A DNA stretch of 64,000 nt, taken from contig JAHHGS010000139.1 in the NCBI GenBank assembly GCA_019359715.1, forward strand, positions 62,001 through 126,000. The letters are read 5' to 3'. Under the pieces are notes generated by a model, which worked only from the letters and a program-made list of their open reading frames with translations, ran no database searches and had not been told where the DNA came from. This document shows positions 1-64,000 of the stretch, piece after piece (positions within the stretch are counted from its first letter, which is position 1; each line of letters starts with the position of its first letter). The position numbers were made by a program, and so were the translations under genes. This DNA comes from Aphanocapsa sp. GSE-SYN-MK-11-07L (lineage in GTDB: Bacteria; Cyanobacteriota; Cyanobacteriia; Thermosynechococcales; Thermosynechococcaceae).

Positions 1-1458
1 ATCTTCCAGATAGATATCGCCTAGACGTCCCGGTTCAATTTCGGTTTGGTCTTCTTCGGTTTGGTCTTCGTTGCCAAGAATTTGTCCCAGGTTAGAGGTT
101 GACCAGGCCTCAATAATCTCTCCACTGGCACTGATATCGCAGGCATAAACATGGTCAGTCGTGAGTTGAGAAATCGCTCGATAGCGAGCTTCACTTTGCA
201 CCAAGGCAGTAGCAGATTGCTTCAACTCCGTCACATCGAGCAAAATGCCGTCAAAGTAAACGCATTCTCCTTGGGCATTGAGGGTGGCATAGCTGCGATC
301 GCGAATCCAACGAATGCTGCCATCGGCATGGATCAGCCGATACTCTTGGTCGTAGGGTTGTCCGGTTGGCCCGAACTCGCTCGCTGTTTGCTCAGCCGCT
401 AGGTAATCCTCAGGATGGAGGAGGCTGGCGAACGAGCGGCGATGATTGCCAATCAAGTCGGCGGCAGGGTATCCGGTGATGACGCTGATGTAATCGTTGA
501 TATACTCCAAGGTCCAGTCAAGATCGTGGGAACAGCGATAAACCACACCGGGAATATTGTTAACCAGCGATCGAAATCGGCCTTGGCTTTCCCGCAGGCT
601 AGCCTCAGCCGTTTTGAGTTCAGTGATGTCGGTAATGAAGCCCTCTAAACCCAAGAGCTGTCCAGCCTGATCCCACAGCCCATGCCCCTTCTCCCACAGC
701 CATTTTTCGGCGCCAGAGCGGGTGCGAATCCGGTACTCGGCAATGTAGGGCTGCTGCTGGGCGATCGCAGCGCCAATGGTTGCCCGCAGGCTTGACCAAT
801 CGCTGGGGTCAATGATCTGGTTGTAATTTAACTCAGACTGGCCGCTCAATTCTTCACTGCTATATCCGGTCAGGGTTTGGCAGCCCTCACTTAAGTAGCG
901 CATTGACCAGTCAGCGTCGTTAGCGCAAGCAAAGACAATCCCTGGCAGGGAGTTAACCAACCGAGATAGCTTATGCTGGCTTTCTTGCAGCATTGCTTCA
1001 GTTTGTTGACGATAGAGGACTTGCTGCTGCAACTGAACATTTTGGGCGATCAACTGCTGTCTTTGCTGCTGAATCGTCAGTTGATGCTCAATCCGGGCCA
1101 GCACTTCTTCAATCTGATAAGGCTTACTAATGTAGTCACTCCCGCCAACCTGAAAAGCTTTGACTTTATCCAGGGCTTCATCCAGCGCGCTCAGGAAAAT
1201 GACTGGAATCTCTCTCCAGTCAGGCGATGCTTTCAGTTGGATGCAAACTTCGTAGCCATCCATTTCGGGCATCATAATGTCGAGCAAAACTAAGTCAGGT
1301 GCCGATATCCTGATCGCTTGCAGCGCCATTTCGCCACTGGTTGCCTTGCGGACTTTGTAACCCTGCTCTGCCAGCAGGGCAGCCAGCACCTTCAGATTAT
1401 TGGGCTGATCATCAACCACGAGAATATCGGCTTTGGGCTGGACAGGTTCACTAGTCAT
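1..1458 (-). CDS. Response regulator with REC and repeated PAS domains, partial (C-terminus beyond window)
   Basis: The gene runs off the left edge; 486 codons are visible. The N-terminus is a receiver domain (about residues 10-125) with the acidic pair in LVVDDQ, the phospho-acceptor in [14 protein letters not shown] and the lysine in YISKPY. A short glutamine-rich coiled coil follows, then two PAS/PAC units (about 165-285 and 290-410, ending in DITELK and DVTELK) and the beginning of a third. Proteins of this plan usually end in a histidine kinase or a GGDEF domain; which one lies outside the window. Its ATG overlaps the stop of the upstream kinase gene in an ATGA quartet, so the two are probably translationally coupled and act in one pathway. 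The start is fixed by that overlap and by the receiver beginning directly after it. Confidence 0.85.
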
Positions 1459-4253
1459 AGCTGAGTAAGCGCAGTAATTTGATCAAATTGAAAATCTTTC
1501 GCTAAGCTCAACAGGGCATCAGCCAAAGCAATCTCTGGCGGAGGAATTTGCTGAATCAGTTGGCAGACATATTCATCATCACAACTTTGGGCGGCAATGG
1601 CGAGTTGTTCAATCCAAGCCGGGGGCATCACCGTTAGGGCGGCGGGGGTGAGTGGGGCTGGCTGGGGCGGCGGCGGGGACGAGTCAGCATGCAGGTAGCG
1701 CAACCCCAAGTGTTCTGCCATTTTGGCAAATAGCAGTTCGGGTCGGAGGGGCTTAAAGATTAAGTCATTACAGCCGACCGCAAAAATTTTGGTTCGCTCT
1801 TCGTGAAACACGCTGGCGGTAAAAGCAATAATCACTGTCTGCTGGCCCTGGGGACGATCGCGAATTTGGCGAGTCGTTTCGTAGCCGTCCATGACCGGCA
1901 TCCGAATGTCCATCAAAATTAATTGGGGCTGCCAAGTTTCCCAGATTTCCAGGGCAATTTGCCCATTGCTGGCGGCTTTGACTTCAATCCCCAAAGGAGT
2001 CAGGAGCTGGATAATCAGTTGCCGATTTTCTTGCCGATCGTCAACCACCAGCACTCGCCAGGGGGGTTGATTTGGAGCCAGGGCAATCACAGGTTGGTCA
2101 ATTGCTCTGATCTGGGGGCTGATCGAGTCAATCGGCTGGACGGGAATCGTGAACCGAAAGGTCGCCCCCTGCCCAACTTGGCTTTCAACCTGAATCTTGC
2201 CTCCCATTAGTTGGACAAAGCTGCTGCTGATGGTTAGGCCTAGGCCGGTTCCTTGCTGGGTCTTCTGCCCTATTTCCGTTTGGACAAAAGCAGCAAAAAT
2301 CCGCTCCATGTCGGCTGGAGCAATGCCGGGGCCCGTGTCTGCGACTGCAAAGGTGAGATCGATCGGTTGAGGAGCAGCGTCCTGCTTGGACAAAATGTAA
2401 CGTTTGACCAGATCTGATCCTGGGGCTTTGATTTGATCGCTCAATTCATCTGAGGCTGAATTTGCTCTACTCACATGCAGGCCTACCTGGCCGACTTGGG
2501 TAAACTTGAGCGCATTGCCCAATAAATTAATTAATACCTGCCGCAACTTGCCTGCGTCGGTTTGAACGTATTGGGGCACGTCTGGGCCGATCGCCAGCTT
2601 TAACGCTAGCCCCTGAGAGCTTGCTCGCCACTGCAATAGTCCCTGTAAGCCCTCTAGTAGCTCCCATAAATCAAAGGGGGTTGGATTCAGAACCGTCCGC
2701 CCAGCTTCAATTTTGGACATTGACAACACATCATTGATCAGATCAAGCAAATGCTCTCCACTCCGATTGATGATTTCTAAATTAGCCCGCTGCTCAGCGG
2801 ATAGTTTGGCATCTCGTCCCAAAATCTGCGTAAAGCCCAAGATCGCATTCAAAGGCGTCCGCAACTCGTGGCTCATATTGGCCAAGAAGATGCTTTTGGC
2901 CTGGTTGGCAACTTCGGCTTTGTCTTTGGCGATCGCCAGTTCAGTCGTCCGATCAATCACCCGTTGCTCTAGAGTGGCGAACGCTTCTTGGAGTTGCTGC
3001 GCCATCCAATTAAACGACTGCCCCAGTTCACCCAGTTCATCTGAGCGCTCAACGCTGACTCGCTGCTGCCAATCTCCCGCTGCCAGCGATCGGGCCGCTT
3101 GATTCAAACTTAAAATCGGCCGAATCACCCAACAAGACGTGGCAATCCCGACCAAAATTGAAATTAACAAAGCCACTAAGCAGAGCAGCAGCGTTGTGCG
3201 TGTATTGGCATCAATTTGCTGCATAAAGTCTGCTTCTGGCACGGCTACCACAATCAACCAGTCCAACCCATACTGGTCTTTCCAGGGCGTCACCTGGACA
3301 AATTGCGGTTTTCCTTGCAGTTTAAACTCAAGCTGCTGAGTCGTTGTAATGCGATCGAAGTCGCCAAAATGAGATTTTATATATTGCCCAGCCGCTAAAA
3401 TCAACGGGTCTTGACTGCCCAGAATTCCTCGTCGCTCCGGTATTTCGTTGGCAATTTTAAAGAGTTGCTCAGGACTAGAGCTAGCGATCAATAAGCCATT
3501 CCGCTCAATAATCGCAATTCGCCCAGATGGACTCAAGTTCAAGCTGCGCAAAAAGTCGCTAATTTGAGTCAGAATCAAATCAACTCCAATTACCCCCAGC
3601 AACTGTTCGTTTTGACCGTAAATCGGATAACTGGCCGAAATTGAGATCACCTCTGGTTTGTCGTCCCACTGGTAGATCGGTGTCCAAATTGGCTTTCTCG
3701 CCTCCACTGCGGCAGCGTACCAATCTTCTGCTTGGATTGGCGGCTGCGATGATAGGTTGCCTTGTAAACTGCGGCGACGGCATTCGGGATCAACGCTATA
3801 AATTGCCATGGTTGATAGCGAAGATTTCAATGTCTCATTGATTAATGGTGTGCCATCTGCCGTTCGTTCAACCCCAATAAACTCTCCCTGCGGATTGGCA
3901 AAATTGATGTAGCCAACGTCAAAGATTCTCATCTGCTGGCAAAAATACTCGCCCAATTGCCGAAAATTTTGCAGGTCAATCATTTCAAGCTCGATCGCTT
4001 TCAAGTTAAGTTGATTAATCTGTTGAGGTTCCTTCAAATAGCTGTCTAGGTTTTGCTGCACCCTTAAACTGACCTGAGCTTCGAGTTGGTAAGCTACGTT
4101 GCGAACCGCCTGCTTGCCATTCCGAAACGAAAAATACCCAGTTAGCCCGACGGCCAGCGAAACCTGGATCACAAATGGGATGACTAAAACTGCCTGTAAC
4201 GGCAACTTGCCAAAAATTTTGGTTGTCGATCGCCCCCAGGATAGTTTCGGCAT
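1455..4253 (-). CDS. Membrane hybrid sensor histidine kinase (Cache-HAMP-HisKA-HATPase-REC)
   Basis: A 932-residue sensor kinase. A membrane segment lies near residues 17-42, then a long extracytoplasmic region (about 45-340) of the double-Cache type that probably binds a small ligand. A second membrane segment lies near 350-375 and a HAMP linker follows. The kinase core has the H-box [14 protein letters not shown], with His as the predicted phosphorylation site, an ATPase domain with ADTGPGIAP and GTGLGLTIS, and a C-terminal receiver with [20 protein letters not shown] and FKPLRP. A proline-rich stretch and a short helical tail of about 60 residues end the protein; the tail is too short to call a phosphotransfer domain. 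The stop overlaps the next gene's ATG, so it probably signals together with the REC-PAS protein. The ligand is unknown. Confidence 0.92.
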
Positions 4254-4421
4254 CTGTCAGACCAACAAGCATTAGAGGCTCTCAATATACTCTAAAGATA
4301 ATATTCGATCGCATTCTGGGCAGACTGGAACAGCAGTTAGAACGGGTGCGATCGCAATTACATCCAGTCTGGCAAGCAGCCTGTTAATCTTGAAAGTACC
4401 TGGTGCAAGGGACTAAAAGCA

Positions 4422-4847
4422 ATGGCGGTTTGGATTTGGTTTGGATTGGGAATTGCCCTCTGTGTCGCAGAGTTCATTTTCCCGACGGCGTTTGTGGAGT
4501 TAATGATGGGTTTTAGCGCCCTAATTGTGGCCCTAATTGCTTTAGTAGTGCCAAGTTTTTTGATTCAAGCCCTGCTCTGGCTAGTGATTTCGGTGGTGCT
4601 AGTTTGGCTATCGCGCCGATTTTTACCCCAGCCGAGATCGCACCGAATCCTGCAAGAGTCGGTTGAAGCCAAGACTTTAACGGCGATTCTGCCGGGGGAA
4701 AAGGGACGCGTCCTCTACGATGGCAACTCTTGGCAGGCTCGCTGCGAAGATACCCAGCTAGAAATTGCTGCCAACGAGCGGGTCTACGTTGTTAGACGAG
4801 AAGGGACAACCCTCGTCGTCTTGCCAGAGCGAATGATTGGTTCCTAG
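4422..4847 (+). CDS. NfeD-like membrane protein
   Basis: A 141-residue protein with hydrophobic segments at about residues 3-25, 28-48 and 48-65, followed by a soluble C-terminal domain (about 80-138) that fits the small OB-fold of the NfeD family; the pattern GEKGRVLYDGNSWQAR and the ending VVRREGTTLVVLP are typical. It lacks the protease domain of long NfeD proteins, so it is the short form. Short NfeD proteins are encoded with SPFH/stomatin partners and are thought to work with them in membrane microdomains. That pairing is seen here, with the stomatin-like gene 52 bases downstream on the same strand. Confidence 0.88.
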   Translation: MAVWIWFGLGIALCVAEFIFPTAFVELMMGFSALIVALIALVVPSFLIQALLWLVISVVLVWLSRRFLPQPRSHRILQESVEAKTLTAILPGEKGRVLYDGNSWQARCEDTQLEIAANERVYVVRREGTTLVVLPERMIGS

Positions 4848-4899
4848 GGTACGCTAAGCATGAGAATAGTTTCAGCGGTATTTTCTGACAGGAGTTGAA

Positions 4900-5853
4900 A
4901 TGGGAGAGTTTTTTGGCTTTTTATTCCTGCTGGCGATCGGCGGAGGCACCCTGTCGAGTTCAGTCAAAATTGTCAACCAGGGCAATGCCGCTCTGGTTGA
5001 GAGCTTAGGCAGCTATAAAAAGCGCCTCGATCCAGGACTAAACTTTATTACTCCGTTTGTCGACAGAATTGTCTATCGAGAAACCATCCGCGAGAAAGTG
5101 CTAGACATTCCGCCCCAGCAGTGCATCACCCGCGACAACGTCAGTATTACAGTCGATGCGGTGGTCTACTGGCGGATCATTGACCTCGAAAAAGCCTATT
5201 ACAAGGTTGAAGACCTCAGAATGGCGATGGTGAATCTAGTCCTGACCCAGATCCGGGCTGAAATGGGCAGGCTAGAGCTAGATGAAACCTTCACTGCTCG
5301 TTCTCAAATTAGCGAAATCCTGCTCAAAGACCTTGATGTTGCAACTGACCCTTGGGGAGTCAAGGTTAACCGGGTGGAACTACGCGACATTGTCCCTTCC
5401 AAAGCCGTTTTGGAATCGATGGAAATGCAAATGGCGGCTGAGCGTCGCAAGCGGGCCGCCATTCTGACCTCAGAAGGGGAGCGGGAATCTGCGGTCAATT
5501 CAGCCCGTGGCGCGGCCGAAGCGCAAGTCTTAGATGCCGAAGCGCAACAGAAATCAACCATTTTGGCTGCTGAAGCCGAACAAAAAACGATTGTCCTCCG
5601 GGCCCAAGCCGATCGCCAGCAGCGCGTTCTCCGGGCCCAAGGCACGGCTGAAGCCCTGCAAATTATTGCTAATACGCTCAAAACCGATCCAAAAGCCGAA
5701 GCAGCCCTCCAGTTTTTGCTAGCCCAAAACTACTTAGATATGGGCACAGCGATCGGCAAAAGCGACAGCAGCAAAGTCATGTTCATGGATCCGCGCTCCA
5801 TTCCCGCCACAATTGAGGGCATGCGATCGCTGATCGACAACCCTCCACATTAG
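4900..5853 (+). CDS. SPFH/Band 7 stomatin-like protein (paraslipin type)
   Basis: A 317-residue membrane-associated scaffold protein. A short N-terminal hydrophobic stretch (residues 3-20) is followed by the SPFH/Band 7 domain (about 22-190), with [12 protein letters not shown] and [18 protein letters not shown] characteristic of the paraslipin branch. An Ala/Glu/Gln-rich coiled coil (about 175-250) and a C-terminal tail follow. The family forms oligomers on the cytoplasmic membrane; a specific role is not known. An AGGAG ribosome-binding site lies 6 bases before the ATG. The gene follows nfeD and stands only 9 bases before purS, so the purine genes may share its transcript. The coiled coil is G+C-rich and Ala-coding, which produces a long false reading frame on the opposite strand. 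Confidence 0.92.
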
Positions 5854-5862
5854 GGATTCACA

Positions 5863-6126
5863 ATGACTAAATTTCAAGCTCAAATCTACGTTACGCTGCG
5901 CCCTTCGGTGCTTGATCCAGCGGGTACAGCGGTTCAGGCTGGCTTAAGCCAGATGGGCTACACCAATGTTGAACAGCTCCGAATTGGTAAATATGTGGAA
6001 CTCACCCTAACCGCCACCGATGAAGCGGCTGCTCGTCAACAGCTCGATCAAATCTGCGACCAGCTATTAGCCAACCCGGTGATTGAGAACTATCGGTTTG
6101 AACTGACGGCCTTGCAGGTTGCCTAG
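5863..6126 (+). CDS. purS: Phosphoribosylformylglycinamidine synthase, PurS subunit
   Basis: An 87-residue protein matching PurS in length and sequence: it opens with a beta strand (FQAQIYVTLRPSVLDPAG), continues with GYTNVEQLRIGKYVEL and ends with NPVIENYRFEL. PurS is the small bridging subunit that joins PurL and the glutaminase PurQ in the three-subunit FGAM synthase of purine biosynthesis. purQ follows 27 bases downstream; purL is not in the window. The ATG lies 9 bases after the stomatin-like gene's stop, so co-transcription is likely. Confidence 0.93.
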   Translation: MTKFQAQIYVTLRPSVLDPAGTAVQAGLSQMGYTNVEQLRIGKYVELTLTATDEAAARQQLDQICDQLLANPVIENYRFELTALQVA

Positions 6127-6153
6127 CAAGTTTATGTTCTGAGGACAAAGGCC

Positions 6154-6858
6154 ATGATCAAGTTTGGGGTGGTTGTTTTTCCAGGCTCTAACTGCGATCG
6201 CGATGTTGCTTACGTGATGCGCGATTTACTAGGACAGCCAACCCGGATGGTCTGGCACGAGGAGACTGAGATTGCTGACCTAGATGTGATTGTGATTCCG
6301 GGTGGGTTTAGCTACGGAGACTATTTGCGCTGTGGAGCGATCGCCCGCTTTTCGCCCGTGATGCAAGCGACGATTCGCCATGCCGAGCAGGGAAAATTAG
6401 TTTTAGGGATTTGCAATGGCTTTCAAGTCTTAACTGAAGTGGGGCTATTGCCGGGGGCGTTGGTCAGAAATCGAGATTTACACTTTATCTGCGATCGGGT
6501 TTCTCTGAAAGTAGAGCGAACTGATTTGGCTTGGACGCAAGCCTATCAGCCTCAGCAAGTGATTACACTGCCGATCGCCCACGGCGAAGGCTGCTACTAC
6601 GCCGATCCTGACACCCTAGCATCCTTGGAAAACAACCGACAAATTCTCTTCCGCTACTGCGCTCCCACTGGCGATTGGGGTGAGGCTGACAATCCGAATG
6701 GTTCCCTCCACAATATTGCTGGCATTTGTAATCGCCAAGGCAACGTCTTAGGCATGATGCCTCACCCAGAGCGGGCTGCTGATCCAACCCTGGGCAATAC
6801 TGATGGCGGAGGACTGTTTAAAGGATTACTGAAGGCGATCGCCCTCAGCAGTCCGTAA
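6154..6858 (+). CDS. purQ: Phosphoribosylformylglycinamidine synthase, glutaminase subunit PurQ
   Basis: A 234-residue class I glutamine amidotransferase that supplies ammonia to PurL in the fourth step of purine synthesis. The nucleophile elbow GICNGFQVL places the catalytic Cys at residue 87, and MMPHPERA holds the His (204) and Glu (206) of the triad. The N-terminus [14 protein letters not shown] is diagnostic for PurQ. It has full family length and no signs of damage. It lies 27 bases behind purS on the same strand with a GAGG-type site before the ATG. Confidence 0.96.
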
Positions 6859-6976
6859 TTTTACCGTTGGGTGACTCAGGCAACCAATGTTAGCTTCGAG
6901 GAAATGAGAGCCTGACCATCAGGTTTGCTGTAGCTGCTCTCAAGCCTGCTCAATTTCCCCCCTTGGGTTCCCTGCT

Positions 6977-7385
6977 ATGCTGCATCGATCGCTGATTGTC
7001 GTTATTGGCCTAAGCCTCTCCCTATTGCCCAGCGTTGCTAGCGCTCAAACTCAGCCTAGTTGGCAAGATTGGGCAAAACAAAATCCAACCTACTCTAATC
7101 CTGCTGCTACTTCACCAGCACCAAGCAGCCCTCCTTCGCCAAGCTGGTCAAATCAGAGTGGATCTGCCAGTCATTCTACCGCCACGATTGAGCAGCAGTT
7201 TACGGAAGGATTCATGCAGGGATGTACTTACTGGCAATGGAGCGCCGCAAAATTATTGTCGTTGTGCCTTAAGCAGTCTCAGAAGCCGATATAGCGTAGT
7301 TCAGTTGCTGGATATGTTCACCCAAGGGAATCCTCCTCTCGCCTTAATTAAAGACATTGGCGCAGCCTACCGCGCTCAAACCTAA
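6977..7385 (+). pseudogene. Small secreted Cys-containing protein, apparently frameshifted
   Basis: The ATG at 6977 opens a frame with a clear signal peptide (residues 1-23, cleavage after VASA) and a Pro/Ser-rich linker, then QQFTEGFMQGC. That frame goes on as an unlikely sequence and stops at 7294. From about 7230 the overlapping frame (open to 7385) reads TGNGAPQNYCRCAL, then a helical stretch with RYSVVQLLDMF and an end at AYRAQT. Joining the two gives one sensible protein: signal peptide, linker and a small domain with one Cys then a Cys-x-Cys. One extra base, or two missing, between about 7215 and 7235 would explain the split. I infer a frameshifted gene, or a sequencing error; the family is not recognised. 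There is no evidence of programmed frameshifting, such as a slippery run. Confidence 0.6.
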
Positions 7386-7421
7386 AGCAATCAGGATTGG
7401 GGAAATTTTTAGGAGCATGTT

Positions 7422-8318
7422 TTAGAGCCAACGTTGCTTCCAGCGCGAAGTCGATTCTAATTGACAACCTTGCTGCTCTTGCTGACGGGACTGCAAAATT
7501 TCATTCGCCGTAGCGTGCAGGTCAGGATCACGATAAGGAATCGCGGCCCGAGTTTGCAGATGTTCCTGTTCCTGCTCTGATAAAGGCGGCAAATTGACCG
7601 AACTAAAACTAGCCACTGTCCCCGGCGATCGCCGCCCTACGGGTACAGTAGAACCAATGGCTAAGCCTGCCTGCTGAAGGGCAACTCTGACCGCCGCTGA
7701 ACAGGAATAAGTCGCTAACCTGCCAGTAGGAGCCAAGCACCGACTCACCCAACTTAAAAACTCGACCGTCCACAATTGGGGACAGCGGGGCGGTGAAAAG
7801 GGGTCAAGAAAGATCGCATCGGCTTGAAATTTTTGCTCAGCAACCTGTTGAATGGTTTGGCGAGCATCTCCCAGCCAAAGTTGGGCCAGCAGGCGATCGC
7901 TCTTAAACTCTCCCGTTGTGGCCAAGGCGTTGGTGGTTTGGCGAACTGGCTCAGACCAATCCTGCAAGCAGCCGTGGGCGATCGCGGCGGTGGGCACTGC
8001 GGGGTCATTTTCTAGCCCAATCAACTGCACCTGGCAATTGGGATTGACGGCCCAAATCGCCTCTAGGGCGGCAGCACTGTTGTAGCCTAGCCCGTAGCAA
8101 ATATCTAAAATGCTCAGTCTAGGAGAGGCTGGCTCAGAGTCAGGGTTGGCAATCGCGATCGCCAAATTGGTCAGTAGAGTTGGCAGGACGAACTTTCCTT
8201 CTGCTTCCTGCCTAGCCCCATATTGGCTGTGAAATGCTTCCTCAAACTGTTCTGAAAAGAAGGTCAACGACCCATCACCCGTTGTTTGCAGAATCAACCG
8301 CTCAGAATTCCTCATCAT
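7422..8318 (-). CDS. MnmC/MnmD-like SAM-dependent tRNA methyltransferase
   Basis: A 298-residue Rossmann methyltransferase of the family that includes the methyltransferase half of MnmC. It opens with a family-typical LILQTTGDGSLTFFSEQFEE and EAFHSQYGARQEAEGKFV. The SAM-binding region is LSILDICYGLGYNSAAAL, and the later DAIFLDPFSPPRCPQLW is the family signature. In bacteria this domain finishes the 5-methylaminomethyl group on uridine-34 of certain tRNAs; here the oxidase half of MnmC is absent, as in stand-alone MnmD proteins. Function is inferred from the family. It is a single minus-strand gene facing the frameshifted secreted-protein gene. Confidence 0.82.
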   Translation of the reverse strand: MMRNSERLILQTTGDGSLTFFSEQFEEAFHSQYGARQEAEGKFVLPTLLTNLAIAIANPDSEPASPRLSILDICYGLGYNSAAALEAIWAVNPNCQVQLIGLENDPAVPTAAIAHGCLQDWSEPVRQTTNALATTGEFKSDRLLAQLWLGDARQTIQQVAEQKFQADAIFLDPFSPPRCPQLWTVEFLSWVSRCLAPTGRLATYSCSAAVRVALQQAGLAIGSTVPVGRRSPGTVASFSSVNLPPLSEQEQEHLQTRAAIPYRDPDLHATANEILQSRQQEQQGCQLESTSRWKQRWL

Positions 8319-8555
8319 CTCAATATCCTCAGGTCGATCGTTGGGCTGCCGGGTCTAAACATCGCCATAAAAGTTGGGCCGAATGATGTTTTGAAACCCT
8401 GCTAGGGCTTCAGAAAACAATCCTAATCAATAATTTTCACTCAAATCAGCTAAAATCCGGCCCAGCAGTTTTCACACTTCCCCAGACGGCCCTATCCTTA
8501 AGAGGTAAGGGTTCGGTTTTCTGACCCCAGCAGCTTTAATTTATTTGGCTTGTTT

Positions 8556-9026
8556 ATGTCTACCCAGCGCGTCCAAGACTTTATGACCCCTAGCCCGATT
8601 ACGATCGCGGCGACTGAATCGCTTGAAACCGTGGTCAAGGTGCTCGAAGAAAATCAGATTCGAGGCTTGCCCGTGCTGGATCAGGAGGGCAAACTGGTTG
8701 GGGTGATTTCAGAAGCGGATTTGCTGGTACGAGAAGCCCCGCTGCAACCGCCGCTCTACCTGACGTTTTTGGGCAGCGTGATTTATTTTGAATCACCAGA
8801 GCACTTCCATCAGCACCTCAAGAAGTCGCTGGGAATGCAGGTGCAGGACGTGATGACGGCGAACCCAATTACAACTACACCGGAAACCGCGATCGCCGAT
8901 GCGGCTCAACTGATGCTAGAGAAAAAAGTTAACCGCCTGCCAGTCCTGGATGCGGCTGGACAACTCGCCGGCATCATTACCCGCCACGACCTGATCCGCG
9001 CCCTCAAACCCCAGCTCAGCAGCTAA
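8556..9026 (+). CDS. Two-CBS-domain protein
   Basis: A 156-residue protein made of two CBS motifs with no other domain: the first starts VQDFMTPSPITIAATES and the second VQDVMTANPITTTPETA. About 45 residues separate them, including a loop LYLTFLGSVIYFESPEHFH. Paired CBS motifs bind adenosine nucleotides and often act as energy sensors for other proteins; the partner here is unknown. A TTG six bases upstream is also in frame (8550), but ATG at 8556 starts directly before the first CBS motif and is preferred. hisC begins 19 bases after the stop, so the two may be co-transcribed. Confidence 0.88.
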   Translation: MSTQRVQDFMTPSPITIAATESLETVVKVLEENQIRGLPVLDQEGKLVGVISEADLLVREAPLQPPLYLTFLGSVIYFESPEHFHQHLKKSLGMQVQDVMTANPITTTPETAIADAAQLMLEKKVNRLPVLDAAGQLAGIITRHDLIRALKPQLSS

Positions 9027-9045
9027 AACTAATATTCACCAGACC

Positions 9046-10098
9046 ATGAGCTACTTCCGTCCTGCCATTGATGCGATGACTGGCTACGTTCCAGGTGAAC
9101 AGCCGCCAGTGGGCATCAAAATCATTAAGCTCAACACGAATGAAAACCCCTACCCGCCTTCGCCTCACGCGATGGAAGTGCTGCGGAACTTTGACCCGGA
9201 GCGGCTGCGACGCTACCCCGACCCGTTTGCGCGTGAATTTTGCCAGGCGGTGAGTGATGCCTTGGGCATTCCAGCCGATTGGGTGATCGTTGGGAATGGC
9301 AGCGATGATGTGCTGAATGTGCTGGTGCGGGCCTGTGCCGAAGGCAGCGATCGCCCCGTCGTTTACCCGACTCCTACTTATGTACTGTATCCAACCCTAG
9401 CGGCAATGCAGCCAGCCAAAGTGATCGAAATTCCCTACAGCAATGATTTTCAACTGCCGATCGCTGATTTAGTTGCCGCCAAGGGGGCAATTACGTTTAT
9501 TGCCTCGCCGAATAGTCCTTCGGGGCATCTAGTGCCGTTGGCTGATCTGCGATCGCTAGCCCAGCAGGTAACGGGGGTGCTGGCGATCGATGAAGCCTAC
9601 GTCGATTTTGCTGAGTCTTCGGCTCTGCCCTTAGTGCAAGAGTTTGATCATGTAATCATTCTGCGCACCCTCTCCAAAGGCTATTCCTTGGCTGGGTTGC
9701 GGATGGGGTTTGGGGTGGCCAATCCCAAATTGCTGGCCGGATTGTTCAAAGTCAAAGATAGCTACAACATTGATGCGATCGCCACGGCCGTTGGCACCGC
9801 TGCCATCCGCGATCAAACCTACAAAAACGACTGCGCTGCTAAAGTCAAACTTTCGCGGGCTAAACTGACCACGGATCTGAAGCATTTGGGATTTAACGTT
9901 CTAGAGTCTCAGGGCAATTTTGTCTTAGCAACTCCCCCTGCCGCCCAGGCTGAAGCTCTCTACCTTGCCCTTAAAGAACGGGGGATTTTAGTCCGCTACT
10001 TTAAGCAGCTTGGCTTAGCCGATAAACTGCGAATTAGCGTTGGCACCGATGAGGAAAATCAAATTTTGATCGAAGCGTTGGTCAGCCTCTTAGCCTGA
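9046..10098 (+). CDS. hisC: Histidinol-phosphate aminotransferase
   Basis: A 350-residue fold-type I PLP aminotransferase that converts imidazole-acetol phosphate to histidinol phosphate in histidine synthesis. The motif LNTNENPYPPSP near residue 30 and the loop GNGSDDVL (83-90) are typical. AIDEAYVDFAE holds the PLP-contacting Asp (182), and RTLSKGYSLAGLRMGF contains the Schiff-base Lys (211). Length is normal. Its 3' end overlaps the convergent DUF3326 gene by 9 bases, which implies no room for a separate terminator. Confidence 0.95.
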   Translation: MSYFRPAIDAMTGYVPGEQPPVGIKIIKLNTNENPYPPSPHAMEVLRNFDPERLRRYPDPFAREFCQAVSDALGIPADWVIVGNGSDDVLNVLVRACAEGSDRPVVYPTPTYVLYPTLAAMQPAKVIEIPYSNDFQLPIADLVAAKGAITFIASPNSPSGHLVPLADLRSLAQQVTGVLAIDEAYVDFAESSALPLVQEFDHVIILRTLSKGYSLAGLRMGFGVANPKLLAGLFKVKDSYNIDAIATAVGTAAIRDQTYKNDCAAKVKLSRAKLTTDLKHLGFNVLESQGNFVLATPPAAQAEALYLALKERGILVRYFKQLGLADKLRISVGTDEENQILIEALVSLLA

Positions 10099-11136
10099 TA
10101 GCGATCGCGATTGCAGTCGAGAATCGCCTGATTTGAGGGTTCGCAGGTCAACGCCAGCCCGTTGGGCGACTAGCACTCCCAAGGCTTCCAGATAAGACGC
10201 GACCTGAGTTGCTTGAATTCCAACCGATTCGGGCGTGACTCGCATTGTAGTTTGGTTCTCACTGACCGTAATGATTTGGGCGGAAGTTTGGCTAAAATGC
10301 AGCAAACCGCTTCCCCCACAGGCGCTAGCGGGAATAATCACGGCATCAACGTCTGCCCTAGAAATCGGCGAATGCCCAGCTACGACAAACTGCGGGGCCC
10401 GACTCAACCCCGCCAACACTGAAGGCAAAAAAGTATAGCCAATTTCTTCGGCTGCCGATCGCGGACTCAGCTCAGGGTCAAGCGGCAACGGCAACAGAGC
10501 CGGGGCATGGGCGCAGGGCACCTGAAACTGCCGCACCACCAAATGGCTAATCACTGCTTCGGCCCCAGCCAGCGGGTCAATTCCGCCGCCGTGGCGATAG
10601 TCCACAAGGGCTTGACTGCCCAAATCATCGGGAAACCGAGCTACAACAGCGATCGCCCTTGCCCCTGCCTGGAGCAGCTTTTCGGTTGCTCGCAGCAGGC
10701 TATCCGGGTTTTGAATTGTGCCCCAAGTTGCCCCAGCCGTCTTGAGTTCCACCTTCAGGGGATTATCTGTGACCAGATAATCAGTCAAGGTTAGCCCCAG
10801 CGTTGCCCGACAGGCTTCGGCTGCTTGCAGTTGCCGCAGCCGAAGTTCTGGTTCAATCCCCTGATCTAAAATCAGCCCGATCGCATTTTGATGGACTGGC
10901 GCTAATCCCCAATTCCCAGCCGCAAACTGATCCAGTCCGAACCCTTCTACATACAAAGCATTCGGCAGCGGCCAGTAGAACTGCGCTCCATTCATCACAT
11001 TCGGGTGGGTAATCAAGCGATCGCAGACCGCAGCCACCGCCCGCGCCACAGGCAAAGCATCGCCAGCATAGCCGCCGATACTGGCCCCAATCCCAGTCGG
11101 AATCATTAGAACAGCGGTAAAAGGTCGCAAGCTCAA
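10090..11136 (-). CDS. DUF3326 family protein
   Basis: A 348-residue protein of a conserved family found mainly in cyanobacteria and plants, of unknown function. It has the family-typical opening VLMIPTGIGASIGGYAGDA and a Gly-rich segment IIPASACGGSGLLHFSQT. No signal peptide or membrane segment is seen. The longest start is TTG at 11136, within a TTGA overlap with the stop of a 55-residue gene. The conserved region begins about ten residues in, so this start is credible and suggests translational coupling. An ATG at residue 11 would truncate the first strand. Confidence 0.85.
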   Translation of the reverse strand: MSLRPFTAVLMIPTGIGASIGGYAGDALPVARAVAAVCDRLITHPNVMNGAQFYWPLPNALYVEGFGLDQFAAGNWGLAPVHQNAIGLILDQGIEPELRLRQLQAAEACRATLGLTLTDYLVTDNPLKVELKTAGATWGTIQNPDSLLRATEKLLQAGARAIAVVARFPDDLGSQALVDYRHGGGIDPLAGAEAVISHLVVRQFQVPCAHAPALLPLPLDPELSPRSAAEEIGYTFLPSVLAGLSRAPQFVVAGHSPISRADVDAVIIPASACGGSGLLHFSQTSAQIITVSENQTTMRVTPESVGIQATQVASYLEALGVLVAQRAGVDLRTLKSGDSRLQSRSLSG

Positions 11137-11300
11137 GTAATGGTAACAACAGCCTCAACAGTTGCAGTTTGATCAGTAACTTTTGTAATCGCCCAGCGCA
11201 AAGGCTCTCCATGCAGTTGCAGCGCCGTCGCGATCGCTGCTGGTAACTGCGATCGCAGTTCTGGCAAAACAACTTCAACTGTCACAAACTGGATACTCAT
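11133..11300 (-). CDS. Small conserved-looking protein coupled to DUF3326 gene
   Basis: A 55-residue frame with an ATG at 11300. It reads as a compact alpha/beta protein: a first strand with VTVEVVLP, a helix SQLPAAIATALQLHG, then PLRWAITKVT and a last strand TVEAVVTIT. It stops inside the TTGA overlap with the DUF3326 start. Support comes from that overlap, ordinary codon use and a sensible amphipathic pattern; no database comparison was possible. Function is unknown. Its position suggests a partner for DUF3326 or a gene whose translation feeds into it. Confidence 0.6.
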   Translation of the reverse strand: MSIQFVTVEVVLPELRSQLPAAIATALQLHGEPLRWAITKVTDQTATVEAVVTIT

Positions 11301-11322
11301 GGTGATTGAAGGCAGAAGGGCG

Positions 11323-11452
11323 AAGGCAGAGGGCAGAAGGAAGGAAAAGATTAATGATTCAATGAGCTACGCTCATTCCAAGGCTTGGGAATAATTGTCT
11401 AGCCAAAGGGAAAAAATACATATTTGCATCTTGACCTTCTGCCCTCTGCCTT
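11323..11452. repeat. Inverted repeat of a purine-rich 18-mer flanking a short spacer
   Basis: AAGGCAGAGGGCAGAAGG at 11323-11340 is repeated exactly in inverted orientation at 11435-11452. The second copy ends on the first base of the ferredoxin gene's stop codon. The left copy stands in a longer run of GAAGGCAGA-like units (11308-11344). The spacer contains a small palindrome, AATGAGC-tac-GCTCATT. Purine-rich runs of this type occur between genes in many cyanobacteria. This pair could form a long stem, serve as a bidirectional terminator, or be a small mobile element; I cannot tell which. Confidence 0.75.
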
Positions 11453-11775
11453 TACTGCTGAAACTGCCCAAACTGGAGATGATACACCTCATCTTCTTTT
11501 TCAGTCACAATCTTGAGGTCTGAGCAGGCATGAGCGACGCAGAGCAAAACATAGCCCTTTTCCATCAGGGCTGGCCCTAAGCCCATTGCATCGCCTTGGT
11601 CAATTTCGCCAGCTAGGACTTGGGCTGCACAGGTCGTACATACTCCGGCATTGCAGGAGCTGGGTAGCTCTAGCCCAGCCGCATTCGCAGCTCGCAAAAT
11701 TACTTTGTCTTCTGGGACTTCAAGGGTAAACGTTTGTCCCTGGTGGCTAATTTCCACCTGGTAAGTCTTGGTCAT
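11452..11775 (-). CDS. Plant-type [2Fe-2S] ferredoxin
   Basis: A 107-residue ferredoxin. The cluster ligands are Cys41, Cys46 and Cys49 in PSSCNAGVCTTCAA and Cys79 in VLLCVA, the spacing of plant-type 2Fe-2S ferredoxins. An extra Cys lies at 84. A C-terminal extension (KEDEVYHLQFGQFQQ) is present, longer than in the main photosynthetic ferredoxin, so this is one of the minor paralogues, which pass electrons to specialised enzymes. The redox partner cannot be named. It is a single minus-strand gene; the stop codon lies at the edge of the purine-rich inverted repeat. Confidence 0.92.
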   Translation of the reverse strand: MTKTYQVEISHQGQTFTLEVPEDKVILRAANAAGLELPSSCNAGVCTTCAAQVLAGEIDQGDAMGLGPALMEKGYVLLCVAHACSDLKIVTEKEDEVYHLQFGQFQQ

Positions 11776-11971
11776 AATATTGGCGCATGAATCAGCTCTC
11801 AGCTATTATCGACCATTTTGAGGGCGATCGGGGTTTGAGCTTGAGCTAGAATCATTGCTCAATCAATACATCTGGTAGACAACCCCACTCATTCCACGAT
11901 CCATCGTATTTGCGGACGTTAGGATCGAAAAAACACTTTCAGACTACCCCCTTGTTGCTTACGTGATCGCT

Positions 11972-12607
11972 ATGTTGCCAAAACTCACCACCACCCTCTT
12001 GAGCCTGCTGATGACAAGCTGTGGATCAATTTCCAATCCGTCCAATGCCTCTCAAGTCGCACCTGTTTCCGCTCCTAACCCAGCGATCAACTTGCCTGCC
12101 ATACCTGTGCAATCAGACCGGCCGGTATCGCTAGCAGCTCGCAAAACGGTGGCAGACTACTTTATGGAAATTCCACGCCAATACTTGAAATTAACTGAAG
12201 GCGATTCTATTTCTGGTATTGATCGCCAAAAGCTGCTAACTGAAGCAAAACAAAGCGGCGGCATTTATGACCTAAACAATGGCTATCTGAAGCTAATCAG
12301 AGGCGGAGATTTATGTCCGACCTACGAAGTTGCAATTTTCAATCGGCCGCAGGCTAGTCCTTTGGTGGCGCTGAATATTTCCTGCACAATTGGGGACGAC
12401 GTAAAAATTTTTGACCCTGATCGGGGGTGGGAAATTGTCACTAAATCTGTCTTACCCGTTAATCTATCCCCTGATCCCAACATGGCTTATACCGTCACAG
12501 TTAATTTGCCGCGAGTTGGTCGGACAATTGAGGTTTATCATGAGGGCGATCGTAAAACCCTCGTCGGTCGCTACAGCTTTAATGATAAGCAGTTCGTCAA
12601 GCAATAG
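11972..12607 (+). CDS. Putative lipoprotein of unknown function
   Basis: A protein of about 211 residues. It starts with a lipoprotein-like signal (KLTTTLLSLLMTSC), with Cys as the probable lipidation site, then a Ser/Pro/Ala-rich linker of about 30 residues. The folded part (about 55-211) begins KTVADYFMEIP and ends with a strand-rich region containing YEVAIFNRP and RTIEVYHEGDRKTLVGRYSF. I do not recognise the family. ATG at 11972 is chosen over an in-frame GTG at 11963 because it stands just before the basic residue and hydrophobic core of the signal; no strong ribosome-binding site helps. It is a single gene with non-coding DNA on both sides. Confidence 0.65.
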   Translation: MLPKLTTTLLSLLMTSCGSISNPSNASQVAPVSAPNPAINLPAIPVQSDRPVSLAARKTVADYFMEIPRQYLKLTEGDSISGIDRQKLLTEAKQSGGIYDLNNGYLKLIRGGDLCPTYEVAIFNRPQASPLVALNISCTIGDDVKIFDPDRGWEIVTKSVLPVNLSPDPNMAYTVTVNLPRVGRTIEVYHEGDRKTLVGRYSFNDKQFVKQ

Positions 12608-12928
12608 CAGTCCTTAGGTTAACTCGTCAGGCAGGGGCAATTGGTCGGCGCTGTTGGTTTTACTCGTCAGTAGGGAATGCTCGCTTTCAATAGTCAAGAT
12701 TTAGTTGCCTAGAGTGCGCTGTGTTTACACCTCTCAACCTGAGTGGCAACGATGCGTTCAGCTTTGCTAGCGAATAGGGCTTCTCTAATATTCGTTGTTC
12801 ATATAAGTTGGGCGACTGTGCACGATCAGCTTCGTGGCGATCGCCAACTGGCCCACTGTTTTACGATGCAGGCAGAAAGTCTGTTTTTTTTGCAGCTTTG
12901 CCTCTAGCGAGGGTATGCAAAATAAACG
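12608..12928. other. Non-coding stretch, no feature recognised
   Basis: These 321 bases between the lipoprotein and glycosyltransferase genes hold no reading frame with a credible start and length, no strong hairpin and no RNA signature I recognise. A run of eight T's at about 12883-12890 lies close to the next gene. A promoter for the glycosyltransferase gene is expected here but I cannot point to it. Confidence 0.4.
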
Positions 12929-14566
12929 ATGCTTAATCAGGTGAACTTGATGCAACTTTTAAACCGGACGATGGTTAGTCCTCCTCGATCGCGGAATGCG
13001 GAAGGCTCAACGCTGGCTGTTTTGGGTCTCGCTGCCTTGATTTTGTACTGCCTCAACCTGGGTGGCTTACCCCTGCGCGATTGGGATGAAGGCACCTACG
13101 GGATTGTCGCCCGCGAAATGGTTCAATCGGGCAACTGGTTACACCCTACCCTAGCCGGGCAACCCTTTGAGTTCAAACCCCCCTTAGCCCTCTGGCTGAT
13201 TGCCAGTAGCTATACCCTAATCGGGGTGAGCGAATGGAGTAGCCGCTTACCCTTGGCCATGATTAGCGCCATGGCGGTGCCTCTGCTCTATGCGGTCGGT
13301 CGGCAACTGTTTACGCAGCGATCGCCGGCCCTGTTGAGCGCCTTGGTCTATCTGACCTGCTTGCCGGTGCTGCGCCACGGTCGCCTAGCGATGATGGATG
13401 GCTGTACGATTAGCTTTTTCTTGCTGATGTTGCTGTGTTTGCTCAAAGCACGCCGATCGCCGCTGTGGGCGATTGGGGCTGGCATCAGCTTGGGGCTGAT
13501 TCTGATGACTAAGGGCATTTTGGGGCTGCTGCTAGGAGCGATCGCCGTTGTCTTTATGGTTTTACAGGGAGAACTCAAAATCTTCTTCAATCCCTATCTA
13601 TGGCTGGGGGCAGTTTTGGGGCTGGCTCCGGTCGTGGCCTGGTATTTGGCCCAAGGACTTCAGTATGGGGGCGAGTTTTGGCGAATTCACTTCTTAAACC
13701 AGTCCTTTGACCGGGTTTGGAGTGCAGTCGATGGCAATACAGCCCCCCCTTGGATGTACTTAAAAGAAATCATTGAGTACTATTGGCCCTGGGCAATTTT
13801 CTTACCTGGCGGACTATGGCTAAGTTGGCAACAGCGTCAAACAGCTTGGGGCACGCTGATTCTGGTTGGAACGGTCGGATTTCTGGGGATTATTTCTGTC
13901 ATGACCACCAAGCTGCCCTGGTACGTTTTGCCAGTTTATCCATTCTTGGCCCTAGCCGTGGGCGCACAGTTGGCGCTAGCGCAAGATACTTTTACTCGGA
14001 CTCGGAAGCGGGCCTACCCGATCGCCTGGAGCGGTCTGCTGCTGTTGCTGGCCCTGGTTGGGTTGGTTGGCGGCACAGCGATCGCTTGGCTAGAAACCCG
14101 TCCGCTCTTGTTTGGGCTAGGAATTGTTTTATTTCTGACGATGGGGACATCTGCTTATTTGACCTACAAGAGCGATCGGCAGTTTGTTTGGGTTCTCCTG
14201 GGCGGCACCTATCTCAGCTTGGCAATCTTTGTTAGCTCAAACGTCTGGCTCTGGGAGCTAAATGAGGCTTTCGCCGTCAAGCCGGTTGCTCAATTAATTA
14301 AAGCCCACACGCCAGCCAATACAACGGTTTATACTTCCTTTGCCTACAGCCGGCCCAGCCTCGATTTCTACAGCCAGCGTCCTGTTGTTGCGGTTAAACC
14401 AACTGAACTCCAGCCGCTCTCTCCGGCTAAACCCTATTTGCTAGTAGATCCAGCGACGCTGAAACAGCTTGATTCAAGCAAGTATCAAACCTTAGGCACG
14501 GCTGAAAACCTTACCCTGATCGCCGTCAAACCCAAGTCTGGTCTGGTTTCAACTGGGCAGCCATAG
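12929..14566 (+). CDS. Membrane glycosyltransferase of the ArnT/PMT family (GT39-like)
   Basis: A 545-residue integral membrane protein with about a dozen hydrophobic segments. The first extracytoplasmic loop has LRDWDEGTYGIVAREM, with the Asp-Glu pair expected for the catalytic acid of the GT-C fold, and then FEFKPPLALWL. The family moves sugars from polyprenyl phosphate carriers to lipids or proteins on the outer face of the cytoplasmic membrane; donor and acceptor are unknown. A soluble C-terminal region (from about residue 450) contains TVYTSFAYSRPSLDFYS. In-frame ATGs at 12950 and 12971 could also be the start, because the first 25 residues precede the conserved part. It converges on pyrD, with only 14 bases between the stops. 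Confidence 0.88.
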   Translation: MLNQVNLMQLLNRTMVSPPRSRNAEGSTLAVLGLAALILYCLNLGGLPLRDWDEGTYGIVAREMVQSGNWLHPTLAGQPFEFKPPLALWLIASSYTLIGVSEWSSRLPLAMISAMAVPLLYAVGRQLFTQRSPALLSALVYLTCLPVLRHGRLAMMDGCTISFFLLMLLCLLKARRSPLWAIGAGISLGLILMTKGILGLLLGAIAVVFMVLQGELKIFFNPYLWLGAVLGLAPVVAWYLAQGLQYGGEFWRIHFLNQSFDRVWSAVDGNTAPPWMYLKEIIEYYWPWAIFLPGGLWLSWQQRQTAWGTLILVGTVGFLGIISVMTTKLPWYVLPVYPFLALAVGAQLALAQDTFTRTRKRAYPIAWSGLLLLLALVGLVGGTAIAWLETRPLLFGLGIVLFLTMGTSAYLTYKSDRQFVWVLLGGTYLSLAIFVSSNVWLWELNEAFAVKPVAQLIKAHTPANTTVYTSFAYSRPSLDFYSQRPVVAVKPTELQPLSPAKPYLLVDPATLKQLDSSKYQTLGTAENLTLIAVKPKSGLVSTGQP

Positions 14567-14580
14567 ACACACTGGCTGAC

Positions 14581-15705
14581 TTAGGTTAGGGCGGTGCCGA
14601 TCGCCTCTTGCAGACTCTTGATTCCCCGTTCTGCTAACCGAAATTGTAACCCTTGTAGAATCTGGCGTACCATCCAAGGGCCCTCGTAAACCCAGCCAGT
14701 GTAAACCTGAATTAGGCTGGCTCCCGCCGCGATTTTTGCCCAAGCATCGGCGGCAGTAAAAATTCCGCCCACGCCAATAATTGGCAGTTGCCCTTGGGTT
14801 TGCTGGTAGATAAACCGAATCACTTCCGTCGATCGCTGCTGTAAAGGGGCACCGCTCAGCCCACCCGCTTCATCCGCTACCGCCTGCCCAGTTTGCACGA
14901 TGATTTTGGTTTTCAGCCCACTGCGGGCGATCGTTGTATTAGTGGCAATGATGCCAGCTAAATCATACTTTTGGGCTAAATCAACAATTGCCGCAATTTC
15001 CGCCCATTCTAAATCAGGGGCAATTTTGACCAGCAGCGGTTTGCGCGCCTGGTTGGCTTGGCTCAACGCCGCTAAAATCGGCGCCAGTTGGGCTTCCGTT
15101 TGCAGAGATCGCAGCCCCGGCGTATTCGGTGAACTGACGTTGACAACAAAGTAGTCTCCCCAGTCTTGCAGGAGCTGAAAGCTACTCAGGTAATCTTCTA
15201 CTGCCTGCTCTAAGGGTGTAATTTTGGACTTGCCTAAGTTAATGCCCAGTGGCACTGACTGAGTGTTTCTCGCTTTTAAGGTGGCTGCCATTGCGGCTGC
15301 CCCCTGGTTATTAAATCCCATCCGATTAATTGCCGCCCGATCTAGCGGCAACCGAAACAGACGCGGACGGGGATTGCCCGGTTGAGCTTGAGCGGTGACG
15401 GTGCCAACTTCCGCAAACCCAAACCCAAAACTGGCCCATAGCCCAGCCGCCACGCCATCTTTGTCAAACCCAGCCGCTAGACCGACTGGATTAGGAAACT
15501 CTAAGCCCCAAAGTTGCTGCTGCAATTGCGGTGTTTCCAGAGTTAACTGCTGCCTTAGTTGCTGTTTGAGGAAAGCGGCTGGGAAGCGATCGCCGTGGCG
15601 GTCAATCCAAGCGCAGGTGCGGATCAACTGTTGGTGAACGGCTTCTGGATCAGCGTTTAAGCGATTAAACACCAAAGGTTGTAAAAGAGTTTGATAGAGG
15701 TTCAT
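14581..15705 (-). CDS. pyrD: Dihydroorotate dehydrogenase, quinone-dependent (class 2)
   Basis: A 374-residue FMN enzyme that oxidises dihydroorotate to orotate in pyrimidine synthesis and passes electrons to quinone at the membrane. The N-terminal helical extension (residues 1-50, [18 protein letters not shown]) is the class 2 membrane-attachment region. The FMN site includes [13 protein letters not shown] and the loop [11 protein letters not shown] contains the catalytic Ser. [10 protein letters not shown] and [11 protein letters not shown] are also typical. Its ATG overlaps the stop of a degraded upstream Uma2 fragment (ATGA). That fragment is not needed for function but may influence translation of pyrD. 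Confidence 0.95.
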
Positions 15706-15845
15706 TCTGGCAGTTGACGGGGGTTAATTCTCTGCGATCGCAAATAGTTTTCCAGCCGCTGTTTGGCCTGCCGTTCCTGTTCTGCGCGTTGGTGTGCCTC
15801 TTCAGGCGTTGACTCTTGGGAATTGGCCACTTTTTCGAACCAACG
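15702..15845 (-). pseudogene. C-terminal relic of a Uma2 (DUF820) protein
   Basis: On the minus strand a frame opens after a stop at 15848 and reads RWFEKVANSQESTPEEA, then a Glu/Gln/Arg coiled stretch (HQRAEQERQAKQRLENYL) and [12 protein letters not shown] before the stop at 15702. This matches the C-terminal tail of Uma2-family proteins; the intact Uma2 gene at 25.5 kb ends LLRSQGIDPDQL. The nuclease-like core is missing and the frame has no start codon of its own. It is therefore a gene remnant that now abuts pyrD, with stop and start overlapping in ATGA. Confidence 0.65.
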
Positions 15846-15922
15846 TCATACGACCTTTTGAACCACAGTTTCCGGAATTCACAGGTGCTGGGTTGACGAG
15901 GCTGTGTTGAGTACATCGCAGG

Positions 15923-16666
15923 TTAGGGTTGCCACTGGCTAGGAATTGAAATTAATGCGAAGTAAGGAACAGTTTCCGGGTCAACGTCGTGAATGGGGAT
16001 AATTCTTTGGTTGGGCATAGTAGCGCGTTCAATGTAGCGGGCGCGCTCCGCCAAGCCAAGCTCCTGAAGCAGCGCATAGACCTTGGCAAAGTGCTTGCCC
16101 AGCTTGAGAATAATTGCCGCATCAGCAACCGCTAGCTTTTGAGACAGCACTGCCGCTGGCAAAATCGCTGGTATCACCATGAAGACATCATTGCGGTACG
16201 TGAGGGGAGTGCCCAACTGAGCCGCATTCGCCATCACACAGGACACGCCGGATACGACCTCGGTGGGAAAGCGATCGCATAATCGCGTATACAAATACAT
16301 AAACGTGCCGTAGAAAAACGGATCGCCCTCGCAGAGTACCACCACGTCCTGTCCGGCGTTCAAATGGGCTGCCAGCTTCTCGGCTGCTTCATCATAGTAA
16401 GGCTGAGACGATTGCTCTAACTTGAACGGATACCAAAGCGGCACTTCAATTTGGTCAGGGCGCAAATAGCCAGCCACAATCGATCGCGATAAGCTTTTGC
16501 CGCCATCCGAAACGGGGTAAGCGACCACAGGCGCCGCTTGCAGCAGCCGAAATGCTTTTAAGGTCAACAGTTCAGGATCACCGGGCCCGACACCAATCCC
16601 GTACAGCCGACCCGTGGAGCGATGCTTGGTTTCAGTTGTGATTTGATCTGAGTTTTGATGATTCAT
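15923..16666 (-). CDS. cobI: Precorrin-2 C(20)-methyltransferase
   Basis: A 247-residue SAM-dependent tetrapyrrole methylase. GRLYGIGVGPGDPELLTLKA at the N-terminus is the family signature, followed by VAYPVSDGGKSLSRSI, and VVLCEGDPFFYGTFMYL is the second conserved glycine-rich loop. The enzyme adds the C-20 methyl group to precorrin-2 in cobalamin synthesis. It is the third gene of the riboswitch-led run cobG-cobH-cobI, with 33 bases between cobH and cobI. Length is normal. The name cbiL is used for the cobalt-inserted version; the cobG neighbour favours the oxygen-dependent series and the name cobI. Confidence 0.93.
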   Translation of the reverse strand: MNHQNSDQITTETKHRSTGRLYGIGVGPGDPELLTLKAFRLLQAAPVVAYPVSDGGKSLSRSIVAGYLRPDQIEVPLWYPFKLEQSSQPYYDEAAEKLAAHLNAGQDVVVLCEGDPFFYGTFMYLYTRLCDRFPTEVVSGVSCVMANAAQLGTPLTYRNDVFMVIPAILPAAVLSQKLAVADAAIILKLGKHFAKVYALLQELGLAERARYIERATMPNQRIIPIHDVDPETVPYFALISIPSQWQP

Positions 16667-16699
16667 TTAACGATCTCCAGTTTAAATTTTGAGTTACGC

Positions 16700-17329
16700 C
16701 TAAAGCTCTGCTTCTTTAGCCAAGGCATTCACCGCTGCTGCTGCCAGAGCGCTGCCACCCCGCCGCCCGTGCAGGGTAATAAACGGCACGCCCCGGCTGT
16801 CGGCGGCCAAGGCTGCTTTCGACTCTGCTGCCCCGACAAACCCGACCGGAAAACCCAAAATCAGGGCCGGTTTCGCCACGCCTTGATCAAGTAACTCCAA
16901 GAGTCGAAACAGGGCAGTTGGAGCATTGCCGATCGCCACCACCGCCCCTTCAATCTGGGGTCGCCATAGCTCCAAGGCTGCTGCCGAACGGGTGTTACCG
17001 ATTTTTTCAGCTAAGGCTGGAACTTCTGGCTGATTCAGCGTACAGATAATCTGATTCTCCGCCGGTAAGCGACGGCGGGTGATCCCCTCTGCCACCATTT
17101 GCGAATCGCACAAAATCGGACAGCCTGCTGCTAAGGCGGCGCGACCGATCTGGGCAGCCTGGGCTGAAGCTACCAAGTCCTGGACAATATCGGTCATGCC
17201 GCAGGTGTGAATCAGTCGGACTGCCACTGTCACCAAATCAGGGGGCACATTGGCTAGCTCAGCCTCGGCCCGAATAATCCCAAACGACTGGCGGTAAATT
17301 TCATTTCCATCCCGAATGTAATCCAGCAT
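16700..17329 (-). CDS. cobH: Precorrin-8X methylmutase
   Basis: A 209-residue enzyme that moves a methyl group from C-11 to C-12 to form hydrogenobyrinate. The motif VAVRLIHTCGMTDIV carries the catalytic His at residue 41. GCPILCDSQMVAEGITRRRL and the C-terminal glycine-rich GFVGAAESKAAL and HGRRGGSALAAAAVNAL are diagnostic. The ATG directly follows the cobG stop with no intervening base, so translation is probably coupled. Full length, no odd residues seen. Confidence 0.95.
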   Translation of the reverse strand: MLDYIRDGNEIYRQSFGIIRAEAELANVPPDLVTVAVRLIHTCGMTDIVQDLVASAQAAQIGRAALAAGCPILCDSQMVAEGITRRRLPAENQIICTLNQPEVPALAEKIGNTRSAAALELWRPQIEGAVVAIGNAPTALFRLLELLDQGVAKPALILGFPVGFVGAAESKAALAADSRGVPFITLHGRRGGSALAAAAVNALAKEAEL

Positions 17330-18754
17330 TCAGCGACCCTCCAGCCAAGCTTGCAGTTGAGCCAGGGAGTAGCGATCGACAAATTCGCGGAAAGATTGAC
17401 TGGAATGGGAGCGCTGCTTCTGATAAACGGCCAGTAATTGATTGATTTTGGCTGGCAGGTCAGCCGGGGAGAGATTGATTGCAAGCTGTCGTCCGAACGG
17501 AGATTCGAGACCACCAATGTAGAGGTGATAGTGATTGCTGGCTGCGCCAACCAGGGTAAGATCGCTGCTGCCGTGGTGAGCGCAAGATTTAGGGCAACCG
17601 CTGAAATGGATGGTCAAGGGTGAGTCTAGTCGATCCAGCTCAGCCGCGATCGCCTTAGCATCGGTCTGGGTATCAGTCAATGATGACGCACAGCCGGTTG
17701 TGCCAGAGCAGGCAATCAGTCCGCTCCAAATGCTAGTTTTTGCGGTCGATAACCCTAGCTCCTCCACTTGCTGCTGTACCCTCGGTAAATCAGCCTTAGC
17801 AATATCAGTCAAGATCAAGCTACGCCAAGGCGTCAGCCGCAGTGATCCACTGCCATAACCATCTGCCAAGTTTACTATCTGCTGAAGCTGAACAACCTGC
17901 AATCGGCCCAGCGGCAGGGCAATTCCAAGCGCAAATCGACCGACTTGAGCCTGCGGAAAAATTCCAATCGGAGCGACAAAATTGGCAGAGCTAGGAGATC
18001 GAGAAGCAGCGTTATACAGAAATGGAAACGAAAGATCGGCTTGGACACGTTCCAGAAAGGCTTGGCTACCCAACGTTTGCATCACCTGTTTCAAGCGGGA
18101 TTTGCTACCTGGCTCCAAGGACTTGCGGTAAGCTTGGGCGATCGCCGCCACAGCAGCAACAGCGTGACTCGATTTGAGTAGAATTGGCTCGGCTCTATTT
18201 GGCAGACTGAGCTGAAAATAAGCTTCTGCTTCGCCGTCAACCTGAACCGCACTCAAGCGGACATCATTTGGCTGCTGACGGATCGAAACCTGTTCCCCCC
18301 CGTCAATCCCAACACTAAACTTGGCAGGCAGACCCGCTAGTGCAGGCTGGCTAGACAGATATTGATCTAAGTCCCTGACTAGCGGCCGGGTATCCATCAG
18401 TTGGGCTGGATCAATCCCCGCCAGCGGGCTGGCCATGATGTTGCGGAGATGATCAACTTGGCTGAACGGGGCAGCCAGCTTGACTTGCTGCAACTGCGAC
18501 AACAGCAGATCTGGTAGCGGCTCAGCCAGCCCCCGAATTTGCAGGTTGGCTCGGTTTGTGACATCGATCGCCCCATTCCCTAATGGATCGCTGACTCCAA
18601 CCAAGACGCGGCACTGTTGGCTGGTCAATAGCCCGCCCGGCACTCGAATTCTGATTAAATACCCATCTTGGGCGGCGGTGGTGTAGAACAAGCCGGGGCA
18701 GGGATTGGGCGGAGTGAGAACAGTGGGGTCGGGCGATCGCACGGACAAAATCAT
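17330..18754 (-). CDS. cobG: Precorrin-3B synthase (oxygen-dependent cobalamin pathway)
   Basis: A protein of 474 residues in the sulfite/nitrite reductase family. It has a duplicated ferredoxin-reductase-like half-domain and, in the C-terminal half, the four cluster cysteines: two in CSGTTGCASS and two in SGCPKSCAHHG. CobG hydroxylates precorrin-3A and forms the ring lactone needed before ring contraction in the aerobic route. An in-frame TTG at 18772 lies in the stem-loop of the riboswitch expression platform. ATG at 18754 is preferred because GGGGAAG stands just ahead of it. cobH begins immediately after the stop. Expression is predicted to fall when cobalamin binds the leader. Confidence 0.92.
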   Translation of the reverse strand: MILSVRSPDPTVLTPPNPCPGLFYTTAAQDGYLIRIRVPGGLLTSQQCRVLVGVSDPLGNGAIDVTNRANLQIRGLAEPLPDLLLSQLQQVKLAAPFSQVDHLRNIMASPLAGIDPAQLMDTRPLVRDLDQYLSSQPALAGLPAKFSVGIDGGEQVSIRQQPNDVRLSAVQVDGEAEAYFQLSLPNRAEPILLKSSHAVAAVAAIAQAYRKSLEPGSKSRLKQVMQTLGSQAFLERVQADLSFPFLYNAASRSPSSANFVAPIGIFPQAQVGRFALGIALPLGRLQVVQLQQIVNLADGYGSGSLRLTPWRSLILTDIAKADLPRVQQQVEELGLSTAKTSIWSGLIACSGTTGCASSLTDTQTDAKAIAAELDRLDSPLTIHFSGCPKSCAHHGSSDLTLVGAASNHYHLYIGGLESPFGRQLAINLSPADLPAKINQLLAVYQKQRSHSSQSFREFVDRYSLAQLQAWLEGR

Positions 18755-18757
18755 GGC

Positions 18758-18779
18758 TGCTTCCCCATGCAACGTGGGG
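18758..18779 (-). promoter_or_regulatory. Expression platform: hairpin covering the cobG Shine-Dalgarno site
   Basis: On the minus strand CCCCA (18779-18775), loop CGTTGCA and TGGGG (18767-18763) form a five-pair hairpin. TGGGG continues as GGGGAAG, the ribosome-binding site of the cobG ATG at 18754. The loop contains GTTGC, the complement of GCAAC in the B12 box, as expected for the loop-loop contact that stabilises the hairpin when ligand is bound. I infer translational control. Confidence 0.7.
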
Positions 18780-18794
18780 ATTTAAAACGAGAGC

Positions 18795-18915
18795 AACGTC
18801 GAGCAGACGCATCTGAAACTGGCATTCTGACTTGAGAGACCTCTTTACAGTTGCGGCACAGTCCTGGAATTACACCAGAGTTTCCCAGCTTCAGGTTCTC
18901 AAACCCTAGCACATT
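18795..18915 (-). promoter_or_regulatory. Cobalamin riboswitch aptamer upstream of cobG
   Basis: Read on the minus strand, the leader contains the conserved blocks of the cobalamin aptamer in order. These are GGGAAACTCTGGTG with AATTCCAGGACTG, then the B12 box as GCCGCAACTGTAA, then AAGTCAGAATGCCAG followed by a short stem around AGATGCGTCTGC. Spacing fits the family. It stands directly upstream of cobG, the first gene of a cobalamin operon, so end-product repression is expected. Boundaries are approximate. Confidence 0.9.
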
Positions 18916-19166
18916 GGTTTTTCAATCCTGCGATCGCCCCATGATTCTTAAAGTCTTTAAGTTTTTGGGTCAACCGATTGGACTTGATTTAATCAGTAAA
19001 GGGATAGCCTGAATGCGCAGAATGAAGAATAATGTCTTTAGATCTAAATCCCATTTGCTATTGATAAAAATCTATGAAATAAATTGAGATTTAATTAATA
19101 CAGCGATCTCCGTCTACCGCATGACGAATTAATGCGCGAGTTGAACACGATCAAGGAAAAATTGCT
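18916..19166. other. Divergent promoter region between the cobalamin and Mrp operons
   Basis: Together with the riboswitch leader this makes a gene-free stretch of about 390 bases. The part from 18960 to 19150 is A+T-rich and should hold promoters for both directions. No operator or further RNA motif is recognised. AAGGAAAA at 19153-19160 is the likely ribosome-binding site of the GTG-started mrpC. Confidence 0.4.
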
Positions 19167-19502
19167 GTGCTAGAAGCTTTTGTGTTTGCAACCATATTGT
19201 GCGGGTTCTTTGGCATTCTGCTTAAACAAAACCTGGTGATGAAAATTATCTCGATGGATGTGATGAGCACAGGAGTCATCGCCTACTACGTGGTGATCGC
19301 TGCCCGGACGGGATTGTTCACTCCGATTGTTTACAAGAATCAACCCCTTGCCTATGCCGATCCGGTGCCGCAAGCCGTCATCTTGACAGCGATCGTGATT
19401 GGCTTTTCGATTCAAGCCCTGATGCTGGTTGGAGTCATCAAGCTCTCACGGGATAATCCAACCCTAGAAAGTAGTGAAATTGAGAAAAGCAATACTCCAT
19501 GA
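19167..19502 (+). CDS. mrpC: Mrp cation/proton antiporter subunit C
   Basis: A 111-residue membrane protein related to NuoK, with three hydrophobic segments (about 3-20, 28-48, 70-92). SMDVMSTGVIAYYV and the later DPVPQAVILTAIVIGFSIQAL match the MrpC/NuoK pattern in which a proline-containing loop precedes the last helix. It starts with GTG, supported by AAGGAAAA six bases upstream and by the conserved start of the first helix. It is the first gene of the antiporter operon; its last four bases overlap mrpD. The Mrp complex exchanges Na+ (or K+) for protons across the membrane. Confidence 0.88.
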   Translation: MLEAFVFATILCGFFGILLKQNLVMKIISMDVMSTGVIAYYVVIAARTGLFTPIVYKNQPLAYADPVPQAVILTAIVIGFSIQALMLVGVIKLSRDNPTLESSEIEKSNTP

Positions 19503-20941
19503 CGACCTTGACGCTGCTCTGGATTGGGTTTCCGTTTTTGATCGGCTTCCTGATTTACCTGTTGCCGAAGTTGGATCGATATTTGGGCCTGCTAGGAGCG
19601 CTGGCTTCTGCGGCCTTTGCCGTTCAACTCTTTGTGGCACAGACCCCTCTCAACTTGAGATTGCTCGATCACTTCGGCGTCAGCTTAGTGCTCGACCCGC
19701 TGACTGGCTTTTTTATCTTGACCAATGCCTTGGTGACAGCAGCCGTCATTTTCTACTGCTGGCGCAGCGATAAGACTCCTTTTTTCTTTGCCCAGACGCT
19801 AATTTTGCATGGCAGCGTCAATGCTGCCTTTGCCTGTGCAGACTTTATTAGCCTCTACGTGGCCCTAGAAGTTCTCAGTATTGCCGCGTTTTTGCTGATT
19901 GCCTATCCCCGCAGCGATCGCTCGATTTGGGTGGGACTGCGCTACCTATTTGTCAGCAATGTGGCGATGCTATTTTATTTGGTCGGCGCGGTGCTGGTCT
20001 ATAAAGCCGATCACTCATTTGATTTTGCTGGGTTGCGGGGGGCACCGCCAGAAGCGATCGCCCTGATCTTGATGGGGCTACTGGCCAAGGGTGGAATTTT
20101 TGTCTTAGGACTGTGGCTACCTCTCACCCATTCTGAGTCTGAGTCGCCCGTTTCAGCTTTGATGTCCGGCGTCGTTGTCAAAGCCGGGGTTTTGCCGTTA
20201 GTACGCTGTGCGCTGCTGCTGCCGGAGATTGATCCAATTGTCCGCATTTTTGGGGTCGGCACTGCTCTGCTAGGCGTGGTTTATGGCGTCTTTGAGAAAG
20301 ATACAAAGCGAATCCTAGCCTTTAGCACGGTTTCCCAATTGGGGTTTATCTTGGCGGCACCGGAAGTCAGCGGTTTTTATGCCCTCACCCACGGGTTGGT
20401 CAAATCAGCCCTGTTTCTGATTGCCGGGCTGTTACCGAGCCGCAGCTTGCAGGAACTGCAACACCAGCCGATTCATAGGCCGCTTTGGATTGCCCTCGTA
20501 ATTGCTAGCTTTTCAATCTCCGGCTTTCCTTTGTTGTCTGGGTTTGGGGCCAAAATCTTGACGATGAAAAATTTGGTTCCCTGGCAGGTAATCGGCATGA
20601 ATGTAGCAGCCTTGGGAACAGCGATTTTGTTCGCGAAATTCATCTTTCTACCCCACAAAACTCTGGCTGAAGATCAGCGACCTGCCCTAACCTGGGGATT
20701 CTGGGCTGCCATGGTGCTGTTATTGGGGGGGCTTTTTGGTGCCAATGTTGTCTACTACAAAGCCTATAGCGTTGAGAATATTGCTAAACCCCTGGCCACG
20801 ATCGCCCTTGGCTGGCTTGCGTACTGGCTGGTTTTCCGGCAGCTTGCCGTCAAACTACCGCGCCTGCTTGAGCAATTTGAGCATCTGATCGGCATGATGA
20901 TTTTGAGCTTGATTTTACTGTTCTGGATGGTACTCGCATGA
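19499..20941 (+). CDS. mrpD: Mrp cation/proton antiporter subunit D (NuoL/M/N-like)
   Basis: A 480-residue membrane protein with about 14 hydrophobic segments. It is the only NuoN/MrpD-type proton channel in this operon. The conserved Glu of helix 5 lies in SLYVALEVLSIAAF, the helix 7 Lys in LMGLLAKGGIFVLGLWLPLTH, and the helix 8-9 region is SGVVVKAGVLPLVRC. Overlaps of four bases with mrpC and mrpE show tight coupling. MrpD and MrpA normally form the two large channels; here no second large subunit is encoded nearby. Confidence 0.93.
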   Translation: MTTLTLLWIGFPFLIGFLIYLLPKLDRYLGLLGALASAAFAVQLFVAQTPLNLRLLDHFGVSLVLDPLTGFFILTNALVTAAVIFYCWRSDKTPFFFAQTLILHGSVNAAFACADFISLYVALEVLSIAAFLLIAYPRSDRSIWVGLRYLFVSNVAMLFYLVGAVLVYKADHSFDFAGLRGAPPEAIALILMGLLAKGGIFVLGLWLPLTHSESESPVSALMSGVVVKAGVLPLVRCALLLPEIDPIVRIFGVGTALLGVVYGVFEKDTKRILAFSTVSQLGFILAAPEVSGFYALTHGLVKSALFLIAGLLPSRSLQELQHQPIHRPLWIALVIASFSISGFPLLSGFGAKILTMKNLVPWQVIGMNVAALGTAILFAKFIFLPHKTLAEDQRPALTWGFWAAMVLLLGGLFGANVVYYKAYSVENIAKPLATIALGWLAYWLVFRQLAVKLPRLLEQFEHLIGMMILSLILLFWMVLA

Positions 20942-21321
20942 TTGGGCACATCATCTTAAGGTTGGTGATCTGGTTTTTGCTAACGGCCAATTTCAGTTTG
21001 GCAAACATCGTGATCGGGATTAGCATTGCTCTGCTGTTGCCGCGTGGTTCCACCTCGCTAGAACGGTTCCAAGACTTGCTCAAGGGGTTGGGAAGAATCA
21101 TGCTCTCAATTCCGCAAGCCTATCAGGAGGCAATTGAACTGATGCTTCGCCCCCATCTTCAGGAAGAAATTGTCATGGAGCGGGTCAGCAAGCAGCGATC
21201 GCCAGGACTAATCTTTCTAGATATCTTCCTGATTACCTTTACTCCCAAAACCACGGTTTTGAAATACGATCCAGCGGGCTGGTACAAAGTCCATCATTTG
21301 CGGCGGAGGCAACCGAGATGA
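20938..21321 (+). CDS. mrpE: Mrp cation/proton antiporter subunit E
   Basis: A 127-residue protein with a hydrophobic hairpin at about 5-35 and a cytoplasmic remainder, the usual plan of MrpE. The sequence IFLDIFLITFTPKTTVLKYD near residue 85 corresponds to the conserved TPGT-type segment of the family. It overlaps mrpD and mrpF by four bases each. MrpE is a structural subunit of the complex and is not itself a channel. Confidence 0.85.
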   Translation: MIGHIILRLVIWFLLTANFSLANIVIGISIALLLPRGSTSLERFQDLLKGLGRIMLSIPQAYQEAIELMLRPHLQEEIVMERVSKQRSPGLIFLDIFLITFTPKTTVLKYDPAGWYKVHHLRRRQPR

Positions 21322-21575
21322 TTTTAACCTTGGTGCTAATGGCGATGCTTGTGGCATTGCTGATACCGCTCTATGCCGCCTGGAAAGCAGAGGATATTTG
21401 GCAAACCATGCTGGCTTTTTCCAGTGTCTCCACCAAAGCAGCAATCCTTATGCTCCTGGTGTCTGTCCTCCGAGACGATTGGATGATTGGCGTCGTCGGG
21501 GTGATTATCCTCACGGTTGGCAATGCTGGGTTTATGCTGCTGGCTCATCTTCTCAAACGGCTAGGTGAGGTATGA
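21318..21575 (+). CDS. mrpF: Mrp cation/proton antiporter subunit F
   Basis: An 85-residue protein with three hydrophobic segments (about 2-20, 32-50, 55-77), matching MrpF in size and position. The loop AWKAEDIWQTMLAFSSVSTKAA stands where the family has a conserved Asp and Ser/Thr stretch after the first helix. Sequence similarity is weak, so the assignment rests largely on position between mrpE and mrpG and on topology. Four-base overlaps at both ends. Confidence 0.75.
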   Translation: MILTLVLMAMLVALLIPLYAAWKAEDIWQTMLAFSSVSTKAAILMLLVSVLRDDWMIGVVGVIILTVGNAGFMLLAHLLKRLGEV

Positions 21576-21898
21576 CTATCCTACTGACTTATTTAAGCTA
21601 TCCCTGTCTTGGGATCGGTCTAATATTCTGGTTTTGGGGCACTTGTTCTCTGCTGGGCAAGCGATCGGTGCTATTCAAACTGCACAATCTTTCGGTATCA
21701 GATACCCTCGGTTCGATCGCGATCATCTTTGGGCTGCTGCTGAGACGACCGCGAGAGTGGCCCTTGCTGTTGCTGGCCATCCTATCTTTGGCGCTGTGGA
21801 ATACGATGCTGGGCTATGTGCTGGCTTATTGCTCCAGTAGCAGTATCAAGCTAACAAGTGTTGATCTAACAAGTAGCGAGAGCAACAACAATGGATAG
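21572..21898 (+). CDS. mrpG: Mrp cation/proton antiporter subunit G
   Basis: A 108-residue protein with three hydrophobic segments. KLHNLSVSDTLGSIAIIFGL corresponds to the RLHAPTKADTLG-type motif of MrpG/PhaG. A Ser-rich C-terminal tail of about 20 residues has no counterpart that I know. It overlaps mrpF by four bases and the next gene by eight. Confidence 0.8.
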   Translation: MTILLTYLSYPCLGIGLIFWFWGTCSLLGKRSVLFKLHNLSVSDTLGSIAIIFGLLLRRPREWPLLLLAILSLALWNTMLGYVLAYCSSSSIKLTSVDLTSSESNNNG

Positions 21899-22487
21899 CT
21901 ACATCTTTTTGATTACTGCCTTGTTGCCCTTGGCGGCGGCAATGGTGATTTTACAGACTAATCCTTACCGTGCTCTAGTAATGCGAGGAATTTTAGGCGC
22001 GATCGCAGCGCTGGTCTATACGATTTTAGGGGCAGCAGACGTGGCTCTGACCGAAGCTCTGGTCGGAACCCTTTTAGCAATTACCCTCTATGCTGTGGCG
22101 GTACGATCGTCCCTGGTCTTGCGCCTAGGCGTGTTAGCAGACAATGCGACACCAACCGGAAAGAATCAAGATACCCCGCAGGCAAACCAGTTTAAGCAAC
22201 TGGTGGCCGATCTGCAAACCATTTTTGGCAAACGCCAGATGCGAGTTGAGTTAGTTCCTTACCAACAGCGATCGGACTTGCAGCAGGCATTGATTGATAA
22301 AGAGGTTCATGCCACCTGCATTCCATCCACAGATCCAGAAGCGTTGGCTGAGGCAAATTCATCTTCCCCCTATCAGACAACAACTCGACTGCGCCGACTC
22401 TATGAAATTATGCAGCCTGAACTTGTCGCCTCCACAACTACCGTTAGTTATGCCAGTCCATCCAATCCTGGGGAGGCACAGTTATGA
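21891..22487 (+). CDS. DUF4040/MrpA C-terminal-like antiporter subunit
   Basis: A 198-residue protein. The first 85 residues form three hydrophobic segments with RALVMRGILGAIAALVYTIL and GAADVALTEALVGTLLA, matching the DUF4040 region that in other bacteria is fused to the C-terminus of MrpA. The remainder (about 90-198) is soluble and unlike known Mrp subunits. It contains KRQMRVELVPYQQR and RLRRLYEIMQPE and resembles a small alpha/beta domain. In cyanobacteria the DUF4040 part is encoded on its own, as here, without the NuoL-like body of MrpA. The function of the soluble extension is unknown. It overlaps its neighbours by eight and four bases. Confidence 0.75.
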   Translation: MDSYIFLITALLPLAAAMVILQTNPYRALVMRGILGAIAALVYTILGAADVALTEALVGTLLAITLYAVAVRSSLVLRLGVLADNATPTGKNQDTPQANQFKQLVADLQTIFGKRQMRVELVPYQQRSDLQQALIDKEVHATCIPSTDPEALAEANSSSPYQTTTRLRRLYEIMQPELVASTTTVSYASPSNPGEAQL

Positions 22488-23143
22488 AATGGGTCTACAT
22501 TGCCGCTGGGCTGGCTTTTTACATTAAAATGCTGCTGATTTCAAATCCGTCGCCTAGCTTACCGTTCTCAATCGTAGCCGCGATTCAGCAAGATAGTGGT
22601 GTCCCGAATGTCGTGTCGGGGATTATTCTCCGCAATCGGCTCTACGACACCATGTTTGAAGTGATCGTGTTTACGATCGCCATCATGGGCGCTAATTTTC
22701 TGCTGGCCAATGAGCGCCCATCCAGCAAAATCAATCAATTTACCGATCAGTCTTCAATTTTGCTGGCGCGACTGGGCGCGACTATATCTGCCCTAGTCGG
22801 CATCGAACTGGCAATTCGGGGGCACCTGAGTCCAGGCGGTGGCTTTGCGGCCGGGGTAGCAGGTGGCACAGCGATCGGGCTAGTGGCCATAACGTCTTCG
22901 CCAGAGTGGATGCAGCAGATCTACAAACGCTGGCACGCCGCCACCTGGGAGAAGGTTTCGGTGCTGGTGTTTATCGTCCTGTCCATCCTCACCCTGTCTG
23001 GTGGGGAGCTACCCCACGGTGAAATGGGCGAGTTGATCAGCGGCGGCATGATCCCGATTCTGAATATTCTGGTGGCGATCAAGGTTGCTTTGGGGTCGTG
23101 GGCAGTTGTGTTGATTTTTATTCGCTATCGAGGATTGCTGTAA
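22484..23143 (+). CDS. mrpB: Mrp cation/proton antiporter subunit B
   Basis: A 219-residue membrane protein and the last gene of the operon. The first half is a DUF4040-associated helix region with NRLYDTMFEVIVFTIAIMG. The second is the MrpB domain proper, with ALVGIELAIRGHLSPGGGFAAGVAGG as the diagnostic glycine-rich segment and GGMIPILNILVAIKVALGSWAV near the end. About seven hydrophobic segments are seen. It overlaps the preceding gene by four bases. Confidence 0.88.
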   Translation: MKWVYIAAGLAFYIKMLLISNPSPSLPFSIVAAIQQDSGVPNVVSGIILRNRLYDTMFEVIVFTIAIMGANFLLANERPSSKINQFTDQSSILLARLGATISALVGIELAIRGHLSPGGGFAAGVAGGTAIGLVAITSSPEWMQQIYKRWHAATWEKVSVLVFIVLSILTLSGGELPHGEMGELISGGMIPILNILVAIKVALGSWAVVLIFIRYRGLL

Positions 23144-23295
23144 TTGTTGGCGCTGGGTAATACAAAGCTTTGGAGCTACGCGATCGCGCAGCATAAAAGC
23201 ACCGAAATCTAGGGTAAACTGCCATGACCCTCTCGTACCTAACGGATATTGACCTTTCCCTGCCCGACAGTGACAGCAAACCGATACAGCCCTAG

Positions 23296-24501
23296 ATGCA
23301 AAAATGGCTCTCAGTAGTGGGAATTGGCGAGGACGGACTGGCAGGTTTGAGTCCAGTTGCTCGTTCTTTAGTTGAGCAGGCGGTCGTAATTGTAGGGGGC
23401 GATCGCCATTTAGCGATGTTGCCCCCGGATGACCGCCGCGAAAAGTTGATTTGGGCATCACCGATTGAAACCTCGATTCAAGCCATTATCCAGCGGCGCG
23501 GACAGGCAGTTTGCGTCTTGGCCAGCGGCGATCCGCTCTGTTACGGAGTTGGGGTGACACTGCTGCGCCAAATCGCGATCGCCGAGATGACAATTGTGCC
23601 TGCCCCGTCTGCCTTTAGCCTCGCTTGCGCCCGTTTAGGTTGGTCACTGACCGAAGTTGAAACCCTCAGCCTCTGTGGTCGCGATCCGGCTCTCATTAAC
23701 GCTGTGCTCTATCCTGGCGCGCGGTTGCTGGTGCTGAGCGAGAGTGGCAAAACTCCAGCGATTGTGGCTAACGTCTTGGTTGAAAAAGGGTTTGGTCATG
23801 CTCAGATCACCGTCCTGGAACGGATGGGTGGAGAACAGGAACAGATCCTTACAGACACTGCTGCTCGCTGGCAAGCCACTGATGTCGCGGATTTGAACAC
23901 AATCGCGATCGCCTGTCCGGCTGACTCCTCTGGGCCTGCACTTTCCCGCTTGGCTGGTCTGCCGGATGCGGCCTACCATCATGACGGGCAACTGACTAAG
24001 CGCGAAATTCGAGCAGTCACGCTGGCTGCCTTGGCTCCACTGCCGGGACAACTGCTGTGGGATGTCGGGGCGGGCTGTGGCTCGATTGGGATTGAGTGGA
24101 TGCGCAGCCATTCCCGCTGCCGAGCGATAGCGATTGAACAGCACCCGTCCCGATTGAGTTTAATCGCTGAAAATGCGATCGCCCTCGGTGTACCAAACCT
24201 AAAAATCATTCCTGGTCAAGCACCAGAAGCGTTACACAACTTACCTCAACCCGATGCGATTTTTGTCGGTGGCGGTCTAACTACACCAGATCTTTTAGAA
24301 ACCTGCTGGCAAGCCTTGCGACCAAGTGGACGGTTTGTAGCGAATGCGGTAACGGTTGAAAGCGAGCAGGTGTTATTGGAGTGGCAGAGCAAGCTCGGCG
24401 GAGAGTTGACCCGAATTGCCATTCAGCGGACAGAACCGATCGGCAAGTTCTTAGGCTGGAAAGCAATGGCCCCTGTCACCCAATGGAGCGTAGTTAAATA
24501 A
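23296..24501 (+). CDS. cobL: Precorrin-6Y C5,15-methyltransferase (decarboxylating)
   Basis: A 401-residue two-domain enzyme. The N-terminal tetrapyrrole methylase (about 1-210, CbiE-like) starts WLSVVGIGEDGLAGL and has VCVLASGDPLCYGVG. The C-terminal Rossmann methyltransferase (about 225-400, CbiT-like) has LTKREIRAVTLAAL and the SAM-binding LLWDVGAGCGSIGIEWMR. CobL methylates C-5 and C-15 and removes the C-12 acetate carboxyl group. It lies apart from cobGHI, beyond the Mrp operon, with no riboswitch seen in the 152 bases before it. Part of the gene is repeated in decayed form at 26.3-26.7 kb. Confidence 0.95.
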   Translation: MQKWLSVVGIGEDGLAGLSPVARSLVEQAVVIVGGDRHLAMLPPDDRREKLIWASPIETSIQAIIQRRGQAVCVLASGDPLCYGVGVTLLRQIAIAEMTIVPAPSAFSLACARLGWSLTEVETLSLCGRDPALINAVLYPGARLLVLSESGKTPAIVANVLVEKGFGHAQITVLERMGGEQEQILTDTAARWQATDVADLNTIAIACPADSSGPALSRLAGLPDAAYHHDGQLTKREIRAVTLAALAPLPGQLLWDVGAGCGSIGIEWMRSHSRCRAIAIEQHPSRLSLIAENAIALGVPNLKIIPGQAPEALHNLPQPDAIFVGGGLTTPDLLETCWQALRPSGRFVANAVTVESEQVLLEWQSKLGGELTRIAIQRTEPIGKFLGWKAMAPVTQWSVVK

Positions 24502-24813
24502 GGGCTAATCAGCTCAGCCTTTTACCTTGGCAACCATTTCAGTCCTAGTCGTTCCCCCTCGCGGCTGGTTAGGTGTTCGCGTACTCTTGGTGCGTAGCTA
24601 TTGCTCATCGTTTTGTCGAGAGTTAGCCCTAGGTGACACCCCTGAAACCCTTATCAAATGTCCACGAGTTTAAGAATATTCGACAAAAGAAGACATTTTG
24701 TTGAGGGTGAGCTGTGAGGCGGATGGAAATGTCCCGTTCAACGAGTAGAGATGTCTTAAAGGGGGTATCCTGAAAAGTCACAGCTTGATATTTACCTTGT
24801 GTAAATACAGTCA
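24502..24813. other. Non-coding stretch between cobL and brnT
   Basis: No credible gene is seen in these 312 bases. A minus-strand frame of 85 codons at 24629-24886 has no recognisable sequence and overlaps brnT, so it was not accepted. The G+C content falls toward brnT. The junction of native and accessory DNA is probably here, but no clear inverted or direct repeat marks it. TTGTGTAAATAC at about 24799-24810 is a possible promoter element for brnT. Confidence 0.35.
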
Positions 24814-25092
24814 ATGAGATACACTTGGGACAAAGATAAGAATCTTGGCAACATCGAACGCCACGGCATTTCTTTCGAGGACGCAAAGCGAATATTTGAT
24901 GGGGAAACCCTTGAACGGGAAGACAGCCGGTTCGACTATGGCGAAACTCGCATCTATGCCGTTGGTCTGGTGAACGGTCTGGAGATTACGGTGATTTACA
25001 CCGATAGAGACAATAACGAGAGACGGATCATTTCAGCATGGAGGTCGGAACCTCATGAACGACGAGCCTACTGGCAAAACATTGCCCAATGA
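24814..25092 (+). CDS. brnT: BrnT family ribonuclease toxin
   Basis: A 92-residue protein of the DUF497/BrnT family. The opening YTWDKDKNLGNIERHGISFE is diagnostic (tryptophan, D-x-x-K-N, then H-G-I-S-F). It continues with EDAKRIFDG, GLVNGLEITVIYTDRD and ends RRIISAWRSEPHERRAYW. BrnT folds like RelE-type ribonucleases and blocks translation by cutting RNA until it is bound by BrnA. The catalytic set (an Arg, a Tyr and a His/Lys in the C-terminal strands) appears to be present. Its last 38 bases overlap brnA, the usual order of this operon. Confidence 0.92.
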   Translation: MRYTWDKDKNLGNIERHGISFEDAKRIFDGETLEREDSRFDYGETRIYAVGLVNGLEITVIYTDRDNNERRIISAWRSEPHERRAYWQNIAQ

Positions 25093-25387
25093 ACAACCCG
25101 CAACGGACTGGGAACGCCTGCGCCACATGAGCGATGCGGATATCCGCGCTGCCGTCTCAGGCGATCCAGACATCATTCCCACCGATAAGGATTTCTGGCG
25201 AAACGCTACGGTCGTTTTGCCCCAGCGCAAGCCCACTATTACCATCCGGCTTGATGCCGATGTGTTGGCATGGCTAAAAGATCAAGGGAAAGGCTATCAG
25301 ACTCGTATTAATGCAATTTTGCGCTCTTACATGAAGGCTCAGAACGACAGGGCATCGAGCGTTACAACCCGTGAACCCTCAGAATGA
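25055..25387 (+). CDS. brnA: BrnA family antitoxin
   Basis: A 110-residue antitoxin. The N-terminal half (TDWERLRHMSDADIRAAV) is the toxin-binding helical region. The C-terminal part (PTITIRLDADVLAWLKDQG, then YQTRINAILRSYM) is a ribbon-helix-helix DNA-binding domain that normally represses the operon as a complex with BrnT. It starts inside brnT at 25055. The pair sits between cobL and a Uma2 gene, in what looks like accessory DNA. A 13-pair hairpin follows 43 bases after the stop. Confidence 0.9.
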   Translation: MNDEPTGKTLPNEQPATDWERLRHMSDADIRAAVSGDPDIIPTDKDFWRNATVVLPQRKPTITIRLDADVLAWLKDQGKGYQTRINAILRSYMKAQNDRASSVTTREPSE

Positions 25388-25429
25388 CATCGGCTGTTTT
25401 TCCCTTCAACAAAAGAGTTCCTGTTGTAC

Positions 25430-25473
25430 AGGGGAGTGGCAATCTATGAATGAATCATACTTGCCACTCCCCT
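25430..25473 (+). terminator. Hairpin downstream of brnTA
   Basis: AGGGGAGTGGCAA (25430-25442) pairs perfectly with TTGCCACTCCCCT (25461-25473) around an 18-base loop. It lies between the brnA stop and the convergent Uma2 gene and so can end transcription from the brnTA side. No T-run follows, so the role as terminator is probable rather than certain. Confidence 0.55.
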
Positions 25474-25511
25474 CATCTATCACGCCCGCTGTCGGGCGAT
25501 CGCAGTTTCGA

Positions 25512-26264
25512 TTACAAGTTGGAGAGTTGATCAGGATCGATACCCTGCGATCGTAACAGTTCTTCTAACCGTTCTGCCCGCTGTTTTGCTTGCTGTTCAG
25601 CCTGCTGCGCTTGCTCTTTCGCTAGTCGCTCTGCCTCTTCTGGCAACGGAATAAGCTGTCCTTCGGTGCTAAACCAGCGCAATTGTCGCTCATAAATGCC
25701 CAAATATAGCTCTAGTTGGTCACTCCACAGCCAACCTGCCTCTGTAGGAGTGATCGCCTGATACTGACTATTCACCAGATCAAACCCCGCAAACTCAAGT
25801 GTTTCTGGATGAAACCAGAAATAATTAGGCACCCGCCACACGTCTTGATACAGGTCTTTCTTTTTGCCTCGGTCTATGGTTGCCGTTGAACTTGACAGGA
25901 GTTCAATGACCAGATTTGGATATTTCCCTCCTTCTGACCAGATTGTCCAACTGCGGCGATGACCTACGGTCGGTCGAAGACCATCGCGCTTCTCCGTTCC
26001 TAGCACCACAAATACATCAGGCCCACGAAAGTCGCGCTGTTTGAGCTGCTGTTCGTTGTAGTAGACGGTGAGGTTGCCAGAGATATAAAAGTCTGGGCGG
26101 TCACGCCACCAATACTTGAGCAGACGAATCAACAAGTCAATCTGTTCACGGTGCCAGTCAGTTTCCAAGGGCGGCTCATCGCTATACAAATGGGTGGGAG
26201 GCAACTTGACTTCGTCAGGAATATCCTCACCAACTAAGGGCAGATCAGTATCAAGGCGAACCAT
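25512..26264 (-). CDS. Uma2 family protein (DUF820, PD-(D/E)xK nuclease fold)
   Basis: A 250-residue protein of a family greatly expanded in cyanobacteria. The restriction-endonuclease-like core (about 45-195) shows RGPDVFVVLGTEKRD with the PD motif and NLVIELLSSSTATIDRGKKK with the Glu and Lys of the active site. The C-terminal tail is a Glu/Gln-rich coiled coil ending LLRSQGIDPDQL, typical of the group. The fold suggests a nuclease, but the biological role is not established. It converges on brnTA and is bounded on its other side by the cobL relic. Confidence 0.88.
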   Translation of the reverse strand: MVRLDTDLPLVGEDIPDEVKLPPTHLYSDEPPLETDWHREQIDLLIRLLKYWWRDRPDFYISGNLTVYYNEQQLKQRDFRGPDVFVVLGTEKRDGLRPTVGHRRSWTIWSEGGKYPNLVIELLSSSTATIDRGKKKDLYQDVWRVPNYFWFHPETLEFAGFDLVNSQYQAITPTEAGWLWSDQLELYLGIYERQLRWFSTEGQLIPLPEEAERLAKEQAQQAEQQAKQRAERLEELLRSQGIDPDQLSNL

Positions 26265-26325
26265 GGCGCGATTCTCCGGTTACTCTGCTCTCAATATAGC
26301 TGATCAGCAATTGAGATTTTTGGCT

Positions 26326-26651
26326 TCAGTTAAGGGTTTGGTCATGCTCAGAGCACTGTCCTGGAACGAATGGGTGGAGAACAGGAACGGATCATTACCG
26401 ACACTGCTGCTCGCTGGCAAACAACTAATGTCGCAGATTTGAACACAATCGCGATCGCCTGTCCGGCTGACCTCTCGATTCCTGCCCTCTTCCGCTTGGC
26501 TGGTCTGCCGGATGCGGCTTACCACCACGACGAGCAAGTAACTAAGCGCGAAATTCGAGCAGTCACGCTGGCTGCCTAAGCAGAGCCAATTGGCAAGTTT
26601 TTAGGCTGGAAGGCAATGGCTCCCGTCACCCAATGGAGTGTGATCAAATAG
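26326..26651 (+). pseudogene. Decayed partial copy of cobL with internal deletion
   Basis: Bases 26326-26577 closely match cobL 23779-24030 (shared peptides VADLNTIAIACPAD, RLAGLPDAAYHH and TKREIRAVTLAA). Bases 26580-26651 match the last 72 bases of cobL (EPIGKFLGWKAMAPVTQWSV, then a stop). About 400 bases of the CbiT-like methyltransferase domain are missing between, as is the whole N-terminal half. An in-frame TAA stands at the junction. Scattered substitutions show that the copy is not recent. It cannot encode an active enzyme. Confidence 0.9.
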
Positions 26652-26794
26652 TTACCGATCAGGAATGTGAAGAGCAAGAAGGCCAAAGAATAAACTTTTT
26701 AACAGGATCTATTCTCATTTGGTTTTAAGATGGGTAAGACTAACTTGACCTTGTTTTCGAGGTTACAGAACTTTGCCGCAACAAAAGGCCTGTC

Positions 26795-27940
26795 ATGAAT
26801 ACTAAAATTTTTCGCAATACTGCCTTTCACCTTCACCGCTGGCTGGGTTTGGTTGGTGGAGTTCTGCTTTGCATTGCTGGATTGACGGGTAGCATCCTGG
26901 TGTTTTGGCACGAAATTGATCAGGCGGTGCTAACCCAGCGGTTCGGTCAGATTGTGCCCACCCTCCAGCAGGTGGCGATGCCTGCGATCACCAATACTGT
27001 AAAAGCTGCCTACGCGGCTAAGGGTTTAACTCTTGCCAGTATTAGCCCTCCAGACCAGGCCAATCATCCCTATCTGGTCTGGCTACATGCTCCTAGCGAC
27101 CAGCACTGGCAAGTGTTTGTCAATCCCTACACGGGGCTGATAATGGGCGATCGCCAGTGGGAAACCAGTTGGGTCGGGATGATTTATGACCTGCACTACA
27201 AGCTGTTGGCAGGCGATACGGGTTTGCTAATCATGGGCATTGTTGCCCTCCTCACAGTCATGCTTAGCGTGACCGGAATTGTTCTCTGGCCAGGTTGGCG
27301 CAAACTGATCGCCGGGTTCAAGATCAAGTGGAAAAATGCCCATATCAAACGCACCAACTTTGACATTCACAAAGTAGCTGGAATTTTCACCGCTGTTTTT
27401 CTGGCTTTAATTGGGTTGACCGGGTTTGTCTGGAATGTCCCACAAGCCAATGTCGAAGCAGCAATCTATGGCTTGACCTTAACGCCTAAACCTGCGGAGC
27501 CTGTTTCTAAACCGATCGCCGGCCAGCCACCGCTACGCATTGCTGATTTGCTGCAACGGGCTGATGCGGCTGTTCCAAATGCCACCACCACCTACGTTTC
27601 GTTTCCTGAAAAATCAGAGGAACCCTTTCGGGTCGGTAAACGGCAAGCCCAAGAAAGCAATAAGTGGGGCAATACCTCGGTGGCGCTCGATCAGTTTACG
27701 GGTGAGGTGGTGCAGGTGAGCGATGGACTCAAGCCCTCCCGCGCTGAAGCAATTCTGAACCAGTTTGGGCCACTGCACTTTGGCACCTTTTGGGGCATTC
27801 CGTCCCGAATTTTGTATGTGTTTGTGGGACTTGCTCCGACAGTGCTAATGGTGACAGGTCTGGTGATGTGGTTGCATCGCCGCCGGGTCAAAAAGGGAGG
27901 ACAGCGCAAAGCAAAGGTGACGGCTGGGGTGAAGCACTAG
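26795..27940 (+). CDS. PepSY-associated transmembrane protein of an iron-uptake cassette
   Basis: A 381-residue membrane protein with four main hydrophobic segments (about 15-37, 140-165, 195-215, 345-365). The opening FHLHRWLGLVGGVLLCIAGLTGS and later NFDIHKVAGIFTAVFLALIGLTG are the paired His-containing helices of the PepSY_TM/PiuB family. A Gly-rich segment FWGIPSRILYVFVGL precedes the last helix. Members are found with siderophore receptors and are thought to help release iron by reduction; this is inference from context. It ends in a basic tail (RRRVKKGGQRKAK). The AraC gene begins 3 bases after the stop. Confidence 0.88.
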   Translation: MNTKIFRNTAFHLHRWLGLVGGVLLCIAGLTGSILVFWHEIDQAVLTQRFGQIVPTLQQVAMPAITNTVKAAYAAKGLTLASISPPDQANHPYLVWLHAPSDQHWQVFVNPYTGLIMGDRQWETSWVGMIYDLHYKLLAGDTGLLIMGIVALLTVMLSVTGIVLWPGWRKLIAGFKIKWKNAHIKRTNFDIHKVAGIFTAVFLALIGLTGFVWNVPQANVEAAIYGLTLTPKPAEPVSKPIAGQPPLRIADLLQRADAAVPNATTTYVSFPEKSEEPFRVGKRQAQESNKWGNTSVALDQFTGEVVQVSDGLKPSRAEAILNQFGPLHFGTFWGIPSRILYVFVGLAPTVLMVTGLVMWLHRRRVKKGGQRKAKVTAGVKH

Positions 27941-27943
27941 ATT

Positions 27944-28942
27944 ATGTCCATCACCCTCTCTCAACAAGCCTTCAGCGATTTATTTCAAGAACCAGCAATC
28001 CAGTCACACTACCCTGACCCGACTGATCAACTTGATGTCGTCTACAGCTATCCAACCTTGCTTGGGCAAGGCTACTGGCGAACGATTCAATTGCGAGCGG
28101 GATTAGAAGTCATGATTGGAGATTTGCGACTGCACGATCTGATGATCATCCTTGACCCTGAAGAACCCCAAGATTGGCTCAGCTATCACTTTCACTTTTC
28201 GGGAGATCATGCAGATGGCTACACAGCGGTTGAAGGCGGTAAGTTTAGCATCACCGGCATCGGTTTAGCGCCACAGCGAACATCGGACACACTGCCACAG
28301 CAGCCGTTTCTAGAAGTGATTGTCAATATGCAGCTAGAAACGTTTCGAGCTTTTGTCCAGGATCAGAATGGCGAACTGCCAACCGAAGTGCGATCGCTGA
28401 TCCGCCCGGTTGACCAACTCTATTACGCTCGGTCTGAAACCGCCACTTTAGCGATGCAAAGAACGGCACGGCAAATTTTGGGCTGCGCTTACCGGGGTGT
28501 TGCCAAGCGACTCTACCTGGAAGGAAAAGCTCTAGAACTGATAGGGTTGCTAGTTGCACAGGAAACTGAAATTCATGATGGCGACCCAAAATTTGCGGCA
28601 TTGAAGCCGGATGTCGTAGATCGGATTTATCAGGCGCGTCATCTGCTTCTGCAACGGCTAGAGAATCCACCCTCAATTATGGAACTCGCACAGTTGGTCG
28701 GCTTAAATAGCCGCACTTTAAAAGAAGGATTTCGGATCTGCTTTGGTCAGCCTGTATTTAGCTACCTACGGGACTATCGGCTTAGACAGGCACAACAGCT
28801 ATTGGAAAATCAGGAAATCCAGATTGCAGAAGTCGCTAGTTCAGTTGGGTTTGTCAATGGTAGCCACTTTGCCGAAGTATTTCGGAAAAAGTTTGGTGTA
28901 ACCCCAAAACGCTACCAGATGCAAACCAAAAAGTTCCTCTAG
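27944..28942 (+). CDS. AraC-family regulator (PchR-like) of siderophore uptake
   Basis: A 332-residue regulator. The C-terminal AraC DNA-binding domain (about 235-330) has two helix-turn-helix units: SIMELAQLVGLNSRTLKEGF and IAEVASSVGFVNGSHFAEVF, ending FGVTPKRYQ. The N-terminal part (about 20-200) resembles the ligand-binding region of PchR-type activators, which sense ferric siderophores and switch on the matching receptor. It lies 3 bases downstream of the PepSY gene and about 100 bases upstream of the receptor gene, the expected place for such a regulator. A direct repeat in front of the receptor gene is a candidate binding site. Confidence 0.9.
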   Translation: MSITLSQQAFSDLFQEPAIQSHYPDPTDQLDVVYSYPTLLGQGYWRTIQLRAGLEVMIGDLRLHDLMIILDPEEPQDWLSYHFHFSGDHADGYTAVEGGKFSITGIGLAPQRTSDTLPQQPFLEVIVNMQLETFRAFVQDQNGELPTEVRSLIRPVDQLYYARSETATLAMQRTARQILGCAYRGVAKRLYLEGKALELIGLLVAQETEIHDGDPKFAALKPDVVDRIYQARHLLLQRLENPPSIMELAQLVGLNSRTLKEGFRICFGQPVFSYLRDYRLRQAQQLLENQEIQIAEVASSVGFVNGSHFAEVFRKKFGVTPKRYQMQTKKFL

Positions 28943-28993
28943 CGTTAAAAAAAGTACCGCAAACCGTAAAAATCGCTTTCAGAAGCAGCCAGT

Positions 28994-29032
28994 AGCTTGG
29001 TAATCTTCTTAAGAAAGATTCTCAAGCTTGGT
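28994..29032. promoter_or_regulatory. Direct repeat AGCTTGGT ahead of receptor gene
   Basis: AGCTTGGT occurs at 28994-29001 and again at 29025-29032, 31 bases apart (about three helical turns). Between them is a near-palindrome built on AATCTT and AAGATT. AraC-type activators bind direct repeats, so this may be the site of the adjacent regulator. The second copy is only 8 bases before the receptor ATG, which is unusual for an activator site. Confidence 0.35.
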
Positions 29033-29039
29033 GTGAGTG

Positions 29040-31622
29040 ATGGCAATTTGGCAACGATTACTGGTGCTGACAACAGGCTTTTTTTCGATATTGAGAGTGT
29101 CAGCCGTTGCAGCAGAAGTCCCTCCAAATCTTTCCTTTTGCCAAGCAGAGGAGTGCTACCAGCAAGATCAGCTACAGCCTGTGAGGGAATCTCAAGTCGT
29201 GAGGCTACCCACCCTGCCAGAGGTAATAAGCCCCAAGGCTGCTACAACGGTGCAAGAGTGGATTGCTCAAATAGAAGCCACAACAGTGCAGGTAACTGAC
29301 ATTCAACTCAGCTCTACAGAAACAAGTCTGGAAATCCTTTTGGAAACCCAAGATGGCAAGTCTTTACAAATCGATGCCAGCAAATTTAGAACTGAGGGCA
29401 ACAGCCTAGTTGCGGACATTCCCAATGCGGTGTTGACGTTGCCCAATGCTCAAGCTTTCACCGCCGAAAATCCAACGCCAGATATTGCAACAGTGCAGGT
29501 GGTACAGCAGGATGCGAACACTATTCGAGTCAGCGTCACAGGAAAAAATACACTGCCCACGACAGAAGTAACCCTGCAAACAGGAGAACTGGCCTACAGC
29601 CTCAACCCGGCAGCGGACGAACCGGAGGAGGAAATCGTCGTGACTGGGCAGCAAGACACAGGCTATTTCGTCCCGGATACCAGCCTTGCCACCAGAACCG
29701 ATACGCCGCTGCGAGACATTCCCCAATCGATTCAAATTGTGCCTCAAGAAGTGCTGCGCGAACAGCAGGCTTACCGCTTAGATGATGCGCTCAGAAATGT
29801 TGCAGGCGTCACTCCAGAATTTTCGGCTGGTGCAGCCGTTTACTACAAAATTCGCGGATTTGGAGTATCGAATAATAATGTGCTCCGGGATGGTTTACCT
29901 GATCCTGGGGTTGGAGATTCGGTTGAGCTGGCTGGCGTGGAGCGAATTGAAGTCCTCAAAGGCCCCGCGTCCGTGCTGTTTGGCTTGGGTAATCCGGGCG
30001 GAAGCATCAACATCGTCACTAAACCTCCCTTGAGCGAACCTTTCTATGGAATTGATGCCACCGTCGGCAGCTATCGTTTCTACAGAGGTGCGGTTGATCT
30101 CTCTGGGCCATTAGATGACTCAAAAACGGCTCTATATCGTCTCAATGTCGCCTATCGAAACTCAGGAAGTTTTGTTGATTTTTATAATAGTCAAAGCTTC
30201 GGTCTATCTCCCGTCGTCAGTCTGGCGATTGGCCAAAAAACCAAGCTAACTTTAGGCGTAGACTACATCGAGTCTAGAGATGATGGGATCGGATTTGGTC
30301 TACCGACTGTAGGTACTATATTTGCAAACCCGAACGGTAAACTCCCCCGTAATCGCAACTTGACTGAACCGACCGATCAAATAGAGGGGACAACTGTAAG
30401 AGCTGGGTATAAACTAGAACATAAATTCAACGATTATTGGTCTTTGACCAATGCGTTTCGGTATGGTTTTCGGAGTTACTACGCTGAGCAAACCAGACCT
30501 GCAATTTTGGATGCCGATAACCGAACGATGAGTCGTACTTTCGAACTATATGACCAAAATTTCACGAATTACACTCTAACAACAAATGTTGTAGGTAGGT
30601 TTTCCACAGGCTCAATTCAGCATCAGCTTCTATTGGGAGTTGATTTGTATCGTTTTACACTCGCAACACCAAGATATGCGTCTGGCGATGCTGCATCCAT
30701 TGATATATTTAACCCTATTTACGGTCAACCAGCCGGGGCATTTACTTTTGAATCTAGCGATGTTTCAATAACAGACTCTCTAGGAATTTATCTTCAAGAT
30801 CAAATCTCGATCACAAAAAATGTAAAGCTGCTGTTAGGTGGGCGATTTGATGTTGTTGAGCAAAGAAATGAAGATTTCCTGACTGGTACGCAAAGTAGCC
30901 AGTCAGATAGTGCCTTCAGTCCTCGGATTGGCATTGTCTATCAGCCGATCCGCGCTATTTCGCTGTATGCCAGCTATATCAGTTCATTCACTCCCACCAG
31001 TGGCAGTAGTGCTAATCCAGAGACGGTCTTTGATCCTGAACGTGGGAATCAATATGAGGTTGGGGTAAAGGCGGATTTAAACGACCGAATTTTCGCAACG
31101 CTGGCTTTGTACGATTTAACCCGTACCAACGTTTTGGTCACAGATCCCGATGATCAAGATTTTCAAATCCAAACCGGTGAACAAAAAAGCCGGGGGATTG
31201 AACTGAGTTTGACGGGCGAAATTTTGCCAGGATGGAATATTCTGGCAGGCTATGCGTATACGAATGCCCGTATTAGCAAAGACACTACTTTTGATATTGG
31301 CAGCCGATTAGAAAATGTCCCAAACCATGCTTTTAATCTGTGGACAACCTACGAAATTCAAAAAGGTAATTTGAAGGGTTTAGGATTTGGTTTGGGTTTG
31401 TTTTTTGTGGGCGATCGGGCTGGAGATTTACCCAATACTTACGATGTCCCAAGTTATCTTAGAACTGATGCCACAGTTTTCTATAAGCGCGATAAATTTA
31501 GAATTGGACTCAACCTCGAAAACTTATTTGACGTAGAGTATTTTGAGTTTGGGTATTTTGGGAGTCGGGTTGAGTATGGGCAGCCTTTCAGCGTACAAGG
31601 AACAATTTCTTGGGAGTTTTGA
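29040..31622 (+). CDS. TonB-dependent siderophore receptor with N-terminal AMIN domain
   Basis: An outer-membrane receptor of 860 residues. The signal peptide covers about 1-25. A region at about 75-175 (IQLSSTETSLEILLET onward) is an AMIN-type domain, common in cyanobacterial receptors and probably binding the cell wall. EEEIVVTGQ marks the TonB box region. The plug (about 215-340) has DIPQSIQIVPQEVL, LRNVAGVTPEF and VERIEVLKGPASVLFGLGNPGG. The 22-strand barrel fills the rest and ends in Phe (TISWEF), as outer-membrane barrels do. ATG at 29040 is preferred over the GTG directly before it. It works with the PepSY protein and AraC regulator upstream. No TonB/ExbBD or siderophore synthesis genes are in the window. 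Confidence 0.94.
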   Translation: MAIWQRLLVLTTGFFSILRVSAVAAEVPPNLSFCQAEECYQQDQLQPVRESQVVRLPTLPEVISPKAATTVQEWIAQIEATTVQVTDIQLSSTETSLEILLETQDGKSLQIDASKFRTEGNSLVADIPNAVLTLPNAQAFTAENPTPDIATVQVVQQDANTIRVSVTGKNTLPTTEVTLQTGELAYSLNPAADEPEEEIVVTGQQDTGYFVPDTSLATRTDTPLRDIPQSIQIVPQEVLREQQAYRLDDALRNVAGVTPEFSAGAAVYYKIRGFGVSNNNVLRDGLPDPGVGDSVELAGVERIEVLKGPASVLFGLGNPGGSINIVTKPPLSEPFYGIDATVGSYRFYRGAVDLSGPLDDSKTALYRLNVAYRNSGSFVDFYNSQSFGLSPVVSLAIGQKTKLTLGVDYIESRDDGIGFGLPTVGTIFANPNGKLPRNRNLTEPTDQIEGTTVRAGYKLEHKFNDYWSLTNAFRYGFRSYYAEQTRPAILDADNRTMSRTFELYDQNFTNYTLTTNVVGRFSTGSIQHQLLLGVDLYRFTLATPRYASGDAASIDIFNPIYGQPAGAFTFESSDVSITDSLGIYLQDQISITKNVKLLLGGRFDVVEQRNEDFLTGTQSSQSDSAFSPRIGIVYQPIRAISLYASYISSFTPTSGSSANPETVFDPERGNQYEVGVKADLNDRIFATLALYDLTRTNVLVTDPDDQDFQIQTGEQKSRGIELSLTGEILPGWNILAGYAYTNARISKDTTFDIGSRLENVPNHAFNLWTTYEIQKGNLKGLGFGLGLFFVGDRAGDLPNTYDVPSYLRTDATVFYKRDKFRIGLNLENLFDVEYFEFGYFGSRVEYGQPFSVQGTISWEF

Positions 31623-31731
31623 TGTTTGTCTCGGATCATTCATCTACCGCTGATCGTTTTATGACTACTGTTAAACCCCTCCCTTGGTTCACTTAATCCA
31701 AAGCTTAGGGCGATCGCTTCCACGTCTATTG
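31623..31731. other. Start of a gene-poor stretch after the receptor gene
   Basis: From 31623 to 32144 there is no intact gene. This first part shows no recognisable structure; a WD40 relic (31732-31890), a short AT-rich part and a strong hairpin (32061-32099) fill the rest. Confidence 0.4.
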
Positions 31732-31890
31732 CTAGTTGGAATGCTTGCCTTGGTAGGGGCGATCGCTGTGCAAAATATGTAGGCACTCACTCGTCTGGAC
31801 ATCCCAAAACCGGATTGTTTGATCAGCGCTGCTGCTAACAAGCAGGCGATTGCTGGTCTAGGTGTCGGCGGACAGTTTGCCACCCTCAGC
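31732..31890 (-). pseudogene. Relic of a WD40-repeat protein C-terminus
   Basis: In one minus-strand frame the sequence reads, after an internal stop at 31858-31860, LLVSSSADQTIRFWDVQTSE and then CLHILHSDRPYQG, before a stop at 31732. This is the last blade of a WD40 propeller followed by the SDRPYEG-type tail that ends many cyanobacterial NACHT-WD40 and related STAND proteins. Upstream of the internal stop the frame (AEGGKLSAD) is still open but weak. No start codon, no other blades and no NTPase are present, so this is a gene remnant. Confidence 0.6.
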
Positions 31891-32060
31891 AGCATTAGTG
31901 GGTCGGCAGTTAGCAGTACAAACAGCTTACTAGCAAATGATTTTACAATTATTGCTTAAACCGATTCCAGTTTTTGCGCCTACCGCTTAGGTCGCATTTA
32001 AACTGATCACAAGAACTGAGCTGATTTTGAGAATTGCTCTCAAGCTTGGCAAGCAAAAAC

Positions 32061-32099
32061 AATTTGAGGGGTCTGGGCAGGGCCCAGACCCCTCAAATT
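32061..32099. terminator. Strong bidirectional hairpin between receptor and lipase genes
   Basis: AATTTGAGGGGTCTGGGC (32061-32078) pairs perfectly with its complement at 32082-32099 around a three-base loop: 18 pairs with a G+C-rich centre and A/T ends on both sides. It can act as a terminator for the lipase gene, whose stop is 46 bases away on the minus strand, and possibly for the more distant receptor gene. Confidence 0.75.
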
Positions 32100-32144
32100 A
32101 TCATAAATTTGGGACGGTCTGATGTTCAACATTTGCTGAAGCGC

Positions 32145-33761
32145 TTAATTTGGCTGGGGAACAAGCTTACTGCCACTGAGAATTTCTGAACCAACATTCA
32201 GGAAGTTATAGTGATTTTCTGCATTGACCGCATCGCCTAATCCAGATAGAACAGGATTGGACTGAGTAACACTTCCCAGCGTTAATTGGGCTGGTGAAGA
32301 TACCGGAGCAAACTGCTCCCAACTCACATTCTTGAGAAAGCCTGAACCTAAAATCTCCGTCGAGTTACCAAAATGTTGAGCTTCAGAACCTTGACTGCTG
32401 ACGCGCTGATCGCGAGGAAAGTTGATTAAATTGTCCGCGATCAGCGAATCATTACAAGCCCCAGCACTAACCCCCAGCTTGTTGAATCTGTCTAAGCTAA
32501 GTTTATCATCAGTCTCAGAACCGAGGTCTTCAATACAATATGGCCGAAAAATTTCAACATAAGGAAGAATAGGCTGTGACGTAGTTTGTAGATCAAACCT
32601 TCCATTCTTTCTAAGGATAGAATCCAAATCTTCCTTTGAATCATCAGGCTGCGTAAAACTTTTACCCTCTAGGAATTGTATAAACAGAATGTAAGCATAG
32701 CTGTGATCACGAGTTATCATCGAGCTCTTGCCATCACCTGGATTAGCAGTTGCTAGATTCACATAGACATCGACATGACCTACTTCTCTCTTGATTCCCC
32801 CAAGACGAAGATCAGTATGAAATGCTATGACTTTATGGGCTGCGGCAGGGCTTAATCCGCTAAACAGTTGCTTCTTGAAAATGACTCCATCTTCAAACAA
32901 TGGGCCTGCAGGATCGAGTCCAACAATTTGACTAATATGCTTGCGGTTATCAAAGAGACTATTGATTGCATAGCCTGCATAGCCTGCAACGTGAGCCCCT
33001 AAGCTGTGTCCAATCAGCTCCACATTGGCAGGATCGAGACCCTTATCCTTGATCCAGTGAGCTAACCTTAGTCCTGCATCTTGAGTTCCAGCTGCAGCCG
33101 TACCATATTCATCGGCAGAAAGATTAGATGGCCATTCATATGCAAGTACATTGGCAGTAGAATCCTTTTTGAGTAGAGCCGCCTGCATGTCTTTAATCCA
33201 AGGCTCGTTAATGGTATTTTGAAAACCATGAATTACGATATAAGTCTTGGCATCTTGGTTTATCGGACGTCGATCTAAAGATGAAACAAAAAACTTACTA
33301 TCAATTATTTCCTGTAGCCTTCCAGGCACACTACTAGGTCTGTCATCCGAAGGATCTTCGAAAGTAATTCTCTCAGAGTCACCAACGTCTTTCCCCTTTG
33401 CAGATGATTCTAGTGATCCCATTTCACCAGTAAAGTTAATCAGAGTGTCATTGACCAAATTTGAAGGGTATGCGGTTGATTTCATGTCCATACCCCGTAG
33501 CTTGCTAAAGCTGTCTAAGCTAAAGTTGCCGATCAGTTTATCGTATGCCTCAGAACCGCGACCATTGGCGTTGTTGAAAGTAGTCCCTTTATTCAGCGCG
33601 TCCTTCGGCTGAATTGTAGACACAGTTAATAGATCCTCACCGATCGCTTCGTGATGGAAAGAAAAACCATCGAACTGCTGAACAATTTTGATAGGTTTGG
33701 CGGGCTTACTGTCAATTCTCGACTCGTTGCTGAACTCATCAACTTCTTGAATAAATTCCAT
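32145..33761 (-). CDS. Pancreatic-type lipase with duplicated flanking modules
   Basis: A 538-residue protein. The central part (about 170-365) is an alpha/beta hydrolase of the pancreatic lipase family: TYIVIHGFQ (oxyanion region), nucleophile elbow ELIGHSLGAHVAGYAG with Ser253, GLDPAGPLF with Asp283, GHVDVYVN, and RDHSYAY with His353 as the third triad member. No signal peptide is seen. A segment before the domain (residues 68-110: GSEAYDKL, FSLDSFSKLRG, NDTLINF) is repeated after it (413-448: GSETDDKL, LSLDRFNKLGV, then NLINF). The family acts on lipid esters outside the cell in animals; the substrate here is unknown. AAAGGAG precedes the ATG. The nearby type I exporter could carry it out (inference). 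Confidence 0.85.
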   Translation of the reverse strand: MEFIQEVDEFSNESRIDSKPAKPIKIVQQFDGFSFHHEAIGEDLLTVSTIQPKDALNKGTTFNNANGRGSEAYDKLIGNFSLDSFSKLRGMDMKSTAYPSNLVNDTLINFTGEMGSLESSAKGKDVGDSERITFEDPSDDRPSSVPGRLQEIIDSKFFVSSLDRRPINQDAKTYIVIHGFQNTINEPWIKDMQAALLKKDSTANVLAYEWPSNLSADEYGTAAAGTQDAGLRLAHWIKDKGLDPANVELIGHSLGAHVAGYAGYAINSLFDNRKHISQIVGLDPAGPLFEDGVIFKKQLFSGLSPAAAHKVIAFHTDLRLGGIKREVGHVDVYVNLATANPGDGKSSMITRDHSYAYILFIQFLEGKSFTQPDDSKEDLDSILRKNGRFDLQTTSQPILPYVEIFRPYCIEDLGSETDDKLSLDRFNKLGVSAGACNDSLIADNLINFPRDQRVSSQGSEAQHFGNSTEILGSGFLKNVSWEQFAPVSSPAQLTLGSVTQSNPVLSGLGDAVNAENHYNFLNVGSEILSGSKLVPQPN

Positions 33762-33945
33762 TTCATTTCTCCTTTGAATTTCGATGTACTCAATCTACAA
33801 AGGAGATGTGACGTGAGTTTGCTAGTGGTATGTCATTGTTATGTCAGTTTTCTGGAGGTATAGCGAGAACTTGCAAACAGGCAATAGGAAAGGGTTTCAT
33901 GAAAGTTGCGATACGCTTTAACCATGTTATACCGCGCAATGCTCT

Positions 33946-33990
33946 TAGCGCTGCGAGGCTCATTTCAAAGAGATGAGCTTCGCAGCGCTA
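33946..33990. terminator. Hairpin between lipase and isomerase genes
   Basis: TAGCGCTGCGAGGCTCAT (33946-33963) pairs with ATGAGCTTCGCAGCGCTA (33973-33990), 18 pairs with one wobble and a nine-base loop. It lies just after the isomerase gene's stop on the minus strand, where a terminator is expected. The 264-base gap it stands in also holds the lipase promoter region, with the short direct repeat TATGTCA at about 33830-33845. Confidence 0.65.
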
Positions 33991-34025
33991 GTTTGAGATT
34001 AGTATGGATTGTTCGTCAACAAGTG

Positions 34026-34769
34026 TTACTGGACGCTAGCAACCAACTCAGGCTCCATTTCGACCTGCTGGACTTGCTGGTGCAGCCACTGCTCAAACAT
34101 CTCATCAATCAGGTGCGATCGCATCGAATCATCAAGCTGAGCCGGCATGAACTGCTCTAAGCGCAGAATCACTGTCCAATTTTCCAGCGGCATGGGTGCC
34201 CAAAGTTGCCCCGGCTGACTGACGGAAAGAACTTTGGCAATCACAGGATGGGGCTTACTCAAAGCAGTGGGGCCAATCACACCGCCCGTATTGGCTTCTA
34301 CGCCCTGAGAATACTGGCGAGCAATATCGGCAAAGGAGTCTTCCGCTTCTAAAATCCGAAAGTATAGCTCTTGAGCCAAGTTCTGATCATTTGTCCGAAT
34401 CAGAGAATAAATGACGCGATCCAGGTGCTGCTTGCGGCTAATAAAGTACGACTCGACCTTAGGGGCAAAGGTGACAACCTTAAACTTATTGATCAGCAAT
34501 AGGCGAACAGCGGCAACTTCTAGGTCGGCTGGGGCTATCCGCTGGTTTTTGCACCAAGCTAAGCGTTCAGCTTCCGTTTCTAACCGATGCTGTTGGTAAA
34601 AGGCGGCGACAGCACTGACTTTTTCGTCAGGACTACAGTCAAATTTAGCGATCGCTTGGTCAATGATTAATTGTTTAAATAGAGGGGTTAATAACTGATA
34701 GCGGCCCAATAGGGAAGGCAGAGATTCTAAGTCAACTTCAGTATCACCGACTTGAAACACTTTAGCCAT
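34026..34769 (-). CDS. SurA/PrsA-like peptidyl-prolyl isomerase (parvulin type)
   Basis: A 247-residue protein. An N-terminal helical region (about 1-110) with SLLGRYQLLTPLFKQLIIDQ and QHRLETEAERLAWC is followed by a parvulin-like domain (about 120-235). The latter contains LEAEDSFADIARQYSQGVEA, NTGGVIGPTALSKPHP and VLSVSQPGQLWAPMPLEN. No signal peptide is visible, so it should act in the cytoplasm. Such isomerases are commonly encoded beside HlyB/HlyD exporters in cyanobacteria and may keep the exported protein foldable; that role is inference. The longer frame starts with TTG at 34784, but ATG at 34769 fits the conserved MAKVFQVGD opening better. It is divergent from the ABC transporter gene. 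Confidence 0.85.
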   Translation of the reverse strand: MAKVFQVGDTEVDLESLPSLLGRYQLLTPLFKQLIIDQAIAKFDCSPDEKVSAVAAFYQQHRLETEAERLAWCKNQRIAPADLEVAAVRLLLINKFKVVTFAPKVESYFISRKQHLDRVIYSLIRTNDQNLAQELYFRILEAEDSFADIARQYSQGVEANTGGVIGPTALSKPHPVIAKVLSVSQPGQLWAPMPLENWTVILRLEQFMPAQLDDSMRSHLIDEMFEQWLHQQVQQVEMEPELVASVQ

Positions 34770-35186
34770 ATAGGTAAAACCCAATTATTGCCTAAGATTG
34801 ATCAAACACTAAGGTTAAGCTAAAAGGAATGCTGCTAGCTTTGCCTATACTGAGACAATAAACTTAATTAGGTTGGCAACTCAAGCGTAGAATCACGGAT
34901 CAATTAAGAATTTGATCACAGGCTTTTTGAGCAACATATGGCTAGGGGGTGAGATGAGTTCTGAGAATAATTGTTGCTTCGAGGCAGTTTCAGGCATTTC
35001 TTCTGACTGGCAACTAGAGTTAAGTTCTTTTCCTAGACTGAGTTTTATCGATGTTCCGTAATGCAAACACTTTCTAGCGTTGTTTTGCTTTACTTGTTCA
35101 AATGTTTATCATTTGCAATACTTCGCACTCATCCTTAGCCGCGTGGCATACTTAGCTTCAAATTCTGTAACTCGCACCTCTGTTCC
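34770..35186. other. Intergenic region between isomerase and exporter genes
   Basis: About 417 bases, A+T-rich in the left half, presumably with promoters in both directions. The only coding signal is a 35-codon plus-strand frame at 34954-35061, described separately. No hairpin or RNA family is recognised. Confidence 0.35.
34954..35061 (+). CDS. Possible 35-residue peptide upstream of the type I exporter
   Basis: An ATG at 34954, directly behind the purine run GGGGGTGAG, opens a frame of 35 residues (MSSENNCCFEAVSGISSDWQ at the start, ending FIDVP). It has a Cys pair at positions 7 and 8 and no double-glycine leader or hydrophobic core. Short frames occur by chance, and the spacing of the purine run to ATG is too close to be ideal, so support is weak. 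It is recorded because it stands on the same strand 125 bases ahead of an exporter gene. Confidence 0.2.
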   Translation: MSSENNCCFEAVSGISSDWQLELSSFPRLSFIDVP

Positions 35187-38126
35187 ATGACCTCTACTCC
35201 GACAACCATTGAGACGTTTCTGGCCGGGGTGTCCGCCTTTGCTCGGCTGCCAGACACATTGAGGACAACTTTAGCTGGGCATTGCCAATTTCTGCGGTAT
35301 CGGGTTGGTCAAACGATTCTTGTCCAAGATGCCCTGCCAGCTCAAGTCTCCATTATTTACGAAGGACGGGTCAGGCTGCTGGGGCTTGATCCCCGCACGC
35401 AAACGCCAGTCACAGTAGAACTACTTGAAGCCGGGGGACTGCTGGGGGCGGTGGGGTTATTGCGGGATGTGCCGTGCGAATTGGCGATCGCTTCAACGGA
35501 AGTCACCTGCCTCAATTTGCCCAGCCTGATTTTTTTAAGGCTGTTCGAGCAACCAGAGTTTATTGAGAGCTTCCGCGATCGCTGTGGTTTGATTGAAGCG
35601 TTTGACCTGTTGGGGCGCGACCTGGCCCGCAAAGCTGACAGCAGCACAAATCTCAAGGCCTTGGCGCTGGAACTGTCTAGCCAGGCAATTGTTCGCTACC
35701 TGACCCCAAATGCTCCACCCCTAGAGGGCGATCGGCTCTGGTTAGTCAGCAGTGCCGGACATCCGTTACCCGTGGGCAGCGCTCTGATTGATCAGGTCAT
35801 GCCGGGCGGCAGCAAACCTGTGCGGGTGGTGGGGTTTCCGCAAGCGCCCCTTGATGCGCCAACCATGATTGACCCAGAGCCAGCAATTGTGCCAGAGGTT
35901 CTGTCGGCGGAAGAGATTCCCTATGCTCCGGCTCGCCCTGCCACCTTAGACAGAGAAGCCGCTGCTGAAACCTATAACTATCCCCACGTCCGGGCCAGAG
36001 GCCCAATTGAAGGCACCCTGGCCTGCTTTCAGATGCTTTCGCAGCATTTGGGGCTACCTTTCCGGCGAGATGTGGTACGACGGGTGCTCAATAACCAATC
36101 AGAGCGGATGGGGGGAGTTTCGCTGCCGGTTTGTGGGGCGATCGCCGAGATGATTGGCTTAAACTCGCAGTTGGTGAATGTGCCAGCCAATTCAATCTCG
36201 CAAATTCCAGCCCCAGCCCTGATTGCTTGGCAAGATAGCTTTGCGATTCTCTACAAAGTAACTGAGCGGGAAGTGGTGCTGGGTAGCCCTGAAACTGGAA
36301 TTCTGCGCCGCAAGCCCGACTACTTTAGCCATGACTGGAGGGAATCCGCTGAAGTCCTGCTGCTGCAAGCCAGCAAAGAAACGCCCAAACAGCGGTTTGG
36401 ACTGTCGTGGTTTTGGCCCTCGGTGCAAAAGCATCGCCGGGTGTTGATTGAGGTCTTAGTTGCTTCCTTTTTTGTCCAACTGTTTGGGCTAGCCAATCCA
36501 CTGATTACCCAGCTAATTATTGATAAAGTGCTGGTGCAAAACAGCGTTAACACCCTAAACACTTTGGGGATTTTACTGGTAGTGGTGGCAGTGTTTGAAG
36601 CCCTGTTGAGCAGTCTGCGAACCTACCTGTTTGTTGATACCACCAATCGGATCGACATGACGCTGGGATCGCAGGTGATTGATCACCTGCTGCGGTTGCC
36701 CCTGCGCTACTTTGAAAAGCGTCCAGTCGGCGAACTCTCAACCCGAATTAATGAGCTAGAAAACATTCGTAATTTCTTGACCGGGACAGCCCTGACCGTG
36801 GTTTTAGACGCCGTCTTTTCGGTGATCTATATCGTGGTCATGATCATCTATAGCTGGCTGCTGACAATTATTGCCCTGATCACCGTGCCGCTATTTGCCC
36901 TGCTTACCTTTATAGTGGCGCCAATTGTTCGCCAGCAAACCCGCGACAAAGCTGAGCGGAACGCCGAAACTCAGTCCTACTTAGTTGAAGTGGTCTCAGG
37001 GATTCAGACCGTCAAATCGCAAAATATTGAGCTAAATGCCCGCTGGCGCTGGCAAGACCGCTACGCTCGCTACGTGAATGCGGGCTTTAAGACGGTTTTG
37101 ACTTCGACCACCGCTGGCTCGATGAGCAACTTCCTGAACAAGCTGTCCGGGCTGCTCCTGCTGTGGGTGGGAGCCTATTTGGTGCTGGCTGGTCAACTCA
37201 CCTTGGGACAGTTAATCGCCTTCCGAATTATTGCTGGTTACACCACCAGTCCACTATTGCGGCTGATTCAACTCTGGCAGAATTTCCAGGAAACCGCCCT
37301 TTCCCTGGAGCGACTGAGCGATATTATCGACAGCCCACAGGAAATTGAAATGGCGGGGCGAGATAATATTCCGATGCCGGTGATTAGAGGGGCTGTCACC
37401 TACGAGCGGGCCTGTTTTCGCTTTACTCCAAATGGGCCGCTGCAACTGAGTAATGTCAGTCTGGAAATTCCGGCCGGTCACTTTGTCGGCGTGGTCGGTC
37501 AGAGTGGCTCCGGCAAGAGTACGCTGATGAAGATGCTGCTCAAGCTCTACGATCTGGAATCCGGACGGGTGTTAATTGACGGATATGACATTAGTAAGGT
37601 GGAGCTTTACTCTGTCCGATCGCAGGTCGGTGTGGTGCTGCAAGATACATTGCTGTTCCAGGGCACCGTCCAAGACAACATTGGCTTAACCAATCCTGAC
37701 GCTTCCCAAGAGGCAATTATCGAAGCGGCTAAAGTTGCCTATGCCCACGACTTTATTATGACCTTGCCCCAAGGCTACAACACCCAAGTCGGCGAACGCG
37801 GCGCTAACCTGTCTGGCGGGCAGCGGCAGCGGTTGGCGATCGCCCGTACGGTGCTGCAAAACCCCAATTTATTAATCCTAGATGAAGCGACTAGCGCCCT
37901 CGACTACCTGGCAGAGCGGCAGGTCTGCAACAATCTGCGGGAAGCCTTTAAGGGACGAACTGTGTTCTTCATTACCCATCGCCTGCCCTCGATTGCGCAA
38001 TCTGACACGATTATTATGATGGATCAGGGACTGGTAGCCGAACAGGGCACCCACACTGAACTGATGACCCTGCGAGGCCAGTATTACGCTCTCTATCAGC
38101 AGCAGGCTAGCCAGTCAGACCTTTAA
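35187..38126 (+). CDS. HlyB-like type I secretion ABC transporter with cyclic-nucleotide-binding-like N-terminus
   Basis: A 979-residue fused permease-ATPase. Order of parts: a cyclic-nucleotide-binding-like domain (about 10-150, QFLRYRVGQTILVQDALPA), a linker, a C39-like domain (about 270-395), six membrane helices (about 415-690) and an ATPase (about 735-975). The ATPase has GQSGSGKST near 770, LSGGQRQRLA near 875, LILDEATSALD and the switch His in FITHRLP. In the C39-like part the catalytic Cys position is lost (PIEGTLACFQML in place of the E-C-G motif) and the His motif is also altered (AWQDSFAIL). It is thus a substrate-docking domain, as in HlyB, and not a peptidase. HlyD follows 20 bases downstream. 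Substrates are unknown; RTX-type proteins are usual. Confidence 0.93.
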   Translation: MTSTPTTIETFLAGVSAFARLPDTLRTTLAGHCQFLRYRVGQTILVQDALPAQVSIIYEGRVRLLGLDPRTQTPVTVELLEAGGLLGAVGLLRDVPCELAIASTEVTCLNLPSLIFLRLFEQPEFIESFRDRCGLIEAFDLLGRDLARKADSSTNLKALALELSSQAIVRYLTPNAPPLEGDRLWLVSSAGHPLPVGSALIDQVMPGGSKPVRVVGFPQAPLDAPTMIDPEPAIVPEVLSAEEIPYAPARPATLDREAAAETYNYPHVRARGPIEGTLACFQMLSQHLGLPFRRDVVRRVLNNQSERMGGVSLPVCGAIAEMIGLNSQLVNVPANSISQIPAPALIAWQDSFAILYKVTEREVVLGSPETGILRRKPDYFSHDWRESAEVLLLQASKETPKQRFGLSWFWPSVQKHRRVLIEVLVASFFVQLFGLANPLITQLIIDKVLVQNSVNTLNTLGILLVVVAVFEALLSSLRTYLFVDTTNRIDMTLGSQVIDHLLRLPLRYFEKRPVGELSTRINELENIRNFLTGTALTVVLDAVFSVIYIVVMIIYSWLLTIIALITVPLFALLTFIVAPIVRQQTRDKAERNAETQSYLVEVVSGIQTVKSQNIELNARWRWQDRYARYVNAGFKTVLTSTTAGSMSNFLNKLSGLLLLWVGAYLVLAGQLTLGQLIAFRIIAGYTTSPLLRLIQLWQNFQETALSLERLSDIIDSPQEIEMAGRDNIPMPVIRGAVTYERACFRFTPNGPLQLSNVSLEIPAGHFVGVVGQSGSGKSTLMKMLLKLYDLESGRVLIDGYDISKVELYSVRSQVGVVLQDTLLFQGTVQDNIGLTNPDASQEAIIEAAKVAYAHDFIMTLPQGYNTQVGERGANLSGGQRQRLAIARTVLQNPNLLILDEATSALDYLAERQVCNNLREAFKGRTVFFITHRLPSIAQSDTIIMMDQGLVAEQGTHTELMTLRGQYYALYQQQASQSDL

Positions 38127-38146
38127 TTTAGCCAAGGCAAAACGTT

Positions 38147-39646
38147 ATGAACCCTGAAAATGGCAAACCTGCGATCGCTGGCGTTCCGCCAAAACCGGAC
38201 CCCAAGCCCGGCCCCTTTGATCAGCCCGTTGTCCTCCAACAGTCTAGGTTTTGGTCACGCGGGATCATCTGGTCAATTATTGGTGTCACGACCTTCGGCT
38301 TGATTTGGGCCGCTGTGGCGCGGTTGGAAGAGGCCGTGCCAGCCCAAGGCAAACTAGAGGCCAAAGGGTCAACCCAAGAAATTAAAGTTCCTTCCAACGG
38401 CGTCGTCAAAACCGTCTACGTTGAAGATGGCCAGCAGGTGAAGCAGGGGCAAAAACTGCTCAGCCTCGACTCATCGGCAGCGGCGGCCCAGAAACTTTCT
38501 CTGCAAAACATAAAAGCAAACCTGCGGCAAGAAAATGCTTTATACACCTCACTAATGCAAGATCAGGTAGTGGCACCTCCCAGCGCGGCTATCCTTAAAA
38601 TCAATCCAGGGTTGGCTTCTGTGGCGAGAAGCCGCGTCACGCTGGCCAACGAAAACCGCTTATTTCGGGCAGAATTGAACAATAAAAGCAGTAATCTAAG
38701 TGCAGACCAGCGGGAAAGACTGCAATCGAGCCAAGTTGAGCTAGACTCTCGCCGTCAGGCAGCTCAGCTCGAAGTTTCTCAACTGCAAGAGCAACTGGCT
38801 CAGGCCAAGGCCCAACTGGCTGGCGCGATCGATATCTTAAAAATCAATCAGGGCATTCTGAAGGATATTGAGCCGCTCAAAGAGTCTGGGGCGCTGTCGC
38901 GAATTCAGTACCTGAAGCAATTTCAAGATGTCCGTACCCAGCAGGTAGAAGTTGATCGCTATACCCAAGAAATTGCTCGCTTGACCTTCGCGATTACTCA
39001 AGCCAGACAAAAGCTGACGAATACAGTCGCGATTTCACGCAAGGATTTGCTGACCCAAATTGCTGAAAATGATAAAAAGATTGCCGAGATTGACAGCCAA
39101 TTCTCAAAAGCCTTGGTTGAAAACCAGAAAAAACTGGATGAAACAGACAGTCAATTGAGTCAAGCTGAGCAAGTCTTGCGCTACCAGGATGTGCATTCTC
39201 CGATTGAGGGCGTGGTGTTTGACCTGAAAGCCGCGCCTGGCTATGTGGCCAATCCAAACGTGAATGAAGCTTTAGTGAAAGTGGTTCCCAATCGCAATTT
39301 GGTGGCTAAAGTTTACATTACCAATCAAGATATTGGCTTTGTCAGAAAGGGCATGAAAGCTGATGTTAGGATTGACTCCTTTCCTTTTAGCGAGTTTGGT
39401 GATGTTAAAGGCGAACTTGCTTGGGTGGGTGATGATGCCCTGCCGCCAACCGAAGAACGTAAATTTGTGGCGTTTCCAGCCAAGGTCAACCTCGATCGCC
39501 AATTTATGATGATCAATGGCAAGAAAGTAAGATTGCAGTCTGGGATGGCGGTGAGCGTAAATATCAAGATCCGCGATCGCTCGGTTCTGAATCTGTTCAC
39601 TGACTTGTTTAGTCGCCAAGTTGAACCCCTCAAGAATGTGCGCTAA
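38147..39646 (+). CDS. HlyD-family membrane fusion protein of type I secretion
   Basis: A 499-residue adaptor that joins the ABC transporter to an outer-membrane channel. A Pro-rich cytoplasmic N-terminus (1-35), one membrane segment (about 40-62, WSIIGVTTFGLIWAAVARL), a first lipoyl-like half (EIKVPSNGVVKTVYVEDGQQ), a long coiled coil (about 110-345, rich in Gln/Glu/Leu) and a second lipoyl half with HSPIEGVVFDLK follow. The C-terminal beta-barrel has ITNQDIGFVRKGMKADVRID. Full length. It forms one operon with the HlyB-like gene; a TolC-like partner is not in the window. Confidence 0.93.
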   Translation: MNPENGKPAIAGVPPKPDPKPGPFDQPVVLQQSRFWSRGIIWSIIGVTTFGLIWAAVARLEEAVPAQGKLEAKGSTQEIKVPSNGVVKTVYVEDGQQVKQGQKLLSLDSSAAAAQKLSLQNIKANLRQENALYTSLMQDQVVAPPSAAILKINPGLASVARSRVTLANENRLFRAELNNKSSNLSADQRERLQSSQVELDSRRQAAQLEVSQLQEQLAQAKAQLAGAIDILKINQGILKDIEPLKESGALSRIQYLKQFQDVRTQQVEVDRYTQEIARLTFAITQARQKLTNTVAISRKDLLTQIAENDKKIAEIDSQFSKALVENQKKLDETDSQLSQAEQVLRYQDVHSPIEGVVFDLKAAPGYVANPNVNEALVKVVPNRNLVAKVYITNQDIGFVRKGMKADVRIDSFPFSEFGDVKGELAWVGDDALPPTEERKFVAFPAKVNLDRQFMMINGKKVRLQSGMAVSVNIKIRDRSVLNLFTDLFSRQVEPLKNVR

Positions 39647-39707
39647 GTCTTGTCGGTCGTGATCTGTAGCAGTTATAAACCGTTCTAAATCGTCAATGAA
39701 ACCCAGC

Positions 39708-39750
39708 GGTTTGTGAAAAAGGGTTCCTTGGGAACCCTTTTTCACAAACC
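39708..39750. terminator. Terminator hairpin after hlyD-like gene
   Basis: GGTTTGTGAAAAAGGGTTCC (39708-39727) pairs perfectly with its complement at 39731-39750 around the loop TTG: 20 pairs. The A-run inside the left arm and T-run in the right arm make it a credible terminator in either direction. It ends the exporter operon 62 bases after its stop. Confidence 0.8.
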
Positions 39751-39800
39751 CAAATCGGATTGCTATAGAATGAGATTTGCTTCTTGAAGCATGATCCCCT

Positions 39801-39887
39801 GGAGAGGTGGCAGAGTGGTCGAATGCGCTTGACTCGAAATCAAGTATGGCGGCAACGTCATCGTGGGTTCAAATCCCACCCTCTCCG
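39801..39887 (+). tRNA. tRNA-Ser (anticodon CGA)
   Basis: An 87-base class II tRNA. The acceptor stem GGAGAGG pairs with CCTCTCC, with G as discriminator. The anticodon arm CTTGA-CTCGAAA-TCAAG gives anticodon CGA, reading UCG. A long variable arm (ATGGCGGCAACGTCAT) and the T arm GTGGGTTCAAATCCCAC follow. The 3' CCA is not encoded. The rest of the 39647-40067 gap holds the hairpin at 39708-39750 and, after the tRNA, about 180 bases with no feature seen. Confidence 0.95.
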
Positions 39888-40067
39888 TTTCTGTAGCATC
39901 CTATTTTAATCTTCACCATGTCAGGGCTTTGGGCGATCATCAATGATTCCCGGCTGATGACTTGAGTGGGTTGTCCTAAATCCTGACTTCAATCCCACTA
40001 CCCTTAAGTGAACGTAAAGTCGGGATCATTCTTGAGCGATTGCCTCGTCTATCTGTGAGTCTTGCCA

Positions 40068-41591
40068 ATGACCTTAAAACGTTTGATTTTAATCGGGCTG
40101 ACCTTAATTGTTAGCCTCTTGATTGGGCTTTCTCTGTTGGATAGTTTGTTTCAACCCCAAGCCCAGAGTCAATTAGAGCTATATCAAACCGACTTAGTGC
40201 TGCAAGCCTCGGAATGGCGTGATTTAGAAACGGAAGACAAAACTGCTTCCTGGCAAAAATTGCTGGGAGGTGAGCCAATTCAAAACGGCTTGCAGCAGTA
40301 CAACGAAATGCGGCGATCGCTGCAAAAAAGCTTAGAGCAAGCCCTCAAACCAGATTTGACTGGCGGCGATCGTCCCCCAGGTCTGCCGCCCGCCTTGCTC
40401 AAACAGCAACTGGCTCAATTGGACCTTCGGATCGGTCTCCTTTCTGCCCGTGCGGATCAAACCCAGCAAGCTCAGCAGACTTGGGCAACCGTAGCCGCCG
40501 AGTCAACTAGCCCCCGGCTGAGCGACAGCGCCCAGATTTTAGCCGGGCTTTGGAGTCAGCCTCCGCGAGTGTTAACTCAGGCGGAAGCCACCTTAACTAC
40601 AACCTTGAAAGGATGGTTTCGCTACCAAGCCCTGCAACAGCTTTATCAAGTTCAACCCCAACCAGAAGCGCTGGCCAAGCTGGACTTGGCAGAGCAAGCC
40701 GCCGCCGAGAGCGCTGCCTTGCGCTTAGCTGTCGTCGGTGGAATCCCAACCCTGGGTGGGCTTTTCGGGTCTGGGCTATGGCTATTTTGGCTGGTTAAGA
40801 CTGGCATCAAAACCTATCGTCAGCAAAATTCAGATCCGGCTACAGCAGAGGCTGGATCACCGATCGCCGCCACCTCTGTGCCCTGGCCAAGTGAAACGAT
40901 TTGGCAGGTAATGGTGCTGTGGTTTACCGCCTTTTTTGGGGTCAGCTTGGCATTTGTACCGCTGCTGGCTCGGCTGCTGGGGGTGACAGCAGGCAGTGTC
41001 AGTCCGCTGATCCAGGCTGCCTTTGCGCTCTTAACCTATAGCCTGTTGATGGCAACCGGCTTGACGATTCTCTATGTTTCAATCCGCCCGTTTGTCGCTC
41101 AGCCCCTGACTTGGCTGCCGCTCAAATTGACTGGCAATTGGTTTTGGTGGGGCCTGGCTGGCTATTTTGCCGTTTTGCCCTTAGTGTTTGTGGTTTCTTT
41201 AATCAACCAGCAGTTGCTGCAAGATCATGGCGGCGGCAACCCGATTTTAGAAATTATTTTGGGTAGCCACGATCGGCTGACAATTGGGATTCTCTGGTTC
41301 ATGGTGGCCGTGCTGGCACCCGTGTTTGAAGAGACGCTGTTTCGGGGTTTCTTTTTGACTTCTTTAACTCGCTATTTGCCGACTTGGTCAGCGATCGCCC
41401 TCAGCGGCGGCGTGTTTGCGATCGCCCATCTTAACCTGGCGGATGTTCTACCCTTAACCGTTTTGGGCATGGGGCTGGGCTATGTTTATTTGCGATCGGG
41501 CAATCTGTTGGCCTCAATGCTGCTACACGGAATTTGGAACAGTGGGTCTTTCTTGGGACTCTTGTTGCTGAGTAGTTCTCAGTCAGGTTGA
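40068..41591 (+). CDS. CPBP-family intramembrane metalloprotease
   Basis: A protein of 507 residues. A membrane segment at 5-25 is followed by a soluble, Gln/Leu-rich extracytoplasmic region (about 30-220), then about eight membrane helices. The protease motifs are in the last 100 residues: PVFEETLFRGFFLTSL (Glu-Glu-x-x-x-Arg), then FAIAHLNLADVLPL and LHGIWNSGSF with the metal-binding His residues. Family members remove C-terminal peptides from prenylated proteins in eukaryotes or defend against bacteriocins in bacteria; the role of the long cyanobacterial form is not known. TTG at 40062 is in frame, but ATG at 40068 is taken. Confidence 0.88.
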   Translation: MTLKRLILIGLTLIVSLLIGLSLLDSLFQPQAQSQLELYQTDLVLQASEWRDLETEDKTASWQKLLGGEPIQNGLQQYNEMRRSLQKSLEQALKPDLTGGDRPPGLPPALLKQQLAQLDLRIGLLSARADQTQQAQQTWATVAAESTSPRLSDSAQILAGLWSQPPRVLTQAEATLTTTLKGWFRYQALQQLYQVQPQPEALAKLDLAEQAAAESAALRLAVVGGIPTLGGLFGSGLWLFWLVKTGIKTYRQQNSDPATAEAGSPIAATSVPWPSETIWQVMVLWFTAFFGVSLAFVPLLARLLGVTAGSVSPLIQAAFALLTYSLLMATGLTILYVSIRPFVAQPLTWLPLKLTGNWFWWGLAGYFAVLPLVFVVSLINQQLLQDHGGGNPILEIILGSHDRLTIGILWFMVAVLAPVFEETLFRGFFLTSLTRYLPTWSAIALSGGVFAIAHLNLADVLPLTVLGMGLGYVYLRSGNLLASMLLHGIWNSGSFLGLLLLSSSQSG

Positions 41592-41650
41592 GGGATGCTG
41601 ACGGACTGCGATCGCCAGATGATCATTTTGCTTTAGTTAAAAATAAAACT

Positions 41651-42007
41651 ATGCCTCTCCAAGTTTACGGCATCCCCAACTGTGGCACCTGTAAGAAAGC
41701 CCTGGCTTGGCTGGAAAGTCGCGGCGTGGCCTACGCATTTATTAATACGAAAGAGCAGCCGCCGACAGAACAGATGATTCAAACTTGGGTTAATACCCTC
41801 GGTGCTAAGCCAATCCGGAATACTTCTGGTCAATCCTACCGATCGCTGGGCCCAGCCAAAGATGACTGGTCAGATCAGCAGTGGGTTGCCGCTTTTGCCC
41901 AGGATGCGATGCTGCTAAAGCGACCGCTGTTCGTCAAAGATGGAACGGCTGTTTTGGCTGGTTTTCGCGCTCCAGACGAGGTTCTGATCCAAAAACTGGG
42001 TCTATAA
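41651..42007 (+). CDS. ArsC/Spx/MgsR-like thioredoxin-fold protein
   Basis: A 118-residue protein. VYGIPNCGTCKKALAWLESR has the Cys-x-x-Cys typical of the Spx/MgsR and ArsC-like group. AYAFINTKEQPPTEQMIQTW and RNTSGQSYRSLG, followed by LLKRPLFVKDGTAVLAGF, are the other conserved blocks. The arsenate reductase Arg is not clearly seen, so a redox-linked regulatory or reductase role is open. The frame extends upstream to 41588, overlapping the protease gene, but that extension has no family counterpart; ATG at 41651 stands directly before the first strand. It converges on rarA with 7 bases between stops. Confidence 0.85.
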   Translation: MPLQVYGIPNCGTCKKALAWLESRGVAYAFINTKEQPPTEQMIQTWVNTLGAKPIRNTSGQSYRSLGPAKDDWSDQQWVAAFAQDAMLLKRPLFVKDGTAVLAGFRAPDEVLIQKLGL

Positions 42008-42014
42008 GCACAAT

Positions 42015-43403
42015 TTAGTCGTCTTGCCTTCTGCCTCCTGCTTTCTTGCCTTTACCTTCCCCTTCCTCCTCTTTGCCTCCCCCCTCTTGACCAGCCGATC
42101 GCCGCTGCTCAACTTGGGCCTTGATTTGCCCTTCATAGCCCTGGGCTGACGGTTGGTAAAAAACTTGCCCCTGCAAATTGTCCGGCAGGTATTGCTGAGC
42201 CACCCAATGATCCCGGTAAGCATGGGGGTAAAGGTATCCGGCTCCGTGCCCCAGCCCCTGGCGATCGCGGCTGGCATCTTTAAGCGGATCAGGGACTTCT
42301 CCTGACTGCTCGTTTTCCACCGCAGCCAAAGCGTCAAAAAAGCCGATTACACTATTCGATTTAGGCGCTGTAGCCAGATAGAGCGTGGCTTGGGCTAGCG
42401 GGTAACGTCCCTCTGGCATCCCGACCCGATCGAAGGCAGCAGCACAGGCAGTCACCACGACAACTGCTTGCGGGTCAGCCAGCCCGATATCTTCGCTGGC
42501 CAAAATCAACAGCCGACGGAAAATAAACCGGGGGTCTTCGCCGGCGTAGACCATGCGCGCTAACCAATAGAGGGCGGCATCCGGGTCTGAGCCGCGCACG
42601 CTTTTGATCAAGGCGCTGATCGTATCAAAGTGGGCATCTCCTTCTTTGTCGTAAAGCACGGCCCGCTGCTGAATCGACTCTTCGGCCACCGGCAGAGTAA
42701 TCTGAATCAGGCCTTTAAGATCGGCAGGGGTTGTTTCTACTGCCAAGGCGAGGGCATTCAACAGGCTGCGAGCATCGCCATTCGCCACATTCACCAAGTG
42801 AGCCAGCGCTTCAGGTGCAACTTGGACGGCTAGCTGGCCGTAGCCCCGTTCGGGATCAGCGATCGCCTGGGCGACAACCTGGCGCAAATCGGACTCGGTT
42901 AATGGCTTAAGCTGAAACAGACGCGATCGACTGACCAGGGCTTTATTCACCTCAAAATAAGGATTCTCAGTCGTTGCCCCGATCAAAATCACGGTGCCAT
43001 TTTCGACCCAGGGCAACAGCGCATCCTGCTGAGATTTATTGAACCGATGGACTTCATCCACAAACAAAATGGTGCGCTGGTGCTGAAATTTTCGCTTGTC
43101 GGTGGCCGTGGCGATCGCCTCTCGAATTTCCTTTACCCCCGCCAGCACTGCGTTAATCGCAATGAAATGGGCCTGGGTTGTATTGGCAATAATCCGAGCC
43201 AAGGTCGTTTTGCCTGTGCCAGGCGGACCAAAAAAAATCAGCGAAGACAGTTGGTCGGCTTGAATTGCCCGTCGCAGTAACCGTCCAGGGGCCAAAATAT
43301 GATCCTGACCAATAAATTCTTCGAGAGTGCGCGGGCGCATCCGAGCCGCCAAGGGCGCTTCGGCGGCCGTCACCTGCTGGTAGTGCTGTTCAAACAAATC
43401 CAT
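42015..43403 (-). CDS. rarA: Replication-associated recombination ATPase RarA (MgsA)
   Basis: A 462-residue AAA+ ATPase of the clamp-loader-related RarA/WRNIP1 family, which acts at stalled replication forks. Motifs are Walker [16 protein letters not shown], Walker [21 protein letters not shown], sensor 1 [14 protein letters not shown], the Arg finger region [13 protein letters not shown], and the C-terminal tetramer region with [14 protein letters not shown] and AQATLYLA. The last 30 residues (from about 432) are Lys/Glu/Gly-rich. They are encoded by a pyrimidine-rich repeat tract, CCTTCTGCCTCCTGC-like on the plus strand, that looks like intergenic repeat DNA taken into the reading frame. 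Confidence 0.95.
42019..42092. repeat. Pyrimidine-rich repeat tract encoding the RarA tail
   Basis: The plus strand here is a run of CTTGCC, CTTCTGCC, TCCTGC and CCTTCC units, related to the CCTTCTGCCCTCTGCCTT repeat at 11435-11452. It covers the final codons of rarA. Such tracts are otherwise intergenic, which suggests that the repeat invaded the 3' end of rarA or that the stop codon was lost. Confidence 0.55.
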
Positions 43404-43530
43404 AGGGAGTCACCCACGCGCCCAGTTGCGATCGAACCTGCGATCAATCGTTTAAGAGACGGTCTATCAATTCAGTACTGAAGAGCATTACAGAGGCTAA
43501 CAAACTCTTCTATCCCAAACTTATTCCCAA

Positions 43531-43743
43531 TTATGGAGTTGGCTGGGATTGCTTGCTCAGAATAAGGGCAGTGATTTTAGCATCCCACTCTGGATCATCC
43601 AGTTCTATAGAAGACTTAGTGGGCCGACGGCTGATTTCCCAGTAAATGGGTTGCACTTCTGGGGTACCTTTTAGCTCCCACGCCAGATCAGCTAATTGGC
43701 GACTGGTGAGCTGAGATAGGTCTTGGGGGGATGAGTTATTCAC
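43531..43743 (-). CDS. Small protein of unknown function, second of an overlapping pair
   Basis: A 70-residue frame from GTG at 43743: SSPQDLSQLTSRQLADLAWE, then VQPIYWEISRRPTKSS and DPEWDAKITALIL. The GTG lies in GTGAATAA, in which TAA ends the preceding 63-residue gene. A longer reading of the same frame (to 43839) runs through that gene and gives an implausible N-terminus, so the GTG is preferred. The composition and helical pattern look real. The function is not recognised; the pair resembles small operons of the toxin-antitoxin or regulatory kind only in layout. Confidence 0.5.
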   Translation of the reverse strand: MNNSSPQDLSQLTSRQLADLAWELKGTPEVQPIYWEISRRPTKSSIELDDPEWDAKITALILSKQSQPTP

Positions 43744-43927
43744 CGTTATTAACCTCTCCTGTGGGCGTAATGCGAAAAAGCAACGTTGCCTGACTCTCGT
43801 ACCGTCCAAGATGAACGTAAAGGTTTTTATCTTCGCCAAGCTCTATAAATGCAATCAAAGAAGACAGCAATACAGCTCGCCTCACAAATTGATAGAAAGC
43901 ACGTAGCTGTTCAGTTGTTGGCTCCAT
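43736..43927 (-). CDS. Small protein of unknown function, first of an overlapping pair
   Basis: A 63-residue protein: EPTTEQLRAFYQFVRRAVLL, then SLIAFIELGEDKNLYVHLGR and ESQATLLFRITPTGEV. A helix followed by three strands is likely. It starts at ATG 43927 and its TAA overlaps the GTG of the next small gene by eight bases, a sign of coupled translation. No signal peptide or known motif is seen. Function unknown. Confidence 0.5.
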   Translation of the reverse strand: MEPTTEQLRAFYQFVRRAVLLSSLIAFIELGEDKNLYVHLGRYESQATLLFRITPTGEVNNGE

Positions 43928-44129
43928 CAGCCCTACCCTGAATCATGAATTTCCTGTGGGCCATCTGTTCAGGCAATGTTGCCACAATTACATAGTCCCT
44001 CGTTGGTTAGCATTTCTGTACTTGCTTTACAGGAGCGATGCCGAACAAATTTTCAATACAAACAATAATAACGGCTTTCGCAGCGGTAAAAGCCGCTGAA
44101 AATCCCAGTAGTAGGCTTGAGAGTGTTAA
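43928..44129. other. Gap holding a possible tRNA terminator
   Basis: No gene is seen. CAGCGG (44081-44086) and CCGCTG (44093-44098) form a small hairpin that on the minus strand lies 32 bases after the tRNA-Arg gene and may end its transcript. Confidence 0.35.
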
Positions 44130-44202
<73 letters not shown>

Positions 44203-44387
44203 AATTCTAGACAAATTGTATCCGCGGAATCTCCAACAGGGCAACTTATCGTCATCAATTGGTACTATCAGCAGGGATGTATCATACTTTAACTCTGTAA
44301 ATCAGATAGTTGCTCAAAGCAAGATAGAGCGCATAATGATGAAGGTAGTCTCTCCAGGGAGGGACATGAATCTAAGGTACTGCTGGC

Positions 44388-45269
44388 ATGACTTATAAGA
44401 AGCTCCCTGAACTAGAAAAGCAAGAAATTCTCCGCCTTTACCAGGCAGGCACAGGCACAATTCCCAGCCTTGCCGAGCAGTATGGAATTAGTACAACAAC
44501 GGTTCGCCGGATTCTTAAAGGCGCAGATAGCCCAACTCCAGTCGCCGTTTCGCCTGCGATCGTTTCTCCCTCCATTCAAGTTGTGCCTGATCCCGTGACT
44601 GCGGAACCGGAAGCACGCCGATCGCGCCGCCGCTCTGCTGGGCCCCGTCAGCCCGCCGTCGCCTTGCCTGAACCGGCGATCGCTCTACCTGAACCAGTCG
44701 TCAGCCCTCTCACCCAGGTTGTTGCCTCTGCTCCTGTGATCTCTGCGCCAGCCCCGCCTGTTTTGAAGCACCAACAAGCGCTCACGGCCGAGATCGAAGC
44801 AGAACTGGCAGACTTAACCGATGACGAGCTAACCGAAGACCTGGATGATGATTTAGACCTGGATGATGATCTAGACCTGGATGATGAAGCCTTAGAGGGT
44901 GAAGAAGCCCTGTGGGAAAAACCCCAGCTTCATGCCGATGGGTTAGTGCATATTGTGCCGCTGGCTGAAGCCAGCTTGCCCAAAACGTGCTATTTGGTAG
45001 TTGACCGAGTTGCAGAACTGATTACTCGTCCGCTGAAAGATTTTGGCGAGTTGGGGCAATTCCCAGAAGCAGAAACGCAGCAAAAAACCTTGCCCGTTTT
45101 CGACAACCATCGCGTGGCCAAGCGGTTTGCTAACCCTCGCACCCAGCGTGTTATTAAGCTGCCAGACAGTCGGCTGCTGCAAAATACCTCAGCTCACCTT
45201 TGGGCCAAGGGCATTACTCGATTGCTAGTCAATGGTCAAGTCTATTCCTTAGAAGCCACAGAGGTATAA
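44388..45269 (+). CDS. Helix-turn-helix protein with acidic repeat, cyanobacterial type
   Basis: A 293-residue protein. The N-terminus (about 5-50) is a transposase-type helix-turn-helix: EKQEILRLYQAGTGTIPSLA, then EQYGISTTTVRRILKG. A Pro/Ala-rich linker with RRSRRRSAGPRQPAV follows. A strongly acidic stretch (about 140-170) is encoded by three 18-base tandem repeats. The C-terminal part (about 180-293) is globular, with VPLAEASLPKTCYLVVDRV and a last strand LLVNGQVYSLEATEV. No catalytic domain of a transposase is present, so it is probably a DNA-binding regulator. Targets are unknown. It has its own promoter region and precedes the sugar nucleotidyltransferase by 72 bases. Confidence 0.7.
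   Translation: MTYKKLPELEKQEILRLYQAGTGTIPSLAEQYGISTTTVRRILKGADSPTPVAVSPAIVSPSIQVVPDPVTAEPEARRSRRRSAGPRQPAVALPEPAIALPEPVVSPLTQVVASAPVISAPAPPVLKHQQALTAEIEAELADLTDDELTEDLDDDLDLDDDLDLDDEALEGEEALWEKPQLHADGLVHIVPLAEASLPKTCYLVVDRVAELITRPLKDFGELGQFPEAETQQKTLPVFDNHRVAKRFANPRTQRVIKLPDSRLLQNTSAHLWAKGITRLLVNGQVYSLEATEV
44838..44891 (+). repeat. Three 18-base tandem repeats coding an acidic segment
   Basis: The unit GACCTGGATGATGATTTA occurs at 44838-44855, with one base changed at 44856-44873, and with a diverged end at 44874-44891. It encodes Asp-Leu-Asp-Asp-Asp-Leu repeats within the HTH protein. Slippage could change the copy number between strains. Confidence 0.85.
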
Positions 45270-45341
45270 ATTAGAGCCAGACCTCGCCAGCAGCGATCGC
45301 TGAGATTAGTTGAGCCAATTGTTATAGAGAATTTTGACCCT

Positions 45342-46511
45342 ATGAAAGCAATGATTTTAGCCGCAGGTAAAGGGACAAGAGTTCGTCCGATTACCTACAC
45401 AATTCCAAAGCCGATGATTCCGATTTTGCAAAAGCCGGTGATGGAATTCTTGGTGGAGCTGCTGCGCAAGCATGGGTTTGACCAAATTATGGTCAACGTT
45501 AGCCATCTGGCCAAAGAAATTGAAGATTATTTCCGAGATGGGCAGCGGTTTGGCGTCCAAATTGCCTATTCCTTTGAAGGGCGAATTCAAGATGGGGAAC
45601 TGGTAGGAGAAGCCCTGGGATCAGCCGGAGGCATGCGCCGAATTCAGGACTTTTCGCCCTTCTTCGATGATACGTTTGTCGTCTTGTGTGGTGATGCCCT
45701 AATCGACCTCGATTTAACGGCTGCCCTGAAATGGCATCGTGAAAAAGGATCGATCGCCACCGTCATCATGCGGTCTGTCCCTAAAGAAGAAGTCTCTAGC
45801 TACGGGGTTGTTGTCACTGATCAGGACGGGCGGATCAAAGCCTTCCAAGAAAAGCCACCTGTAGAAGAAGCACTCAGCACCACCATCAACACGGGGATTT
45901 ATCTTTTTGAGCCAGAGGTACTCGACTACATTCCATCTAAAACAGAGTTTGATATTGGCAGTCAACTTTTTCCGATGCTTGTCGAGATGAGTGCGCCCTT
46001 CTATGGGCTAGTGATGGATTTTGAGTGGGTTGACATTGGCAAAGTCCCCGACTACTGGCAGGCAATTTGCAGCGTCCTGATGGGAGAAGTGCCAAACGTT
46101 GAAATTCCAGGGCATGAAGTGGCACCCGGCATTTACACCGGCATTAATGTTTCGGTGAATTGGGACAAGGTGGATATTCAAGGCCCGGTCTATATTGGCG
46201 GCATGACGCGGATTGACGATGGCGTAACCATTATCGGGCCTTCCATGATCGGCCCCAATTGCCGAATTTGCGAGGGCGCAACCGTTGAGCACAGCGTCAT
46301 TTTTGACTACTCGCGGCTTGGCCCGGATGTGCGGCTGATCGATAAGCTGGTATTTGGTCGTTACTGCGTCGATAAAACTGGCACCACCATTGACGTTAGA
46401 GCAGCCGCTTTAGACTGGTTGATCACCGATAATCGTCAAGATGACTCAGGAATTGCGCCGCAATATCCTGTGCCAGACTGGGTATTGACCGATCAGCCGC
46501 TGGGCAATTAG
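45342..46511 (+). CDS. Sugar-phosphate nucleotidyltransferase with C-terminal left-handed helix
   Basis: A 389-residue enzyme. The catalytic domain (about 1-235) starts MKAMILAAGKGTRVRPITYT, the nucleotide-binding signature, with PKPMIPILQKPVMEF next and FVVLCGDALIDLDL holding the metal-binding Asp. EWVDIGKVPDYW is the later conserved Asp site. The C-terminal third (about 260-360) consists of hexapeptide-type turns (GPVYIGGMTRIDDGVTIIGP, then GPNCRICEGA). It makes an NDP-sugar; which sugar and nucleotide are used is not clear, with mannose-1-phosphate guanylyltransferase-like and glucose-1-phosphate types the main options. lpxD follows on the opposite strand. Confidence 0.88.
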   Translation: MKAMILAAGKGTRVRPITYTIPKPMIPILQKPVMEFLVELLRKHGFDQIMVNVSHLAKEIEDYFRDGQRFGVQIAYSFEGRIQDGELVGEALGSAGGMRRIQDFSPFFDDTFVVLCGDALIDLDLTAALKWHREKGSIATVIMRSVPKEEVSSYGVVVTDQDGRIKAFQEKPPVEEALSTTINTGIYLFEPEVLDYIPSKTEFDIGSQLFPMLVEMSAPFYGLVMDFEWVDIGKVPDYWQAICSVLMGEVPNVEIPGHEVAPGIYTGINVSVNWDKVDIQGPVYIGGMTRIDDGVTIIGPSMIGPNCRICEGATVEHSVIFDYSRLGPDVRLIDKLVFGRYCVDKTGTTIDVRAAALDWLITDNRQDDSGIAPQYPVPDWVLTDQPLGN

Positions 46512-46561
46512 CAGTAATCGGCAGCAATTTCAACTGCAACAGGCGCGGATCGCCAAAATGA

Positions 46562-47608
46562 TCAGGTTGAATCGGCTGGGTTGGTGAAAGAACTCGATAG
46601 CGAAGCCAATTTTTTCTCTAGCGATCGCAGCCGCTGGCTTAAGGTCGCTAAATTTTTGAATTCGGCTGAGGTTCGCAGCCAAAGCTTGTGATCAATCGCT
46701 GGATAGCCAGCAACCTGGCTCCCCGCCGGTAGGGATTTGGTAATCCCAGATTGAGCGGCTACCACGACGCGATCGCCAAGCGTCAAATGTCCGGCGATCC
46801 CAACTTGACCGGCTAAAATCACTTGGTTGCCGACCTGGGTTGAACCGGCTAAACCGACTTGCCCGCAGAGCAGCGAGTTTTGTCCCACCTTAGAGCCGTG
46901 GCCAATTTGAACCAAATTATCAATTTTGGTGCCCCGACCAATTTCAGTTGCTCCAACGGTTGCCCGATCGATCGCGGAATTGGCCTGAACCTCAACATCA
47001 TCTTCCAGGATGACGGTGCCTGCTTGCAGAATTTTGTAGAAGCTGCCGTCCGCCAGCGGCACAAATCCATAGCCATCCGCTCCCACGATCGCCCCATTTT
47101 GGACAATCACCCGCGCTCCCAGCCGCACTTGCTCTCGAATCACGACATGGCTATGCAAGGTTGAACCCGCCCCAATCACGGCCTGATCGTAAATGGCACA
47201 GTGGGGATGAATCGTCACATCATCGCCAATTTGGACATGGTTGCCAATCACGACGTAGGCTGCGATCGCCACATTCTGACCCAAGCTGACTCCTTCACCC
47301 AAAACGGCCGTTGGATGGACAGTTCGGGCTAATTGAGGCTTGTGATGAAATAGCTCGATCGCCTGAGCAAAGGCCAAGTAGGGGTTTTTGACTCGCAGGG
47401 TTGGCATTGCCAGTTTGGTATCAAAATTATCGGCTACAAAAATCGCCCCAGCTCGGCACGTCGGGAGTTTGGCAATATATTTTGGATTAGAAAGAAACGT
47501 CACATCTCCAGGTTCAGCTTCATCAATGGTGGCAACCCCAGTAATTTCAAGACTGCACTCCGACTCAACTTGAGCCTGCACTAGCTGGGCTAATTCCTGA
47601 AGTTGCAT
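46562..47608 (-). CDS. lpxD: UDP-3-O-acylglucosamine N-acyltransferase
   Basis: A 348-residue acyltransferase of lipid A synthesis. The N-terminal uridine-binding domain (about 1-100) has TFLSNPKYIAKL and PYLAFAQAIELF. The left-handed beta-helix (about 105-310) is built from hexapeptide repeats such as VSLGQNVAIAAYVVIGNHVQ and has NGAIVGADGYGFVPL, then KIDNLVQIGHGSKVGQNSLL with the catalytic His. It adds the N-linked acyl chain to UDP-acylglucosamine. The C-terminus ends in a short helix. Full length. It is divergent from the EAL gene, with 265 bases between. Confidence 0.95.
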   Translation of the reverse strand: MQLQELAQLVQAQVESECSLEITGVATIDEAEPGDVTFLSNPKYIAKLPTCRAGAIFVADNFDTKLAMPTLRVKNPYLAFAQAIELFHHKPQLARTVHPTAVLGEGVSLGQNVAIAAYVVIGNHVQIGDDVTIHPHCAIYDQAVIGAGSTLHSHVVIREQVRLGARVIVQNGAIVGADGYGFVPLADGSFYKILQAGTVILEDDVEVQANSAIDRATVGATEIGRGTKIDNLVQIGHGSKVGQNSLLCGQVGLAGSTQVGNQVILAGQVGIAGHLTLGDRVVVAAQSGITKSLPAGSQVAGYPAIDHKLWLRTSAEFKNLATLSQRLRSLEKKLASLSSSFTNPADST

Positions 47609-47873
47609 GGGCGAGATACCAAAAAACTAAGGCTATTCTAAGCTTTTCCAGTCCAATCAAAATTATCGACTGCACACTCCGGCCGATTTTCGGGCATTCT
47701 ATTAAAGAGGGTGATATTCAACCTGAAGTTAGTAGGAAAGGTGAGTAAAACGTAAGCTGTCGTCAATTAAAGCTGAGAAAAAGATCAGAATGAACCATAT
47801 TAGAAGAAAAGGTTAAATTTATATCGACCGAGATTTTTAAAGTTTTTTTTGAAGTGTTCCTAGCTAGGTTTAT

Positions 47874-49466
47874 ATGCAACCTTCCCTAACCCAGCTTTCT
47901 CCAGTTAGTCGTTACTATGTACGGAAACTCCTGCAGCAGAATCTGGGGGTGATCCAATCTAGTCAAGGTGTGGTTGATGCGGGGGTGCCTGGGTCTTTAG
48001 ATGTAGAGCAAGCGCTTGATCGCTTGCTTGGCGATGGCATAGACACCTCTGCCAAAGTAGCCGAGCTGGAGCGCCTAGCCTATTTGCATCAGGGCTTGAG
48101 CACTCAGGGCAATCTTTATAGCGATGATGTGGCGGAGCTAGAGTCGAAAGTATTTTCGCTGTTAGGTATCAAAAAGCAAGCGCCCGTTGTCCCCAAGACT
48201 GAGGTTGAGCAAAAACCACTGATTAAGGTGGAGGCTGGGGTTGAGCCTGAACCAGTGGCGATCGCGGAAACCCCTGACCCGCTGCTAACCGAACCGCTGC
48301 TGGAAGTTGAGGTGGCTCCTCCCCCCCCGCCGGTTGTAATTACGCTCGAATCGAGGCTAGCGGTTCTCAACCAGTTGAGCCAATTTGGGCAAAAGTACCT
48401 GGGGGGGTTGCTTGTAGTCAATTACTTGCAGTCTGCTCGCCCGTCTAGGCCTTGGATGAGCCAGTTTCAAATTTCCCGGTCTGGGCAGATTACCCATGCA
48501 GGCGAGCAGGTGTTTGGGGTAGAGCAACAGCAAGATGTTCAAGAGTGGATGACTCGCTTTATCAAAGACTGCAATGGCGTAATTCGCAACTTTGCCCAGA
48601 TGGTGAAGCAAGCCGATATTCAAATTGACCTGCCAACTCCGACCGTTCCGCCGCCAGTTCAACCCGCCAAAACAGACATCGACGCCGAAGATTTGCGCCG
48701 GGCGATCGCCCAAGCAGAACTGCGAGTTTACTATCAGCCGATTGTGCTGCTAGAGAGCTTACAAATTGCTGGTTTTGAGGCGCTTGTTCGCTGGCAACAT
48801 CCCCAGCGGGGTTTGCTGCCGCCCAGCCAATTTATTCCCCTGGCGGAGTCGAGCGGCTTAGTGATTGATTTGGATTGGTGGGTGCTTAAAAAAGCATGTA
48901 CACAAGTTAGTCAGTGGCAGACTCAATACTCTTTTCTGGCTAATCTTAGTATCAGTGCTAATCTGTCTTGCCAGCAGTTTGTGCAGCCAGATTTGATTCA
49001 ACAGGTCGAGGCAGTTTTGCGTGAAACCCAGATTAATCCCCACTCTTTAAAACTAGAGATTACCGAGGGGGCAATCGCTGCCGATGCGGGTGCAGTCAAT
49101 CAGACCCTAGATCAACTCAGAGCGATGGAACTGCAATTGAGCATGGATGACTTTGGCACCGGCTATTCGTCTCTCGGTCGGCTCCAAGATTTTCCGGTAG
49201 ACGTTCTAAAGATCGATCGCTCGTTTATTCAGCGTTTGGGGATTAACCAGGGCAGTACAGAAATTGTCCGCACGATTATCACGCTGGCCCACAGTTTTGG
49301 CATGCAGGTGGTAGCCGAGGGAGTAGAAACCTCTCAGCAGCTAGAGGTTCTGCGATCGCTAGATTGTGAGTATGTTCAGGGCTATTTCTGCTATCAACCC
49401 TTGCCAACCGATCAGCTCGAAAATCTGTTTAAGACCCATCCCAGCATTTTCATCTCGCAGACCTAA
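47874..49466 (+). CDS. EAL-domain cyclic-di-GMP phosphodiesterase-like protein
   Basis: A 530-residue protein. The C-terminal EAL domain (about 275-520) has VYYQPIVLLESLQIAGFEAL, with the Glu of the EAL motif, then SKLEITEG-like KLEITEG, DDFGTGYSSLGRLQDFPVDV and KIDRSFIQ, and AEGVETSQQLEVL. All metal-binding acidic residues that I can check are there, so activity against cyclic di-GMP is likely. No GGDEF domain is fused. The N-terminal 150 residues are helical and Pro-rich in the middle, and the part at about 155-255 is an unrecognised domain that may sense a signal. It has no membrane segment. It ends four bases into the convergent CheW gene. Confidence 0.88.
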   Translation: MQPSLTQLSPVSRYYVRKLLQQNLGVIQSSQGVVDAGVPGSLDVEQALDRLLGDGIDTSAKVAELERLAYLHQGLSTQGNLYSDDVAELESKVFSLLGIKKQAPVVPKTEVEQKPLIKVEAGVEPEPVAIAETPDPLLTEPLLEVEVAPPPPPVVITLESRLAVLNQLSQFGQKYLGGLLVVNYLQSARPSRPWMSQFQISRSGQITHAGEQVFGVEQQQDVQEWMTRFIKDCNGVIRNFAQMVKQADIQIDLPTPTVPPPVQPAKTDIDAEDLRRAIAQAELRVYYQPIVLLESLQIAGFEALVRWQHPQRGLLPPSQFIPLAESSGLVIDLDWWVLKKACTQVSQWQTQYSFLANLSISANLSCQQFVQPDLIQQVEAVLRETQINPHSLKLEITEGAIAADAGAVNQTLDQLRAMELQLSMDDFGTGYSSLGRLQDFPVDVLKIDRSFIQRLGINQGSTEIVRTIITLAHSFGMQVVAEGVETSQQLEVLRSLDCEYVQGYFCYQPLPTDQLENLFKTHPSIFISQT

Positions 49467-49951
49467 CGCGAAGCCAAACGAGGTAACAAATCAATCATCT
49501 GAGTCGGATCAAGTAGAAAAATAGTCTGACTGCCGTCTTCCGTTTCAGCAACCGTTACGTGGCTGGCAATGCTGAGCGTATCGACCTGACGATAGCTGGC
49601 TGGCAAAACTCGCACATTTGTGGTGGGGACTTCCACCAAAGCTGGCGATTTTTCGACCGGAATTCCCAGCAGTTCGCCGCTGGTCAGACCCAAAACAACT
49701 AGATAACTGGCTTCAGGGATCGGCCGACCGAAGACTGACCGATGTAAATCAACAATCGTAACTTCTTGATCGTCAAGGTGAGCAACCCCAGCCAAAGTCT
49801 GCCCACTGCTGTGAATGGTGGTTTGGCTGATAATTTTTTTGACTGAGTTAATCTCCACTCCCAGATATAAAAGTTTAGTGCTGCTCTGACCCAAGCTAAA
49901 AACGATCAGCTTGAGGGTCTGGACTGATGAGGACTGGTTTAAGGTAGCCAT
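49463..49951 (-). CDS. CheW-like protein at the end of the chemotaxis cluster
   Basis: A 162-residue single CheW domain: LIVFSLGQSSTKLLYLGVEI, SVKKIISQTTIHSSGQTLAG, HLDDQEVTIVDLHRSVFG and a final strand pair. CheW proteins couple receptors to the CheA kinase. It lies 75 bases after the CheA gene on the same strand and is the second CheW-type gene of the cluster. Its stop overlaps the end of the EAL gene by four bases. Confidence 0.85.
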   Translation of the reverse strand: MATLNQSSSVQTLKLIVFSLGQSSTKLLYLGVEINSVKKIISQTTIHSSGQTLAGVAHLDDQEVTIVDLHRSVFGRPIPEASYLVVLGLTSGELLGIPVEKSPALVEVPTTNVRVLPASYRQVDTLSIASHVTVAETEDGSQTIFLLDPTQMIDLLPRLASR

Positions 49952-50026
49952 AGCTGTGAATCAGACAATAAAAGGATGCAGTGGGCTTTCTAGGATTTTT
50001 AATTTCGCAGTTGAACATTGCGCTAC

Positions 50027-53000
50027 TTAACGGGCGATTGCGGTGTCTTGCAGCAGCCCCTGCAGGCTGAGCAAGAATTGCTGTTCGATATAAGGCTTGG
50101 TGAAATAGTCAGTCGCCCCAAGCTGGAGCGCCAAGCGTTTATGCTTTTCACCACCGCGAGAAGTCAGCATCACAACCGGGACTGACATCAAGTCTGGGTC
50201 TTGGCGGCGGTGGGTCAAAAACTCAAAGCCATTCATGACCGGCATTTCGACATCACAAATCACTAATTTGACCGGGTGCTGCTGCAACTGCTCCAGCGCT
50301 TCCCGCCCATCGCGAGCTTGCAGGACGCGATAGCCAGCTCTTTCGAGAGTCATGGAGAGGGTTTGGCGCATGCCAGCAGAGTCATCGACAATCAACAGGC
50401 TTGGCAGCGTATGTAGGCGCTTCGGCACCTGGGTTGGCTGGTTCACCTGGGGCGGCTGTCCTTGCAGGCCGGCGATCAAGGAGAGAGTGTCAATTACCGG
50501 CACCAGGGTGCCATCCCCCATAATCGTGCAGCCATAGAGGTAGCTGGGAGCTTTTAAAGCTGAACTGAGCGGTTTGATCACCAACTCTTGCTCAACCAGC
50601 AGTTTTTCGACTTCCAGCGCAAAGGGTTGCCCGCCCTGCCGCAGCACGAGTAAAGGCGATGCCCATTCAGCCGGGGTTGGCACAGACCCCAACGACAGGT
50701 TGGGCGCAGTTTCTGGCAGAGGGCAGTTGTAGGGTAAGAGATTCTGGAGGCTGTAAATCGGGATCAGGCGATCGCCCCACTGTAAAAAGCGCTGCCCGCT
50801 GGAGCGCTTGATCTGCTGAGGCTGTGGGTTGACGAGATCTTCAATGCTATCGGAAGGCAGGGCGACACTGCTCACCCCCGACCAAACCACCAGCAGCTTC
50901 GAGATGCCCAAGGTAAGCGGAATCCGCAGGGTGAAGGTGGTGCCTTTGCCAGGATGAGAGGTGAGGCTGACAGTGCCCTTGAGCGATTGCAGTTGGGCCC
51001 GGACAATATCAAGCCCGACGCCACGACCAGACAGTTCACTCACCTGATCAGCAGTCGAAAAGCCCGGTTCAAACATGAAATCGAGCAGGCGATCGCTAGA
51101 CACTTGACCCGCTTCTTGCGCCGGCAGATAGCCCATTTCAACTGCTTTGGTGCGAATCTTCTCTAGATCAATTCCGCCTCCATCGTCTGTTACCTCAATC
51201 ATGGTGCGGCTGCCCTGGTAGTAGGCATGAATTTTAATTTGCCCCCGCTCTGGCTTGCCCTGCTGCTGCCGCAGTTGGGCAGATTCAACCCCGTGGTCAA
51301 AGGCATTGCGGAGCAGGTGCAGAAGCGGGTCATAAAGCTTCTCCAGTAAGGCTTTATCGACCAAAACCCCAGTCCCAGAGAGCTGCAAGTCCACAGGCTT
51401 TTTATATTGCAGCGACATCTCCCGCAGCAAGCGTGGAAAGCGATTGAGAATATTTTCTAGCGGTAGCATCCGGGCCCACATCAGCTCGTTGCGCAGCCCG
51501 GTCAAAAGCTGCTGCTGCTTGACCAAGCCTCGGTCAGACTGCTCAGCAAACAGGGTGACATCGCCCACTTTTTCTTCCAGCAGCAAAATCGACTCGACGG
51601 CAGACTGCAAAAGGTTATAGATTTCACCGTAGCGATCTAGCTCTAGGGAATCAAAGTCGCTGCGGTAGGCCGCTCCGGGCGCGGTGATCGCCATTGAGGT
51701 TGACTGTAACCGAGCGCCCGTATAGCGATCGGGGCTAATCAACATTTTGTTGAGTTGAGTGCGCAGTTGCCCACCAATCCCCAAAAACTGCTCAAATCTC
51801 TGCCGAAGGTTTTGCAGTGAAGCCTGAAGCTGTTCATTTTGCAGCGATAAACTGTTGCGGTTAATCGCCAGTTCTCCAATCTGGTTATTCATCCGCTCCA
51901 ACTGAGCCATCTCTAGGCGCACGGTTAGTTGTTCGGCGGGTTTCCTGTCGGTTGGCTGAGGCGCTTGCGCGGTCAAGATCGGGGCAGGCGGCTGGGCTGC
52001 GATCGGGGGTAAACTCTCCTCAAAGCTGGGCAGTTGGTCAAAATCCTGCTCGATCGCAGACAAGGCCGTGGCCAAATCCGCTGGAATCGCCGGGCTGTCA
52101 GCTTCTTGATTCGCTTGATCAGCAAGAGTTGTTAGCTCTCCGATTTGATTAAAAATGTCTTCAATGCTGGGAGGCTCTGTGCTAGGTTCGCTCAAGGCAG
52201 GCTCGACCAGCGTTGGGTCTGTTTGATCAGCTTGATCAGCCCATTCTTCCCAGAGGCTAGCTACCGCAAGTTCTGGCGATGATGAAGCTTCGGCTGGAAT
52301 TTCGCTCCAGAGGGAGCTAAGCGGTTCTGCTTCCCTCGGTTGGGTTATATTGCTAAACATCCCATCGATGTCTTCCAGGTCTGGATCAGAGAAGCTGGAG
52401 TGGAAGTTTTCAAGCTTAAAGTCGCATTCGAGATTAATTGAGTAAGATTCAGCCTCTGCCAGCTGGCGCAATGCGGCAGCTGGCGTTCCTCCCTGTTTGC
52501 GATCGCCGTCGATCACCGCTTGATAGCTGGCTTGAAAGTCTGCTAGCGCCACCTGCATAATCACGGGTGCTTGCTGGGGCGATCGCTCTAAAGCGGTCAA
52601 GGTGAGTTGAGCAATTTCCCCCAGTCCAGGCAAGTCGAGGAGTTCTGCCAAGCCTTGAAAGACTTCCGCTTGGGAGCGCAATTCTACGGTTAGGGTTGGC
52701 TGATCGGGCTGCACCGCTGCCATCCGGTTTAAGGCTGCGGCGACATCGGTGGTAAAAATTTGCAGGGCAATATCAATTCCCATTTCGGCCACGGTCGGCA
52801 GGCGATCTTCGGTCGCTAAGTAGTCGCCCAGATGATGCTCAATCTGGGCAAACACTGGCTCGGCTGCCATCAGAGCTGCTTCACCATCAAAGGTGCTCCC
52901 GACCCGAATTGCTTCCAGCAGCGGCAGCCGCAGGCAGTCATAGGCTTGCAGCAAAAGCTGTTCTAGCTGATCGTCGATCGCTAATTCTTCGTTGTAGAGC

Positions 53001-53230
53001 GATCGAAAGCAGTCTTCTAGGCGGTGGGCCAGAATTTTAATTTCCGCTAAGCCCACATTGGCAGACCCGCCCTTAATCGAGTGAGCCGCCCGCATCAGCG
53101 TATGCACCTTGGCGGTGCTGCGGTCTTGACGCAGCCCCAGCAGTTCGGCTTCAATCATCTGCAAAAATTCAGGTGCCTCTTGAACAAAGAAACGGTAAGC
53201 CTGGTCGCGAATATCGGGATGGATAGCCAT
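50027..53230 (-). CDS. CheA-type hybrid histidine kinase (HPt-kinase-CheW-REC), PixL/PilL-like
   Basis: A 1067-residue kinase. An N-terminal phosphotransfer domain (about 1-110) has RAAHSIKGGSANVG with His50 as the phosphorylation site. A long acidic Pro-rich linker (about 280-440) follows. The dimerisation region starts ERMNNQIGELAINRN. The ATPase (about 610-790) has LLRNAFDHGVESA, DDGGGIDLEKI and GRGVGLDIV. A CheW-like domain (about 790-930) and a receiver (about 940-1060), with LLIVDDSAGMRQTL, LVICDVEMPVMNGFE and YFTKPY, finish the protein. It is the central kinase of a type IV pilus/phototaxis-type pathway. It begins 4 bases after the MCP gene's stop. Confidence 0.93.
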   Translation of the reverse strand: MAIHPDIRDQAYRFFVQEAPEFLQMIEAELLGLRQDRSTAKVHTLMRAAHSIKGGSANVGLAEIKILAHRLEDCFRSLYNEELAIDDQLEQLLLQAYDCLRLPLLEAIRVGSTFDGEAALMAAEPVFAQIEHHLGDYLATEDRLPTVAEMGIDIALQIFTTDVAAALNRMAAVQPDQPTLTVELRSQAEVFQGLAELLDLPGLGEIAQLTLTALERSPQQAPVIMQVALADFQASYQAVIDGDRKQGGTPAAALRQLAEAESYSINLECDFKLENFHSSFSDPDLEDIDGMFSNITQPREAEPLSSLWSEIPAEASSSPELAVASLWEEWADQADQTDPTLVEPALSEPSTEPPSIEDIFNQIGELTTLADQANQEADSPAIPADLATALSAIEQDFDQLPSFEESLPPIAAQPPAPILTAQAPQPTDRKPAEQLTVRLEMAQLERMNNQIGELAINRNSLSLQNEQLQASLQNLRQRFEQFLGIGGQLRTQLNKMLISPDRYTGARLQSTSMAITAPGAAYRSDFDSLELDRYGEIYNLLQSAVESILLLEEKVGDVTLFAEQSDRGLVKQQQLLTGLRNELMWARMLPLENILNRFPRLLREMSLQYKKPVDLQLSGTGVLVDKALLEKLYDPLLHLLRNAFDHGVESAQLRQQQGKPERGQIKIHAYYQGSRTMIEVTDDGGGIDLEKIRTKAVEMGYLPAQEAGQVSSDRLLDFMFEPGFSTADQVSELSGRGVGLDIVRAQLQSLKGTVSLTSHPGKGTTFTLRIPLTLGISKLLVVWSGVSSVALPSDSIEDLVNPQPQQIKRSSGQRFLQWGDRLIPIYSLQNLLPYNCPLPETAPNLSLGSVPTPAEWASPLLVLRQGGQPFALEVEKLLVEQELVIKPLSSALKAPSYLYGCTIMGDGTLVPVIDTLSLIAGLQGQPPQVNQPTQVPKRLHTLPSLLIVDDSAGMRQTLSMTLERAGYRVLQARDGREALEQLQQHPVKLVICDVEMPVMNGFEFLTHRRQDPDLMSVPVVMLTSRGGEKHKRLALQLGATDYFTKPYIEQQFLLSLQGLLQDTAIAR

Positions 53231-53234
53231 AGCA

Positions 53235-55640
53235 CTAACTCAGCTTAAATTGACTGACGGTGGTCTGTAATTCTTGGGCAACTTTTAGCAGGTCTTGGAA
53301 GGAGTCCAGCACCTGATTTGCTCGATCAGACGTGGTGTTGCTAATCGCTGCTACATCGGTAATCGTGGCCGATACTGCGGTGGAAGCTTGGGCTTGGGCA
53401 ACGGCAGCTTGGGCGATCGCTTGCACCAAGGCGGTAATTTGGTCACTGGCTTGGGCAATTTGGGTCAAGCTCCGGCGGGTTTCTTCCACCAGTTGCGTCC
53501 CCGTGACTACCTGCTGGGTTCCGGCTGCCATTGCGGTCACCACTTCGTTGGTTTCGAGCTGAATACTGGTCACTAGCTGTTCAATTTCTTCGGTTGCTTT
53601 GGCGGATTGTTGAGCCAGCGATCGCACTTCGTCGGCTAACACGACAAACCCGCGTCCTTCGTCACCGGCTCTGGCTGCTTCAATCGAGGCTTTCAGCGCC
53701 AGCAAGTTAGTTTGGGCCGCAAAATTACCAATTAGCTTCACCACTTTCGAAATTTTCTGGGAAGATTCCCCTAGCTGCTGCACTTTCTTGCCGGTGTCAG
53801 CCACGGTTTCGCGGATGGCGAGAATCCCTTCCACCGTCCGGTTCATAGCTAAATCCCCTTGATTGAGAGTTTGACCCGCCACCTGGACGGCTTGTTCAGC
53901 CGCCTGAGCACTTTGGGCAACCGTTTGAATCGACTCAGTCATCTCTTCAATTTGCTTCAGCACAGTCTTGATCGACTGAGACTGTTGGAGCGCGTCTTGA
54001 GAGAGTTCTTGCACTGCATCTTCATTACTGTCGGTAGTTTGGGCTACCTGCCCGGCTGCTCGCTGCACTTGAGTTACCAGCTTCCGCAAGCTCTCAATCG
54101 TGGCGTTATAGGAGTCGGCGATCGTGCCAATTTCGTCTTCTGTCACGTTAGCTCGCACCGTCAGGTCGCCCCGCTGTAGAGGCGCAACCTCGGTCAGCAG
54201 CTCTAATGCTCTGTTTTGCAGAAACTCTTTGGCTGCTTGCTGCTTGCTGGCACTGATGGTTTGGGCTCGAACCAGTTCAGCTTGAGTTGCTAACTGCTCC
54301 TCACTCGCCCTCATTTGGCCTTTCAGCAAGGTTTGAATTTGGGCAGCCATTCGGTTAATATTCTGACCCAAAACTGCCAGTTCATCCTCGCTGTCTGAAA
54401 CTTCAACGCGGGTATCCAGATTCCCCATCCCCAAGGCTTCAACTGCTTTCGCCGCTTTAACGATCGGTTGAGTTGCTTGGTTTGCCAGGTAAGCGGCTAG
54501 GGCACCGACTAACAGTGCAGTGATTAAAGTTCCTAAACTAACAGCTATGAGTAGATCGTGTTGGGGCTTGAGGGCAATATCACCATCTAGCGTCGTGATT
54601 CCCACCCAGTTTAGGTCGGGCATGCCTGGAACTTTATCCTGGATCTTGTAAGCCACCAACCGCAGGTTATTTTGACCGTCAAGATTAAACTGGCTATCAG
54701 CTTTTTTGCCGACTATGCGCTTCGAGAACCCTGGAAATTCTGAATCAACTGACTTACCAAACAGCGACATATCCTGTTTTGAGACAAACACAAAGTTGCC
54801 ATTGGAGTCAATTGCATGAATTTGATCGCCAAAGGTTGCAAGGTCTTCAACAGACGTATAGAGGGAGGTGAGGGGGACTTGAGAGCGAACAACACCCATT
54901 GTTTGCCCAGTCACAGTACTCTTAATCGGCACAGCAATCACCGCCACGATCGCACCTGTCCCTGCCAGCATTTCTGGATTGACAATCACCGGACTGCCAG
55001 TTTTTACAACTTGCTTAAAGTAAGCCTTGGTTTCAATATTTCCGACCGGAGCACCAGGGGTCTGAGCGATTCTTGTCCCATTCAGATCAAACACAGCAAT
55101 GTTGCTGAACGTTTTGCCATAGATCTGCAAGGTATCGTTTAAAATCTGCTCTTTCTGCTCAGGAGTCGCTAATCCTGCTAGTTTGGGGTTTGCAAAGACG
55201 GCTGTTGCTGCCAGAGACTGAGTATCTCTGAGTCGTTCTCGCATGAACATTGCTAGTCTTCTGGCCAGAGCATTCACGCGCGCCTGTTTGCCATCTTGAA
55301 TTTGTTGAGATACGGCCTGACCGGCAAAGGTATAGGCGGCAGCACCTGTTACCAGCACCGGCAGCACGCCAACTAGCATTGCCGCCGCAGTTACTTTTGT
55401 TCTCAGACTCAAACGCTTCCACAGCCCCCTGCCTTTGGTTTGGCCATTGCGGGGCCAGGCAATTTGCGCTCTCGGTTCAGAAGCGGGTGCCTCTAACAGC
55501 AGCGTTTTCTGATCGGTTGGATCTGACTCTGGCATCAGCAGGGTAGGTAGTTCAGAAATGGGCAGTTTAGAAATAGGCAGATCTGACTCTGGCTGCTTTC
55601 CGTTTAAGGAGGGATGGGTTGGGCTGTCGGGGAAACTCAT
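53235..55640 (-). CDS. Methyl-accepting chemotaxis protein (downstream copy)
   Basis: A protein of 801 residues. The cytoplasmic N-terminal 80 residues contain [15 protein letters not shown] and a basic stretch. A membrane segment (about 85-110), an extracytoplasmic Cache-type sensor (about 115-365), a second membrane segment (about 370-395), two HAMP-like units ([20 protein letters not shown] in the second) and the signalling coiled coil follow. The tip has [17 protein letters not shown], with Lys where Asn is usual. The longer frame starts at 55658; ATG at 55640 is chosen because [14 protein letters not shown] lines up with the start of the neighbouring MCP and AAGGA stands 9 bases ahead. 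It is closely similar to that MCP over the C-terminal 330 residues. No GAF/phytochrome domain, so not a light sensor of the PixJ kind. Confidence 0.92.
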
Positions 55641-55717
55641 GATTGGCATCCTTGGCATGACGAGTAGAGGGACGATCCGAGTGAACCAGATTGCTGACCA
55701 GAGCAGGAGCTAGCAGA

Positions 55718-58246
55718 CTAGCTCAGCTTGAATTGGCTCACCGTGGCTTGCAGGTCTTGCGCCACCTTGAGCAGGTCTTGGAAGGAGCCGAGCACCTGAG
55801 TCGCACGAGTGGAGGTATTGTCGGCAATGCCAGCCACATCGGTAATTGTTTCTGAAACTAGACTAGAAGCCTGAGTTTGACTGACGGCGGCTTGGGCGAT
55901 CGCCTGCACCAGGGCGGTAATTTGGTCACTGGCTTGAGCAACTTTAGCCAAGCTTTGGCGGGTTTCTTCCACCAGTTGCGTCCCGGCCACCACCTGCTGG
56001 GTTCCCGCTTCCATCGCCGTCACCACTTCGTTGGTTTCGGTTTGAATGTTGGCCACCAACTGTTCAATTTCAGCCGTCGCTTTGGCAGACTGGCGCGCCA
56101 GCGATCGCACTTCATCGGCAACCACGGCAAACCCGCGTCCTTCTTCGCCTGCATGAGCCGCTTCAATTGAGGCGTTGAGCGCTAGTAGGTTAGTCTGGGA
56201 GGCAAAACCACCAATCAGGCTCACCACTTTCGAAATTTTCTGGGAAGATTCGCCCAACTGTTTTACTTTCTTAGCTGTGTCAGCTACGGTTTCACGGATG
56301 GTCAGAATCCCCTCTACAGTTCGGTTCATGGCGATGTCACCCTCGCTGACGGTTTGGCTGGCCAATTGGACGGCTTGCTCAGCCGATTGAGCGCTCTGGG
56401 CGACAGTTTGAATCGATTTGGTCATTTGCGCAATTTGCTTCAGTGCCGCTTGCATTGCCTGCGACTGCTGCACAGCATCTGCTGTTAGCGCCTGCACAGA
56501 AACTTCATTGCTATCAGCGGTCTGTGAGACTTCTCCCGCCGCCAGTTGCACTTGCCTTACAAGCTTCCGCAAGCTTTCAATCGTGGCGTTGTAGGAGTCG
56601 GCGATCGTGCCAATTTCGTCTTCCGTCACGTTAGCTCGAATCGTCAAGTCACCTCGACGCAGCGGCCCAACTTCGATCAGCAGTTCTAGAGCGCGGTTTT
56701 GCAGGAACTCTTTGGCTTCCAGTTCCTTTCTGGCGTTTGCCATCTGCTGCTCGGTAATGGCGGATTGAGCAGCCAACTGCTCTTTCGCTGCTTGTTCTTG
56801 ACTTTGCAGTAGGGTTTTGACTCGTTCCACCAGGTTGTTAAAACTGAGTGCCAAGGTTTGACTTTCGGCGGCTCCCTTTACCTCAGCTTGAACATCTAGA
56901 TTGCCTTCAGCCACCTGTTCAGCCGCGACGGCTAGGGTGTTCAGGGGTTGAGATACTCGTCGGGCTAATAATATAATTGCCGTCGCAGCCACGGCTGCCA
57001 AAATCGGAGTCAGAATAATGAAAACAAGCGAGAGGTTACGACCCGCTTCACCCAAGTCAGCTTCTTCGATTGACAGCACAGCGACCCAGTTTGTCCCTGG
57101 GATCCGGCTCAGTTCAAATTCCTTGCCAGCATGAACAAAAATTGGTGCTGTCAAAACTTCTGAAACGTCAGGATTGGCGGCAAAACTCTCCCTAAACTTG
57201 TTGATTTCTTTCAGCACCGTATCCCCTCCGATTAGCTCAGTGCTGTCTTGGGGGCCATCTTGGTTCAGGGTTCTAAAGACTGCGTTCTCACTGCTGAGCA
57301 GTTGCATGGTCTTGTCACCGCTCCCCCCTAGAGTTTGGTTCAACTGTTGCAGGCGATTAACTAAAGCATCATCTAAGCTGGAAGAGTTGTACACACCCTT
57401 GATTACGCCGACAACCTGATCAGTTTTAGGATCTCTGATCGCCAAGTTTAATTCAATTCCAGCCGCAACCCTAGCCGAGGCATCTGGCTCCGGGTCACGC
57501 ACATAAACCCCGTTTTCCTTCGCAATCTGCCACCACTTCTCATCTCCTTGATAAAAGTCACTGGTTGGATTGCTGTAGGCAACGTTGAACCCTTGTTTGC
57601 TGGTAAAGAAAACTTCGGCTAGACCCGCTTTATCTGCAACTCTGACCAGATAGTCATTCAAGATTGGGTTGGATTGGAGCAATTTTGTACCAGCGTAGCG
57701 CTTCTCCAGCTCAGCCGTCGGTTGCCCAGCCAATGACCCGGCCTGACTCGAACCTGCTTGAGCTGCTTCAATCACCAATGGGTTAGTGGCCACGATCGAG
57801 ATAACTTCCAGGTTGCGAAGAACCGCCTTGCCAACATAGTCAGCATTATTGATCGTACGAGCCCGAACCGCTTCTAGTCCTCTTTGATAGGAATTTTGAT
57901 AGGTGATACTGCTGGCAACGAAACCAGTCGCAACCAGGGGAATGAGGGTTACGGGTAAAAGCGTTGTTAAGAGTTGATTTCTGAGGCTCATGCCCTTGGC
58001 GCGAGGCTGCTCTGTTGGCCCAGCTAGCGGACTTTTGCCTGCGGTTTCGGGTTGGCCCAGATCATCCCCAATCTGCTCTTTAGCGAATAAATTTGCATTT
58101 GGTAACTCCGACTGAGCCTCTTGCTCAGCCGCATCTGGCATCAACAAAGTCGGGAGTTCAGAAACAGGAATCTCAATCTCTTCCAGCTTTCGATTCTGAT
58201 GGTTCCCGTTCTGATAGTTCTGAGTTGGGCGGTCAGATAAACTCAT
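55718..58246 (-). CDS. Methyl-accepting chemotaxis protein (upstream copy)
   Basis: An 842-residue receptor with the same plan as its neighbour. The cytoplasmic N-terminus has the motif [12 protein letters not shown] membrane segment lies at about 90-115, a long double-Cache sensor at 120-405 ([26 protein letters not shown]), a second membrane segment at 410-435, HAMP units, then the signalling domain with [20 protein letters not shown] and [20 protein letters not shown]. The sensor differs strongly from that of the downstream MCP, while the last 330 residues are nearly the same, pointing to duplication followed by divergence of the sensor. The likely role is control of type IV pilus-driven movement toward or away from a chemical signal. 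Confidence 0.92.
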
Positions 58247-58385
58247 GGCAAAAATCCTTAATCCTTTCAGGGGTAAAATACAGGCCGATCGCTAAAGGTC
58301 AATAACGGTATGCAACTGCTCCATCTGCAGTCAGCTTCAGAACATCGCTTAAATTGAGCAATGGGTTCACAAAATTCTGAGCGGG

Positions 58386-58958
58386 TCAATTGCTAGACAG
58401 CATGCGGTCAAAAATCGCGGCAGCATCGATCGCTAGCAGCATTTCACCCTTGCGGCTGAGCGTAAACCCCCGCAAAAACGGCGACACACTAGACGTGGCA
58501 GCAACCGTGGGGGCAGACTCAATATCGCTGGGATTGCACCAATGCATATCATCAACATTCATGACCGCTAGACCCAGATAGGCAGCAGCTTTTCGATCAG
58601 GCTGGCTGACCAATACTTTGTAGCTAGCCGCATTCCCCATTTGCTGGTGTAAAGGCTCTAGCCCCAAAAGCTGAGCTAGGTCAAGCACCCAGAGAATCTT
58701 GCCTCGCCAGTTATAGGCTCCCAAAACGTAGGCGGCCATGTCAGGAATTGGCACAACTTGTCCAATCGAGAGGGTGAGTACCTCCGTGAGCTGATCAACC
58801 GACAGCATGGCTAGGGTGTCTGAGCCAAGCGGAAAGCTCAGAAATTGCATCTCACCTGGCTGCGGTTTACTCACCTGATCAGGCAGATCAAATGGATCAA
58901 ACAAACTAAACTGATCACTGGCTTGGGATCCAACTGAACCCAATACTTGCTCCACCAT
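58386..58958 (-). CDS. CheW-like adaptor, PixI/PilI-like
   Basis: A 190-residue protein with one CheW domain (about 35-185): FLSFPLGSDTLAMLSVDQLT, AYVLGAYNWRGKILWVLDLA and a closing EMLLAIDAAAIFDRM. A 35-residue extension precedes it. Position between the CheY genes and the MCPs matches pixI/pilI of other cyanobacteria. It is 139 bases downstream of nothing but the small CheY genes; the gap to the next MCP gene (58247-58385) shows no feature. Confidence 0.88.
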   Translation of the reverse strand: MVEQVLGSVGSQASDQFSLFDPFDLPDQVSKPQPGEMQFLSFPLGSDTLAMLSVDQLTEVLTLSIGQVVPIPDMAAYVLGAYNWRGKILWVLDLAQLLGLEPLHQQMGNAASYKVLVSQPDRKAAAYLGLAVMNVDDMHWCNPSDIESAPTVAATSSVSPFLRGFTLSRKGEMLLAIDAAAIFDRMLSSN

Positions 58959-59052
58959 CTCATTCCCCCATTCACAAAATATCTATAGATCTCTAACGCA
59001 TTCAGGACAACTTAGAGAACACCAATCTAAACATACTGATTTTTTAGGTTAA

Positions 59053-59412
59053 CTAAACAAGCTTACGAACCGCATTTACCAACTCAACGGGATCAACAGG
59101 CTTAGCAATGTAAGCATCAGCACCTTGCTGCATTCCCCAATATTTATCCATATTGTTGCCTTTAGTTGAGCAAAGCAGGATCGGAATATTTTTAGTGCTG
59201 GCATCATCTTTCAAATCGCGGCAAATTTCAAACCCGCTGCGATCGGGCAACACAACATCTAGCACAATTAAATCTGGCTTCTGGCTAGCAATTCGAGCTT
59301 TGGCTTCTTGCTCACTAGAGGCGGTAACAACTGTAAAACCAGCCTGCTGCAAAGAGCCAGAGGCAATTTGCAAATCGGTCATTAAATCGTCAACAACTAG
59401 AACTGTATTCAT
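59053..59412 (-). CDS. CheY-like response regulator, PixH/PilH-like (second copy)
   Basis: A 119-residue single receiver domain. VLVVDD supplies the acidic pair (Asp8, Asp9), LIVLDVVLPDRSGFEICRDL the phospho-acceptor Asp52, and AYIAKPVDP the Lys at 104. It differs from the neighbouring CheY gene at scattered positions only, so the two arose by tandem duplication. In such clusters this protein receives phosphate from the CheA-type kinase and tunes pilus motor output. Confidence 0.92.
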   Translation of the reverse strand: MNTVLVVDDLMTDLQIASGSLQQAGFTVVTASSEQEAKARIASQKPDLIVLDVVLPDRSGFEICRDLKDDASTKNIPILLCSTKGNNMDKYWGMQQGADAYIAKPVDPVELVNAVRKLV

Positions 59413-59523
59413 GAACCTTGATTTCTCCTTATAATTGATAACTGCTCTGTAAGCTTAATTGTTAGACTTGGAAGATTAATTTAACCTTTAGTGTTCCTTT
59501 GGCTTTGCCGCGATTTGACAAAA

Positions 59524-59883
59524 TTAAATCAGTTTGCGAACGGTTTGAATTAGCTGATCAGTATCAATTGGCTTAGCAAGGTAAGCATCAGCACCTTGCT
59601 GCATTCCCCAATATTTATCCATTTTTGAACCTTTGCTGGAGCAAATAATAACAGGAATACTTTTAGTGGCATCATTATCTTTCCAATCACGGCAAATTTC
59701 AAACCCGCTGCGATCGGGGAGGACAACATCTAAAACAATCAAATCTGGCTTTTTGGCAGCCAGACTAATTTTGGCTTCCTGATCATTGGCGGCGGTGACA
59801 ACGGTATACCCAGCTTGCTTTAAGGCACTAGTAGCAATCTGCTGATCAGTCTTTGAATCATCGACAACGAGGATGGTGTTCAT
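59524..59883 (-). CDS. CheY-like response regulator, PixH/PilH-like (first copy)
   Basis: A 119-residue single receiver domain with VLVVDDSKTDQQIA, phospho-acceptor Asp52 in LIVLDVVLPDRSGFEICRDW, and Lys104 in AYLAKPIDT. It has the same length as the neighbouring copy and shares the unusual block MDKYWGMQQGADAY. All catalytic residues are kept in both, so both can probably be phosphorylated. It lies 49 bases after the PatA-like gene. Confidence 0.92.
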   Translation of the reverse strand: MNTILVVDDSKTDQQIATSALKQAGYTVVTAANDQEAKISLAAKKPDLIVLDVVLPDRSGFEICRDWKDNDATKSIPVIICSSKGSKMDKYWGMQQGADAYLAKPIDTDQLIQTVRKLI

Positions 59884-59932
59884 AGATTGTTTTTGAAGTT
59901 CTAAGCAAATGAAATTAGCGACAAAACCAAAG

Positions 59933-61096
59933 TTAAACTTGCTGCCCAGACTGGACGGTTAGATATTTGTCTAAAACTGCCAGAAGCTGAACATGTTCTA
60001 CCGATTTACTCAAGAAGTCGGTGGCACCAACCATTTTGGCCCGGACGCGATCGACAATCCCATCATTACCTGTCAAAATCACGATCGGAGTATCGGTAAA
60101 GGCAGACAAGCGGCGAAGTTGACTGCAAATCTCATATCCATTCGTGTTTGGCATCCGTAAATCCAACAAAATTAAGGCGGGTTTCTGGCTGAGTAAGGTT
60201 GGAATAGCCCGCAGCGGGTCTTGGATACCCAAAAAGCGATAACCAGCCCCTGCCACAACCGTCTCTAGGGTTTGGCACATCCAAGCACTGTCATCAACAC
60301 AGGCGATTAAGGGCTGCTCTCCAGCAATCTCTGGCTGAGGGGCGATCGGCATCGTCGGAGCAGGTAAATCGGCCACCTCCCGGAGTTCAATTAGCTCTGC
60401 TTGAATAAACAGTACAAGTGAACTTACAACATCCACAATTGGCCGTTTCATCAAAACTGATAAATCCCAAAAGGTATTTTGACCATTCAGGAGCTTTGAT
60501 AGCGTTTGGTAGACGCTCTCAGACGTGACTTCTTTTAACTGTGCTGGTTGCCGAACGACGGGAGCGCAGTCGAACGGATAGTCTGTAACTTTTGCTGCCT
60601 GCATTCGCTCCAAGGTTGGTTCTTGCTGCTCAACAAACCGAACTGGGTCTAGCAGCATCAATTGCTTTTGGACACTAAACCCAGAAACAGTCTTGCAATC
60701 CAATCTCCAAACCTGAGCAAGATCGGAAAAAAGTTCCGTCAGAATGCTGTGTACGATGCGGGCTGCTTGCTCACAAGTCAGGTGATCTTGAGCCACAAGA
60801 CTGCAAAGATGATCATATTCCCACAACTCAGCAGCGCTAGGTCGGTGGGCTTTTAGCCAGTCTTTGAGCGTGCGGGGAGTCAAGTTTGGGCAACCTGCCA
60901 GCACCTGCCGGCACCAGCGCCTGACCGGGTGTCTACCGCCTGTGCCGTATAGCAAGCGCCCCATAAAGATGTAGAGTGTCCAGCTACAACTGGAACTGCC
61001 GGAAATAATCAGCTTTCCAGTATAGTGCTGCTGCTTAAGGTCTGACAGCCGCTCAAGCACCGTAGAAATTCCTGGAGATAATTGACGATTAATCAT
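59933..61096 (-). CDS. PatA-like response regulator (PixG/PilG type)
   Basis: A protein of 387 residues. An N-terminal DUF4388/PATAN domain (about 1-240) with SDLKQQHYTGKLIISGSSSC and LYIFMGRLLYGTGGRHPVRR is followed by a linker. The C-terminal receiver (about 265-380) has IACVDDSAWMCQTLE, LILLDLRMPNTNGYE and FLSKSVEHV (Lys kept, Pro replaced by Ser). It is the first gene of the cluster, as pixG or pilG is elsewhere. The frame extends to 61186, but AGGAGAG stands 8 bases before the ATG at 61096 and the conserved domain starts right after it. It is thought to link the kinase to the pilus base. Confidence 0.88.
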   Translation of the reverse strand: MINRQLSPGISTVLERLSDLKQQHYTGKLIISGSSSCSWTLYIFMGRLLYGTGGRHPVRRWCRQVLAGCPNLTPRTLKDWLKAHRPSAAELWEYDHLCSLVAQDHLTCEQAARIVHSILTELFSDLAQVWRLDCKTVSGFSVQKQLMLLDPVRFVEQQEPTLERMQAAKVTDYPFDCAPVVRQPAQLKEVTSESVYQTLSKLLNGQNTFWDLSVLMKRPIVDVVSSLVLFIQAELIELREVADLPAPTMPIAPQPEIAGEQPLIACVDDSAWMCQTLETVVAGAGYRFLGIQDPLRAIPTLLSQKPALILLDLRMPNTNGYEICSQLRRLSAFTDTPIVILTGNDGIVDRVRAKMVGATDFLSKSVEHVQLLAVLDKYLTVQSGQQV

Positions 61097-61976
61097 CTGT
61101 GCTTCTCTCCTGGCTGATTGATAACGGAGCGAATCAGGGTCGGTATAGCCGTACTCTACAGACAAAGCCATAATACATTGCCTCAAATTGAGGTGCTGGG
61201 TAAGTGCGAAAAATCGTTAGCAATCTGTCCGATTCAGAACTGAGTCGAGTTTCGCAAAAGCTTGGAAATCTGACTTGCCCCTCCAATCATGATAGAGAGG
61301 CTTGAGTAGATTGTCCCTCAGGGAAAACACGTAAAAATCTTACTTTTCCTACATTTTTCCCCACTTCAAGCCCACAAAGCCTCTTGACGAAAATTGCTGT
61401 GCTGCGCTAAGCGATCAATGGAGTTGGTATCATAGACAGTTGATTAAATTCTTTGTTTTGATGCCAATTATTTTTTTAAATTCGCTGAAGTGCGATCGCA
61501 AGCAATTGTTGAAGTTGTTCTAGCTGGGCGTTTAAGGTACAACCTAGAACAATCAACTCTAGAACTGAGTTCTAGGCTTTCTAGCTCAATTCTCAACATT
61601 AAATATAGTGTTAAGAACCTTGAGCGATCGCTAACATCAAACCCCTCAAAAAACACGTGAAAGACCAGAACGGTCGTGAAAAGAATATTTGGGACTTAAT
61701 TTTTTGGTAATTAATACTAAACTTTATTTGATAGCTGAAAAATCATCAAAGCTTCAGAAATTGCGAACGGGGGATTCCTGATGAATTAATTCCCCCCCCC
61801 GATTTATTTGAATTACTATCACAATCCGATCAGATAATCTGACAGCCGAAACAGATGTCTTTCCACACTCCTTACCGTTTCTGCCCTTGGCTCAACTAAT
61901 CCTGACGGTACAAAATGCTGGTCGTCGTCTATGATTCAAGTAGGCAACATCAATCTTTATGGAGTCTTGTTTAATC
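61097..61976. other. Long non-coding region before the chemotaxis operon
   Basis: About 880 bases without a credible gene. A frame of 62 codons at 61468-61656 (minus) has no sensible sequence. The region holds a cluster of CTAGAA/TTCTAG half-sites (listed separately), a run of nine C's at 61792-61800 and an A+T-rich segment at 61680-61740. It must contain the promoters of the chemotaxis operon and of the IscA-like gene. Confidence 0.45.
61515..61585. promoter_or_regulatory. Cluster of CTAGAA/TTCTAG half-sites
   Basis: TTGTTCTAG (about 61515-61523) and CTAGAACAA (about 61544-61552) form an inverted pair. The palindrome CTAGAAC-TGA-GTTCTAG follows at 61559-61575, and a further TCTAG at about 61580. 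Five related half-sites in 70 bases suggest a regulator-binding region for the chemotaxis operon, whose first gene begins about 420 bases to the left. The protein that would bind is not known. Confidence 0.4.
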
Positions 61977-62333
61977 ATGACCCAAGCTACCCAGCCCCAA
62001 CAGCGGGGCATCTTAATGACCGATACAGCTTTGAAGCATGTGCTGGCTTTGCGAGAGCAACAGGGACAAGACCTCTGCCTCCGGGTGGGTGTCCGAGGCG
62101 GCGGTTGCTCTGGGATGTCTTACACGATGGACTTTGAAGATGCCAGCAATATCCGACCCGATGATCAGGTATTTGACTACGAAGGGTTTAAGGTTATCTC
62201 TGACCCCAAAAGCATGCTCTATATTTATGGCTTGATGCTAGACTACAGCACGGCTTTGATTGGCGGTGGTTTCAAATTCACCAATCCTAATGCTAGCCAG
62301 ACCTGTGGCTGCGGCACATCTTTCTCAGCTTGA
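61977..62333 (+). CDS. IscA/SufA/HesB-like iron-sulfur assembly protein
   Basis: A 118-residue A-type carrier. ILMTDTALKHVLALREQQ starts the domain, then LRVGVRGGGCSGMSYTMDFE with the first conserved Cys, and TCGCGTSFSA with the last two near the C-terminus. These three Cys bind iron or a cluster for transfer to target proteins. ATG at 61977 is preferred over that at 61959, since family members begin close to MTQ. The TPR gene begins 15 bases after the stop. Confidence 0.93.
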   Translation: MTQATQPQQRGILMTDTALKHVLALREQQGQDLCLRVGVRGGGCSGMSYTMDFEDASNIRPDDQVFDYEGFKVISDPKSMLYIYGLMLDYSTALIGGGFKFTNPNASQTCGCGTSFSA

Positions 62334-62348
62334 GCTTCGTTGATCTAA

Positions 62349-62777
62349 ATGTCTATGCCGACTGAAACCGCTGATTCTCTTTTCCAGGCTGCTTTAGCTC
62401 GTTACCAAGCGGGTGAGTCTGCTGAAACTCTCATTCCAGCTTTTATTGAGGTCTGCGATCGCGCTCAAAAGAGCAGCCCCGCTTGGACGTGCCTAGCCTG
62501 GCTATACCTGCTGGCAGACAAACCCAACCAGGCCCTCAAAGCAGCCCAAAAGGCAGTCAAGCTCAGCCCCGAAGACCCGCAGGCTCGGATTAATTTGGCG
62601 ATCGCCATGCTTGAAACCGGGCAAAAAGGGGTGCGTCCTCACGTCGAGCTGGCCCAGCACATTGTGATGGGGATTGCCGAGATGCGCGAAGAGGTGGAAG
62701 GCAACTTTGCTGATGGTCTGAAGCGCAAGCCCGACTGGAAAAGTTTAATCCGCGTTCAAAACTGGATTTTTGACTAA
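62349..62777 (+). CDS. TPR-repeat protein
   Basis: A 142-residue helical protein. Two tetratricopeptide units are clear: SPAWTCLAWLYLLADKPNQA and ALKAAQKAVKLSPEDPQARI, with a third weaker one before them. The C-terminal part (GIAEMREEVEGNFADGLKRK, then DWKSLIRVQNWIFD) is outside the repeats and may be the conserved partner-binding tail. No membrane segment. It lies 15 bases after the IscA-like gene and probably shares its transcript. An ATG two codons downstream is an alternative start. Confidence 0.82.
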   Translation: MSMPTETADSLFQAALARYQAGESAETLIPAFIEVCDRAQKSSPAWTCLAWLYLLADKPNQALKAAQKAVKLSPEDPQARINLAIAMLETGQKGVRPHVELAQHIVMGIAEMREEVEGNFADGLKRKPDWKSLIRVQNWIFD

Positions 62778-62786
62778 GTTAATGTT

Positions 62787-62825
62787 TTTTAAGGGGACGC
62801 CAGCAATGCTGGCGTCCCCTTAAAA
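62787..62825. terminator. Terminator hairpin after the TPR gene
   Basis: TTTTAAGGGGACGCCAGC (62787-62804) pairs perfectly with its complement at 62808-62825 around a three-base loop: 18 pairs with T-run and A-run at the ends, so it can work in both directions. It stands 9 bases after the TPR stop. Confidence 0.8.
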
Positions 62826-62861
62826 TCTAATTAGCATCGATTTTTGAGGTCTAGCTCAAGC

Positions 62862-63122
62862 ATGAAAGACAAACTGCTGAACGGACTCAACTTGATTTTA
62901 ATGGCCAATTTTTTTTTGGTGCTATTTGGTTTTTTCTGGTTTGTGGTTGCAGTGCTGGGACGAGCCGCTAATTTTCCCCTCGGTCTAGATCTGTGGTATC
63001 GACTTTGGCAACCTGTGTTTACGCCTGCGATCGGGCTGCTCATGGGCGGTGCCGTTTTGAGCGGGATAATTAGTCAAATTAAAAAGCGCCTGCCGTTTCT
63101 GCCCAATTCCTCAAAATCCTGA
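62862..63122 (+). CDS. Small two-helix membrane protein, unknown function
   Basis: An 86-residue protein with two hydrophobic segments (about 10-35, LILMANFFLVLFGFFWFVVA, and 55-73, TPAIGLLMGGAVLSGIISQI), a short loop and a basic C-terminus. I do not recognise a family. A TTG 18 bases upstream extends the frame, but ATG at 62862 is preferred. It is separated from the TPR gene by the terminator, so it has its own promoter or relies on read-through. Confidence 0.6.
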   Translation: MKDKLLNGLNLILMANFFLVLFGFFWFVVAVLGRAANFPLGLDLWYRLWQPVFTPAIGLLMGGAVLSGIISQIKKRLPFLPNSSKS

Positions 63123-63149
63123 CCTGAATCCCACCACCCGAAATTTAAC

Positions 63150-63208
63150 CGCAGGCTTTCAGCCTATTCTGGAGTAGATCTACTTCTAGGCTGACGGCTT
63201 GAAACCTG
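63150..63208. repeat. Imperfect inverted repeat overlapping the ABC exporter start
   Basis: GCAGGCTTTCAGCCTA at about 63151-63166 faces TAGGCTGACGGCTTGAAACC at about 63187-63206, with the palindrome GTAGATCTAC between. The arms pair imperfectly to make a long hairpin. The possible TTG start of the ABC exporter lies in the right arm. This may be a dispersed repeat or a leader structure. Confidence 0.5.
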
Positions 63209-64000
63209 CTTCTGACTATGGGCAACTGCTGCCTTACCTAAAACCCCACTGGCGAATTTTGACGATCGCCCTGGTCTGCACCCTGGGGTTTGTGACCACC
63301 ATGCCGGTGATGGCCTACCTGGTTGGTCAAGCTGGGGGGATGATTGGGCAAGGGCAAGTAGTCGCCTTGGCGCAGATCTCCGGGCTGGTCGCGGTGCTGT
63401 TTGTGATCCGGGGCTTCTTGCTGTATGGGCAAGATTCTTTAATGGCCAAAGCCGCGTTTGCGATCGTACTTGACCTGCGACAGCGGGTTTATCGGCATCT
63501 GCACAGTCTGGGCTTAGATTACTTCGAGACGGCGGCCACCGGCGACCTTAGCTATCGATTGACTGAAGACATTGATCGGATTGGAGAGGTAGTCAATAAA
63601 GCTTTTCACCAGTTGGTGCCCTGCATTTTAACCATTTTGGCTTTGCTGGGCTATATGCTTTATCTCAACTGGCAGTTGACCCTAGCGACGCTGATTACGG
63701 CTCCGCTGGTCGGGGTGTTGGTGGGCTGGTTTGGCGATCGGCTGCTCCACTTTTCCCGGCTGAGCCAAAACCAGGTGGCTAATCTTTCCTCCATGCTGAC
63801 GGAGGTGTTCAGCGGGATTCGGCTGGTCAAGGCTTTTGCGGCCGAACCCTACGAAATCAACCGCTTTGTCAAAGCAGCCAAAATCAACCAGCAGTCTCGC
63901 TACGCCACCGAACGGGTGAAAGCAATTCAGTATCCGGTGATTGCTTTTTTAGAAGCGGTCAGCATCATTCTGCTGTTTTTGCTCGGCACCTGGCAGATTG
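63199..64000 (+). CDS. ABC exporter (membrane domain), partial (C-terminus beyond window)
   Basis: The frame is open from a TAG at 63187 to the right edge. The nearest start is TTG at 63199, giving KPASDYGQLLPYLKPHWRIL, the usual entry into the membrane domain of MsbA-like half-transporters; no ATG stands upstream in frame. Four hydrophobic segments are visible. Conserved features of exporter coupling loops are present: LHSLGLDYFETAATGDLSYR, LTEDIDRIG and EVFSGIRLVKAFAAEP. The ATPase domain lies outside the window. Family members export lipids, peptides or drugs; the substrate is unknown. Confidence 0.88.
   Translation, partial: MKPASDYGQLLPYLKPHWRILTIALVCTLGFVTTMPVMAYLVGQAGGMIGQGQVVALAQISGLVAVLFVIRGFLLYGQDSLMAKAAFAIVLDLRQRVYRHLHSLGLDYFETAATGDLSYRLTEDIDRIGEVVNKAFHQLVPCILTILALLGYMLYLNWQLTLATLITAPLVGVLVGWFGDRLLHFSRLSQNQVANLSSMLTEVFSGIRLVKAFAAEPYEINRFVKAAKINQQSRYATERVKAIQYPVIAFLEAVSIILLFLLGTWQI

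Follow-up and report, generated by a model that had tools for sequence, protein, structure and literature searches.

A Selected Nine-Residue Peptide in the Tails of Two Tandem Chemoreceptors and Its Possible Relation to a Threonine-Centred Peptide of Cyanobacterial PilJ-Type Linkers

Two tandem chemoreceptor (MCP) genes in the window, which is the whole 64,000-nucleotide stretch of DNA analysed here, encode receptors that both carry the peptide SELPTLLMP in the N-terminal tail. Comparison of the two genes indicates that their duplication is old and that strong purifying selection has acted on the motif ever since. In our preferred reading, SELPTLLMP would be a docking motif in both tails and a variant of a peptide in the linkers of PilJ-type receptors, through which the pair would reach the same partner as PilJ; we give this reading a chance a little short of even.

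Chemosensory Cluster and Its Receptors

The source genome is cyanobacterial and approximately 5.1 Mb in size. The two MCPs belong to a pilus-type chemosensory cluster, which contains a PatA-like regulator, two CheY-like proteins, a CheW, the two MCPs in succession, a CheA with a receiver, and another CheW. The features are listed below.

59933..61186, minus strand: PatA/PixG-like response regulator, receiver at the C-terminus
59524..59883, minus strand: single-domain receiver (CheY-like)
59053..59412, minus strand: single-domain receiver (CheY-like)
58386..58958, minus strand: CheW-like protein
55718..58246, minus strand: upstream MCP, 842 aa, with tail, membrane sensor part, HAMP and MCP signalling domain (ORF and Pfam)
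58136..58162, minus strand: SELPTLLMP in the tail of the upstream MCP, codons 29-37
53235..55658, minus strand: downstream MCP, 807 aa as listed, with tail, dCache, HAMP and MCP signalling domain (ORF and Pfam)
55530..55556, minus strand: SELPTLLMP in the tail of the downstream MCP, after LPISKLPI
50027..53230, minus strand: CheA with Hpt, HATPase, CheW and C-terminal receiver domains
49463..49951, minus strand: CheW-like protein

Both receptors are ordinary in themselves. The MCPsignal domain (PF00015) scored 140.5 and 145.4 bits, respectively (cut-off 34.6), a HAMP domain precedes the signalling domain in both, and no GAF photoreceptor domain was detected in either by Pfam. The C-terminus of both MCPs is VSQFKLS, which is not NWETF-like, and a CheR/CheB-tethering pentapeptide of that kind is absent from the C-termini of both; CheR itself had one match in the genome, within a 1423-aa frame. 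The N-terminus of the PatA-like regulator gave a weak DUF4388/PATAN match (E 0.037, below the cut-off), and the gene order of the cluster is of the Pix/Tax type. For the downstream MCP, the ATG within the ORF at 55640 (MSF...) is probably the true start, not the listed one at 55658, because AAGG precedes the internal ATG at good spacing and this start aligns with that of the upstream MCP; the listed ATG has no such AAGG-type site. The two CheY-like genes are very similar in sequence and look like tandem duplicates. Four bases (49463-49466) are common to the 3' ends of the CheW gene and of an EAL-domain gene on the plus strand (47874-49466) that converges on it.

Selection on SELPTLLMP in the Two Tails

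As the earlier note had described, SELPTLLMP precedes the first hydrophobic helix in both MCPs and is followed by an acidic residue (D in the upstream and E in the downstream MCP), and an ISKLP-type sequence, LPISKLP, stands before it in the downstream MCP. The tails had also been called otherwise dissimilar, which proved too strong: a gap-free alignment spans 51 residues, 20 of them identical, and places the motif at an equal offset in both, 28 residues past the aligned Met. The pair came out as sister genes (support 100/89) in a phylogeny of 98 MCP signalling domains. Since the motif stands at the same offset in the alignable tails of sister genes, the alignment indicates that it predates the duplication that gave rise to the pair.

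The ELPTLLMP codon pattern occurs at just these two sites in the 5.1 Mb genome. The motif, at nine residues, is also the longest identical run between the tails (permutation p 0.0017), and when one tail was shuffled 20,000 times the longest common word never exceeded seven. By the NG86 method, the nine codons of the motif had 5.0 synonymous and 0 non-synonymous differences (pS 0.67, pN 0.00), whereas pS and pN were 0.60 and 0.47, respectively, in the remaining 42 tail codons and 0.62 and 0.17, respectively, in the signalling domain. The Fisher test on non-synonymous sites of the motif versus the rest of the tail gave p 2e-5 for a stretch that was picked after being seen, and this still holds after correction for the 43 possible nine-codon stretches in the 51-residue alignment. 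It is this combination, synonymous divergence equal to that elsewhere with no amino-acid change, that points to an old duplication followed by selection on the motif. The same divergence at synonymous sites ruled out a recent conversion or copying event from one MCP gene to the other, and the motif is likewise no remnant of a recent duplication.

A neutral leftover of the tandem duplication is a disfavoured explanation that we consider very improbable. The tails are homologous, the genes are sisters and the orthologues lack the motif, all of which would suit it, but it does not account for 0 non-synonymous against 5 synonymous changes in nine codons whose synonymous divergence equals that of the rest of the genes. 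We rather believe that SELPTLLMP would be a short linear docking motif in a cytoplasmic, probably disordered N-terminal tail, and that selection would have kept it in both receptors while the remaining tail drifted. A single-sequence structure model of the upstream MCP had a mean pLDDT of 42, too poor to support binding. In the downstream MCP only, a degenerate second copy, DQKTLLLEA, follows the motif at 55495-55530.

Distribution in Other Receptors and Genomes

The exact motif pattern was found in one of 388 cyanobacterial genomes, the source genome itself, and in none of the 387 others, none of which belongs to the same genus; the search of 58 genomes of relatives likewise held no same-genus genome. 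For comparison of tails, 198 MCP ORFs were filtered by length, TM position and non-PilJ status to 81 tails. The loci compared, here and for the PilJ linkers, had been selected for their similarity to the MCP of the window or to PilJ instead of being sampled randomly. SELPTLLMP occurred in none of the 79 other non-PilJ receptor tails. In the signalling-domain tree the pair adjoins one gene of another family (G155/L191; support 100/100), which is the closest orthologue, with a signalling region 71% identical. The tail of L191 has no trace of the motif, and anything similar is absent from it and from the other 78 non-PilJ tails. Conservation of SELPTLLMP among Pix-type orthologues, including those of other genera, was thus rejected on the basis of the 387 genomes and 79 tails.

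The earlier note had proposed that a docking site for the PatA-like protein, a CheW or the pilus base lies in these variable tails. A short functional peptide is supported by the purifying selection and by a comparable peptide in PilJ, but the partners it named gained no specific support. Contact with CheW is normally made at the signalling tip of a receptor, and the motif is absent from the related Pix-type receptor tails examined. These cluster proteins are, on the other hand, encoded next door, and PATAN regulators contact the motor according to an excerpt of PMC7690835. A dock for one of the three is very improbable.

Other short conserved sequences were seen in receptor tails. Another MCP clade of the same family (L077, L080, L082, L084, L085 and L087) has variable tails that share a short conserved LPxSVLN, and the MCP tails of genus g11 (L054, L056 and L059) have PLDxExx(S/T)xGLN in common near the start.

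Threonine-Centred Peptide in PilJ-Type Linkers

The source genome has its own PilJ-type receptor, which consists of TPR, a long acidic linker and TM helices, and the linker contains two copies of a peptide, EATLLM and DLTLFM. After six linkers under 100 aa were dropped from 104 PilJ ORFs, the core T[LMF][LFI]M was present in 73 of the 98 linkers, the boundaries of which were drawn by rule of thumb, against a shuffled mean of 0.7. The named and unnamed PilJ locus sets overlap, and removal of near-copies left a non-redundant count of 82, with the core in 64 (shuffled mean 0.57, maximum 4). The consensus of 78 instances was [ED][DE][EDQA]-T-L-[FL]-M-[GA], with D or E at position -2 in 75. S[LMF][LFI]M was found in none of the 98 linkers, though Ser is 2.4 times commoner than Thr there. 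Several of the 25 linkers without the core keep variants such as DETLLI, DETLLV or TILM. The linker sequences indicate that PilJ/HmpD-type receptors across cyanobacteria carry [ED][DE]xT(L/M)(F/L)M in the acidic cytoplasmic linker. A second acidic Thr motif, [DE][DE]xT[FL][VA] (mostly TFVS or TFVA), was present in 22 of the 98 linkers, for example L116, L160 and L069, versus 1.8 after shuffling.

The DNA pattern for [DE]xT[LF][LF]M had nine sites in the source genome, and only the two PilJ sites lay in long convincing genes; generic occurrence was rejected for this genome, the other seven sites being in short or unlikely frames (longest 125 aa). The pattern for [DE][DE]xT[LF]FM had 69 sites in 145 genomes, compared with 22 for a reversed control pattern. 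Among the 47 of these 69 sites that were examined, 25 were PilJ; the other 22 lay in folded enzymes, membrane proteins and short frames with one exception, so other families as carriers were rejected. This exception, L270 (G046:C1:1903000-1909000, minus strand), appears from its sequence to be NACHT-like with pentapeptide repeats, and it ends ADTTLIV...SEDATLFMADP, with the PilJ-type peptide at the extreme C-terminus.

The literature text search for DETLFM, EDTLFM, ELPTLLM and DETLLM gave no match, and no description of a PilJ linker peptide was found in the literature searched. We consider this peptide little noticed and an interesting by-product of the analysis.

Relation of SELPTLLMP to the PilJ Peptide

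SELPTLLMP contains the T-hydrophobic-hydrophobic-M core of the PilJ peptide and has E at -3 and the T-L-L-M core in common with it, but L and P at -2 and -1, respectively, replace the acidic residues of PilJ (log-odds -3.5 each). With a matrix built from the PilJ motifs without the source genome, SELPTLLMP scored 11.0 bits, while the best of the 79 other receptor tails scored 3.1; this resemblance was tested only after it had been noticed. Shuffled versions of the two tails reached 11.0 with p 0.0019 and 0.0024, and 8 of 564,613 windows in non-PilJ frames reached it, of which two were this motif, one was a split PilJ and five were unrelated. From these scores, SELPTLLMP may belong to the same class as the PilJ peptide, which we judged somewhat less than evenly probable. 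Because L191 and the other 78 tails contain nothing similar, a link to PilJ would need convergence or transfer.

It is also possible, though we would not expect it on balance, that SELPTLLMP is peculiar to the tandem pair of this lineage and has a partner of its own, and that its likeness to PilJ is due to chance. Its absence from 79 other tails and 387 other genomes fits this explanation, as does the difference at -2, the most conserved flank of the PilJ peptide; the rarity of the T-L-L-M core, with five unrelated windows of 564,613 scoring as high, argues against it. We tentatively prefer SELPTLLMP as a variant of the PilJ docking peptide, with E at -3 followed by T-L-L-M. The Pix-type pair of this lineage would then have taken up or kept the peptide, and its receptors would reach the cytoplasmic partner of PilJ. 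More weakly, the invariant Thr might be a phospho-acceptor read or written by the partner, or the partner might be the polar pilus activator HmpF.

Possible Partners and Meaning

FHA domains read phosphothreonine. A Hanks-type Ser/Thr kinase could phosphorylate the Thr in both SELPTLLMP and the PilJ peptide, and an FHA domain could then recognise it, which would tie the receptor arrays to motility kinases. This switch would account for the strictness of the Thr, which is never replaced by Ser in the PilJ cores, and the source genome gave 19 matches to Pkinase, 18 of them above the cut-off, and 20 to FHA. SpkA and SpkB are required for the motility of Synechocystis, as stated in excerpts of PMC10651672 and PMC11863333, which would agree with this proposal. 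The peptide SELPTLLM (E at -3, P at -1 and M at +3) fits the site logo of Mycobacterium tuberculosis (Mtb) PknA, given in part of PMC7164672 as acidic at -3, Pro at -1 and hydrophobic at +3, but that logo comes from a distant phylum and the likeness is one of sequence alone. Moreover, the ORFs of the receptor loci scanned had no STK signature and four loose FHA-pattern matches, which means that no genomic link to a kinase was seen at these loci. We regard the phospho-switch as rather unlikely.

Equally doubtful in our view is a dock that works without phosphorylation and binds HmpF or another polar scaffold or activator of the motor. In Synechocystis, HmpF co-purified with two MCPs (McpA and PilJ) and with PilB, according to an extract of PMC7002697, and the Hmp system regulates the association of HmpF with the motors according to PMC9239167. 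HmpF as partner would explain a motif common to several receptors, but would leave the strict Thr unexplained.

In a broader form, we speculated that the type IV pilus receptors of cyanobacteria share a Thr-centred site in their cytoplasmic tails, [ED]xxT(L/M)(F/L)M, that serves as a docking site or phospho-switch for a partner outside the CheA pathway (a Ser/Thr kinase with an FHA protein, or HmpF), and that the Pix-type pair acquired the same site; this proposal is unlikely as a whole. If it is true, two chemosensory systems would be wired to one partner in this lineage. The selected nine-residue peptide, and above all its widespread PilJ counterpart, offers a defined handle (one Thr to mutate, one bait peptide) that makes the link of cyanobacterial chemoreceptors to the pilus motors, and to the Ser/Thr kinases required for motility, directly testable in laboratory strains.

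Comparison with Known Systems

Short docking peptides of chemoreceptors are known. For example, the NWETF pentapeptide of enterobacterial MCPs lies at the C-terminus and binds CheR and CheB. SELPTLLMP resembles it as a short conserved peptide, putatively for docking, in a flexible receptor tail, but is N-terminal and unrelated in sequence. The PixJ/Tax1 phototaxis receptors likewise belong to a type IV pilus cluster with a PatA-like regulator, CheY-like proteins, CheW, MCP and CheA; unlike them, the window pair has no GAF domain by Pfam, and dCache is present in the downstream MCP instead. The linker of the cyanobacterial PilJ/HmpD-type MCP is alike in its Thr-Leu-Leu/Phe-Met core, in the acidic residue at -3 and in its position on the cytoplasmic side, ahead of the first TM helix, and it occurs in the same genome. 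In contrast to this MCP, which is composed of TPR, acidic linker, TM, HAMP and signalling domain, the two receptors in the window lack TPR, their tail is short and L-P stands at -2/-1, and the PilJ core is missing from their Pix-type relatives.
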